Made by a program: the position numbers and the translations under genes. DNA of 42,017 nt. It comes from Ktedonobacteraceae bacterium. Lineage in GTDB: Bacteria > Chloroflexota > Ktedonobacteria > Ktedonobacterales > Ktedonobacteraceae. The stretch covers positions 1-42,017 of the forward strand of contig JAFAXQ010000173.1 of NCBI GenBank assembly GCA_019240835.1, read 5' to 3'. Shown here in pieces: positions 1 to 42,017 of the stretch (the first letter of the stretch is position 1; each line of letters begins with the position of its first letter). The notes below the pieces were generated by a model that saw only the letters and a program-made list of their open reading frames with translations, searched no databases and was not told the origin of the DNA.

Positions 1-118
1 TACTTGCCAAATCCCCGCCCCCGACGTTTTGAGAGCAAGCAGGGTGTTGGTGCGCACGTACGTGCGCACCAACACCCTGCTTGCTCTCAAAACGTCGGGG
101 GCGGGGATTTGGCAAGTA
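1..118. repeat. Perfect 118-bp palindrome
   Basis: Bases 1-59 are the exact reverse complement of 60-118, with no loop; the centre is the self-complementary CACGTACGTG. The left arm starts at the first base of the window, so the palindrome may continue outside it. Perfect loopless palindromes of this size are unstable in most cells. This is either a genuine cruciform-forming site or a fold-back artefact at a contig end. No gene lies in it. Confidence 0.9.
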
Positions 119-162
119 GTAGTAGAATAGGAAGGCCAAAGCCGATGTGAGTAATATGCGTA

Positions 163-171
163 TGCTACAAT
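163..171 (+). promoter_or_regulatory. Extended -10 promoter of the first Uma2 gene
   Basis: TGCTACAAT reads as a TGn extension plus the -10 hexamer TACAAT (5 of 6 consensus). No convincing -35 hexamer lies 17 bp upstream, as is common for extended -10 promoters. Transcription would start near 178, about 50 nt before the ATG at 229. Confidence 0.45.
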
Positions 172-228
172 GTAGCCAACACCCGTTAGATCGGAAAAGC
201 CTGAGAATCAGAAGCAGAGAGAGAAGCC

Positions 229-795
229 ATGCAAGCACTTCACTGGAACTCACACGACTTAGCACTCTTGCCAGACAATGGCAACCGATACGAAATTGTA
301 GACGGAGAGTTATACGTGTCAAAACAGCCACATTATCATCACCAGTTTGTTTGTGTTCGGCTAACCATGCTCCTTCAGATGTGGAGCGACCAAACGCAAG
401 CTGGCGAGGCAAATTTTGCACCAGGGCTGATCTTCGCTGATGATGATGATGTTGCCCCCGACGTGGTTTGGACAAGCCAGCAACGATTGAAGGCTGCACT
501 GCACGCGGACGGAAAACTGCACACTTCTCCCGAACTAGTAGTTGAAGTGCTTTCACCAGGTGCAGAAAATACACGCCGAGACCGTGAAGTCAAGCTTAAG
601 CTGTATTCGCGCCGTGGCGTTGATGAATATTGGGTTGTGAACTGGCAAGAACGATGTCTTGAAATCTATCGACGTGAGAAGGCAAAGCTGACACTGCACG
701 AGACACTCAATGAGACCGATATACTACAATCACCACTCCTGCCAGGATTCAACTGTCAAGTAAAGCAGCTTTTCAGCAGTGTTTCCAGACTATAA
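229..795 (+). CDS. Uma2-family (DUF820) endonuclease-fold protein
   Basis: This 188-residue protein matches the Uma2/DUF820 family, which has a PD-(D/E)XK restriction-endonuclease fold. The putative catalytic set is visible: Asp78 in APDVVW, Glu106 in PELVVEVLSP and Lys122 in the REVKLKLY stretch, followed by the typical YSRRGVDEYW segment. Known members are numerous in cyanobacteria and Chloroflexota, and their biological role is mostly unknown. The start at 229 is preceded by GAGAGAAG. The gene appears monocistronic, with a candidate extended -10 promoter at 163-171. A second, longer family member lies at 22564-23310 on the other strand. Family assignment is firm; nuclease activity is inferred. 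Confidence 0.88.
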   Translation: MQALHWNSHDLALLPDNGNRYEIVDGELYVSKQPHYHHQFVCVRLTMLLQMWSDQTQAGEANFAPGLIFADDDDVAPDVVWTSQQRLKAALHADGKLHTSPELVVEVLSPGAENTRRDREVKLKLYSRRGVDEYWVVNWQERCLEIYRREKAKLTLHETLNETDILQSPLLPGFNCQVKQLFSSVSRL

Positions 796-849
796 AGAGA
801 TACAATAACCACAAAACATCTTTCTAGCCAAGCAGGAGAAGTGCTTTCA

Positions 850-2745
850 ATGCAGCATCCACTACTCGAACAGCTCAGACAGCGGCCCTTGCTCTGCGAC
901 GGTGCAATGGGCACATTACTTTATGCTCGCGGCATACCCTATGAGCAGTGCTTTGACGCGCTCAACTTGACACAGCCCCAGCTTATCCAGAGCATCCACA
1001 CGGAGTATATTGCAGCAGGCGCGCAGATCATCGAGACGAATACTTTCGGGGCAAACCGCGCTCGGCTTGAAAAACATCAGTTGGATGACCGCGTACGCGA
1101 TATTAATTTTCGCGGGGTGCGCTTGGCGCGTGAAGCACGCGAAATAGCGGGCCAGCCCGTCTTTATCGCCGGAGCCGTTGGGCCGAGCGGACGACCGTTT
1201 CAGGCCCCCGACGAGCAGCGTTTAAGTGAGCTACGCAACCTGTTCCGCGAACAGATCGCTGCCCTACAAGAGGGTGGGGTTGACTTGTTGATTCTCGAAA
1301 CCTTCTCTAATCTTGCTGAACTACGCCAGGCCGTGTTGGCTGCACAGGAGGTCGGTGGGCTGCCTATCGTTGCACAGATGAGCTTTTATGAAGATGGGCA
1401 CACCCTTTCTGGTCAATCTCCCTCACGAGTGCAGGCAGTGCTTAGCGACTTGGGCGCTGATGTGATAGGGGCCAATTGTAGCGTCGGACCTGCTGGCACA
1501 TTAGATGTCATGCTAGAAATGATTGCAGCCGCCAAACAGCAGTCATATACCCATCTCTTTTCAGCACAGCCAAATGCTGGTCTGCCCACACGCATTGATA
1601 ACCGTTTCTTCTACGTCGCAACCCCCGACTACTTTGCAGACTACGCGTTGCGCTTCGCCAAAGCTGGCGTGCGCTTGATTGGCGGCTGCTGTGGGACCAC
1701 ACCCCATCACATCGCCGCTATGCGTAGAGCGCTTGATGACTGCTACGGCTGTGGAGACTCTGTTGTCCTGCAAGAGAAGGCTAAGATAGCACCTCTCAAA
1801 GAAAAGATCAAGATAGTAGAGCAAGAGGCTATCTTACCACAACAAGGCACCAGAACACGACTACAGGAAAAGCTAGCGGCTAACGAGTTCGTTGTGAGCG
1901 TAGAACTGGATCCGCCCAAGGGACTCAATCCAGCTAAGATCCTTGAAGGAGCTGCCTTGCTGCAAAAAGCTGGTGCCGATTGCATTAATATCGCTGACAG
2001 CCCGATGGCGAGAGTACGCATGGGCTGCATTGCCATGGCGCGCTTACTACAGGATCGTCTGGGCAGCGAAACAATTATTCACTTTACGACGCGAGATCGT
2101 AACTTGATGGCGCTGCAGTCCGAGTTGCTGGGTGCCCATGCCCTGGGTATTCGCAACATTCTTGCCCTCACAGGCGACCCTGTGCGCGTGGGTGACTATC
2201 CCAATACAACGGGCGTGTGGAACGTAGACTCGATAGGACTGATCCAGGTCATCCAGGGCATGAATGCAGGACACGATGCTGCAGGTTCGTCCATAGGCGC
2301 TCACGCTTCGTTTCATATCGGCTGCGCGTTGAACTTGAATATGACCGACGAAGAGGTGGACCACGAGATCGAAAAGTTCCGCAGGAAGATCGCAGCAGGC
2401 GCGCATTTTATCATGACGCAGCCGATTTATGAAATAGCTCCTCTGCAACGCTTCTTAGAACGAGCGGGCAGGCCACCAATCCCCATGATTCTTGGTTGCA
2501 TTCCTCTACATAGTTCACGACACGCCGAGTACCTGCACAACGAGGTACCGGGCATTACTATTCCCGATGCAGTGCGTACACGCATGCGCACAGCATGCGA
2601 GCGCGGTCACGAAGAGGGGCTACGCCTAGCCCAGGAAATGCTCTCCGAAGCACGCAGCATGGTGCAGGGCGTGTATCTCATGCCCTCCTATGGGCGCTAC
2701 GACGTTGTGAGCGAGTTAACTAGGATGCTGCGCTCGAACCGGTAG
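850..2745 (+). CDS. Bifunctional homocysteine S-methyltransferase / methylenetetrahydrofolate reductase
   Basis: Residues about 1-300 form a Zn-dependent homocysteine S-methyltransferase barrel. Its three zinc-ligand cysteines are Cys210 (GANCSVGP) and Cys280-Cys281 (GGCCGT); CDGAMGTLL is the usual N-terminal motif. Residues about 335-630 are a MetF-type 5,10-methylene-THF reductase domain (VSVELDPPKG, ALTGDP, MTQPIY). The fused architecture resembles B. subtilis YitJ and would couple reduction of methylene-THF to homocysteine methylation for methionine and one-carbon metabolism. A GTG at 841 is in frame but only 2 nt from AGGAG (834-838); the ATG at 850 has an 11-nt spacer and is preferred. 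No SAM riboswitch fits in the short upstream gap. Confidence 0.93.
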   Translation: MQHPLLEQLRQRPLLCDGAMGTLLYARGIPYEQCFDALNLTQPQLIQSIHTEYIAAGAQIIETNTFGANRARLEKHQLDDRVRDINFRGVRLAREAREIAGQPVFIAGAVGPSGRPFQAPDEQRLSELRNLFREQIAALQEGGVDLLILETFSNLAELRQAVLAAQEVGGLPIVAQMSFYEDGHTLSGQSPSRVQAVLSDLGADVIGANCSVGPAGTLDVMLEMIAAAKQQSYTHLFSAQPNAGLPTRIDNRFFYVATPDYFADYALRFAKAGVRLIGGCCGTTPHHIAAMRRALDDCYGCGDSVVLQEKAKIAPLKEKIKIVEQEAILPQQGTRTRLQEKLAANEFVVSVELDPPKGLNPAKILEGAALLQKAGADCINIADSPMARVRMGCIAMARLLQDRLGSETIIHFTTRDRNLMALQSELLGAHALGIRNILALTGDPVRVGDYPNTTGVWNVDSIGLIQVIQGMNAGHDAAGSSIGAHASFHIGCALNLNMTDEEVDHEIEKFRRKIAAGAHFIMTQPIYEIAPLQRFLERAGRPPIPMILGCIPLHSSRHAEYLHNEVPGITIPDAVRTRMRTACERGHEEGLRLAQEMLSEARSMVQGVYLMPSYGRYDVVSELTRMLRSNR

Positions 2746-2767
2746 GACTTGTGCGAGTAGGCATGCC

Positions 2768-2838
2768 GACCGCAAGGGTCGCCACTACTATACACGACAA
2801 GCAGCATAACGGGTATAGTAGGGGTGACCCTTGCGGTC
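2768..2838. repeat. Intergenic foldback repeat of the GACCGCAAGGGTC family
   Basis: Arms 2768-2793 and 2813-2838 are inverted repeats matching at 24 of 26 positions around a 19-nt loop. The core GACCGCAAGGGTC with flanking CCCTAC recurs at 32709-32733. It follows the methyltransferase/reductase stop closely and could act as a transcription end, though there is no T-tract. Confidence 0.7.
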
Positions 2839-2856
2839 ACCCCTACCCTTGCTAAC

Positions 2857-3031
2857 GAGCAAGCGTCATTTTTTTGCACCGAGGAAGCCCGTGATGTATG
2901 GTGCCTGACGCGACTTGCAGAGGGAATCCACGTCGGTAGGGGCCCAATTGATTGTGCCCTGTGTGTGGCCAACGGGGGCACAATCAATTGGGCCCCTACC
3001 GAGCTTCTCCGCAAAAATGTGACGCTCACCT
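2857..3031. mobile_element. MITE-like element interrupted by a second palindrome
   Basis: Imperfect terminal inverted repeats (2863-2877 and 3011-3025, 13 of 15 matching, core GCGTCAyaTTTTTGC) bound a non-coding segment flanked by the 9-bp direct repeat CTTGCTAAC at 2848-2856 and 3032-3040, as expected for a target-site duplication. A related 75-bp copy lies at 12041-12115 in the opposite orientation; the two share GGTGCCTGACG and CTTCT..GCAAAAATGTGACGCTC. The copy here is longer because the palindrome at 2934-3001 sits inside it. One caveat is that the left flank (CTTGCTAACGAGCAAG) is itself a small inverted repeat, which weakens the duplication argument. Confidence 0.6.
2934..3001. repeat. 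CGGTAGGGGCCC palindrome nested in the MITE-like element
   Basis: Arms 2934-2959 and 2976-3001 are perfect 26-bp inverted repeats around a 16-nt loop. The CGGTAGGGGC / GCCCCTACCG tips are identical to those of the smaller hairpin at 18188-18221, so it belongs to a dispersed palindrome family. The 12041 copy of the host element lacks it, which suggests insertion. Confidence 0.8.
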
Positions 3032-3047
3032 CTTGCTAACTCAGCAC

Positions 3048-3076
3048 TTGACCCAAACGATCTTGCATGCTATTCT
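3048..3076 (+). promoter_or_regulatory. Promoter of the murT-gatD operon
   Basis: TTGACC (3048-3053), a 17-bp spacer and TATTCT (3071-3076), with a TGC extension directly before the -10. The predicted transcription start is near 3083. This lies downstream of an in-frame ATG at 3067, so that ATG should not be in the mRNA; it supports the TTG start at 3118. Confidence 0.65.
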
Positions 3077-3117
3077 GCTCCTATAGAGGCACAAGTGCCG
3101 ATTTCGGAGGAAAAGCA

Positions 3118-4734
3118 TTGCGTAAAAAAGGATCGTCACAGGCACTCTCAGCGGGGAGCCGTACACGACTACGGCGGTTGCAGCACATTCGGGCGGTTAT
3201 CGCCGCTGCCAAACAGCAGGGTCCGCAAGATGCACTGAATTTGCGTGCAGGACTAGCCGTAATAGGCGCTCGAACCGCAGGTGCATTGAGTCGTCGCTTA
3301 CATCTAGGGGGAGGCACGAGTATTGCCGGTGTGGTTGCGCAGTGCCTGTATCCAGATATTGTGAAGCACTTAGCAAGCCAGGTAGAGTATGGCAGCATCA
3401 CCGTCACTGGTACTAATGGGAAAACGACTACTTGCAGCCTTATTGCCGCTATTCTTGGCAATAGTGGCCTGCGCGTGTGGCGCAACCGCGAAGGTTCCAA
3501 TCTGATGCGCGGCATAGCTAGTTCATTGGCGATGCATGCTTTGCCCAACGGGCGGTTGCGCAAGTCGGGGCACGCCATCTCTGTTTTTGAAGTCGATGAG
3601 GCAGTGCTACCGCAAATTACACGTATTGTCCATCCGCGTGTCGCCGTCTTTACCAATCTCTTCCGCGATCAGCTTGACCGCTATGGCGAAGTTGACAGCA
3701 TCGCCACTCATTGGCGCGAGGCTATACAGCAGTTACCTAGCACTACAACGCTTGTGCTCAACGCAGACGATCCCACTACGGCCCACTTGGGCAACGACTT
3801 TACGGGCAAAATACTCTACTATGGGATCGATGATCCATCGCTCGATCTTGAGGCTCAAAATGGCCGTCACCAAGTGATGGATATGCGTACTTGCCCGGCA
3901 TGCGCGAGCGACTACGTCTACGAGCTTCGTTTTTACAGTCACCTGGGGCACTACGTCTGCCCCAAGTGCGGGTTGAGACGGCCCAAGCCAGATGTGCGCG
4001 TCCTGCATGCACAGTCAGAGAGCTTCGACCGCCTGCGTATTCAGGTTGAGTCAGATGAACATCGGCAGGAAGTCGTTATCGCACTACCGGGGCTGTATAA
4101 CATTTACAATGCACTGGCAGCCATCACTACGGCAGAAGCGCTGCATATCGGATGGGAGTCTATTCTCACTGGCATAGAGCAAGCAAAACCGGTCTTTGGG
4201 CGCGGGGAATATATCCAGGCCGAGGGACGCACCATTTGCCTCTTGCTTGCCAAGAACCCTACTGGCTTCAATGAGGTGCTTCGCACTCTGTTTAGCAACG
4301 CTACAGCAAAACACGTCCTCTTTCTGCTCAATGACAATATTGCTGACGGTCGAGATATTTCCTGGATATGGGACGTGGATTTTGAACGCGTAGCAGGTTA
4401 CACGCAGACGCTGGTAGTGTCTGGTACGCGTGCCCTGGACCTGGCTCTGCGCTTGAAATATGCAGGCGTGGCTCAGCAGGAGATGACTATCGTGCCTTCG
4501 CTACCAGCAAGGCCGCAGCGTCTAGATGCTCGTGGCCGCAAAGCGCCTCAGCAAAACGAGCATGCAACCCAGCGCAGCTATGGCCTCAAGAGTGCCCTCA
4601 ACACAGCACTTCGCCAGACACCGCCTGGTGAAACTCTCTTCGTCGTTCCAACGTATACCGGTTTACTAGAGGTACATCGTGAGTTGGAGCAACGTGGCCT
4701 CACATCACACTACTGGGAGGGAGCGCCTCAATGA
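3118..4734 (+). CDS. murT: Lipid II isoglutaminyl synthase, Mur-ligase subunit MurT
   Basis: With GatD, MurT amidates the alpha-carboxyl of D-Glu in the lipid II stem peptide using glutamine-derived ammonia and ATP, at the cytoplasmic face of the membrane. The Mur-ligase P-loop GTNGKTTT starts at Gly98. A zinc ribbon typical of MurT, C259xxC262...C281xxC284, is inserted in the central domain. The C-terminal DUF1727 region contains the conserved DNIADGRD..WIWDVDFE segment (Asp406 onward), the region reported to help GatD catalysis. The TTG at 3118 follows GGAGG (3106-3110) by an ideal 7 nt; the longer frame from ATG 3067 overlaps the promoter. The stop overlaps the gatD start by 4 nt (ATGA), indicating translational coupling. 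Confidence 0.93.
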   Translation: MRKKGSSQALSAGSRTRLRRLQHIRAVIAAAKQQGPQDALNLRAGLAVIGARTAGALSRRLHLGGGTSIAGVVAQCLYPDIVKHLASQVEYGSITVTGTNGKTTTCSLIAAILGNSGLRVWRNREGSNLMRGIASSLAMHALPNGRLRKSGHAISVFEVDEAVLPQITRIVHPRVAVFTNLFRDQLDRYGEVDSIATHWREAIQQLPSTTTLVLNADDPTTAHLGNDFTGKILYYGIDDPSLDLEAQNGRHQVMDMRTCPACASDYVYELRFYSHLGHYVCPKCGLRRPKPDVRVLHAQSESFDRLRIQVESDEHRQEVVIALPGLYNIYNALAAITTAEALHIGWESILTGIEQAKPVFGRGEYIQAEGRTICLLLAKNPTGFNEVLRTLFSNATAKHVLFLLNDNIADGRDISWIWDVDFERVAGYTQTLVVSGTRALDLALRLKYAGVAQQEMTIVPSLPARPQRLDARGRKAPQQNEHATQRSYGLKSALNTALRQTPPGETLFVVPTYTGLLEVHRELEQRGLTSHYWEGAPQ

Positions 4735-5642
4735 TAGAAGACTCCTTAGAAACTGAACATCTTACGCTTACATTAGGCCACCTCTATCCAGATCAACTGA
4801 ACTTATATGGTGATCGGGGCAACATCCTGACGCTACAGCGCCGCTGCCAGTTGCGCGCTATTGAACTGCGCGTAGTCGGGCTTGGCATCGGTGATGCTCT
4901 GGCACCAGACGAGTATGATATGTTATTTATCGGCGGAGGACAGGACAGGGAACAGGCTCCCGTTGCCCAGGATGTGTGCGAGCTCAAAAGCATCGGTTTA
5001 TGGGCGGCCGTTGAGGATGATATGCCCCTGCTCGCTGTTTGTGGTGGCTACCAGTTGCTCGCGCACTACTACCGCCCTGCCGAAGGACCAGATATGCGAG
5101 GACTCGGCGTCTTTGATGCCTGGACCATCCACAAGGGCGCACGCGTTCCCCGTTGTATTGGTGATGTGGCTATCAGTTGGCATGGTAGCACCCTGGTGGG
5201 CTTTGAGAATCATGGAGGAAGGACGTACCTGGGCAAGGCCCAGCCACTAGGCAAGGTGCTTAAGGGCCATGGCAATAACGCCGAAGACCATACAGAAGGA
5301 GCTGTCTATCGTAATGCATATGGAACGTATTTACATGGCTCTCTGCTGCCCAAGAATCCACACTTTGCGGATCACTTAATTGAGCTAGCACTGCAACGCA
5401 AGTATGGAAGGCGTTCGCAGACGAGCACAAACGTACAATTGACAACAGCCAATGCTAGTGCATCAAACGGCGTGACCTCGCTGGCTGCTGCGCCACAAGA
5501 GGCAGCGACACTTCTTTCTGCTCTGGACGATACTCTGGAGTGGGAAGCTCACGCCGCGCTACTCGAACGTCTAGGATTGCACGATGCGGCAGCGGCGGCG
5601 CTACGCACGTGTACAAAGCCTGTGTCGGCGTTTCAATCATAA
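4731..5642 (+). CDS. gatD: Lipid II isoglutaminyl synthase, glutamine amidotransferase subunit GatD
   Basis: This class I glutamine amidotransferase supplies ammonia to MurT. Cys104 in AVCGGYQ is the nucleophile and His202 in [11 protein letters not shown] the catalytic His; the triad lacks the usual third acidic residue, as known for GatD, where MurT is thought to contribute it. The core ends near residue 228. It is followed by about 75 residues, a Thr/Ser/Ala-rich linker and then a predicted helical stretch, so the protein is longer than GatD proteins of about 240 residues. The gene overlaps murT by 4 nt and is followed after 8 nt by the zinc-finger gene at 5651. Confidence 0.93.
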
Positions 5643-5650
5643 AGGACTAC

Positions 5651-6289
5651 ATGATGGGCTTTGATCGAGCATCAGCTCGTTGTTCTTTCTGCGGTCGTCA
5701 CTCATCAGAAGTGCGCCGTATGATTGCAGGGCCAGGAGCCGCTTACATTTGCAACGATTGTCTTCAGTTATGTAATGAGATCCTTGATGATCCAACACCA
5801 TTTTCAGCAAAAGCGTTGGAACTTGCCTCACGACCACCCGTAGTGATCGCCGCGCCCCAGTTCCCTAAGCAACAGACAGGCGGCGAGAAGGTGCAGCGTG
5901 AGCCGATGCGCGTGGTGACACTGGAGATAGAACAGAAGCAGCAAGGCATGACCCTGCTGCTCCATCGGATGCTCTACTATCAAACTCACTTTGAACTGCA
6001 CTACTTATGGATCAGGCCCCCTTTGCGAGCGGGATTTAGCTTTGTGCCACGTATCATCTTCTTCTTGAAAGATAATCTTGGCACTCAATGGGCAGGAGAC
6101 CGTGGAGGAGTGTTCCTAGCACGGCCAGAGCTGGCAAGCGATCCAAGCCATGCTGTGTACCAGGGCAGTGCCCGTTTCCAGCCTCTCCCACTCCCAGATG
6201 CACGCGTCTTGACCATACGAGCAGCAGATCCACTCGGACAGTTTGAAGAACCGGCTCCGCAACCCTGGCAGTTTGAAATAACTCTCTAA
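5651..6289 (+). CDS. ClpX-type C4 zinc-finger protein with an unknown C-terminal domain
   Basis: Residues about 11-45 reproduce the N-terminal zinc-binding domain of ClpX: CSFCG, then [15 protein letters not shown], giving a CxxC...CxxC set. No AAA+ module follows. The remaining ~150 residues form a separate domain I do not recognise, with a predicted beta-rich end ([19 protein letters not shown]). In ClpX this finger dimerises and binds substrates or adaptors, so a partner- or substrate-binding role is plausible but not shown. AAGGA lies 4 nt before ATG 5651 and 7 nt before ATG 5654, so either could be the start. It is the last gene of the murT-gatD operon, suggesting a link to envelope synthesis. 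A longer frame from 5540 overlaps gatD and is rejected. Confidence 0.8.
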
Positions 6290-6313
6290 GTTTGTTTGCT
6301 TGTTTGTTTGTTT

Positions 6314-6348
6314 GCTTCGATCCTCGGCAGTTCGTAGGGAACTACCGC
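6314..6348 (-). repeat. Solitary CRISPR-repeat-like sequence, copy A
   Basis: Read on the minus strand, this 35-nt unit aligns with the 36-nt copy at 33120-33155, matching about 29 of 36 positions and sharing GTTCCCTACGA and GAGGAT. Its end is diverged (GATCGAAGC in place of GATTGAAAC). It abuts a GTTT tandem tract (about 6291-6316). No second repeat at spacer distance is present, so this is not an array. Confidence 0.55.
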
Positions 6349-6505
6349 ATAGCCTGCCTGGCCAAAACCTGTCACCCCGTCAACATTTGATAATCACCCC
6401 GACACAACTTACATGAAAATTGTGTTATTAAGCTCTTCTTTTGCTCGACATATGTTGCGCTTTGTATGAAAACTTATTCATGTTCAGACGCGACATATTC
6501 ACACA

Positions 6506-6521
6506 ATATTCATCTGAATAT
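6506..6521. promoter_or_regulatory. Short AT-rich dyad, possible operator
   Basis: ATATTCA-TC-TGAATAT is a perfect inverted repeat with 7-bp arms, just upstream of a weak -10-like TATTCT and about 70 nt before the DUF6788 gene. It could be a repressor site; no other copy was noticed. The rest of 6290-6588 holds only copy A of the CRISPR-like repeat and AT-rich sequence. Confidence 0.25.
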
Positions 6522-6588
6522 GGTATTCTTTTATCAGCGTTTGTACACCATTTAATGTCCTAGTAATTTATGGAAAGGGCAAGTGATC

Positions 6589-6846
6589 ATGACAGATATA
6601 CCAAGTAATCAACATATCACCTACCAGTTGCAGTACCGCAAATGCGGAAAGACAGCATGCGGCACTTGCCGAAATGGGCAAGGGCACGGCCCATATTGGT
6701 ACGCTTACTGGCGTGAGGGTTCACGCTTGCGTTCAGGCTATATAGGGAAAATACACCCACACATGCCGATAAGGGTTGAGCCACGCAACACGAGTTCTAC
6801 GACAGCGCCTGTAGAAGAATTTGTTGCTGCTTCTGCTCATAGCTAA
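6589..6846 (+). CDS. DUF6788-family small protein
   Basis: This 85-residue protein has the family pattern QYRKCGKxxCGTC...GHGPYWYAYWREGSRLRSGYIGK. Three Cys residues sit in a CxxxxCGxC arrangement, followed by an aromatic GPYWYxYWRE strand. Function is unknown; such proteins are common in Chloroflexota and cyanobacteria, often near mobile elements. A GTG at 6583 is in frame but lies only about 3 nt after GGAAAGGG, so the ATG at 6589 is preferred. The C-terminal 25 residues are low-complexity (Ser/Thr/Ala). It stands alone, followed by a foldback repeat at 6865-6909. Confidence 0.72.
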   Translation: MTDIPSNQHITYQLQYRKCGKTACGTCRNGQGHGPYWYAYWREGSRLRSGYIGKIHPHMPIRVEPRNTSSTTAPVEEFVAASAHS

Positions 6847-6864
6847 TCAGCCGCGTAAGTAGGA

Positions 6865-6909
6865 GCGGTATTCCTCCCCCTGGCTCAAGGCTAGGGGGAG
6901 GAATGCCGC
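6865..6909. repeat. GC-rich hairpin repeat downstream of the DUF6788 gene
   Basis: Arms 6865-6884 and 6890-6909 are 20-bp inverted repeats matching 18 of 20 around a 5-nt loop (TCAAG). The hairpin sits 19 bp past the stop codon, so it may terminate transcription, but no T-tract follows. Flanking GTAGGAGCGG and CACCCTACC resemble the GTAGGGGC family tips. Confidence 0.6.
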
Positions 6910-7347
6910 ACCCTACCCACGAGTAGCCTCTGCTCCTATGCCTTAAAGTTAACCATTGAGCCGGTCTTGATCCCCTTTTCGTCCTCGATGGTCCACCCAA
7001 GCAGGGAAACGGCGTGCTCGCAACTCACCTGTGAGGCGGTCTACGAAGGCTCTATCGACGTGGGCATGGCTTATAAAGAAAGAGATGGGCGTGTCAGGCA
7101 CTCTACCCCTCTTTTGTTAATGCTATGCACATACGACCAAATCGGTTTACCATAGGTAATACCTTCATCATAATAATATGTAATGTACTGAGATACGTCA
7201 AGTAAGATATACATATATCCCACAATGTTGTCATCTTGAGGGTGCTTTCCCCAAAAATTGCACGTTGCGTTAGTTACTTTTGCAGCGACACTGATAGAAG
7301 CAAACTCTCCCTCGCTGAGTCTCCTGCACCAATTAGCAACGTGCCTA
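6910..7347. other. Gene-poor stretch
   Basis: No convincing gene was found. A 97-codon minus-strand frame (7071-7364) and a 62-codon plus-strand frame (6967-7155) lack ribosome-binding sites and recognisable motifs. The minus frame has a fairly protein-like middle and could be a decayed gene. The right end of the gap carries the promoter at 7348-7376. Confidence 0.4.
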
Positions 7348-7376
7348 TTCACACCACTGTTCACATCGTCTATAAT
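7348..7376 (+). promoter_or_regulatory. Sigma-70 promoter of the TPR-gene operon
   Basis: TTCACA (7348-7353, 5 of 6 to TTGACA), exactly 17 bp, then a perfect TATAAT (7371-7376). The start would be near 7383, giving a leader of about 70 nt before the ATG at 7452. Confidence 0.7.
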
Positions 7377-7451
7377 GTGAAACCGGAGTACTACCTGCTA
7401 CGTTTGCAAAGTAGGTGAGAGTTGTAGTGTGATTTAAAAAGATGATAATTT

Positions 7452-9665
7452 ATGACAACACAACCCAATGACCAGGAAAAAACGCGGGAACTAGCCGAGA
7501 AACGCCTACAAGCAGGCATTGATGCCTTTAATAACGGCAACCTGGATAAGGCAGCGGAAGCTTTTGAGGATGCAGAGATACGCTTTCGCGTAAGCGCTGA
7601 TTTCAAGCGGGCAGGCGATAGTCGCTCACTGTTGGCCGATGTGCAGCGACAGAAAAACCAACTGGAGCAGTCAGCAAACAGTTTCCGCCGCGCTATGAAT
7701 TTTTACCGTGATGCTGCTCGTCCACTCAACCAGGCTGCAAGCGCATTATCATTAGGCCATGTCGAACGTCAAATGGCGCACTTGGATCGTGCGCAGGATT
7801 CCTACCAGCATGCCCAACAGTTGTATCATGTACACAACAACGCGCAGGGACAGGGAAACGTCGCCTTGGCTCTGGGGCATGTCGCATTGCAGCGCGGCAA
7901 CACCTCCTCTGCTACCGAGCAGTACCAGCAAGCTGTGCGCTTTTTTCACCAAGCCAACGATAGCATCAACGAGGCAGATGCTAGCCGCAGCCTAGCGGAA
8001 GTTCAACGCCTGACGCGACAGTTTGCAGAGGCTGCAGCCGGCTACCAGCGCGTACTTGAAGTGTACCGCACCACGCGGGACCTCTTTGGCACCGTCGATG
8101 CACTGATAGGTCTGGGACGTGTCTATCTCGATCAAACACACTTGGAGCAGGCTGCTACTACCTTCGCCGAGGCTCTGAACTCAGCCCAGACGCTTGAATA
8201 CCGACTGGGGGAGGCCGACGCAAATCTTGGCCTGGCAGAGGTGAGTTTGCAGAGCAATCGTGTCGACCAAGCGCTCATAGGAGCTCAATCGGCACTGCAG
8301 GGCTACACCGATCAACAGAACGGGCTGGGAGCAGCCAACGCCAGCTACCTGCTCGGTAAAATCAATATGCGCCGTGGGCAACTTGCTTATGCCAATTCAC
8401 TACTAGAACGTGCTCTGCGTACCTATGCCTCTCTCTCCTTCCAAGTGGGTGTGGCAGAGACGACGCTGCTGCTGGCGGAGACACAACGCCGACGCGGTTT
8501 CCTTGAGCGTGCAGCGAAGACCTTCCTGAACGCACAGCGAGAGGCGCACAAACTGCACAATAGACAAGTTGAGAGTCGTGCCTTGCTTGGCCTGGGAGAT
8601 GTCTATCGACAGCAGGGGCAGACTGGTCAGGCGCGGGGTAGTTATATCGAGGCGAAGGAACGTGCTGCCGCATCGACAGCATCTCCAGACATAGCAGAGG
8701 CAGAAGTGCGCTTAGCGCAACTTGCCGTCTTCAGTGGGGATCTGAAAGATGCTGACAGCCATCTCGCAAACGCTGCACAGGCTGGTATAGTAGTTGCGGG
8801 GCCAGGGACCTCACTCGTGCGCGGCCACCTCTCCCTCACGCAGGGCGACTTTACAGAGGCCGAGGCTCGTTTCAGTGAAGCATACGGCCTAGCCGAGGAG
8901 CTGCAGGAACCATTGCTTGCAGCAGAAGCAGTTCTGGGGCTAGCCCAAACACGCCTGGCACGAGAAGAACTGGCAGCATCTCTCGATACCTTCCTGGAGG
9001 CCGGACGCCAATTCCAGTTGTTAGAGAGCGTCGATGGAGACGGCCTAGCCGTGTGGGGCGTAGCTCAGGTGAAACTTGCACAAAAGGTATGGGATGAAGC
9101 GCTTGAGAGCTGTGAGGCAGCCTTGATCCGTTTCAATCAGTGTAGCGATTTTCTCGCACTGGCCGATACATTTCTTATCCGAGGGCTTGCGCATGGTGGT
9201 AAGCAGGAACTGGATGAGGCGCTCCATGACTTTGAACAGGCACTACAGTTGTATCACCAGCAGGGCAAACCATTAGGCATTGTCGACACACGTTCCGCCC
9301 GTGCAGGTATCTTCTTGTTACGTGGAGATGTGGATAGAGCCAGGGACGAGCAGACACAAGCCATCACGCAAGTTGAACGCGTCATGCATAGCTTGTATAC
9401 TCCACAACAATGGACCACGTTCTTGCGCCAATATGCCGAATTGTACGCACAGACAGCAATTACAGACGCACGTCGTGAGCAGCACGAGCAGGCTCGTACT
9501 CTGCTACAAAATTTTGCCCGCATCGCAGGCAGTACAGAGGTGGTACAATATCTCAAAGCGTACGAAGGTGCCCTCTCCACTAGCGAAGCAGAGATGAGCA
9601 AAGAAGAGATAAGATCCAACCGTGACCTACTCAAGCGGTTGAGACAGATGCGCCAGGACTTGTAG
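7452..9665 (+). CDS. Long tetratricopeptide-repeat protein
   Basis: The 737 residues are almost entirely degenerate TPR-type helical hairpins of 34-40 residues, with recurrent A..LG.V and G....A...Y..A patterns (for example LGLGDVYRQQGQTGQARGSY). The last ~60 residues are charged and helical. There is no signal peptide, membrane segment, HTH or enzymatic domain, so this is probably a cytoplasmic scaffold. A strong promoter lies at 7348-7376, but no clear Shine-Dalgarno precedes the ATG. It leads a co-directional run with the unrecognised genes at 9787 and 10578, which may be functional partners. Confidence 0.85.
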   Translation: MTTQPNDQEKTRELAEKRLQAGIDAFNNGNLDKAAEAFEDAEIRFRVSADFKRAGDSRSLLADVQRQKNQLEQSANSFRRAMNFYRDAARPLNQAASALSLGHVERQMAHLDRAQDSYQHAQQLYHVHNNAQGQGNVALALGHVALQRGNTSSATEQYQQAVRFFHQANDSINEADASRSLAEVQRLTRQFAEAAAGYQRVLEVYRTTRDLFGTVDALIGLGRVYLDQTHLEQAATTFAEALNSAQTLEYRLGEADANLGLAEVSLQSNRVDQALIGAQSALQGYTDQQNGLGAANASYLLGKINMRRGQLAYANSLLERALRTYASLSFQVGVAETTLLLAETQRRRGFLERAAKTFLNAQREAHKLHNRQVESRALLGLGDVYRQQGQTGQARGSYIEAKERAAASTASPDIAEAEVRLAQLAVFSGDLKDADSHLANAAQAGIVVAGPGTSLVRGHLSLTQGDFTEAEARFSEAYGLAEELQEPLLAAEAVLGLAQTRLAREELAASLDTFLEAGRQFQLLESVDGDGLAVWGVAQVKLAQKVWDEALESCEAALIRFNQCSDFLALADTFLIRGLAHGGKQELDEALHDFEQALQLYHQQGKPLGIVDTRSARAGIFLLRGDVDRARDEQTQAITQVERVMHSLYTPQQWTTFLRQYAELYAQTAITDARREQHEQARTLLQNFARIAGSTEVVQYLKAYEGALSTSEAEMSKEEIRSNRDLLKRLRQMRQDL

Positions 9666-9786
9666 TCTCTTGCACACTATGAGACAATAGAGACACATCC
9701 CCGTGATGACCATCCTTGGCATGTGACGTAGTAGGGGGCAGTACACTATATGCAACTGTCCTATATAAAGAGAGGTTTCTTCAGTT

Positions 9787-10563
9787 ATGAGCCTACAATT
9801 CTTGCGTGGCAACCCGCAAGCACCAAAGGGACATGCTATTTTTGTTGCCTTCAGTACACATAATTCGCGTGAAGTCTTCTGCACCTATTGTGTCGTGCCA
9901 CCAATCCCTATGTCGCTCACCAAGTACTTGCCCCCATTATTTGCCGCACAACTGCCGCCGGAGGAGTTACAAGAAGTCGCCAATATCTCTGGTATGCCGA
10001 TTCCGCCTATGCTGGAACAGGCATTTACTATGCAGCAGTTGGAGACGCTAGCAGAGCACCGTGATGACGATCTCTGTGATATTGGCCCCCTCTCCTCAAA
10101 AGATGAAGGAGAGCGTATGCAGATGGCGGCCTTCAGCAGCCAAGAATATGCTCAGTTATACTCGACATATGCTAACAGTTTTGTATCTACGGCACCTTCT
10201 CCTGTCGAGGTCGATGAGCTAATGCCACTAGATGACCTGGACAGCGATGAGCTTCTCTTGCGCACTATGTCTGAGCGACAGAAGCTCACGGAACTGGGCA
10301 GGCTGACAGGTACGGCGCGTTACGCACTAGAGGGACGCGATACACGTTCATTACAGGATACTGATAGAAAAATGCAGCGTATTGCCGACTTGCTCGCGGA
10401 GAAATATCGCGGCAAAGAACTGGTAGCGGCAGCACTTGACCCTCATGAACGAGGCGCAAAGCTAGCACAACTTTACCTAGATAGAGCTTTTAAGCTTCTT
10501 GACGAGGAGTATGCAGATATTCCCGATATCGAGCGCGCTATTCGCGAATTACAACAAACGTAG
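9787..10563 (+). CDS. Conserved-looking protein of unknown function
   Basis: This 258-residue soluble protein is not assignable to a known family. The first ~55 residues look like a beta-rich domain (FLRGNPQAPKGHAIFVAFS, then VFCTYCVVPPIPMSLTKYLP). The middle is acidic, and the last ~110 residues are helical and charged. The start is preceded by AGAGAGG about 10 nt upstream. It ends 14 bp before the gene at 10578, so the two are almost certainly co-transcribed. The N-terminal segment fits a protein acting on a small molecule or partner, but no function should be assigned. Confidence 0.7.
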   Translation: MSLQFLRGNPQAPKGHAIFVAFSTHNSREVFCTYCVVPPIPMSLTKYLPPLFAAQLPPEELQEVANISGMPIPPMLEQAFTMQQLETLAEHRDDDLCDIGPLSSKDEGERMQMAAFSSQEYAQLYSTYANSFVSTAPSPVEVDELMPLDDLDSDELLLRTMSERQKLTELGRLTGTARYALEGRDTRSLQDTDRKMQRIADLLAEKYRGKELVAAALDPHERGAKLAQLYLDRAFKLLDEEYADIPDIERAIRELQQT

Positions 10564-10577
10564 GAAAGTAACTTTCT

Positions 10578-12020
10578 ATGACAGCAATAGAACTAGAAAC
10601 CGATATTTCGCCTCTTACTGACGCGCTAATGGCTGAGAATAGTGATCAGATACTCACAGCCGCGCAGAAGGTCCTGGAGAAGGGTGAAAATCCTGAAGTG
10701 CTGCTGGGGCGTGTAGGCTTAGCTGCGGCTAAAGGTGATAGCGACGGACACGTCGTGATCACGCTTGCCGCCGCCGCCATGCTCTCTCGCCTGCTACACA
10801 CTATCCCCCAGCCGCTTGAAGGCGAGATGGCGCAGCATAAACGCGCCTTGCCACTCTTCGTACACGCACTGCTTTCCGCAGCTCCCGCAGTACGTGTAGG
10901 CAACACCATGCAACCTGAGCTTCCTGATCCTTTCTACCCAAGCGACCTCCCAGAGGGAAAAACCGTTAATGACCTGATGCATGACGCAATCTACGGCAAT
11001 GACTTGGTTATGACCGAGCGCCTCCTGCTAGGACTGTACGGAACAGGTGCCGACTACTGCACTATGCAGGTACGCACCTACGATGGCATCTCCACTACTT
11101 TCCAAAATGCTGGTCACCCCCTGATGTTCGCGACTCGTGGCTTCCAGTTACTCGACGCGGTAGAGTGGGGAAATCGTGCCCCCACCATTCTGCACTGGCT
11201 TGCACCACACCTGCCACTGCAACCCAGTGCCCAGGAACCAGACTGGGTCAAGGCCGTGCGCAGCTTTGCCAGCGACCCAGCTCATGACATGACGAGTATA
11301 CGTAAACGCATTGCTGCTCCCAAGAACGAGAACGCGCTACCCCTACGCAGTCTCATTCAGAGCGCAGCCGATACAACCCAAGTCTGCCAGGGTGTCTACG
11401 ATGCGGTCATGAACGGAGGAGCCTCGCCGCGAGCAACTGGCTCTGTGATTGCACTGGCAGCCGCCGACGTGATGCGCAACGTTGACGACGGCGAGCGCGA
11501 CTCGTTCATACGAGCAGCGCATGGCCTGCTCTTCGCCTCTGCCGTGCGCTTGGTCTTCCAGCGTGTCCAGGATGTAGAAGTTCTTGCATTGTTGTTCACC
11601 TCTGCTGCTTATGTCAACGCTCTGCAGAAGGAAGTGAGCGCGCAGGGTGCTAAGCAAGCAGCGGCCCCGACAGCTTCTAGGTCAGCGCTAGTGGGCGGCG
11701 GCCTGATTGCTGTAGCTCAGTTAGAAGCGCTAAGCGCGCAATTGAAAGCGCAGGACCTCGCAAGAGCAGTAGCAACGGCTCGACAGTATCTAAGGCTGGG
11801 ACATGACGTGCAGGCATTGGTCGCCACAATTGCCCTGGCAGCAGCGCGTAACGATGCGGCAGCAGACCAGGGACACACGCTACAGATCGTACAGGCCGCC
11901 GCCGAAGAGTACATGGCTTGGCCAACCACCTTCGCGCAGACCGATAGTGAAGCATTCTTGCGCGTTGCATTGCGTGCCGCCGCGTTCGGCAAGCGTAGCA
12001 GTGTTACGGAGCATTTGTAA
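10578..12020 (+). CDS. Predicted all-helical protein of unknown function
   Basis: This 480-residue alanine-rich protein has no motif I can name. Two regions look like diverged repeats of one helical unit: residues about 12-75 (LTDALMAENSDQILTAAQKVL, then LLGRVGLAAAKGDSDGHVV) and about 383-450 (LEALSAQLKAQDLARAVATA, then VQALVATIALAAARNDAAAD). The middle holds a His/Tyr/aromatic-rich segment (YGTGADYCTMQVRTYDG, ILHWLAPHLPL) that could carry a cofactor or active site. There is no signal peptide. It follows the 9787 gene by 14 bp. The next gene, a lipoprotein, begins about 85 bp downstream, with a repeat element between. Confidence 0.7.
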   Translation: MTAIELETDISPLTDALMAENSDQILTAAQKVLEKGENPEVLLGRVGLAAAKGDSDGHVVITLAAAAMLSRLLHTIPQPLEGEMAQHKRALPLFVHALLSAAPAVRVGNTMQPELPDPFYPSDLPEGKTVNDLMHDAIYGNDLVMTERLLLGLYGTGADYCTMQVRTYDGISTTFQNAGHPLMFATRGFQLLDAVEWGNRAPTILHWLAPHLPLQPSAQEPDWVKAVRSFASDPAHDMTSIRKRIAAPKNENALPLRSLIQSAADTTQVCQGVYDAVMNGGASPRATGSVIALAAADVMRNVDDGERDSFIRAAHGLLFASAVRLVFQRVQDVEVLALLFTSAAYVNALQKEVSAQGAKQAAAPTASRSALVGGGLIAVAQLEALSAQLKAQDLARAVATARQYLRLGHDVQALVATIALAAARNDAAADQGHTLQIVQAAAEEYMAWPTTFAQTDSEAFLRVALRAAAFGKRSSVTEHL

Positions 12021-12040
12021 CAGTGGTCATCAGGCGGGGT

Positions 12041-12115
12041 GAGCGTCACATTTTTGCCCAGAAGCCACGTCAGGCACCATCCATTACAGGCCCCTCAGCG
12101 CAAAAAGTGACGCTC
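12041..12115 (-). repeat. Second copy of the MITE-like element
   Basis: This 75-bp unit is bounded by near-perfect 16-17 bp inverted repeats (GAGCGTCACATTTTTGC and GCAAAAAGTGACGCTC). Its reverse complement aligns along its length with the 2857-3031 element minus the nested palindrome. No flanking direct repeat is visible. Its right end contains the GTG at 12107 used as the likely start of the following lipoprotein gene. Confidence 0.65.
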
Positions 12116-13777
12116 ATAAAATTACTATCCATCTGCCTACTGCTTACGGCCTGTAGCCTTTTTGGTAGCTCTCAACTGGTCAAAGCTCCTGCCAGCAAGC
12201 AGACGTACACGATCCCCCAAGTGAGTGCGGGCATTGATACATTCGATCCCGCACTCGCACATGATCCTACCTCAATCAATGCTATTCACATCCTATTCAC
12301 CGGGCTGCTAGCACTTGACGATAAGCTACAGATACGCCCACAAATCGCTCAATCATGGCAGCAGAGCAGCGATGGAACTACATGGACCTTTCATCTCAAG
12401 CCAGGACTTAAATTTAGTGACGGCACCCCACTTAGCTCAAAAGACGTGGCTTACAGCATTGATCGCGCCCTGCAACCAGCAACGCAATCCACTGTCGCTC
12501 CTGTGTATCTTAGCCTGATAAAAGACGCAGACCAACTGCTGGCCGGGCGAATATCGACGCTTCTTGACGATAGCTTACAGACCCCCAACGATACAACCCT
12601 TATCGTGCAAACCAGCAAAAAAGCTGCCTATTTTCTGAGCATGCTTACCTATACATGCTCATATGTTGTCGAGAAGAGGCTCGTCACTACCTACGGCACA
12701 GCATTTACCCAGCATCTAGCAGAAGGAGGAGAAACGGGTCCATTTAAACTAGCGCAATATATCCCTGGCCAGATAGCCACATTTGTCCCCAATGCCTATT
12801 ACCAGCCTAAACCGCAATTGCAGCGCGTAGCCTTCACCTTCTACCACTCGACTAACGATACTTATCAAGCATATCTGCAAGGAACGGTTGACACGACCGC
12901 AGTTCCCATTGCTAACTTCGCCGACGCTAAGAAGCGCACCGATTTCTTCCAGGTACCCCAACTGTGGACGAACTACTACACCATGAACTATCTGGTGAAG
13001 CCATTCGATAATATTCACGTCCGTCAGGCTTTCGCGCTCGCCATAGACAAAGTTGCTATCGCTAACAAGGTCTGGAATAACACGGTGCTCCCCACCAATC
13101 ATATTGTGCCGCAAGGGATGACTGGCTACAATGCCAAGTTAACAGGCCCAGATGGAACACAAAATCTCACCGCAAACCCCACTCTGGCACGAGCGCTGCT
13201 CAAACAAGGTCTAAAGGAAGAGGGCTACTCCGATGTGTCCCAACTGCCACCCATCACTTTGACCTATGCGACCAACTTTGATCAAGAAGTCAAGATGCTG
13301 TTGCAGATGTGGCAAAACGTGCTCAATATCACAGTAACCCCTAACGGTGTTGACTCCAATACGCTGCTAGACAAGGTTACCGCTGCAACGAACAATGCCA
13401 ACGGGCTGCAGTTCTGGGGTCTCGCCTGGGTGGGAGAGTATCCTGACCCACAGGACTGGCTGACACTACAATTTGACCGTGGTACGCTCGACAACAATAT
13501 GAACTACGGTCAAAACACCGCTCCTACGGCGGCCAAGCAACAGATCACCCAACAGCAATTAGAAGCCGCCGACGCCTATACACAATCGGACAAGCGCATT
13601 CAGATGTACCAGCAGGCCGAGCAACAACTCGTCACTGATGTCGCCTGGCTGCCAATGGAGCAAGTCACCGCCACCTTCCTGCGCACACCATACATTGTCG
13701 GCATCGTTGATAACGGCCAAAATGTGATCCCTCCCGATGATTGGGCCAACATTTACCGTGTGGCACCCGCCATGTAG
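12107..13777 (+). CDS. Oligopeptide-binding lipoprotein of an ABC transporter (SBP_bac_5)
   Basis: The protein resembles OppA/DppA family 5 solute-binding proteins: FDPALAHDPTSINAIHILFTGL, LKPGLKFSDGTPLSSKDVAYSI and WVGEYPDPQDWLTLQF are characteristic. Starting at GTG 12107 gives a lipoprotein signal, VTLIKLLSICLLLTACSLFG, with lipobox LTAC; the mature protein would be lipid-anchored outside the membrane. The longer frame from GTG 12023 adds 28 residues encoded by the repeat element and would bury the signal peptide. No good Shine-Dalgarno precedes 12107. The paralogue at 16410 lies beyond the intervening regulator; this copy has no adjacent permease genes and probably shares the transporter at 18360-22443. 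Confidence 0.88.
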   Translation: MTLIKLLSICLLLTACSLFGSSQLVKAPASKQTYTIPQVSAGIDTFDPALAHDPTSINAIHILFTGLLALDDKLQIRPQIAQSWQQSSDGTTWTFHLKPGLKFSDGTPLSSKDVAYSIDRALQPATQSTVAPVYLSLIKDADQLLAGRISTLLDDSLQTPNDTTLIVQTSKKAAYFLSMLTYTCSYVVEKRLVTTYGTAFTQHLAEGGETGPFKLAQYIPGQIATFVPNAYYQPKPQLQRVAFTFYHSTNDTYQAYLQGTVDTTAVPIANFADAKKRTDFFQVPQLWTNYYTMNYLVKPFDNIHVRQAFALAIDKVAIANKVWNNTVLPTNHIVPQGMTGYNAKLTGPDGTQNLTANPTLARALLKQGLKEEGYSDVSQLPPITLTYATNFDQEVKMLLQMWQNVLNITVTPNGVDSNTLLDKVTAATNNANGLQFWGLAWVGEYPDPQDWLTLQFDRGTLDNNMNYGQNTAPTAAKQQITQQQLEAADAYTQSDKRIQMYQQAEQQLVTDVAWLPMEQVTATFLRTPYIVGIVDNGQNVIPPDDWANIYRVAPAM

Positions 13778-13856
13778 GGGCCTGATTCGTTATGGCCAAG
13801 TTCACTCCGCATTTCTGCATTGAAGGGGTATACCCATTCCCCAGGCTGAACAGTTA

Positions 13857-13865
13857 TGCTATACT
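13857..13865 (+). promoter_or_regulatory. Extended -10 promoter of the BTAD-regulator gene
   Basis: TGCTATACT is a TGn extension plus TATACT (5 of 6). A weak TTCCCC lies at 13837-13842 with a 17-bp spacer. The start would be near 13872, giving a leader of about 75 nt. The same nine bases occur on the minus strand at 24938-24946. Confidence 0.5.
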
Positions 13866-13946
13866 ATCACCATCAGATGCAGTCACTCACCGACAAAGAG
13901 CAGACGGAACAGCATTACACCAGTACGGGAGGAGTTGCCCACAGAA

Positions 13947-16187
13947 ATGGATTCCACCAGCGATCAGACCGATGCAGCAGGCGCTACCTACCCGCTCCAG
14001 TTCCTCAAGCTCTCAGACCATTTGTCAGGGGTCCCTGCCCCTGCGGTGCGCGTTTCTTTGTGTGGAGACCTCATGATTGAGGTGCTTGAGCACGTGGTCA
14101 GCACCGACCCTCCCCTAGGTCGCTATCAGCGGCTTGCGGTCTCACGTTTACACGGACGGGGCACGGCTCCTCTGCTGATTCTGCTCAAACAACTGGCCAG
14201 CCGACCACAGCGCTACGGTGCCAAAGATTGGCTGCGTGAGCATACCCGCCGCGAGGAAGAAGCGGTCATCACTGCCAAACGCCTTGATGATATTACGTCG
14301 CCCTTGCGTGGCCTGCTGTGCCCACCGAAGCAGCCCGAACTGCGCACCTTGCTGGTGCGCTACGTGCATGCCAGCAGCCACAGTGGTGACGGCTACCAAC
14401 TGGCAGCTTATCCCTTGGTTTGGCTAGACAGTGATGCGGTGGCGTGGAACGTGCAGCAAGCCGCCCGCATGGAGCGCTTCGCTGATGACGCCTTGCCCTT
14501 CTGGCAACGAGCCTATGCTTTGGCCTCCAGGGGCACCTATCTGGTGGATGAGCCATACAGCCAGTGGGCCGAAGAGCGGCGAGCCGAGGTGGAGGCAGAC
14601 CTGCGGCAGTGTGTGCATGCCCTAGCGCGGCTGTACGTCGCACGCTGGAAAGAAGCAGGGGAAGCAGAGGCGCTGCTGCTGCTACGAACCTACTGGCAGA
14701 GCCACCCAACCGACGAAGACGCGCTGCGCCCGCTGATGGAACTACTAGGCAAGCAGGAACGTTACCAAGAGGCACTCAGGTACTATCAGCATCTCTGTGA
14801 GCTATTAGAGGAAGAAGAGCAGCAACCTGATGCACGCACGCAGGATATCGCAGAGTATCTGCGCACCAAGCAGATCAGGCGGCAACGTGTTCGCCCAGAT
14901 CATGGCACGCTTGAGCAAGCTGGTATAATAGGACAAGAACCGTCGTTGCCAGCAGCATCCTTTGTGCCATTGAAGAGTGGGGTGTTTGTTCCCTCATCTA
15001 TGCCCATGCAGATGTTCTCCCTGACAATTGCAGAGGACAATTCGGCAGCGCAGCATGCCTTGTTACAAGGGTATATCATGGAACAAGTGTATGGCTGGCG
15101 GGACTATACAAACTGTCACATACTACAAGTTATCGTTGGTCAAGAGCTGAGCGACTTGGAAGCAATCAGACGACAACAGGACAGCAACGAGCTTGTCATC
15201 TCCCGACGGCAAGCTATTATCGTAATTGCAGGGATGCCAGCCCCTCTACTCTTTGAAGGTCAACACCGTGGCTATGCATTAGCTCCCGAAGAGTTCCTAC
15301 CTCGCTGTGCAGCTAGCATTATGGCATGCCGTCACCTTCTGAATGGGAACGAATTAATGATAGTGAAGCACTTACTCTCAACCTACGTTCCAACATTAGA
15401 GGCATTAGCACAGCAACCATCTCGCTATCAACAAGCAGCAGCAGGATTGACAGCACAAGCCTATCGCCTGAAAAGCCTGCTAGCCTGGCATGAGCTCCAT
15501 CACTCTACAAGTGAGGCATACGGTCAGAAGGCTCTTCACTATGCCCGCTTGTCGAAAGACCCCAATGTGCTTGTTGCGACGAGTATGTTTTACGTGACTA
15601 GAGATGTGGAAAAAACCTTACACGTATATCAGGAGGTTTTGCCCTATCTTGCACAGGTATCACCTCTCTTGCAGAGTGCTGCTTCTATGGCTTCAGCATG
15701 GGCGTACGGGCAAAATCAGCAAGAACAGGAAGCGTTGCGCTGCCGCGATAAGGCTCGTGAAATCTTTCCTGAGCCTCCTGAGAAGGATGCAAGCTTTCCC
15801 TATGCGCAATTTGGACCCTCCTCAATGCTTTTATGGGAAGCCTTGATGTATCGCGGTCTGAGTCAGCATGATCAGGCTCGTGAGTATCAGGAAGAAACGA
15901 GGGATACCTTTAGCCTTCTTGCAGCACCATCATCTACCTCATCGTCGCCTTCCGTGGTCCCTGAGCGTATCCGCATTGAGGCGATCAACTATCTAGCAGA
16001 GTTGGCTGTAACCCAGGGAGATCTCCATCTCTTTTGTGATTATCTGGAGCAAGGGGCAAAAGGAGCGAAGGCGTTAGGAAGTGAGAAGCGGCGACAGGAA
16101 GCAGTCACCGTCTGGAGAAAAGCCCGTGAAACCTGGCCTGACGAGCAGCGAGTCACGAAGCTGGCAGATGTGTTTGTTGACATGTGA
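13947..16187 (+). CDS. SARP/BTAD-type transcriptional regulator with C-terminal TPR-like region
   Basis: The N-terminal ~145 residues form an OmpR-like winged helix (LLILLKQLASRPQRYGAKDWL, then RLDDITSPLRGLL and GYQLAAYPLVWLDSDA). Residues about 145-300 are a bacterial transcriptional activator domain (LLLLRTYWQSHPTDEDALRP). The rest (about 330-745) is helical and TPR-like, containing the SRRQAIIVIAGMPAPLL segment. Such proteins are presumed DNA-binding activators. GGAGGAG (13928-13934) directly abuts a TTG at 13935, so the ATG at 13947 is preferred (12-nt spacer). It lies between two oligopeptide-binding lipoprotein genes, so it may control peptide uptake. The first 900 bp look more GC-rich than the remainder, suggesting a domain fusion. 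Confidence 0.8.
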   Translation: MDSTSDQTDAAGATYPLQFLKLSDHLSGVPAPAVRVSLCGDLMIEVLEHVVSTDPPLGRYQRLAVSRLHGRGTAPLLILLKQLASRPQRYGAKDWLREHTRREEEAVITAKRLDDITSPLRGLLCPPKQPELRTLLVRYVHASSHSGDGYQLAAYPLVWLDSDAVAWNVQQAARMERFADDALPFWQRAYALASRGTYLVDEPYSQWAEERRAEVEADLRQCVHALARLYVARWKEAGEAEALLLLRTYWQSHPTDEDALRPLMELLGKQERYQEALRYYQHLCELLEEEEQQPDARTQDIAEYLRTKQIRRQRVRPDHGTLEQAGIIGQEPSLPAASFVPLKSGVFVPSSMPMQMFSLTIAEDNSAAQHALLQGYIMEQVYGWRDYTNCHILQVIVGQELSDLEAIRRQQDSNELVISRRQAIIVIAGMPAPLLFEGQHRGYALAPEEFLPRCAASIMACRHLLNGNELMIVKHLLSTYVPTLEALAQQPSRYQQAAAGLTAQAYRLKSLLAWHELHHSTSEAYGQKALHYARLSKDPNVLVATSMFYVTRDVEKTLHVYQEVLPYLAQVSPLLQSAASMASAWAYGQNQQEQEALRCRDKAREIFPEPPEKDASFPYAQFGPSSMLLWEALMYRGLSQHDQAREYQEETRDTFSLLAAPSSTSSSPSVVPERIRIEAINYLAELAVTQGDLHLFCDYLEQGAKGAKALGSEKRRQEAVTVWRKARETWPDEQRVTKLADVFVDM

Positions 16188-16409
16188 TGCTGTTTTTGTG
16201 GTGACGCGCACCCCTTATGCCCAATGGGACTTGTCTTGCGTGTGAGATTACGTTAACATACAACGTAGTATTATCTGAACTATTATCATATATCATACAT
16301 ACATCGGCAAAGTCAGCACAAAATGACCAAAAAGTCGTATCCGAAAAGTCCTTATGCTTCTCATCTTGATAGTTATGAGCTAGACTTGATCTGAAAAAGG
16401 AGAGCACAT

Positions 16410-18167
16410 ATGCACTTTAACAAAAAATTTCTATCTGGACTTCTACCAATCTTTTTGTGCCTGATGGGTATGTTGTTCACGGCTTGTGGTGGTCCAAACA
16501 TCATCGGTGGCACAACAACGAAGGCACCTGCCAGCCAGCAAACTCTGCGCCTGGCCCTCAACATCTCGAACATCCCCACACTCGATCCAGGCCAGGCTAC
16601 AGACGCGATTTCCAGCGAAGTAATCTATCTCCTATTCACGGGTCTCGTGAAGCTAGACGACAAACTCAACATCAAGCCTCAACTCGCACAAACTTATAGC
16701 ATGTCTCCTGATGGCTTGACCTATACCTTTCATCTGAGACCACACTTGAAGTTCAGCGACGGAACACCGCTTACCTCCCAGGATGTCATTTATAGTATTG
16801 ACCGTGCGTTATCGCCCGAAATATCGAGCCTCAACGGGGTCTCGCTGACTTATCTAGGACTCATCAAAGATGCTGAAGGCCGCACAAGGCGGACAGTCAA
16901 GAGCCTCATCAACGACAGCCTCCTGGCTCCTGACCCCAACACCGTTATTATCAAGTTGAACAAAGCCACGGGTTACTTTCTGGACACACTCGCCTATCCA
17001 ACTTCCTATGTCGTGGAGAAGAGCGTGACCGACAAGTGGGGCTCCCAGTGGACCAATCACCTCTCCGACAATGGTGGGCAAGGCGGCGATGGTCCCTTCA
17101 AAGTCCAAAGCTACAACCCGAACACTGGTGTTAGTGTGATACCCAATGCCAACTATGAGCAGGCTCACCCGCAATTGCAGAAAATCAACATTTCTCTCTT
17201 TAAAGGCTCAGACCCCGAATATCAAGCGTACCAGGCAAACCAGATTGACAATACAATGATTCCTGTTGCCAACTTCCAGCAGGCAAAGACCCGCACCACT
17301 GAGTTCCGCGCCTTGCCTTCACTGCTTATCAGCTACATAGCGATGAACTATCTGGCCAAACCGTTCGACAACATCAAGATCCGCCAGGCATTTGAGCTAG
17401 CTCTCAACAGAGATGTGATTACCCAGGACGTGCTGAGAGGAGAATTTACGCCGTCTTGTCACATTGTGCCAGCAGGCATGCCAGGTTACAACCCGAAGCT
17501 CACGTGTCCCTTTGGAGCGCCAACCTCGGGTGACCCAGCCAAAGCCAAACAACTGTTTGCCGAAGGGTTGCAGGAAGAGGGATTAACACTTGCCACCTTC
17601 CCAAATATCACCCTCACTTCTCAGGCAGACCACCCTGATACCGACAATGCAATAACGACGGCTGAGCAAATGTGGAAGAATGTGCTGGGGGTGACCACCA
17701 TACACGAAAGCATATTGCAGTTCGGCCAGATAGTCCAGGCGGAAAGTAACACAACGGGCAAGACACCGGCGCAAGGCGGCTTGCAGATGTGGTATGCTAA
17801 CTGGGTTGCTGACTATCCCGACCCACAGGACTGGCTCACCCTGCAGTTCGGTGCAGGTTCGCCCAACAACGAGGTCAACTATGGCCAGAATACCAGTACC
17901 GATGCAGCCATCCAGCAACAGACGCAGCAGCAAATGGCTGCCGCCGATATTATGCCCAATGGACCAGCGCGCTACCAGGCATACAACGCGCCAGAGCAGC
18001 AAGCGGTCAACGACGTAGCCTGGTTATCTCTGTATCAAGCGCCTGGGGCTTATGGAGCGACCGGGGCCAACCTACGCAAACCGTATGTCTACGGTATCGT
18101 TGACAATGCCCTTGGAGTGTTTTGCGATCCCAACGACTGGGCAAACATCTACATCACGGTTCATTGA
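16410..18167 (+). CDS. Oligopeptide-binding lipoprotein of an ABC transporter (SBP_bac_5)
   Basis: This 585-residue family 5 solute-binding protein is paralogous to the one at 12107, sharing LKFSDGTPL.S.DV.YSIDRAL, NYLAKPFDNIKIRQAF and DYPDPQDWLTLQFGAG. The signal peptide ends in a lipobox (LFTACGG, Cys about residue 29), so the mature protein is anchored outside the membrane. AAAGGAG lies about 7 nt before the ATG, a better initiation site than its paralogue has. It immediately precedes the permease/ATPase genes and is probably their main binding protein, although those genes have a separate promoter at 18256. The 222-bp gap upstream is AT-rich with no promoter I trust. Confidence 0.93.
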   Translation: MHFNKKFLSGLLPIFLCLMGMLFTACGGPNIIGGTTTKAPASQQTLRLALNISNIPTLDPGQATDAISSEVIYLLFTGLVKLDDKLNIKPQLAQTYSMSPDGLTYTFHLRPHLKFSDGTPLTSQDVIYSIDRALSPEISSLNGVSLTYLGLIKDAEGRTRRTVKSLINDSLLAPDPNTVIIKLNKATGYFLDTLAYPTSYVVEKSVTDKWGSQWTNHLSDNGGQGGDGPFKVQSYNPNTGVSVIPNANYEQAHPQLQKINISLFKGSDPEYQAYQANQIDNTMIPVANFQQAKTRTTEFRALPSLLISYIAMNYLAKPFDNIKIRQAFELALNRDVITQDVLRGEFTPSCHIVPAGMPGYNPKLTCPFGAPTSGDPAKAKQLFAEGLQEEGLTLATFPNITLTSQADHPDTDNAITTAEQMWKNVLGVTTIHESILQFGQIVQAESNTTGKTPAQGGLQMWYANWVADYPDPQDWLTLQFGAGSPNNEVNYGQNTSTDAAIQQQTQQQMAAADIMPNGPARYQAYNAPEQQAVNDVAWLSLYQAPGAYGATGANLRKPYVYGIVDNALGVFCDPNDWANIYITVH

Positions 18168-18187
18168 GGCGAAGTGATACATTCCCA

Positions 18188-18221
18188 TCGGTAGGGGCAC
18201 AGTGAATCGGGCCCCTACCGA
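18188..18221. repeat. CGGTAGGGGC hairpin repeat
   Basis: TCGGTAGGGGC (18188-18198) and GCCCCTACCGA (18211-18221) are perfect 11-bp arms around a 12-nt loop. The arm tips match the large palindrome at 2934-3001. Lying 21 bp past the binding-protein stop and before the next promoter, it may also end that transcript. Confidence 0.7.
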
Positions 18222-18255
18222 GAACCGTGACGAATACCCAAGAGCATTTGTTAGC

Positions 18256-18284
18256 TTGACAATAGGACCTACTCCACATAAAAT
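18256..18284 (+). promoter_or_regulatory. Strong sigma-70 promoter for the permease/ATPase genes
   Basis: Perfect TTGACA (18256-18261), a 17-bp spacer and TAAAAT (18279-18284, 5 of 6). The start near 18291 gives a leader of about 70 nt. It allows the transporter core to be expressed independently of the binding protein just upstream. Confidence 0.75.
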
Positions 18285-18359
18285 ACATACAATCATTCCT
18301 TGAACCCCGGCAGAGGCACTCCGTCCCCTGCCCTTCGAAAGGCTGGTACAAGGCATAGC

Positions 18360-19319
18360 ATGCTTCAATTCCTAACAAAAAGGCTCATCGGCCTGTTATT
18401 TGTTATTCTAGGTGTTACCTTCCTGACGTTCATCATGGGGTACTTTGCCCCAGGCGACCCTATTGTCCAGTTATTGGGCCAGCACTTTTCCCCTGCAGAG
18501 TACCTGCAGCTCAAACGTGCGTACGGGTTGGACCTTCCCTGGTATCAGCAGTACTATAACTTTCTCAAGCATCTAGTTCAGTTCGACTTCGGCTATTCAT
18601 ACCAATATAAAAACCGCGCAGTCTGGGATATCCTCAAAGATGGCGTGCCAATCTCCGCCGAGTTGGGTCTGTGGGCACTCCTCATACAGGTGCTAGTGGG
18701 AGTGCCATTGGGCATCTTGTCTGCACTGAAAGCTAACTCCTGGTTCGACACTACAAATATGGGCGTCACGTTAGCCATCTATGCCGTGCCAGTCTTCGTA
18801 CTCGGCATTCTCGTGCAAGTGGCGATCGTCTGGCTAGATCAACATGTTGGCTTTGGCTGGCCTGCCGCAAACTGGGGCACTCCCTGGACGTACACCTGGT
18901 CAGACATACAGTTTAAACTCTTCCCCATTCTCGTCTACGCCGCGACAGGAGTAGCCTACTTTGCTCGCCTCGCACGCACGAGCATGTTAGAAGCCTTGCG
19001 CCAAGATTACGTGCGAACCGCTCGTGCCAAAGGTATGACTGAACGCGTAGTCGTCTACCGTCACACGTTCCGCAACATCCTGCTACCCATCATCACCTAC
19101 CTTGGCTATACCATCAGTTTTCTCGTTGCGGGCGCTTTTTTTATTGAACTTATCTTCAATATCCCAGGAATCGCCGATATTACCTTGTTATCCATCCAAA
19201 ATCTGGATTATCCAGTCATTCAGGCCACAACGATCTTGTTAGCAGTTGTAGTCGTACTAGGGAATTTGCTGGCAGACATCCTCTATACAGTTGTTGATCC
19301 ACGCATTAAGGTTGCATAG
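18360..19319 (+). CDS. Peptide ABC transporter permease, DppB/OppB type
   Basis: This inner-membrane permease starts with the family hallmark LTKRLIGLLFVILGVTFLTF and has about six membrane helices. The EAA-like loop that contacts the ATPase reads YVRTARAKGMTERVVVYRHTFRN, followed by LLPIITYLG. An ATG at 18360 has AAGG 6 nt upstream; the longer frame from 18300 would place 20 extra charged residues before the membrane segment. It is the first of four closely spaced genes and pairs with the permease at 19334. Substrate is probably di- or oligopeptides, but specificity cannot be read from sequence. Confidence 0.93.
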   Translation: MLQFLTKRLIGLLFVILGVTFLTFIMGYFAPGDPIVQLLGQHFSPAEYLQLKRAYGLDLPWYQQYYNFLKHLVQFDFGYSYQYKNRAVWDILKDGVPISAELGLWALLIQVLVGVPLGILSALKANSWFDTTNMGVTLAIYAVPVFVLGILVQVAIVWLDQHVGFGWPAANWGTPWTYTWSDIQFKLFPILVYAATGVAYFARLARTSMLEALRQDYVRTARAKGMTERVVVYRHTFRNILLPIITYLGYTISFLVAGAFFIELIFNIPGIADITLLSIQNLDYPVIQATTILLAVVVVLGNLLADILYTVVDPRIKVA

Positions 19320-19333
19320 GAGAGAGTTGACAG

Positions 19334-20425
19334 ATGGATATACAAGATCAGAGCTCGGAAAGCGCCTCTCCTGGCGTGATGCTGCCAGATACTACGCTGG
19401 CACCAGTGCTACTCACACCTGATGCAGTACCTTACGCTATCGAAGGGGACCGGACGTACAAAAAGCCAAGTTCTCCATTACAAGACTCGCTACGGCGGCT
19501 ACGACGTGATAAACGTGCGATGGTGAGTATAGGGGTGATTGTGTCCTTTATCGTGCTAGCGCTGATTGGCCCACCTATCTATCAGCACATTGGTGGGCCA
19601 TATCACAGCAACTTGAATGGTGTCGTCGGCCCAAGTCAATATCACAGCTTCTCTTATCAGGAACTGGGGCAGAACACTCAGGATCAACTCCCTTCCGCGC
19701 ACAACTGGCTCGGTACTGATGAAATTGGGCGCGACATTCTCGCTCGCTTGATGCAGGGTCTACTCATCTCATTAGCCGTAGCCGTGGTAGTAGAAGTAGT
19801 GGATATCGTGCTAGGTGTGCTTATAGGCGTTCTTGCTGGCTATTATGGTGGGTGGATCGATCAACTGCTGGCACGTTTTACCGATCTCATGTTTGCCTTT
19901 CCCGGGTTGCTGTTCGTCATACTCATCGCAGGTATTTTTGGCAACTGGGCTGATACAAATCTGAGTAAAATTCCGCTAGTTGGTCCAAATGGCAACGCAC
20001 GCTTACTGCTTGTCTCTGTAGCGCTTGCCTTCACCACGTGGCCGCTTATGGCACGCTATGTCCGAGGTCAGACGCTGCAACTCAAGGAACAACAATTCAT
20101 TGAGGCAGCTCGCAGTTCAGGAACCAGTAGCTGGGGCATCATCACGCACCATATCATCCCTAACTTGTTTAGCCTTGTGATCGTTGTGGCAACCCTTGAT
20201 ATCTCTAACACCATTATTGGTGAAGCCGGTATCAGTTTCCTGGGATTAGGCGTACAGGCTCCAGGTTCCAGTATAGGGCTTATGATTTTTGCTGGATCTC
20301 ATTTTGTAGATACACACCCTTGGGAAGTTCTCGTTCCCTGTTGTGCGTTAGCGGCTATCGTGCTCGCCTTCTCCTTCCTAGGCGATGGTTTGCGCGATGC
20401 CTTCGACCCAAAGTCAAAAGATTAG
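19334..20425 (+). CDS. Peptide ABC transporter permease, DppC/OppC type
   Basis: The 363-residue partner permease has a long cytoplasmic N-terminus (about 65 residues). Next come a membrane helix (MVSIGVIVSFIVLALIGPPI), the family signature HNWLGTDEIGRDILARLMQG, about five more helices and the ATPase-contact loop (YVRGQTLQLKEQQFIEAARS). The ending FNFLGDGLRDAFDP-type motif is present (SFLGDGLRDAFDPKS). AGGAG lies about 11 nt before the ATG, overlapping the end of the preceding gene. It would form the heterodimeric pore with the 18360 product. Confidence 0.93.
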   Translation: MDIQDQSSESASPGVMLPDTTLAPVLLTPDAVPYAIEGDRTYKKPSSPLQDSLRRLRRDKRAMVSIGVIVSFIVLALIGPPIYQHIGGPYHSNLNGVVGPSQYHSFSYQELGQNTQDQLPSAHNWLGTDEIGRDILARLMQGLLISLAVAVVVEVVDIVLGVLIGVLAGYYGGWIDQLLARFTDLMFAFPGLLFVILIAGIFGNWADTNLSKIPLVGPNGNARLLLVSVALAFTTWPLMARYVRGQTLQLKEQQFIEAARSSGTSSWGIITHHIIPNLFSLVIVVATLDISNTIIGEAGISFLGLGVQAPGSSIGLMIFAGSHFVDTHPWEVLVPCCALAAIVLAFSFLGDGLRDAFDPKSKD

Positions 20426-20443
20426 CAAGCGGAGAAATAGATC

Positions 20444-21421
20444 ATGTCAGCAAAGTTACTGGAAGTAACCAACTTGAAAACCTACTTCTTTACACGTAGC
20501 GGTGTAGTCAAGGCGGTTGACGATGTTTCGTTTGCGATGCAGCCTGGCCAAAGGTTGGGAGTGGTGGGAGAGAGTGGTTGTGGCAAGAGCGTTACCGCCC
20601 TTTCCGTGATGCGCCTGATTGCCAGCCCTCCCGGCAAAATTGTCGGCGGCGAGATCAACTTCAATGGCGAAGACATTCTGGAGAAGAGTCAAGTCGAGCT
20701 AACCGATATACGCGGTAGCAAGATTTCCATGATCTTCCAAGACCCGATGACCTCGCTGAACCCCGTGTTTAACGTGGGGTTTCAGATTGCCGAGACGGTG
20801 AAACGTCACCGCAAGGATCTGAGCAATGAGCAGGCGTGGCGACGGGCCGTAGAGATGCTCGACTTGGTACGTATTCCAGACGCCAAACGTCGTGCAAAAA
20901 ACTATCCACACGAGTTCAGCGGCGGCATGCGTCAACGCGTCATGATTGCTATTGCCCTGGTGTGCAATCCGCAATTATTGATCGCCGACGAGCCAACAAC
21001 AGCACTAGACGTGACGATCCAGGCACAAGTTCTCGAACTGATGAAAGGGCTTTCGCACGAGTTCAGCACTGCTTTGATGCTCATTACCCACGATCTGGGT
21101 GTTGTAGCTGGCATGTGCCAGCACGTGAACGTGATGTATGCAGGGCATGTGGTGGAATCGGCACCAGTGCAGCAAATTTTCGAGACACCTGCGCATCCAT
21201 ATACGGTGGGGCTGCTGCAATCTCTTCCTCGCTTGAATGAGCGGCGTGGCAGCAAACTGACACCGATCAAGGGACAGCCACCCGATCTGACAAACCCTCC
21301 TGCTAGTTGCTCTTACGCTCCACGTTGCCCTAAGGTGCAGAGCCGTTGCCGTAAGGAGCGACCGCAGTTGATGCGCGTTGGTCGTGGCGAGCAAGAAGCC
21401 GCTTGCTTCTATCCAAACTAG
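20444..21421 (+). CDS. Peptide ABC transporter ATPase, DppD/OppD type
   Basis: This cytoplasmic ATPase carries Walker [10 protein letters not shown]-loop QDPMTSLNP, signature FSGGMRQR and Walker [14 protein letters not shown]. The C-terminal oligopeptide-transporter extension has the Cys-rich pattern [14 protein letters not shown]...ACF, which in related DppD proteins binds a [4Fe-4S] cluster. It sits 18 bp after the permease gene and 14 bp before the second ATPase, with which it should form the nucleotide-binding heterodimer. Confidence 0.94.
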
Positions 21422-21435
21422 GCAAGAGGAAAGAT

Positions 21436-22443
21436 ATGCTACAACAAGTTGAAACGGCCACTGAGAAGGGGTCAGCTCTGATAGCGGTCAAGGGCCTAAA
21501 GGTGTACTTCCCCATCAACAAAGGGCTTCTTGCTCGCACAGCCAATCATGTAAAGGCGGTTGACGGCGTCGACCTGTTCGTGCGTCGCGGCGAGACACTG
21601 GGCCTAGTGGGTGAGAGCGGCTGCGGGAAATCGACAACGGGACGGGCCATCCTACAACTGATCAAGCCGACAGCAGGCAGCATCAAGTTCAACGGGCAGG
21701 AACTGACGACGCTTGCGCCCTCTTCTATACGGCAGATGAGGGCCGAGATGCAGATGGTGTTCCAGGATCCCTGCGGTTCACTCGACCCGCGTTACACTGT
21801 TGGGCAAATTGTTGCCGAGCCGTTGCAAAACTTCAGGCGTGGGAATGCGCAAGAGATGAGAGAGCAGGTTGCAGAGCTGTTGCAGACAGTAGGTATCGAC
21901 CCGGCGTATAGAAACCGTTTCCCACACGAATTCAGTGGTGGTCAGCGTCAACGCATCGGTATTGCACGTGCGCTTGCATTGCGCCCTTCTTTCATTGTGG
22001 CAGACGAACCGGTGTCGGCACTCGATGTATCGATTCAAGCCCAGGTGCTCAACCTGCTGCAAGAGCTACAAGGCAAGTTCGGGCTTACCTATCTGTTCGT
22101 GGCCCACAACCTCTCGGTAGTGAAGCACATCAGTGATCGTGTAGCGGTGATGTACTTGGGGCGGGTTGTTGAATTAGCTAAAAGTGAGCATCTCTACGAG
22201 ACACCATTGCATCCCTACTCGCAGGCGTTGCTTTCAGCCATTCCCGTACCAGATCCACGGATTGAAGCTCGTCGCAAACGTATCATCCTTGAAGGCGATG
22301 TTCCCAGCCCCGTTAATCCCCCAAGTGGTTGTCCTTTCCACCCACGCTGTTGGAAAGCACAGGCAATTTGTCGTGAGGTTATTCCACCGCTGGAAGAAAA
22401 GCAGCCCGACCACTACGCAGCTTGCCACTTCCCAGGACGGTAA
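21436..22443 (+). CDS. Peptide ABC transporter ATPase, DppF/OppF type
   Basis: Second ATPase subunit, about 335 residues: Walker [14 protein letters not shown]-loop [10 protein letters not shown], signature [15 protein letters not shown], Walker [14 protein letters not shown]. The family's C-terminal Cys motif CPFHPRC...C is present. ATG 21436 follows AGAGGAAAG; the longer frame from 21403 overlaps the upstream gene and is rejected. It is the last gene of the transport operon. Confidence 0.94.
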
Positions 22444-22478
22444 TATGCAACTAGCGTACTCGCCTTTGCTGCGTTCGT

Positions 22479-22519
22479 GCTCCGCGACTTGTGCATCGCC
22501 CTGCACGACTATGCGGAGC
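22479..22519. terminator. Possible hairpin at the end of the transporter operon
   Basis: GCTCCGC (22479-22485) pairs with GCGGAGC (22513-22519), and an inner GTGCA/TGCAC stem stacks within. It lies between convergent genes, 36 bp past the ATPase stop. There is no T-tract in either direction, so its terminator role is weakly supported. Confidence 0.3.
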
Positions 22520-22563
22520 TTGTCGAAAGTCCTCGCCCGGGGTGGTCGAGAACGTTGCGCAGT

Positions 22564-23310
22564 CTAAGGGTGCGGTGGCGTGATCTGGTCGGGGTCTATT
22601 CCTAATGAGCGCAATTTCTCAGCCAGAGCGTCAGCACGTTGTTTTTCTGCACGTCTGGCCTCAGCTTCTGCGTCAGCGCGTTGCTTCTGGGTCTCAGTCT
22701 GCAGGGCTTGTGCTTCATCCTGCGTCAGACGGAGGTGCTCAGTGCTGTCATAGAGGCGCAGATCGGCGTCATCCGGCACCAAAAAGCTCTCCAGGTGCAT
22801 GCTCCACAGTCGCCCCTCTGAGTCTAGGGGCAGGGCATGCATGCTACGGCTGGCTCGGTCCAGTCGCCACCCAAACAGGCGACGCCCATCTCGCCTGAGT
22901 ACTGGCTCATTGGGGTCATAGGCAAAATACTCTTCCACCCCCATCGCTGCATACTTGATTGGCTTCTCCTGCAGGTCTATGCTCCAGGTTTCTTCTGAAG
23001 CAATCTCGATGACCACGTGGGGCGCTGGCCCCGTCTTGCCGACCCGCCAACTGCGCACCCGACCCACCTCGACGCCTTTGATCACGGCAATATCAGGAGC
23101 GACTGGATACTCTTTCCTATAGGCTGTCTGATAGAAGTTGAGATTGTAATACAGGCGAGAGCGTTGCCCGGCAAACAGCATGCTCAAGACGCCCCTGAGA
23201 TAATAGACCAGCGTGCTATGATCTTCGGTTTCCCCCATCAAGTCCTCCTCGGTGGGGTGCAGATCGTAGTAGTAGTAGGCTCCCTCGTCGTGTCGTAGTC
23301 GTTCGGCCAT
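22564..23310 (-). CDS. Uma2-family endonuclease-fold protein with coiled-coil tail
   Basis: This 248-residue Uma2/DUF820 protein has Asp73 in APDIAV, Glu102 in PHVVIEIASEE and Lys116 in the DLQEKPIKYA segment, followed by GVEEYFAYDP. Residues about 205-240 form an Ala/Glu/Arg-rich coiled coil (QKQRADAEAEARRAEKQRAD), a tail often seen in cyanobacterial and Chloroflexota members. ATG at 23310 has AAGGAG 8-9 nt upstream; the longer frame up to 23610 runs through the promoter and is rejected. Its N-terminus differs from the 229-795 paralogue, so the two are not recent duplicates. Confidence 0.87.
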   Translation of the reverse strand: MAERLRHDEGAYYYYDLHPTEEDLMGETEDHSTLVYYLRGVLSMLFAGQRSRLYYNLNFYQTAYRKEYPVAPDIAVIKGVEVGRVRSWRVGKTGPAPHVVIEIASEETWSIDLQEKPIKYAAMGVEEYFAYDPNEPVLRRDGRRLFGWRLDRASRSMHALPLDSEGRLWSMHLESFLVPDDADLRLYDSTEHLRLTQDEAQALQTETQKQRADAEAEARRAEKQRADALAEKLRSLGIDPDQITPPHP

Positions 23311-23425
23311 CGCATGCTCTCCTTGTGGGCTATCGTCACTTGCTACGTTGCCTCTGCCCCATCCTTTTGATACTGTGAAGCCCTCTGCCTCTCTAGCGGA
23401 TCGACAGTTCTCTGCTGCTGAGTCT

Positions 23426-23454
23426 ATATTACCACACCTTCGGGATGACCGCAA
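23426..23454 (-). promoter_or_regulatory. Promoter of the second Uma2 gene
   Basis: On the minus strand TTGCGG (23454-23449), 17 bp, TAATAT (23431-23426) with TGG before the -10. It is divergent from the lipA promoter about 20 bp away. The leader would be about 110 nt. Confidence 0.45.
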
Positions 23455-23471
23455 GCTTCTCGTTCGTCTAC

Positions 23472-23501
23472 TTGACACCCTTTCTTGCAACATGTTAGCA
23501 T
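23472..23501 (+). promoter_or_regulatory. Promoter of lipA
   Basis: Perfect TTGACA (23472-23477), 18-bp spacer, TAGCAT (23496-23501, 4 of 6) with a TGT extension. The start near 23508 gives a leader of about 45 nt to the ATG at 23555. Confidence 0.6.
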
Positions 23502-23554
23502 GAGGTAGAGACACAAGGCCATTGCAACATGGATGTAGAATAAGGAAAGAAATT

Positions 23555-24433
23555 ATGGCGACTATAACCCCAGAGCGCCGCCCCGAGTGGCTCAGAGTGC
23601 GCCCCCCCAAGGGAGAAAACTATCAGTATTTGAAACAGTTGATGCGCAGCCAATCTCTGCACACAGTCTGCGAAGAGGCGCGTTGCCCAAATATTGGCGA
23701 ATGTTGGGGACAGAAAACGGCAACCTTCATGATTCTAGGACGCGTGTGTACACGCAGTTGTGGCTTCTGCGCGGTGGAGACAGGTCGCCCGTCTGGCCTA
23801 GATTGGGAGGAGCCAAAGCGCGTCGCAGAGGCTGTACAGGCTATGGACTTGCGCCATGCCGTCGTGACCTCGGTCAACCGCGACGAATTAAAAGATGGGG
23901 GCGCGGCAGTCTTTGCGGCTACTATTCGCTGGATTCGCCGCCTGAATCCGCAGTGCAAAGTGGAGGTGCTGACGCCAGACTTCAAGGGTGTCTACGATGC
24001 CTTACGCGTCGTGATGGAGGCACAGCCCGACGTCTATAATCACAACGTCGAGACTATCCCCAGGCTCTACAAGCGCGTTCGCCCTCAGGCAGTGTACACG
24101 CGCTCGCTGCAGGTGCTCAAGTGGGCCAAGCAGATGTATCCTAACGCCCCCACGAAGTCTGGCTTTATGCTGGGTCTGGGTGAGACATGGGATGAGGTGA
24201 TCGAGGTCATGCACGACTTGCGTGAGCACGATGTCGATATCCTCACCATCGGCCAGTACCTACGCCCATCCTTGCACCACCTGCCTATTGAGCGCTATGT
24301 TCCCCTAGAGGAGTTCACCGCGCTCAAGGCTGCAGGAAAAAAGATGGGTTTCCGCCACGTCGCCTCGGGGCCATTTGTACGCAGCTCCTATCACGCACGC
24401 GAACAGGCAGGAGATGCAGGATGCAGTTCCTAG
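23555..24433 (+). CDS. lipA: Lipoyl synthase
   Basis: Radical SAM enzyme inserting two sulfurs into protein-bound octanoyl chains to make lipoyl cofactor. Auxiliary cluster cysteines are Cys39, Cys44 and Cys50 ([12 protein letters not shown]); the radical SAM cluster is Cys65-x3-Cys69-x2-Cys72 (CTRSCGFC); the C-terminal RSSY motif that ligates the auxiliary cluster is present. At 292 residues it has normal family length. ATG 23555 has AAGGAAAG upstream; the frame from 23522 is rejected. No lipB or lplA is adjacent. It converges on the globin gene, the stops being only 6 bp apart. Confidence 0.96.
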
Positions 24434-24439
24434 CCCTTG

Positions 24440-24853
24440 CTAAACAGGCAGTGCTTGACCAGCGCCTTCCAACATTTTGCTAGCAACCACAGTCAAGGCT
24501 TCAGTCCAGGCGTCTTGCATCTCAGGAGTGAAATCAGGCCCAAGGTCGGACGCGAATGTCTCTAGTAGTACCTTAGCTACGATGGGATAATGTGCTGGTT
24601 GTGCCCCCAACTCTTGATGCTTACGACCGAGCATGTGTAGTGTGTCAACAAGAGAGGGGTCGTTACCCTCAACTGCACTGATAACTACTGCAAGCGTATC
24701 GGCCAACTTCTGCTCTTGTTTTTGCATATCAAGAGGGAAGAGCGCCCGAACGGAGGGGTAATACTGGAACAGGCGGACGTAGAAGAGGTGCGTGAACCGA
24801 TATCTATCAGCATCAACCATATTCCAACTCTGCCTTAATAGTGCTGCGTTCAT
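24440..24853 (-). CDS. Single-domain bacterial globin
   Basis: A 137-residue haem protein of the flavohaemoglobin/Vitreoscilla type without the reductase domain. Proximal His79 is in GRKHQELGAQPAHYPIV, and the B10 Tyr25 in LFYVRLFQYYPSVRALF is typical of oxygen/NO-handling globins. The length equals that of a globin domain alone, so electrons must come from elsewhere. AAGGAG lies about 9 nt before the ATG, and an extended -10 promoter is at 24938-24946. Likely roles are NO dioxygenation or oxygen binding; this cannot be settled from sequence. Confidence 0.9.
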   Translation of the reverse strand: MNAALLRQSWNMVDADRYRFTHLFYVRLFQYYPSVRALFPLDMQKQEQKLADTLAVVISAVEGNDPSLVDTLHMLGRKHQELGAQPAHYPIVAKVLLETFASDLGPDFTPEMQDAWTEALTVVASKMLEGAGQALPV

Positions 24854-24937
24854 CTTGGTAACTCCTTACTGCAAGGCAACCACACATAAGATACATCCAT
24901 GCACTGTATGATATGCACAAAATCATTGTACGACTAA

Positions 24938-24946
24938 AGTATAGCA
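24938..24946 (-). promoter_or_regulatory. Extended -10 promoter of the globin gene
   Basis: Minus strand TGCTATACT, identical to the motif at 13857-13865; a weak TTTGCT occupies the -35 position with a 17-bp spacer. The start near 24931 gives a leader of about 78 nt. The remainder of 24854-25166 is AT-rich and shows nothing else. Confidence 0.45.
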
Positions 24947-25166
24947 TTCGGGCATTCAGAAGCAAAATGACGAAATAAACGATATTTTGCCACTATATAT
25001 TAGGCTTTTTGCACAATAAATGCTGTGTTTGGAGAAGCGGTGAGCATTTTAGCAAGATGAAATTGCAGACATAGCTGTAGTAAGAGAAACAGAAGCGGTA
25101 TCTCAGATTTACTTATTGGGCATAATATACAAGTCATTGAAAAGCGCATAGCCCTTCCAATGGTTT

Positions 25167-26729
25167 CTAATTCCAACCAATTGCATCAACGTAGACATCG
25201 CTTGGAGTACCAACGCCACTAGTGCAGTTGAACTGGATACCGATTTGGCGAGGCTGTGTCACGCTCGAGGCAATGCTATACGTTAAGCGGTTCCACGTAC
25301 CGGGGGCCAGCGTTACCATCGTGTCCGAGTGCCACTGGTAGTCATTATTCACCACAAACAGCCTAGCGCTGAGCGTGACCGCATTACTCTGCGAGTAGAC
25401 ATAAGCAGCAATAGTCTGACCAGACTTCGGATAAGAAGACAGACCCAGCAAGTCAAGCGAGATGTAAGGGAAATCAGCGCTACTGCTGTTATGCAAAGCG
25501 ACATGCAGTGAATGTGTCCCATCCACAGCAACGGTAGTGCTATTCTGCATAGCAGCGACACCGTGTCCGCTCCATCCATCGGTCGCTCCATCTTCAAACG
25601 AAATCATAATTGGCCCGTCTGCTGTGAGTCCTGCGCTCGTGGCGTGAGAGGTCGGCGTCGCTGCCGTCGTTGAGAGAGCCGCAGGTACCTGTTTGTCAAC
25701 GATCATGTGCTGGTACTGACCTGCAAAGGTGCTGCCCTGGACCGTAAGCGTATCGTCAGTAGTGATAAGGGGCATAATAGGGTGCGTACACGAGTACTGC
25801 ATCGAGGCAAAAACGCGATTTGCAGCGAGTGTCTGCAAAGCTATTGTCGTCCAAGTGCGCATAAAAGCACTATTATTGTTCTTGCCATCATTGGGCACGG
25901 CATCAGGCGCGTAGTTCCACTCGGTAATCATAATCGGCAGTTCTGTATCAATAGTGCTGATCATCAGCGCCCGAGCGTCTTGAACATCACTCGTCCAGTG
26001 TGCAAGATTAGCAATGCATACATCGGGCGCTTGTGCATCACCGCAGCTATACTCATGCCAACTGACCGCATCGGGCCGTGGGTTGGCGTTCTGCAAAAAT
26101 GTACTAAGATAGTAATGGTCATAGTGGAAATTGACAGGGCCGACGAAGTGACCGTTTAGAGCAAGGCGTTTGAGTTGCGGAACAACAGCATTCCATAGTG
26201 CTAGATAATGGTCCACTGCAACACCTTGCAAATCATTTTCATTGCCAAACTCATAATAGACGAGATCCTTGCCAAAAATGCTGTTCATATCGCGTACTAC
26301 CAACATATCGCTGGCGAGTGGATTGTGAAAAGTTGCCCCATGCAGAATAACAAGAGGGAGAGCGCCAAGGCTCTTGATCGTCTGAGCTGCCTGAATGTTT
26401 ACAGCCTCCGGCACTTCATCACGTATAGGTATGCGGATAATGTGGGTATGTATTTGTTGCAGCAGCGTACGAGTGGTAGCAGAGGTAAGCACCTGGTCAT
26501 TGCCATTATACAGGCTTAGATTGGTACCAAAAAGCAGCGGCGAAACCTGCGCATTGTTCGACGTTGCTGTTGGTGTGTAACTAGTAATGATGTTCAGATC
26601 TTTGTGGCCTCCTCTACCCATAAGCACCCACACACCGCTCCCGATGAGCAAGCCTATTAGTAGTACCACACAAAGCAGCGCAATTGGAAAGGGAATGCGA
26701 CTCAAGATTTTCCTGGCATGCGGTATCAT
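25167..26729 (-). CDS. Membrane-anchored glycoside-hydrolase-like protein with C-terminal carbohydrate-binding-type domain
   Basis: One N-terminal membrane helix (ALLCVVLLIGLLIGSGVWVL) is followed by a Thr/Ser-rich linker and a TIM-barrel-like domain of about 300 residues. LFGTNLSLYNG is a typical entry strand. The Asn-Glu pair in EFGNENDLQG fits the clan GH-A acid/base, and Glu in MITEWNYAP the nucleophile. The last ~150 residues (ISFEDGATDGWSGHGVAAM to the end) resemble a beta-sandwich carbohydrate-binding module. It probably acts outside the membrane on a polysaccharide; the exact GH family is not identified. The start is uncertain: ATG 26729 has GAGGTGG about 14 nt upstream, and GTG 26747 would add six residues. 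Confidence 0.72.
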   Translation of the reverse strand: MIPHARKILSRIPFPIALLCVVLLIGLLIGSGVWVLMGRGGHKDLNIITSYTPTATSNNAQVSPLLFGTNLSLYNGNDQVLTSATTRTLLQQIHTHIIRIPIRDEVPEAVNIQAAQTIKSLGALPLVILHGATFHNPLASDMLVVRDMNSIFGKDLVYYEFGNENDLQGVAVDHYLALWNAVVPQLKRLALNGHFVGPVNFHYDHYYLSTFLQNANPRPDAVSWHEYSCGDAQAPDVCIANLAHWTSDVQDARALMISTIDTELPIMITEWNYAPDAVPNDGKNNNSAFMRTWTTIALQTLAANRVFASMQYSCTHPIMPLITTDDTLTVQGSTFAGQYQHMIVDKQVPAALSTTAATPTSHATSAGLTADGPIMISFEDGATDGWSGHGVAAMQNSTTVAVDGTHSLHVALHNSSSADFPYISLDLLGLSSYPKSGQTIAAYVYSQSNAVTLSARLFVVNNDYQWHSDTMVTLAPGTWNRLTYSIASSVTQPRQIGIQFNCTSGVGTPSDVYVDAIGWN

Positions 26730-26944
26730 ACAGTAACGTGCTACCACCTCAAATTTTTACTTCTACACGAATCTACCACCTTTTCCCCTATTAAGCTATA
26801 TTTTCGCATCTCATATGGTACCTTTTGGTCGAGCTTCAGGATGTTCTCAGGCTTTGGAGCGACTCCCGTTGACCTAACAACATACGGCAACCTTAGTTGC
26901 GGCGCTGCCGTCGAACGTCTCCTGAACTATCAGCGGGTGTCTGA

Positions 26945-26953
26945 TGTTATAAT
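26945..26953 (+). promoter_or_regulatory. Extended -10 promoter at a leaderless start
   Basis: TGTTATAAT is a TGn extension plus a perfect TATAAT. The predicted transcription start, 7 nt downstream, coincides with the A of the ATG at 26960. No -35 match better than 3 of 6 was found. Confidence 0.6.
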
Positions 26954-26959
26954 ATAGAT

Positions 26960-27592
26960 ATGTTCCAACCATACATAAAATGGCCACCACTCTCATCCGC
27001 CGCGAAAGTAGTGATAGCCCTAGCCATCATCGCCGTTCTCGTCGTACTCGCTTTCTTTGCGCCACCCGAAGGGGAGTCAAATAACGTCACGGGAGATCTG
27101 GAAACAAGCCCCACTGTATCAATAACCAATCTCATCAGTACCTTGGAGGTTAACCGTGCTATCGACTTTCAGGGCGTACACATAACAATTACGCAAGCCA
27201 TGCAGGCGACGAAGTTTTCAAATGATCGCAAGCCCATAGGGACATACACCATCCGCGTTCTACTACAAACGCAGAACAACGGACAAAAACCAATTGGTAT
27301 CAGTTATGATGCCCTCGTGCGACTCGTCCTTCCCAATGGGCAGGAGGTAAAACCAAAGTATATCTCGGTGAAGCCTGTATTACTGCCAAATGTGGCCCAA
27401 AGCGGCTTCTTTGATTTCCCCACCTCTACAGCGTTGCCCCTCTCATCTCTGCAACTGCGCTTCGGCAGCCATACGATGGTGGCTTTTAGTAAAAACGAGC
27501 AGAGGAGTCAGATAATTACCCAAGCGCTTCCTTTCCCACCTCTGCCGACTCGACGGGAGCCCTTGCCACATCATAGTCACTTGGCGAAGTGA
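26960..27592 (+). CDS. Single-pass membrane protein, unknown extracytoplasmic domain
   Basis: Residues about 14-35 form one membrane helix (VVIALAIIAVLVVLAFFAPP). The rest (about 175 residues) is predicted to be a beta-sandwich on the outside: ISTLEVNRAIDFQGVHITIT, VLLQTQNNGQKPIGISYDAL and GFFDFP are reminiscent of DUF4352-like immunoglobulin-type domains, but this is a loose resemblance. There is no Shine-Dalgarno, and the -10 box ends 6 nt before the ATG, implying a leaderless mRNA. The last 77 bp overlap the 3' end of the convergent symporter gene. Confidence 0.65.
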   Translation: MFQPYIKWPPLSSAAKVVIALAIIAVLVVLAFFAPPEGESNNVTGDLETSPTVSITNLISTLEVNRAIDFQGVHITITQAMQATKFSNDRKPIGTYTIRVLLQTQNNGQKPIGISYDALVRLVLPNGQEVKPKYISVKPVLLPNVAQSGFFDFPTSTALPLSSLQLRFGSHTMVAFSKNEQRSQIITQALPFPPLPTRREPLPHHSHLAK

Positions 27593-29156
27593 GATCCCTT
27601 CCGCGCTTAGCTCCAATTGCTTCAAAGAGTGGAGTAAGCACTATGGCCAGCGCGACATTGAGAATCAGGGCGACTATGGCGGCATACAGAGAAATAGTTG
27701 TGCCACCAATTGGCAAACTATAGATGACGACTACGGCCTTAGCAGTTCCCGTCAGAAATCCTGAGAGAGCCATCAGTGTACCAGCAAGCATTCCCACCAG
27801 CCAGCCTGTGAGCATGGCCCAACGGTTGAACCAATTGGTGTAGAGACCGAGGAAGACAGGCACCAGCGTTTGCAATATCCAGATGCCGCCTAGGAGTTGG
27901 AAGTCAATCACGTTCTTTGCTGGCACGTACACGATGAAGAGCAGCGCTCCGAATTTCAGCACGAACGAAGCGATCTTCGCCACCTGTGACTCCTGGCGGT
28001 CGGAGGCTGCCCTATTGAAGTACTCCTTGTAGATATTTCTGGTAAACAGGTTTGCGGCGGCAATAGACATAACCGCAGCCGGAACCAGCGCACCAATAGA
28101 GATGGCCGCGAACGCGAAGCCCGCAAACCAAGAGGGAAACACGGCATTAATCAGGGCTGGCACGGCTCCATTGTTAGCAAAGACAGCAGGTGCAAGTGGC
28201 TTCACGTTGAGCGCGATTGCCATATAGCCGAGCAGCGCGAGCAAGCCAAGCATCAGCGAATAGATGGGTAGCAATGCGGTATTGCGCTTGACGACCCGAG
28301 CACTACTGCTGCTGAGCACGCCCGTCAGCGTGTGAGGGTACAGGAACAAAGCCAGAGCGGAGCCTAGTGCCAGTGTCGCGTAAGCCGGAAACTGCTTAGG
28401 TGAGAGAATGTCGAAAAAGGTCTGTGTGGTATGGCTCGTAGCGGCAAGGTGCTGGCTGGCCACAGCTTTGGCGTGTGCAGCGGCAAAGATAGGGGCAAAG
28501 CCACCAAGCTTTATAGGAATAAAAATGATTGCGACGAACAGCACCACAAAGATCATTGTGTCCTTGACCAGGGCAATCATCGCCGGAGCACGTAAGCCGC
28601 TAGTATACGTATAGGCTGCCAGAATGATGAATGCGATGAGCAGAGGAATATCGACATTCAAACCAAGGATGGGTACTGTGAGCGGAATGCCGAGCGCTGC
28701 AATACAAATCTGGATGCCGAACATCTGCAAGGCAAGGTAGGGCATAACTGCCAGAATGCCCGTAAAGGCTACCGCCAGCGCAAGCGCATTACTGCCAAAG
28801 CGATCTTTCACAAAGTCAGCAGCAGTGACATAACCCCGCTGTTTACACACCGCCCAAAACTTCGGCAACAACACGAAGGCCAAAGGATAGATAAGAATGG
28901 TATAAGGAACAGCGAACCAGCCACTAAGCACGCCGACAGCGAACATAGCACCAGGAACAGCAATAAAGGTGTATGCCGTGTACAAGTCGCCGCCAAGCAA
29001 GAACCAAGTAACAACCGTGCCGAAGCGACGACCAGCAAGCCCCCACTCGTGAATGAGGTCAAGATCACCACGACGCCAACGGGCTGCAACGAAACCAAGG
29101 ACCGTCACGAGCAGGAAAAAGAAGATAAAAACGGCTAATGCATCCCAATGAAACAT
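27516..29156 (-). CDS. Sodium:solute symporter family protein (MctP-like)
   Basis: This 546-residue integral membrane protein has about 13 helices. The SSS family pattern is present: an N-terminal helix, then EWGLAGRRFGTVVTWFLLGGDLYTAYTF, and the conserved ALVPAAVMSIAAANLFTRNIYKEYF region. Within the family it is closest by eye to monocarboxylate/organic-acid transporters. It should use the Na+ gradient; the substrate is not readable. The DUF3311 protein encoded 75 bp upstream is a usual partner in one operon. The C-terminal coding region overlaps the opposing gene by 77 bp. Confidence 0.9.
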   Translation of the reverse strand: MFHWDALAVFIFFFLLVTVLGFVAARWRRGDLDLIHEWGLAGRRFGTVVTWFLLGGDLYTAYTFIAVPGAMFAVGVLSGWFAVPYTILIYPLAFVLLPKFWAVCKQRGYVTAADFVKDRFGSNALALAVAFTGILAVMPYLALQMFGIQICIAALGIPLTVPILGLNVDIPLLIAFIILAAYTYTSGLRAPAMIALVKDTMIFVVLFVAIIFIPIKLGGFAPIFAAAHAKAVASQHLAATSHTTQTFFDILSPKQFPAYATLALGSALALFLYPHTLTGVLSSSSARVVKRNTALLPIYSLMLGLLALLGYMAIALNVKPLAPAVFANNGAVPALINAVFPSWFAGFAFAAISIGALVPAAVMSIAAANLFTRNIYKEYFNRAASDRQESQVAKIASFVLKFGALLFIVYVPAKNVIDFQLLGGIWILQTLVPVFLGLYTNWFNRWAMLTGWLVGMLAGTLMALSGFLTGTAKAVVVIYSLPIGGTTISLYAAIVALILNVALAIVLTPLFEAIGAKRGRDLTSPSDYDVARAPVESAEVGKEALG

Positions 29157-29231
29157 CAGTGTATCTCCCTTATTCGATACGCTGCCGAACCACAGACGAC
29201 ATTTTTCTCATATGCCAAGACGCACTCTAGC

Positions 29232-29432
29232 CTAGACTCCGCTGAAGTAGACTACAGCAGTAATAATTGCAGTGATAATAATCCACAACAACTGGAACCA
29301 ATAGAAAAAAGGAATACCTATAAGCCTCGGCTCCTGAAAATTATAAAAAGGAGGCCAGAGCAGCACGATAAAAGGGAGGGCAAGCAGCAATAGGAGCCAA
29401 GAGCGACCTTTTAGCGGAGGACGGATAATCAT
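29232..29432 (-). CDS. DUF3311-family small membrane protein
   Basis: A 66-residue protein with two hydrophobic helices (WLLLLLALPFIVLLWPP and FYWFQLLWIIITAIITAVVYF) and the family's F..P.L.G.PFFYWFQ pattern between them. DUF3311 proteins are commonly encoded directly upstream of SSS symporters and are presumed accessory subunits. AAGGAG lies about 8 nt before the ATG. No promoter was identified for the pair. Confidence 0.85.
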   Translation of the reverse strand: MIIRPPLKGRSWLLLLLALPFIVLLWPPFYNFQEPRLIGIPFFYWFQLLWIIITAIITAVVYFSGV

Positions 29433-29588
29433 AACACTCTCCTTGTAATTAGTAGTGTAAAAAAACTGACATCTGCTACGGTGTGAGCAAAAGGATGACA
29501 GCTTTTTTGTACTTCAACGGTATTTTACATGAGCCGTCAACCTCCGACATGTCGCCCCCATAGTTTCTTAACAATGTGCGCGGGAAGT

Positions 29589-29610
29589 CCCTCCCCGTTG
29601 CAGGGGAGGG
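29589..29610. terminator. GC hairpin downstream of the sigma factor gene
   Basis: CCCTCCCC (29589-29596) and GGGGAGGG (29603-29610) are perfect arms around a 6-nt loop, about 70 nt beyond the sigma-factor stop on the minus strand. No T-tract follows. Confidence 0.35.
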
Positions 29611-29681
29611 CAGTCACGTAAATACACACATCATACCCATTCTGTGTCATGTCTGCACCACACACTGCACGGGGTGATTCA

Positions 29682-30542
29682 TCACGCTCCGACGTAGCGT
29701 CGTAGGTTTTGTAGTGCTTTGGCTTCTATCTGGCGGATGCGCTCTGCTGTGACCTGAAAGTGAGTGCCTAGTTCTTCTAAAGTGTGAGCATAGCCATCGT
29801 GAAGGCCATAGCGTAGTTCGATTACCTGGCGCTCGCGCTGTGCAAGAGTTTCTAATGCATGCGAGAGTTTTTCGTGCAAGATTGGCTGTGTGACTACATG
29901 AGTGGAGGGATTGAGACGGGTGTCCTCCAGTATATCGACCAAGTATTGCTCTTCGTCATTGACGAGGGGTGCATCAAGGGAGACAGGACCTTCGGTCATA
30001 GCTTGCAATTCAATCACACGCTCTCTGCTCACATTGAGCACCTGAGCGATTTCCTCTAGTAGAGGCTCTCTTCCTAATTGCTGGTGGATTTGATGCGTAA
30101 CACGCTGCATTTTGTGAATAACATCCATAACATGCGTTGGAATATGAATGCTGCAACCTTGTGCTGCTATTGCACGATTGAGCGCCTGGCGAATCCACCA
30201 GACGGCGTAGGTGCTAAAGCGTAGGCCGCGCTGGGGATCAAATTTCCATGCAGCCTGCATCAGCCCAAGATTTCCCTCTTGCACTAAATCTGGCAGAGAG
30301 ACACCATTGTTGCTGTACTTTTTGGCAATCTTGACGACGAGACGGAGATTCGCCTCTACCAGGCATTGGTACGCCTGAGCATCTCCGTGGGCAATACGGT
30401 GTGCTATCTCTAGCTCCTGCTCGGCTGTTAAAAGTGCGTAGCGCCCGATTTCGCCTAGATAGTGTTGAAAGTCACTGGCTACTTCAACTTCATCCTTGCA
30501 GTGTTGATAATCATTACCATTGTGGTGCCATCTTTTTGTCAT
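29682..30542 (-). CDS. Group 2 sigma-70 family RNA polymerase sigma factor
   Basis: The 286-residue protein contains regions 1.2, 2, 3 and 4 but no 1.1. Region 1.2 reads [19 protein letters not shown]. Region 2 has [12 protein letters not shown], the signature [19 protein letters not shown] and the -10 recognition part [17 protein letters not shown]. Region 4 has the [23 protein letters not shown]. Strong conservation of regions 2.4 and 4.2 suggests it recognises -35/-10 promoters like the housekeeping factor. It ranks as a non-essential, stress- or stage-specific sigma. AGGAG lies 6 nt before the ATG. A sigma-54-like site and an overlapping sigma-70-like site lie upstream. Confidence 0.93.
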
Positions 30543-30935
30543 GCTGTTCTCCTAATCTAGTAACAGGGGAACGCCCGTGTTCTCTCCTACACCCTCTTCC
30601 ATACGTCACAGGCGTAGTAACCCGAAGATTTTTTAGGCTTCTGCCCCCTATTTATGAGTTGTTGCAAGAATCGTGCCAATATGCGGCTGGGAGATGTAAG
30701 CAATTTTTGAGCGTGATTTGGGGGTTTTGGGCTGGTAGAGGAGGCGTTAATGGTACAAATTTTCCCAAATCGTGGGTTTTTCACAGTTGTTTATTACCCG
30801 AGTGGCTCACATTTCTGATGCTATTGTATCTTTCAGGTTTTTGTCAGAAGCCAGATAATATAGTTTCTGTATAGGGTTCACGGGGGCGGGTACGAATAGA
30901 CCAAAAGAAGATTTTGTAGGAAGGTTTTTTTAAAC
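30543..30935. other. Divergent intergenic region between sigma factor and beta-propeller genes
   Basis: This 393-bp stretch holds no gene. It contains the sigma-54-like element at 30663-30679. A weak extended -10 (TGC-TATTGT, 30819-30827) may serve the rightward gene, whose AGGAAGG lies about 13 nt before its ATG. The middle is T/G-rich without repeats. Confidence 0.5.
30663..30679 (-). promoter_or_regulatory. Sigma-54 consensus match, with overlapping sigma-70 candidate
   Basis: The minus-strand sequence TTGGCACGATTCTTGCA fits the sigma-54 consensus YTGGCACGRNNNTTGCW at every defined position. The start would be near 30652, about 110 nt before the sigma-factor ATG. The same bases can be read as a sigma-70 promoter: TTGGCA (30679-30674), 17 bp, then CATAAA (4 of 6). 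RpoN is not seen in the window, so which reading holds is open. Confidence 0.45.
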
Positions 30936-32684
30936 ATGCTTCATAGACGAGTAATACAGGGCGGGGTGCTGGTGCTGTTGTTCGCCAGCATCCTGCTTGC
31001 TCTCGACATCTTTAACCACGAACAGACGACCTATGCTACCGGGAGTGTGAGTGCGACAGACACTTACACCCCTGGCGGTGCTGATCCTTGGGGGACAGCT
31101 TTTGATAGTAAGGGGCAGGTCTGGGTAGCAATGCCTGGCTGTGATCCATCTCCGCAGTGTAGTACTAGCAGCGGCCCAGGTAAGCTAGCCGTCTTTGATC
31201 CTAGCTCCCAAGGTTGGGTAGGTACGTACTCGTTACCTTCTGGCTATGCACAACCTCTCTTCCTGGCCTTTAATAAACAGGGCCAATTGTGGTTTCCCAT
31301 GCCTATGGCAAATGCTCTTGGCATGTTTGATCCCAGCAGTCAGTCGTTTCAGGAGTGGACGCTTCCAAACTCAGGCGTAGGCCCGTGGGATGTAGCTATT
31401 GACTCAAAAGGTCTTATCTGGTTCACTGAACACTACAGTAACAAGATTGGCTACTTCGACTCGAGCAGTCACAACTTCTATGAGATTGCCACTCCTTCCA
31501 GTGCTAGTCAGCCATATGGTATTACCATTGACAGCTCTAATAATGTGTGGTTCACGGAAAATAATTCATCAGTAGCTCTTATTGGTGAGTACACCGCGCA
31601 GGGCAACTTGGTGGAGTATAAGATACGCAATGGCTCTACGTCTGGTCTCACACCTCACTTGATAACCGTCGATGGCAATGGCAATATCTGGTGGTCTGAA
31701 GGATGGGTTGGGATGATCGGTGAATTGAATGTGAGCGCCGCTGTAGCTGGCACAAACACTGGTGTCACGGAATATGCCTACAAGCCACCTTGTAGTACAT
31801 GTGGGAGTCATACTTCGGGTATCAGTGCTGACGGCAGCGGGCAAGTCTGGTTCGACGATTCGCTGCAGAGTGCTTATGGCTCCTTCCCCATCAGTGGCAA
31901 TGGTTCATTCTCTCTCTACAACACACCCACTCAGAACAGCCATCCTCACGATGGCTTGAATATCGATGCACAGCATCGCATCTGGTTCGATGAAGAGTTC
32001 GCCAACAAGCTCGCTCTGGCAATACAGTCAACCTCTTCTCCCTCCCCTACGCCAACAGCAACGAGCGCTCCCTCCCCCACGCCAACAGGTACAGCTACTA
32101 CTGTGCCCTCCTCCGGCAGTGCCCTGGCTCAAGATACCTTTGCTCGCCCCAATCAAAGCCTGTGGGGCAAAGCTTCTAACGGCACGAGCTGGGGTGGGGA
32201 TGCAAACACAGCGAAAGTGTTCTCAATTTCCTCAAGTGCAGGACAAGTAAGTGGAAATGGAAACAATTACAGTGCTGTCCTCGGTCCATCAACAAGCAAC
32301 GCCGATGTCCTATTTAGTGCTTCAACGAGCAAATTTCAGAATAGTAACATCGGCTCTGTGCTACGCTGGACCGATGGCAACAACTGGTACAAAGCTTACA
32401 TTGATGGTACAAACCTTGTCGTACAAAAGAAGGTGAAGGGTACTGGTACTATCCTGGCGACCACTCCCTTCGCAGCTAAGGCAGGTACTAGCTACAGTTT
32501 GCGCTTCCACATTGTTGGCTCAACCTTGTCTGCAAAGGTCTGGAGGAGTAGTAGCACAGAGCCGACAAGTTGGATGATTACTACGACGGACTCTACTTGG
32601 CAATCAGGCTATTGTGGTCTACGCATGCTTCTACAGAGCGGGACCACTGCAACATTTACCTCCTTTGTAGCGACTACTGCATAA
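30936..32684 (+). CDS. Secreted virginiamycin-B-lyase-like beta-propeller protein with C-terminal lectin-like domain
   Basis: A signal peptide (GGVLVLLFASILLALDIF, cleavage near residue 36) is followed by about 330 residues of repeated blades with the Vgb/SMP-30-like pattern G.VWF.E or G.IWF (KGLIWFTEHYSNKIGYFD, NNVWFTENN, NIWWSEGWVGMIGELN). A Pro/Thr/Ser linker (SPSPTPTATSAPSPTPTGTA) joins a C-terminal ~190-residue beta-rich domain (ALAQDTFARPNQSLWGKAS...), resembling concanavalin/LamG-type carbohydrate-binding folds. The linker suggests export and cell-surface or extracellular work. Vgb lyases linearise streptogramin B, but this family is mostly uncharacterised and antibiotic resistance should not be assumed. 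Confidence 0.75.
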   Translation: MLHRRVIQGGVLVLLFASILLALDIFNHEQTTYATGSVSATDTYTPGGADPWGTAFDSKGQVWVAMPGCDPSPQCSTSSGPGKLAVFDPSSQGWVGTYSLPSGYAQPLFLAFNKQGQLWFPMPMANALGMFDPSSQSFQEWTLPNSGVGPWDVAIDSKGLIWFTEHYSNKIGYFDSSSHNFYEIATPSSASQPYGITIDSSNNVWFTENNSSVALIGEYTAQGNLVEYKIRNGSTSGLTPHLITVDGNGNIWWSEGWVGMIGELNVSAAVAGTNTGVTEYAYKPPCSTCGSHTSGISADGSGQVWFDDSLQSAYGSFPISGNGSFSLYNTPTQNSHPHDGLNIDAQHRIWFDEEFANKLALAIQSTSSPSPTPTATSAPSPTPTGTATTVPSSGSALAQDTFARPNQSLWGKASNGTSWGGDANTAKVFSISSSAGQVSGNGNNYSAVLGPSTSNADVLFSASTSKFQNSNIGSVLRWTDGNNWYKAYIDGTNLVVQKKVKGTGTILATTPFAAKAGTSYSLRFHIVGSTLSAKVWRSSSTEPTSWMITTTDSTWQSGYCGLRMLLQSGTTATFTSFVATTA

Positions 32685-32708
32685 GCAGGCAAAGCCGTAC
32701 CTGGAGAC

Positions 32709-32733
32709 AGGGACGACCGCAAGGGTCGTCCCT
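32709..32733. repeat. Short GACCGCAAGGGTC hairpin repeat
   Basis: AGGGACGACC (32709-32718) and GGTCGTCCCT (32724-32733) pair perfectly around a 5-nt loop. The core GACCGCAAGGGTC is the same as in the 2768-2838 repeat. It lies 25 bp past the propeller-gene stop and might end that transcript. Confidence 0.65.
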
Positions 32734-32826
32734 ACTCCTATTATTAGACGTTTTCACCCCCCATGCATCAGCCAGAGCCTGGCGTGGCATAGTAGTGGTG
32801 CTCCTTTGGGGTCGCCATACGGTTGT

Positions 32827-32997
32827 CTAGCTTTCGTCGTCCTCATAAGCACTAAAAGTATGATTGCCCTCCAGGCAATAGTACTGCAAATTTCCGTCTT
32901 CGTCGGTTTCAGGGATGGCCTCATCAATGTCCGTGAGGAGAATTCCTTCTCCGTCATCCCATGAGCATGTTTGATACTTGATCTGTTCCAAGTCCAT
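32827..32997 (-). CDS. 56-residue acidic protein of unknown function
   Basis: Starting at ATG 32997 (GAGGAAAG 3 nt upstream) gives a very acidic small protein, MDLEQIKYQTCSWDDGEGIL followed by LTDIDEAIPETDEDGNLQYY and CLEGNHTFSAYEDDES. Two cysteines and several Asp/Glu are the only notable residues. The longer frame to 33087 adds 30 basic residues without a better start and is not favoured. It stands alone on the minus strand between plus-strand genes. No function is suggested. Confidence 0.5.
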   Translation of the reverse strand: MDLEQIKYQTCSWDDGEGILLTDIDEAIPETDEDGNLQYYCLEGNHTFSAYEDDES

Positions 32998-33119
32998 AGT
33001 CTTTCCTCGCTTTGCTACACCGCGTCCCATTATGGAAAAGGTCACTAAAATAGATCCCTCTTTAATAAGACGCTGCTTGTGAGTCACCCTAAAATGTCTG
33101 CTGATTCACATGTTGCTGT

Positions 33120-33155
33120 GCGACAGTTCCCTACGAAGCTGTCGAGGATTGAAAC
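33120..33155 (+). repeat. Solitary CRISPR-repeat-like sequence, copy B
   Basis: This is the best-preserved of three related units, 36 bp long, starting GCGACAGTTCCCTACGAAGC and ending GAGGATTGAAAC. CGACAG/CTGTCG form a stem, and the GATTGAAAC end is the hallmark 3' handle of many type I and III CRISPR repeats. No neighbouring copy lies within 100 bp, so there is no array and no cas gene in the window. The rest of 32998-33325 holds only the promoter at 33286. Confidence 0.6.
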
Positions 33156-33285
33156 TATTGGTAAATCTTGCGATCTTCAACTTTTATGCACTGAGGGGGT
33201 AACAAGTACTACGTTGTGCATGAGTAGTACAAGAGTGCTCATGCACACCGTAATACTTGCTAGTCTTTCTTTCTGTTGTCTGGAA

Positions 33286-33294
33286 TGGTACAAT
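33286..33294 (+). promoter_or_regulatory. Extended -10 promoter of the HEAT-repeat gene
   Basis: TGGTACAAT is TGn plus TACAAT (5 of 6). The -35 region is poor. The start near 33301 gives a 25-nt leader that includes the AAGGAGG used by the ATG at 33326. Confidence 0.5.
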
Positions 33295-33325
33295 GTCGTG
33301 CATGAGGCTATGAAGGAGGATATGC

Positions 33326-34951
33326 ATGCCACGCAGACGCAAAGATTCACCACAGCAGAGCATCGATAGCATTCTATTAGCTATCAGCCGTCGGGAAGAC
33401 ATTGACCCTAATACACTAGCTCATTATTTTGCACGCCTAGACGAAGAGTGGACCAACGGAGCACGAGAAAAGGTGATGCAGCTCTTGCATACGAAGGATA
33501 CAATGGCCCAAACTGCTGCTGTGCTTATTCTCTCTGAACTGGCAACCAGCGCCGACCTTGACATGTTGGAAGACTTTATCACAGACCCTACCGCGAGCGA
33601 TCAGGCAAAACTCGTTCTCTCTTCTATTTTGAAGGATCTAGGGTCAGAGATGACCGATGAAGGGATTATCGAGTATCTTCACGACCCTACTGCTGCTATG
33701 CAACAAATGCAACTCCGCCTGCTCGAAATGGTTGCAAGAAGCGAAACGGGTGCAGAGTCGATTCTAGAAGATGTTGCCTCTATGCCTGTAGAAAGACGCT
33801 TGGGCTTCATTTACTGGTTAGGTCAGAGCAATGACCCTCGTGCTACGCGTCTTCTTATACCTATGTTAGAAAATCAGTCGGGCAAGGCCGTTACGGCTGC
33901 TATTGATGCTCTTGAACAATTGGGGCCTATTGCTGCCCACCAGGCTATTCCAGCTCTGAACTACATTACTTCTACCAGTTCAAACCGTGCTCTTAAACAG
34001 TACGCTCGTGCTGCTCTGGGGCGGCTCACGATGCAGTCGATGCCGGGCGTTGAAGATGTCGCTATGGCAGAGGCACGCCAACAACAACTTCCATGCTACG
34101 AGGCACGCGTCAGCTTCATCGATGGCTCCGGCTCTCAATTGATTATGCTCTCGTGGCAGCGCTCTGATGGTCTGCTCAAGGGTGTCAACGTACTTTTCCA
34201 GGATCAGTGGGGTGTCAAAGACTGCTACGGCATCGACGAAATGGATAGACAACACTGGAAAGCGCTGATCTCTGAACTGAACGAGCAGGGCTTCGGCAGT
34301 TTTCAGGCTCCATTTGAGTTCGTGCGTACACTGATAATGGAGGCACGTGGCCTCAACAAGCGTACGCGCCACAAACTGCCTGTCGCGTACTCTATCTGGC
34401 GTCCTTTCATAGAGGGTCAGATGCCAGCAAAGACCAAAGTAGCTACACTGGCAGAACAGCCTACTCCTGACACAGAGATGCTCGCCCTTGCGCAGCGTGG
34501 GCATGAACTTTACCAAATGGTGGAATTCGCATCATGGCTCTACGATCCTCTCTTCAAGCTCGAAGCCTATATCAACCGCTATATGGAAGAGACATCTGCT
34601 TTGATAAGGATAGCAAGAGGGCGCAACTATAAGCGCAAGTCAAGCGAGAAGGAACGAAGAGCTATACTTGACAAACTAGTGAATGAGGCTGTGCATGAGC
34701 TGATCGATGACAAGTGGCGTTCGCTCTACACGCTCCGTCTGCGTCGCCAAGCCACCCTCTTCAAAATTGCTGGGCGCGAAGAGACCGCACGCATCGTGAA
34801 TGCCGTTGCCACCGTGCTGCACCCCGCATCACACATTGCCATAGAAGGGCAGAGCTTTGTTCGCACCCTGTTGAGCACTTCTATCGAGCAAGGGCCACTG
34901 CGTATGCTGGCTGAATCGTTTAGCGTAGCAGCTTCGACGCCATGCCCATAA
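33326..34951 (+). CDS. HEAT-repeat protein with unknown C-terminal domain
   Basis: After a basic N-terminus (MPRRRKDS), residues about 40-240 form HEAT-like helical repeats (for example DPRATRLLIPMLENQSGKAV, AAIDALEQLGPIAAHQAIPAL). From about 255 on there is a distinct domain beginning CYEARVSFIDGSGSQLIMLSW and ending in a long helical, charged region (RIARGRNYKRKSSEKERRA) around residue 430. No catalytic motif, membrane helix or signal is seen. AAGGAGG is 7 nt before the ATG. It is monocistronic and probably cytoplasmic; a scaffold role is only a guess. Confidence 0.75.
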   Translation: MPRRRKDSPQQSIDSILLAISRREDIDPNTLAHYFARLDEEWTNGAREKVMQLLHTKDTMAQTAAVLILSELATSADLDMLEDFITDPTASDQAKLVLSSILKDLGSEMTDEGIIEYLHDPTAAMQQMQLRLLEMVARSETGAESILEDVASMPVERRLGFIYWLGQSNDPRATRLLIPMLENQSGKAVTAAIDALEQLGPIAAHQAIPALNYITSTSSNRALKQYARAALGRLTMQSMPGVEDVAMAEARQQQLPCYEARVSFIDGSGSQLIMLSWQRSDGLLKGVNVLFQDQWGVKDCYGIDEMDRQHWKALISELNEQGFGSFQAPFEFVRTLIMEARGLNKRTRHKLPVAYSIWRPFIEGQMPAKTKVATLAEQPTPDTEMLALAQRGHELYQMVEFASWLYDPLFKLEAYINRYMEETSALIRIARGRNYKRKSSEKERRAILDKLVNEAVHELIDDKWRSLYTLRLRRQATLFKIAGREETARIVNAVATVLHPASHIAIEGQSFVRTLLSTSIEQGPLRMLAESFSVAASTPCP

Positions 34952-34959
34952 GCATATTT

Positions 34960-34994
34960 GTCTCAATCCTGGGCAACTCGTAGGGAACTGTCGC
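34960..34994 (-). repeat. Solitary CRISPR-repeat-like sequence, copy C
   Basis: On the minus strand this unit begins GCGACAGTTCCCTACGA, identical to copy B for 17 nt, and ends CAGGATTGAGAC; it matches about 31 of the 36 positions of copy B with one gap. It lies 9 bp past the HEAT-gene stop, alone. Loss of the CTGTCG half of the stem suggests decay. Confidence 0.55.
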
Positions 34995-35105
34995 AAAGCC
35001 GGCGCGAAAACGCATAGGCTGGTGCCAGCATACAACAGATGAGATTGCTACGCAACCCACGACTCTTTTCCGAGAAAGTGCGTGGGCATGCACTAGCACA
35101 TCGAA

Positions 35106-36413
35106 TCACCACAGGGGATTGATAACCAACCCCGTGATCAGTTTGGGATAGAAGTAGGTAGACTTTTGGGGCATGCGGTCGTCGGCTCGCGCTACGTCAC
35201 AAATTTGCTGTACGCGTGTTGCATTCAAAAGCAGGGCCAACTGCACCGTGCCCGCTTGCACGCCCTGCAGTGCCTCACGAGCATCGCGTGTGTAGTACAC
35301 GTGCGTCCCCGCCGTCAGATCCTGCTTCTGCAATCCCAGCAGCTCCTCCAGCACAAGCGTATGAGCCACAGCAACATCGAGACGATTCCACGCTGCTGAA
35401 TGCTCACTCAGTTCCATCCTGCGCCGCCCCTGCTCATTCAGCAGCAAAAGCCACCTGTGCTCATTTGTGGCAAGCAAAAGCGTCAACTGCTCCCGTCCAG
35501 CCTGTGCTAATTGTGCGAGTACCTGCTCGTCCGTTGCCTCACTATCCAGCAGTTTGAGCGTGAAATATTGCCCCAGGCGCTGCTCTGACAGCTCACTCAG
35601 CGCTTGCTCACTCAAGCCGAAGAGCATACGATGTGTAGGCAGTACGAGCAAACCAGGATCATCCACATCGGTGAGTGCCATCAACACGAAGTTAACGGCG
35701 TCTGCTGGCGAGAGTTCGTGACGTTGCTCATGCACGGAATCGCGGTAGGCCAGCGCCGTCTCATAGCGGTGATGTCCATCAGCAATATAGAGTTGGCGCT
35801 GCGCGAAAAAATCCTCAATCAACGCTATCTGCTGTGCATCGGTAACGGGATGAAGGAGATGTTGCTCGCCTACCTCGTCAACAACACACACTTCAGCTTG
35901 CGTACTATATTGGTTCAGCAGGCGTCGCATACGCCCCTGGGGATCATCGTACAGACTCATAATCGGACTAAAATTGGCTGCACAGGCTTGCAGCAAGTGC
36001 AAACGATCATTTTTCGCCTTTGCCAGCGTGTGCTCATGAGGCAGGACAACACGTGTACTCCACGGCTCCAAGCGCACGCGTGCCAGCAGACTAGTGCGCG
36101 TGTACGTTTGATCGCCGTGAGTGAATACCTGCTGGTACAGGTAATAACAAGGAGCCGACTCCTGTCGCAAGACATTTTGCATACGCCACTCAGAGAACGT
36201 TGCTGCCGCACGTGTATAGACATTGTTCAAGACGTTGTCTGTCGCCTGTTCTTTGCCCAGCTCAAGTCGAATACTATTATAAGGGCTGCGGGCATAGTAG
36301 CGTTCCTGTGCTTCCTTGTCGATGACATCATAGGGTGGGGTAAGCACCTGTGCTAGATCACCGACGGTATCCTGCACATAGCGTATTCCTCGTAAGGGGC
36401 GAACCTCTGCCAT
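35106..36413 (-). CDS. DUF1015 family protein
   Basis: A 435-residue soluble protein with the diagnostic DUF1015 motifs: MAEVRPLRGIRY at the start, LTPPYDVIDKEAQERYYARS, the highly conserved IADGHHRYETALAYRD, and VNFVLMALTDVDDPGLLVLPTHR. The molecular function of this widespread family is not established; the invariant GHHRYE suggests an active or metal site. The ATG at 36413 has AGAGGAG 9-10 nt upstream and suits the family N-terminus; the frame to 36491 is rejected. It is divergent from the pseudokinase gene. Confidence 0.9.
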   Translation of the reverse strand: MAEVRPLRGIRYVQDTVGDLAQVLTPPYDVIDKEAQERYYARSPYNSIRLELGKEQATDNVLNNVYTRAAATFSEWRMQNVLRQESAPCYYLYQQVFTHGDQTYTRTSLLARVRLEPWSTRVVLPHEHTLAKAKNDRLHLLQACAANFSPIMSLYDDPQGRMRRLLNQYSTQAEVCVVDEVGEQHLLHPVTDAQQIALIEDFFAQRQLYIADGHHRYETALAYRDSVHEQRHELSPADAVNFVLMALTDVDDPGLLVLPTHRMLFGLSEQALSELSEQRLGQYFTLKLLDSEATDEQVLAQLAQAGREQLTLLLATNEHRWLLLLNEQGRRRMELSEHSAAWNRLDVAVAHTLVLEELLGLQKQDLTAGTHVYYTRDAREALQGVQAGTVQLALLLNATRVQQICDVARADDRMPQKSTYFYPKLITGLVINPLW

Positions 36414-36445
36414 GACTAATAACTCCTCTTTCCAGTTTTTTCTTA

Positions 36446-36454
36446 ATTGTATCA
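36446..36454 (-). promoter_or_regulatory. Extended -10 promoter of the DUF1015 gene
   Basis: Minus strand TGATACAAT (TGn plus TACAAT, 5 of 6). The -35 region has at best 3 of 6. The start near 36440 gives a leader of about 27 nt. Confidence 0.45.
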
Positions 36455-36513
36455 TCTTCGCGGGAATTTGAAACCCTTTCCATATCCACAAGTCCTACTT
36501 CTTGTATACCAAT

Positions 36514-36542
36514 TTGACACATATTGTTTCACGGTGTAGACT
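36514..36542 (+). promoter_or_regulatory. Sigma-70 promoter of the pseudokinase-Rieske gene
   Basis: Perfect TTGACA (36514-36519), 17 bp, TAGACT (36537-36542, 4 of 6). The start near 36549 gives a 30-nt leader containing AAGGGAAG before the ATG at 36579. Confidence 0.65.
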
Positions 36543-36578
36543 CTTAGAAAGTAAAAACACAACAAGGGAAGTCATCGT

Positions 36579-38444
36579 ATGCAGACACTAGCAGTAGATC
36601 AACTCGTCGGCAATAGACTAGGATACTATCATGTAGAGCGTTTACTGGGTCAAGGGCGTCTGAATGCCGTGTATCTCGCGCACCATCCCGACTACAATAG
36701 TTCGGTCGCCTTAACGACGTTTCTCATCCCTACACAGCTTTCGCCTGAAGCCCACACCCGCTTCTTGCAGCGTTTTTCAGCAGAAGCCGCCGTGCTGACT
36801 TCCCTGGATCACCCTCACATCATGCCTGTCTATGACTACGGGGAGCAGTTCGGTTATCCCTACTTAGTGACGCCCTACATGATGCACGGCTCGCTAGCTG
36901 ACGTTTTGAAGCAGCGGGAGCGTTGTTCTATCTCATACACCTTAGAACTGTTGGAGGAAGTGGCAGCAGGATTAGAGTATACTCACAGCCAAGGTGTTGT
37001 TCATGGCATGCTCAAGCCCTCAAATATTATCTTCGACAGTGAGAACAAGGCACTCGTGGCCGGTTTTGGGCTAATGCGTATACTACAACTGCGTGGTGTT
37101 GAGCGCAATGAACAGCCCTATGCACACCTGTTGAATGTCGCAGGCACATTCCTAGCAGCGCCAGAGTACATCGCGCCTGAAGTCGTGCAGGGTCAAGCGG
37201 TGAACGCATGCTCGGACATCTACAGCCTGGGCAGTATCCTCTTCGAGATGTTAAGCGGCAGGACGCTGTTTAGCGGTGACTCAGCGCTAGATATTGCGAT
37301 GCAACACACACAGCAACCACTTCCTTCGTTGCATAGCCTCGCTCCACACATTCCTATAGCTCTAGAATCAGTGGTGAACCATGCCCTCGCACGCGTACCA
37401 GCACAGCGCTTTCAAAGCGCGGACGACTTGGTAGAAGCATTCGCGCAGGTATGCAGCGGCGTTGCACAATCAGCTATGGAACCTATTGTGCCCGAGAGCG
37501 CGAAACCGTCGGCCTTAACCCACACAGGGGAAATGCAAGACACCCTGCAAGACGGTAGTACCTCTGCACAGGCGAGTGGTAAACTTAGGTTCACTGGCAC
37601 ATCTTCGTTGCTGGCAAAGCGCCATGCCAGTCCCACGACAGGCCCATGGCAGATTGTGCCACCCATTGTCACTGGAAGTTTACCTACCGTTCAGCTTTCC
37701 GAGGTTACCAATACTGCCCGTGAGACTCGTTCACCTGAACCATACATCGCAGCACAAAAGGCTCCCACGGAGGTGATGCACCCTATAGCGGCACAGCCCA
37801 GCGCAATGCTTCCAGAAAGCTCTGTTGCCTCTGCCCAGGCAACGAACCGGGTTGAAGCTTCGCAGAAGGCTGCCGATGCCCCTACCGAGGAAGTGAGTAC
37901 CCATGAAAACCCTGCTTTATCAGCCTTCACACAACCATCTAACGCTAGACGCAGACATGTCATTGCCCTGCTGCTCGCCTCGGGAGGCTTTGTAGCGGCG
38001 AGCGCCTTTCTGGTGACGAAGACAAATTTTTTCCATATAATGAATGCTGGTAAGACACAGGCCAACACGTCAGCGAAGAAGAGAGCTATGCCAGCTCCAA
38101 CCAACAAGACAACGTCAAATTCCTCGGCAACCCGTGCAGGAACCATTATCGGTTCCACCACAGTGGCTGTCAACTCTTCAGCAGCTTTTCACAATCCAGT
38201 TGACGGCAAAGCCAGCCTCCTTATCCATCTTCCAGACCACAACTTTGTTGCTTACGAGAGAGCTTGCACTCACGAGGGTGTCACTGTCAATTACGACCCA
38301 GCCACCCATATGCTCGTTTGCCCAGCCCACGGGGCCATCTTCAATCCTGCTGATGGAGCCAAAGTGGTGCAAGGTCCAGCTCAAAGGCCCTTAGTCCAGG
38401 TCACTGTGCATATTAATGCCGATGGAACCATCACCACTACTTGA
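36579..38444 (+). CDS. Transmembrane pseudokinase fused to a Rieske [2Fe-2S] domain
   Basis: Residues 15-285 have the Hanks-type kinase fold: glycine loop LLGQGRLNAVYLA, LKPSN, APEYIAPE, SDIYSLGSILFEMLSG. The three catalytic residues are absent: the beta-3 Lys is Thr46 (VALTTF), HRD is His142-Gly-Met144, and DFG is Gly162-Phe-Gly. A long low-complexity linker leads to one membrane helix (about 460-482, VIALLLASGGFVAASAFLVT) and a Ser/Thr spacer. The C-terminal ~85 residues are a Rieske domain with Cys563-x-His565 and Cys581-x2-His584 (CTHEG...CPAHG), probably outside the membrane. The disulfide cysteines of bc1-type Rieske proteins are missing, so it is more ferredoxin- or oxidase-like. It may sense or pass redox state across the membrane; this is inference. 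A clear promoter lies at 36514-36542. Confidence 0.9.
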   Translation: MQTLAVDQLVGNRLGYYHVERLLGQGRLNAVYLAHHPDYNSSVALTTFLIPTQLSPEAHTRFLQRFSAEAAVLTSLDHPHIMPVYDYGEQFGYPYLVTPYMMHGSLADVLKQRERCSISYTLELLEEVAAGLEYTHSQGVVHGMLKPSNIIFDSENKALVAGFGLMRILQLRGVERNEQPYAHLLNVAGTFLAAPEYIAPEVVQGQAVNACSDIYSLGSILFEMLSGRTLFSGDSALDIAMQHTQQPLPSLHSLAPHIPIALESVVNHALARVPAQRFQSADDLVEAFAQVCSGVAQSAMEPIVPESAKPSALTHTGEMQDTLQDGSTSAQASGKLRFTGTSSLLAKRHASPTTGPWQIVPPIVTGSLPTVQLSEVTNTARETRSPEPYIAAQKAPTEVMHPIAAQPSAMLPESSVASAQATNRVEASQKAADAPTEEVSTHENPALSAFTQPSNARRRHVIALLLASGGFVAASAFLVTKTNFFHIMNAGKTQANTSAKKRAMPAPTNKTTSNSSATRAGTIIGSTTVAVNSSAAFHNPVDGKASLLIHLPDHNFVAYERACTHEGVTVNYDPATHMLVCPAHGAIFNPADGAKVVQGPAQRPLVQVTVHINADGTITTT

Positions 38445-38515
38445 AACCCGTGATGGGAGCAATCCGTATTATAGCTATGGTAATAGGTCGATGCTCATTT
38501 ACAGGAGTTGTGGAT

Positions 38516-38686
38516 ATGCCGCAGAAGAAACATCTAAAAGGCGTTAGCGACAAAGAGCAACGGATGTATGAACACGTGAAAGAATCGGCGGAGAAGAGTG
38601 GTCGTTATGGTGACCGCGCTGAGGAAGTTGCTGCTCGTACCGTGATGAAACAGCATAAGCAGAAGCAGCATAAGAAAGAGCAATAG
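38516..38686 (+). CDS. Small basic AARTV-motif protein
   Basis: ATG 38516 with AGGAG 8-9 nt upstream gives a 56-residue protein, MPQKKHLKGVSDKEQRMYEH, then VKESAEKSGRYGDRAEEVAA and RTVMKQHKQKQHKKEQ. The pattern YEHxKES...G....AEEVAARTV belongs to a widespread small family often labelled plasmid-stabilisation protein without experimental support. The Lys/Gln/His tail suggests nucleic-acid binding. The longer frame from 38441 overlaps the pseudokinase stop and is rejected. Confidence 0.72.
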   Translation: MPQKKHLKGVSDKEQRMYEHVKESAEKSGRYGDRAEEVAARTVMKQHKQKQHKKEQ

Positions 38687-38701
38687 GAAAGGAGCACGAC
38701 A

Positions 38702-39022
38702 ATGATTAATGAGCCAGCTAGAGAGCAGAGGCGTTTCAAGCTGTTGTACAGAGCTACACGTATCAAATGGAAAAGATTCACCTGGAGTGGCCTCATTCTC
38801 ATTTTGGTAGGTATTGCAGTTATCAACCTCGGACTTGCGCTGGCAACCGGGGCCAATTCGACAGAAGGTCTGTTGGTTGGATTGGGAGCAATTATGGTAC
38901 TGATAGGTATTCTTAGAGTCCTGATCGGCGTTATTAATCCGGCAACGCCCAAAGACCTCGACTCCTCTGAACCACCTCCAGAAGAGACAAACACTACTGA
39001 AGAAATGGTTTTGGGAGAATGA
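38702..39022 (+). CDS. Small two-helix membrane protein
   Basis: A 106-residue protein with a basic N-terminus, two membrane helices (about 28-49 and 56-78) and an acidic, Pro/Glu/Thr-rich tail. AAAGGAG is 7 nt before the ATG. It is 15 bp after the AARTV gene and overlaps the aminopeptidase start by 4 nt, so it is translationally coupled to it. No family recognised. Confidence 0.7.
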   Translation: MINEPAREQRRFKLLYRATRIKWKRFTWSGLILILVGIAVINLGLALATGANSTEGLLVGLGAIMVLIGILRVLIGVINPATPKDLDSSEPPPEETNTTEEMVLGE

Positions 39023-40032
39023 TTCAGAACCTCACATTTGAAGAACGGCTGCAACTTGGAGCGGAGAATGCTATCCGCTGTATGGGTGTAGGCGAGAATG
39101 ATCGTGTTTTCATTATTACCGATTATTCTCGCCAGAGCATTGCACGCCTGGTAGCTGCAGCCGCTCTAGATCAGTATGCTGATGTGACAGTGCGCTTCCT
39201 TGAGCACTACGGTACACGTCCTATTACCTCTTTTCCCGAGACACTGCGCCAAGACCTGCTTCAAATGCGCCCAACGGTGACTTACTACATCGCTACTGCT
39301 CAACCTGGAGAGATCGCGTTCCGCATCCCGTTGCTGCCCTTCCTGGTAACTGAACTCAAAGTACGTCATGGCCATATGATCGGTATTGAAGAGTCACTGA
39401 TGGCCGAGAGCATGTGCGCCGACTACGACGAAGTTTTCAATTTGACAAATCAAGTCTACAACGTTGTGCGCAATGCACGAACTATTCATGTCACTTCAAC
39501 GAAAGGCAGCGATGTGACGGCAACATTCCATGAAGACTGGAAATGGGTGCCATGTCATGGGCGCTACCACGAGCAGGGTACGTGGGGCAACCTCCCCGAA
39601 GGCGAAGTCTTTACTGCGCCGGCTTCTGTCGATGGCGTAATTGTCTGTGATGTGTTGGGAGATTACTTCTCAGAAAAATATGGTGTGCTCGCACAACCAC
39701 TTGTCATAAGTATGAAGAATGGTTCTATTACCAACGTGACGAGCGAAAATACACAGCTTGCGCAAGAGGTGCGCGAGTATCTCTTCTCTGTGCCCAATGG
39801 GAACCGTGTTGGCGAATTTGCCATCGGTACACTTACCAGCCTGAAAAAATTAGTTGGGAACCTCTTGCAGGACGAGAAGATGCCTGGTTTGCACATCGCT
39901 TTTGGCAATCCCTATCCACAGTTCACTGGCGCAGACTGGCAGGCCAAAATTCACGTCGATGTCATTCCAAGCTGCTGCACTATTGAGGTTGATGGCAGGC
40001 TTATTATGCGCGATGGCAAGTTTATCATTTAG
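39019..40032 (+). CDS. M29-like (aminopeptidase T family) metallopeptidase
   Basis: The 337-residue sequence shows the C-terminal M29 signatures: GNLPEGEVFTAP, VGEFAIGT, LLQDEKMPGLHIAFGNPY and the metal-site HVDVI followed by VDGRLIMRDGKF. It would cleave N-terminal residues from peptides using two metal ions. The Asn normally following GE.AIGTN is replaced (GTLTSLKKL), and the protein is shorter than typical M29 enzymes of about 370-410 residues, so activity is uncertain. The start codon overlaps the preceding stop (ATGA). With peptide importers elsewhere in the window it could serve peptide use, but no direct link is visible. Confidence 0.82.
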   Translation: MIQNLTFEERLQLGAENAIRCMGVGENDRVFIITDYSRQSIARLVAAAALDQYADVTVRFLEHYGTRPITSFPETLRQDLLQMRPTVTYYIATAQPGEIAFRIPLLPFLVTELKVRHGHMIGIEESLMAESMCADYDEVFNLTNQVYNVVRNARTIHVTSTKGSDVTATFHEDWKWVPCHGRYHEQGTWGNLPEGEVFTAPASVDGVIVCDVLGDYFSEKYGVLAQPLVISMKNGSITNVTSENTQLAQEVREYLFSVPNGNRVGEFAIGTLTSLKKLVGNLLQDEKMPGLHIAFGNPYPQFTGADWQAKIHVDVIPSCCTIEVDGRLIMRDGKFII

Positions 40033-40171
40033 CTACAATCATTTTTCTGCGACGCTTTACAGATGAACGCTTGTGCTCATCTGCAAAAGTATCTTGAATG
40101 CTAGCAGGGGGCGAAGTATCCCTGTTGAATTGTCCTACTTACTCTCATGGGAAGCTGAAGGGGACTTCGGT

Positions 40172-40410
40172 ATGACTGCGATCAGAGGACAATTTCTCAT
40201 TGGCAGGGAATTGGGAGGCTGTGTGCTGGAACAACTAATAGGCTCTGGTAGCTCCAGTGCCGTTTTCCTCGTACAACAAAGCCATCCCAAGCGCAAGGTA
40301 GCCGTTAAAGTCTTCCTCCCTCACGCTGACCTAGACGCACAGATGCGGCGCAACTTCTACAAGCGTTTTTTGCTTGAAGCCGAGGCAGTCAGCCAGTTGC
40401 ATCATCCACA
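40172..40410 (+). pseudogene. N-terminal fragment of a serine/threonine protein kinase, cut by an IS element
   Basis: From ATG 40172 (AAGGGG upstream) about 79 residues of a kinase N-lobe are readable: glycine loop LIGSGSSSAVFLVQQ, the catalytic Lys in VAVKVFLP, and helix C FLLEAEAVSQLHHP. Kinases continue here with HI or NI, but the sequence changes after CATCATCCACA into TGCCAAAAAGCATAG, giving a stop. The change coincides with the right end of the TnpB element. Unlike the 36579 protein, this kinase retains its Lys and was probably active before insertion. The missing part may lie beyond the window. Confidence 0.75.
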
Positions 40411-40430
40411 GTGCCAAAAAGCATAGCGTA

Positions 40431-41685
40431 TTATTGCACACGCTTGGTTTTTGTTTCTTTTGTACGGGGAACGACAAGCCGTACTGGATGCACTGCCAAA
40501 TCCTCTACCCCCTCCGTCCCGAAGGCATCAGGGGCTACTTTTCTGATCGTGTTGCCCGCACCGTTAATATCGGCGTTGATCTCTCGTCCATCGGATGCAC
40601 GATACAACCCACGCTTGACCCGTTTCCCACTGAACGTGTGCTTCGTCTCATCACCGCTTTGGCGTACGGGTAAGGGGTCTAGGTCCAGTAAGGACGCCTT
40701 ACTCGTGTAGCTCTCCTCGGTGACCTTCACCCTGATCCCTACCAGTTCCGCTTTGTACGTCAGCATGGCTACCAAGCGCGCATGCGGAATTTGCACAAAC
40801 TGCTGATTGTTGCGCTTGCCCATGTTGGCTTCCTGCTTCCACCCGTCATTCTTGCCAATCACGAGGGTACCTATCCCCTCTTTCACCAACAGGTCAACAA
40901 CCCGCTTACTGGCCGTATGCATATAGTGCTCAATACGACGGTTCCGCGTGTTCGTCATACGCTCCATGCGCTTGGTCGTGCCTGTATGCCCTAGCTGCTT
41001 CTGTAACTCCGCACGCCGCTTATTATAAAATTGGTTGATGCTTTTGACTGGACGCCCGTTAATACTCACCGATGGGAACTTCGGCTTATTTGATGTTAGC
41101 GCTACCAGATTATTCACCCCCATATCTATGCCAGCGTAGTACTCAGAGTTCACTTCTGCCTGCTTGACCTCTTTTTCGTAGACGACCTCAAAAACATAAA
41201 AGCCTTTGCGTGGCGCAATACGCGCCTGTCTCACCGCTGTCTGCTTTGTGGGTATCTCAACCCCTAAACCAGACGGCGCTATCATCCCACGCTTCAAGGC
41301 CCTTTTCGAGATGGTCCCTTGTTCATAGACCAGCAGGTTACGCCCGTCGCTTTTGTGTTTGTATGTTGGGAAGCTGTGGTCGACCGGTGAACTTCTCAGG
41401 ACACACACGCCATGCCTCCATCGCCTCAAAGAACGCCACCCACGCTTTGTGCAACTGGATTAAGACTTGGTTGCTTACTTTAGCTGGAAGTGCCTTGTAG
41501 GCTTCATGACTCTTGATGAGATGGTAGACTTTGACGTTATCCAGGTAGACCTGCTCGTGAATAAACGATTGCCGTACCAGATAGTTGGCCGCATTGTACA
41601 AATTCTTCGACTTGAACGCCGCTTGGTCAATCACCTCATAGCGCGGGTCCCCCTTGCTGATGATCGTCTGTTCCACTAGCTGCAT
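40431..41685 (-). pseudogene. tnpB: Frameshifted TnpB (IS605 OrfB family) RNA-guided nuclease
   Basis: Two frames together encode TnpB. The N-terminal part starts at ATG 41685 (MQLVEQTIISKG, GGGAGGGAAA upstream) and ends at a stop soon after TGRPQLPNIQTQ. The rest continues in another frame as TYKHKSDGRNLL to the stop at 40431. One extra base in the CCC run at 41368-41370 (GGG on the plus strand) explains the break; removing it restores GRPQLPTYKHK. RuvC motifs seen are the Asp of GIDMGVNN and the final Asp of INADINGAGNTIRK. The usual RuvC-II Glu is replaced (TLVIGKNDGWKQ), a possible substitute being EESYTSKAS, and the CxxC zinc knuckle is absent. It may be inactive; sequencing error or programmed frameshifting are alternatives. 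Confidence 0.85.
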
Positions 41686-41714
41686 AGTTGTTTCCCTCCC
41701 TTCAGGTAGAAGCT

Positions 41715-41842
41715 TGCAGGTTGCAGATGTGCAGTCTGGCCTGCAGGTTGCAGGTCCATGCTTGCAGTTTTGCAGTCGCACTCTCTGCCGAGTGCAGTTT
41801 TGCAGGTGCATCTTGCAGTCCTGCGCTCTCATGCTAGTGCAG
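41715..41842. repeat. TGCAG iteron-like cluster upstream of tnpB
   Basis: Eleven copies of TGCAG occur in 128 bp, starting at 41715, 41722, 41730, 41742, 41749, 41763, 41771, 41793, 41801, 41814 and 41838. Several come in pairs 7-8 bp apart (TTGCAGGTTGCAG, TTGCAGTTTTGCAG). The cluster lies between the HTH gene stop and the tnpB start, a position suited to regulation or to a transposon end; a slipped-strand tandem repeat is a simpler explanation. Confidence 0.7.
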
Positions 41843-42017
41843 TACTGCTGCATGCTCTTGCCCTTTCTGCCAGGCGACCGCATCGTAGACCTTGCGTTCA
41901 CTAATCCCAAGCCTTTGGGCAACCTCCGCACGCTTGAGTGTAGGGTGGGCGCTCATGAACGCGACCACCTCGGCATGGCTGACTTTCACTTTGCTACCCG
42001 CTTCGTGTTTGGCACGC
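41834..42017 (-). CDS. Partial gene for a helix-turn-helix protein
   Basis: An open minus-strand frame enters from the right edge and stops at TAG (41836-41834). The visible 60 codons give KVKVSHAEVVAFMSAHPTLK, then RAEVAQRLGISERKVYDAVA and WQKGQEHAAVLH. LKRAEVAQRLGISERKVYDAV is a clear helix-turn-helix. The start lies outside the window. It could be an accessory gene of the IS element, such as a regulator or recombinase part, or a host gene next to it. Confidence 0.5.
   Translation of the reverse strand, partial: RAKHEAGSKVKVSHAEVVAFMSAHPTLKRAEVAQRLGISERKVYDAVAWQKGQEHAAVLH

Follow-up and report, generated by a model that had tools for sequence, protein, structure and literature searches.

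A transmembrane protein in which a catalytically dead Ser/Thr kinase domain is joined to a Rieske domain is encoded in the window, a stretch of 42 017 nucleotides from a soil bacterium of the Ktedonobacteraceae. The architecture is not a chance product, since the kinase domains of 46 such fusions form one clade, all 36 aligned fusions lack the three catalytic residues, and selection on the dead kinase domain is purifying. We put at about even the chances that the pseudokinase is a cytoplasmic docking scaffold whose tail motif is bound by a partner, tethering signalling to an extracytoplasmic electron carrier for redox or iron chemistry. The features of the gene and its surroundings are listed in Table 1.

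Table 1. Features of the pseudokinase–Rieske gene and its neighbours (window coordinates).
Feature	Position	Strand	Basis
DUF1015 gene, divergent, conserved upstream neighbour	35106..36491	-	Pfam, synteny
Pseudokinase–tail–TM–Rieske protein, 621 aa	36579..38444	+	ORF call, translation, Pfam, AlphaFold model
Catalytically dead Ser/Thr kinase domain, residues 17-279	36627..37415	+	Pfam Pkinase E 8e-39; pLDDT > 90; PDB neighbours PknA, PknB, Stk1
Thr46 at beta-3 Lys position	36714..36716	+	Lys 0/36, Thr 28/36 homologues
Met144 at HRD Asp position	37008..37010	+	Asp 0/36 homologues
Gly162 at DFG Asp position	37062..37064	+	Asp 0/36, Gly 28/36 homologues
Cytoplasmic tail, disordered and fast-evolving, residues 301-456	37479..37946	+	pLDDT < 50 almost throughout; Ka/Ks 0.54
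Conserved tail motif WQIVPPIVTGSLP, residues 357-369, Thr365	37647..37685	+	29 sites in 29 genomes; reversed-pattern control 0
Twin-arginine-like stretch RRRHVIALLLASGG and single membrane span	37947..38015	+	RR kept in fusions with full ligand set; TatC in genome
Extracytoplasmic Rieske [2Fe-2S] fold (predicted); Cys563, His565, Cys581, His584	38142..38438	+	Pfam, ligands, fold
M29-type aminopeptidase, conserved neighbour	39019..40032	+	Pfam PF02073; synteny
N-terminal fragment of active-type Ser/Thr kinase, interrupted	40073..40426	+	64% identity to residues 12-100 of intact orthologue
TnpB element in two frames, where the kinase breaks off	40431..41931	-	NCBIfam NF040570

The initial annotation had placed a pseudokinase and a Rieske domain in one transmembrane protein, and this was confirmed by Pfam matches to both domains, by one hydrophobic span and by the structure prediction proposed there. 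In the AlphaFold model, computed with 36 family members as input, the kinase and Rieske folds have a mean pLDDT above 90, and residues 313–518 are disordered. The ‘clear promoter’ described upstream of the gene comes down to one consensus match (TTGACA-17-TAGACT, 10/12) and nothing beyond it. Because this match stands among six in its region, compared with a mean of 2.0 in shuffled sequences, it is weak evidence.

The kinase domain scores 134 bits with Pfam Pkinase (PF00069, residues 17–279, E 8e-39), far above the cut-off of 31.7. Its model has the protein kinase fold, with Foldseek TM-scores to PDB kinases of about 0.8–0.9 (by target length); PknA, PknB and Stk1 are the nearest structures. 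The replacement of the beta-3 Lys, the HRD Asp and the DFG Asp by Thr46, Met144 and Gly162, as first read, was borne out by the sequence and the family alignment. None of these three residues, which mark active Ser/Thr kinases, is present in any of the 36 aligned Rieske fusions. The replacing residues are themselves conserved (T46 in 28/36, HG in 28/36, and GFG) and follow two patterns, T / HG[ATS] / GFG in the window type and R / HRN / EFG in a second subgroup. The APE Glu, Asp213 and Arg277 are invariant across the alignment, and the Asn of HRDxxxxN is retained in 30 of the 36 sequences. The description of the glycine loop as kept holds only in part: its third glycine is absent in the window protein (GQGRLN) and is not conserved across the aligned fusions.

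The order of pseudokinase, membrane span and Rieske domain proved to be conserved in the homologue search suggested initially, and the kinase losses are common to every Rieske fusion. Close homologues with intact K/HRD/DFG, which would speak against these losses being a shared trait, were not found in searches with the Rieske part of 29 family and 400 phylum genomes; nor did the 47 genomes of the order, searched in the same way together with the 400 of the phylum, contain any active kinase–Rieske fusion. The Ka/Ks ratio (NG86; one pair, the window gene and a close orthologue, 77% identical, from a Ktedonobacteraceae assembly) is 0.16 for the pseudokinase and 0.13 for the Rieske domain, compared with 0.54 for the linker. 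Thus the dead kinase domain is being kept.

The Rieske domain is recognized by Pfam (PF00355, residues 541–605, E 4e-8, 33.4 bits with a cut-off of 20.3). The fold and the Cys-X-His … Cys-X2-His ligand pattern are both found, and cluster binding is predicted. ‘Intact’, the term used in the initial annotation, applies to the four ligands; the disulfide Cys pair and the Ser of HGS are replaced, so that the cluster loops read CTHEGV / CPAHGA instead of the usual CTHxGC / CPCH. AioB (arsenite oxidase) and PetC3 are the nearest folds when the domain is modelled separately (Foldseek). It does not belong to the bc1/b6f-type high-potential Rieske proteins: both disulfide Cys residues are absent, and no cytochrome b/bc partner gene was found among the scanned neighbours.

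The single membrane helix described earlier corresponds to one hydrophobic span that starts near residue 461. The sequence features of a Tat substrate are present, with RRRHVIALLLASGG at residue 457, a weakly hydrophobic span and a cofactor domain behind it, and TatC is encoded in the same genome (E 7e-61). An RR before the span is common across the family. Four relatives from g8 genomes (L127, L128, L129 and L138) no longer possess the His ligands of the Rieske domain and have RK instead of RR together with a more hydrophobic span, but have kept the pseudokinase and, in three of the four, the tail motif. As these four form one clade, the His residues were lost a single time. That RR goes together with a complete set of ligands fits Tat export of a cofactor-loaded Rieske domain, a route shown for actinobacterial Rieske proteins (PMC5449189). 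Since the four relatives retain the pseudokinase without the His ligands, the redox centre is not the target of selection everywhere. The earlier statement that the redox centre was retained by selection and phosphotransfer given up is not supported as it stands: purifying selection acts to a similar degree on both domains, the His-less relatives exist, and the same clade includes pseudokinases without a Rieske domain.

The architecture occurs in 25 of 29 Ktedonobacteraceae genomes, in about 45 ORFs if genes cut by contig ends or frameshifts are counted. Searches with the Rieske part did not detect it in the 18 genomes from the other families of the order (47 order genomes), and yielded no further fusion among 400 Chloroflexota genomes; those Rieske matches outside the family that were read are DoxD–Rieske proteins. 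Restriction to the Ktedonobacteraceae is not proven by this, because phyla beyond Chloroflexota were covered by one pattern scan only. Two pseudokinase–Rieske genes (L102 4216-6309 in G009 and L104 4091-6309 in G007) are split by frameshifts in the linker or the kinase part, which may reflect sequencing error, decay or recoding.

In a tree with active neighbours and own-genome paralogues, the 46 fusion kinase domains form a single clade (UFBoot 100), whose sister group (93) consists of active kinases that have HCDVKPAN, Lys and DFG. Among the 29 own-genome kinase paralogues read, L016 and L030 are without the HRD Asp, and in one of the two the Lys and the DFG Asp are missing as well. With an enlarged kinase set the clade grows to 57 members, all of them pseudokinases. 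Some have no Rieske domain; of these, some carry another ectodomain, some are soluble and one is fused to a VIT1 domain. L304, L305 and L307 (G002, G004 and G003), pseudokinases of the pattern R/HGN/N[FL]G, have a different ectodomain of about 300 residues.

It is doubtful that the Rieske fusion arose only once. The Rieske domains of the two subgroups do not cluster together (FastTree, 0.82 and 0.97), and in the kinase tree the Rieske-less pseudokinases group with the second subgroup. Because the Rieske domains of that subgroup group with those of DoxD–Rieske proteins and not with the window type (moderate support), the trees suggest that dead kinases gained Rieske domains twice.

The linker of the window protein’s orthologues and several paralogues contains the motif WQ[ILF]xPP[IV][VI]T[GSN]x[LM]. 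A DNA pattern of its core has 29 sites in the 29 family genomes, and the reversed control has none. All but three of the sites lie in pseudokinase–Rieske tails, the remaining three being in VIT1-type proteins. Within the pattern the Thr never varies, and 26 of 30 copies have L, M, I or V at position +3. FHA domains often favour such residues at +3, and the motif resembles FHA-binding phospho-threonine sites. A conserved tail Thr with L/M at +3 is at most suggestive of phospho-docking of the MviN–FhaA kind. In Mycobacterium tuberculosis, the tail of the MviN (MurJ) pseudokinase recruits FhaA when phosphorylated by PknB (PMC12599244). The subgroup with R/HRN/EFG does not have the tail motif.

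The motif also occurs together with metal-transporter domains. One pseudokinase of the same clade (L300 1477-3276, G017) is joined through it to a VIT1-type metal-transporter domain, without a Rieske domain. Kinase-less VIT1-type proteins with the same motif are encoded in G012 (L331) and G001 (L330), the former next to a gene for an FTR1 iron permease. A candidate for an additional fusion, G001:C300, was rejected as it is a VIT1-containing protein without a kinase domain. A link of the family to iron can be drawn from this shared short motif and from domain names, and is tentative.

The orthologues share a gene order consisting of a HEAT-repeat gene, the divergent DUF1015 gene, the fusion, the M29 peptidase and an intact Ser/Thr kinase on the same strand. 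This downstream kinase is intact at 18 loci, usually about 3 kb from the fusion. In the window it is cut at about position 40415, beside the TnpB element. Because its remaining parts sit on another contig (G000:C123, L213), with further insertions and a second recombinase/TnpB pair, the kinase gene has probably become a pseudogene here. Peptidase and kinase are both missing at the fusion locus of the sister genome G011, and a full-length kinase of this type was not found elsewhere in that 83%-complete assembly. Conversely, G002 and G026 have full-length kinases of this type without the fusion. A compulsory partnership between fusion and downstream kinase was therefore rejected. The fusion stays constrained although the neighbouring kinase in the window is broken.

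The second subgroup has a different gene context. At all eight R/HRN/EFG loci the fusion is the first gene and directly precedes an FAD-oxidoreductase with an FHA domain. A 4Fe–4S protein with two cNMP-binding domains follows, then a ferric-reductase-like membrane protein, which was scored only where the contig reaches. In this operon (L140 1-5934 and equivalents) each redox subunit carries a signalling domain: the Rieske protein has the pseudokinase, the FAD-oxidoreductase has FHA and the 4Fe–4S protein has the cNMP-binding domains. The operon is present in 18 of 400 Chloroflexota genomes, all Ktedonobacteraceae and mostly without an adjacent fusion; it was not found in the genome of the window. 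In G003 and G004 a window-type pseudokinase lies divergent to it.

If the protein is a docking scaffold, the Rieske domain would fold around its [2Fe–2S] cluster in the cytoplasm and would be exported in folded form by Tat, so that the redox domain ends up outside the membrane and the pseudokinase stays in the cytoplasm. The pseudokinase would phosphorylate nothing and would act as a docking platform. A cytoplasmic partner would bind the tail motif, possibly after an active kinase has phosphorylated the invariant Thr, as with MviN and FhaA, and cytoplasmic signalling would thus be tethered to the electron carrier outside. The initial annotation had suggested a docking module, which fits the conservation of the dead kinase and of the motif in its tail. 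Counting against docking are the many redox-operon copies without an adjacent fusion, which form the majority, the lack of the operon in the genome of the window, the missing tail motif in the redox-operon subgroup and the doubtful dependence on the neighbouring kinase. A wider proposal can be offered tentatively: Ktedonobacteraceae may have evolved, probably twice independently, transmembrane dead Ser/Thr kinases with extracytoplasmic Rieske domains as phospho-regulated scaffolds for redox and iron chemistry, the tail motif marking VIT1-type metal transporters as well.

Alternatively, the protein could be a redox sensor proper. Oxidation or assembly of the cluster would alter the span and the pseudokinase, which would activate a kinase in trans by dimer contact, like allosteric pseudokinases. 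The active sister clade, usually encoded about 3 kb downstream, and the back-to-back dimerization of bacterial kinase domains of this type (MviN dimer, PMC12599244) agree with this. We consider it rather unlikely, as the partner kinase is lost or broken in genus g1 with the fusion retained, the pseudokinase persists in the four relatives lacking Rieske ligands, and the signal would have to cross a disordered tail of 200 residues plus spacer. Those four relatives, in which the whole protein is kept without the His ligands, also weaken the view that the Rieske domain carries electrons within an ordinary redox chain, with the pseudokinase as an assembly or localization tag only. One subgroup does head a redox operon, the closest Rieske folds are AioB and PetC3, and related DoxD–Rieske proteins are widespread in the phylum; the window gene, however, has no adjacent oxidoreductase, and we judge this view unlikely.

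Two further explanations concern the kinase domain itself. Unusual catalysis such as AMPylation (SelO) or glutamylation (SidJ) is known in other pseudokinases (PMC12599244), and the HRDxxxxN Asn kept in most fusions would also speak for it. It is very unlikely in a family where no member has the Lys, the HRD Asp or the DFG Asp and the third loop glycine is not conserved. Most improbable is a decaying, functionless paralogue. Lost catalytic residues, the broken active kinase gene next door and the two frameshifted relatives would be in keeping with decay, but the low Ka/Ks values of both domains already contradict it, the structural residues are invariant, and the clade is long-lived, persisting in 25 of 29 genomes.

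Conservation across nearly the whole family suggests an undescribed link between redox or iron chemistry outside the cell and signalling proteins inside. It provides a set of dead kinases whose active sister clade is known, together with a conserved peptide motif and a redox domain that can be read spectroscopically, and so makes the function of a bacterial pseudokinase directly testable. It also allows one to ask whether the extracellular redox state reaches phospho-signalling inside. No description of a pseudokinase–Rieske protein was found in the open-licence literature, and neither Rieske domains nor Chloroflexota come up in a 2025 review of the pseudokinase families of bacteria. The individual parts are known, but the literature covered holds no precedent for their combination, for its fixed catalytic loss or for the motif.

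Among known systems, MviN (ActPs3) is likewise a membrane-linked Ser/Thr pseudokinase that has lost the three motifs, and it too has VALT at the beta-3 position. Its tail recruits an FHA protein once phosphorylated, whereas an FHA partner of the window protein is only inferred. The window protein has no lipid-flippase or carbohydrate-binding part and carries a Rieske redox ectodomain; its activation loop is of full length from GFG (162) to APE (201), without the deletion of ActPs3. Judged, as for ActPs3, on the features stated in PMC12599244, it is also outside DLHK (HRD Asp kept, no transmembrane region), with Met144 and a span at 461, and outside ActPs2 (Lys to Arg, HRD Asp to Asn, DFG deletion, long activation-loop insertion), with Thr, Met and GFG at these positions. 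The second subgroup shares Arg and Asn with ActPs2 but has EFG and a kinase domain of normal length. The receptor kinases PknB and StkP have the same layout, an N-terminal cytoplasmic kinase fold, a single span and a C-terminal extracytoplasmic domain; in the window protein the catalytic residues are gone and Rieske replaces the PASTA repeats. Accordingly, the PASTA kinase model NF033483 reaches 217 of the required 450 bits, over the kinase part only, and Pfam detects no PASTA domain.

On the Rieske side, Tat-dependent Rieske proteins and actinobacterial QcrA (Sec/Tat dual-inserted) share the twin-arginine stretch, which directly adjoins a weakly hydrophobic span on the N-terminal side of the Rieske domain. 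In the window protein a large folded pseudokinase and a disordered tail come before it in place of membrane spans, and no cytochrome bc gene was found beside the gene. AioB and PetC3 are the nearest Rieske folds, yet only 20–29% identical; the window gene has no molybdopterin subunit among the scanned neighbours, and its subgroup lacks the disulfide cysteines. Closer in sequence, at about 40–50% identity, are the DoxD/DoxX–Rieske proteins of Chloroflexota, which have an RR-type span and a similar Rieske domain. They keep the disulfide cysteines and carry a DoxD membrane domain where the window protein has its pseudokinase.
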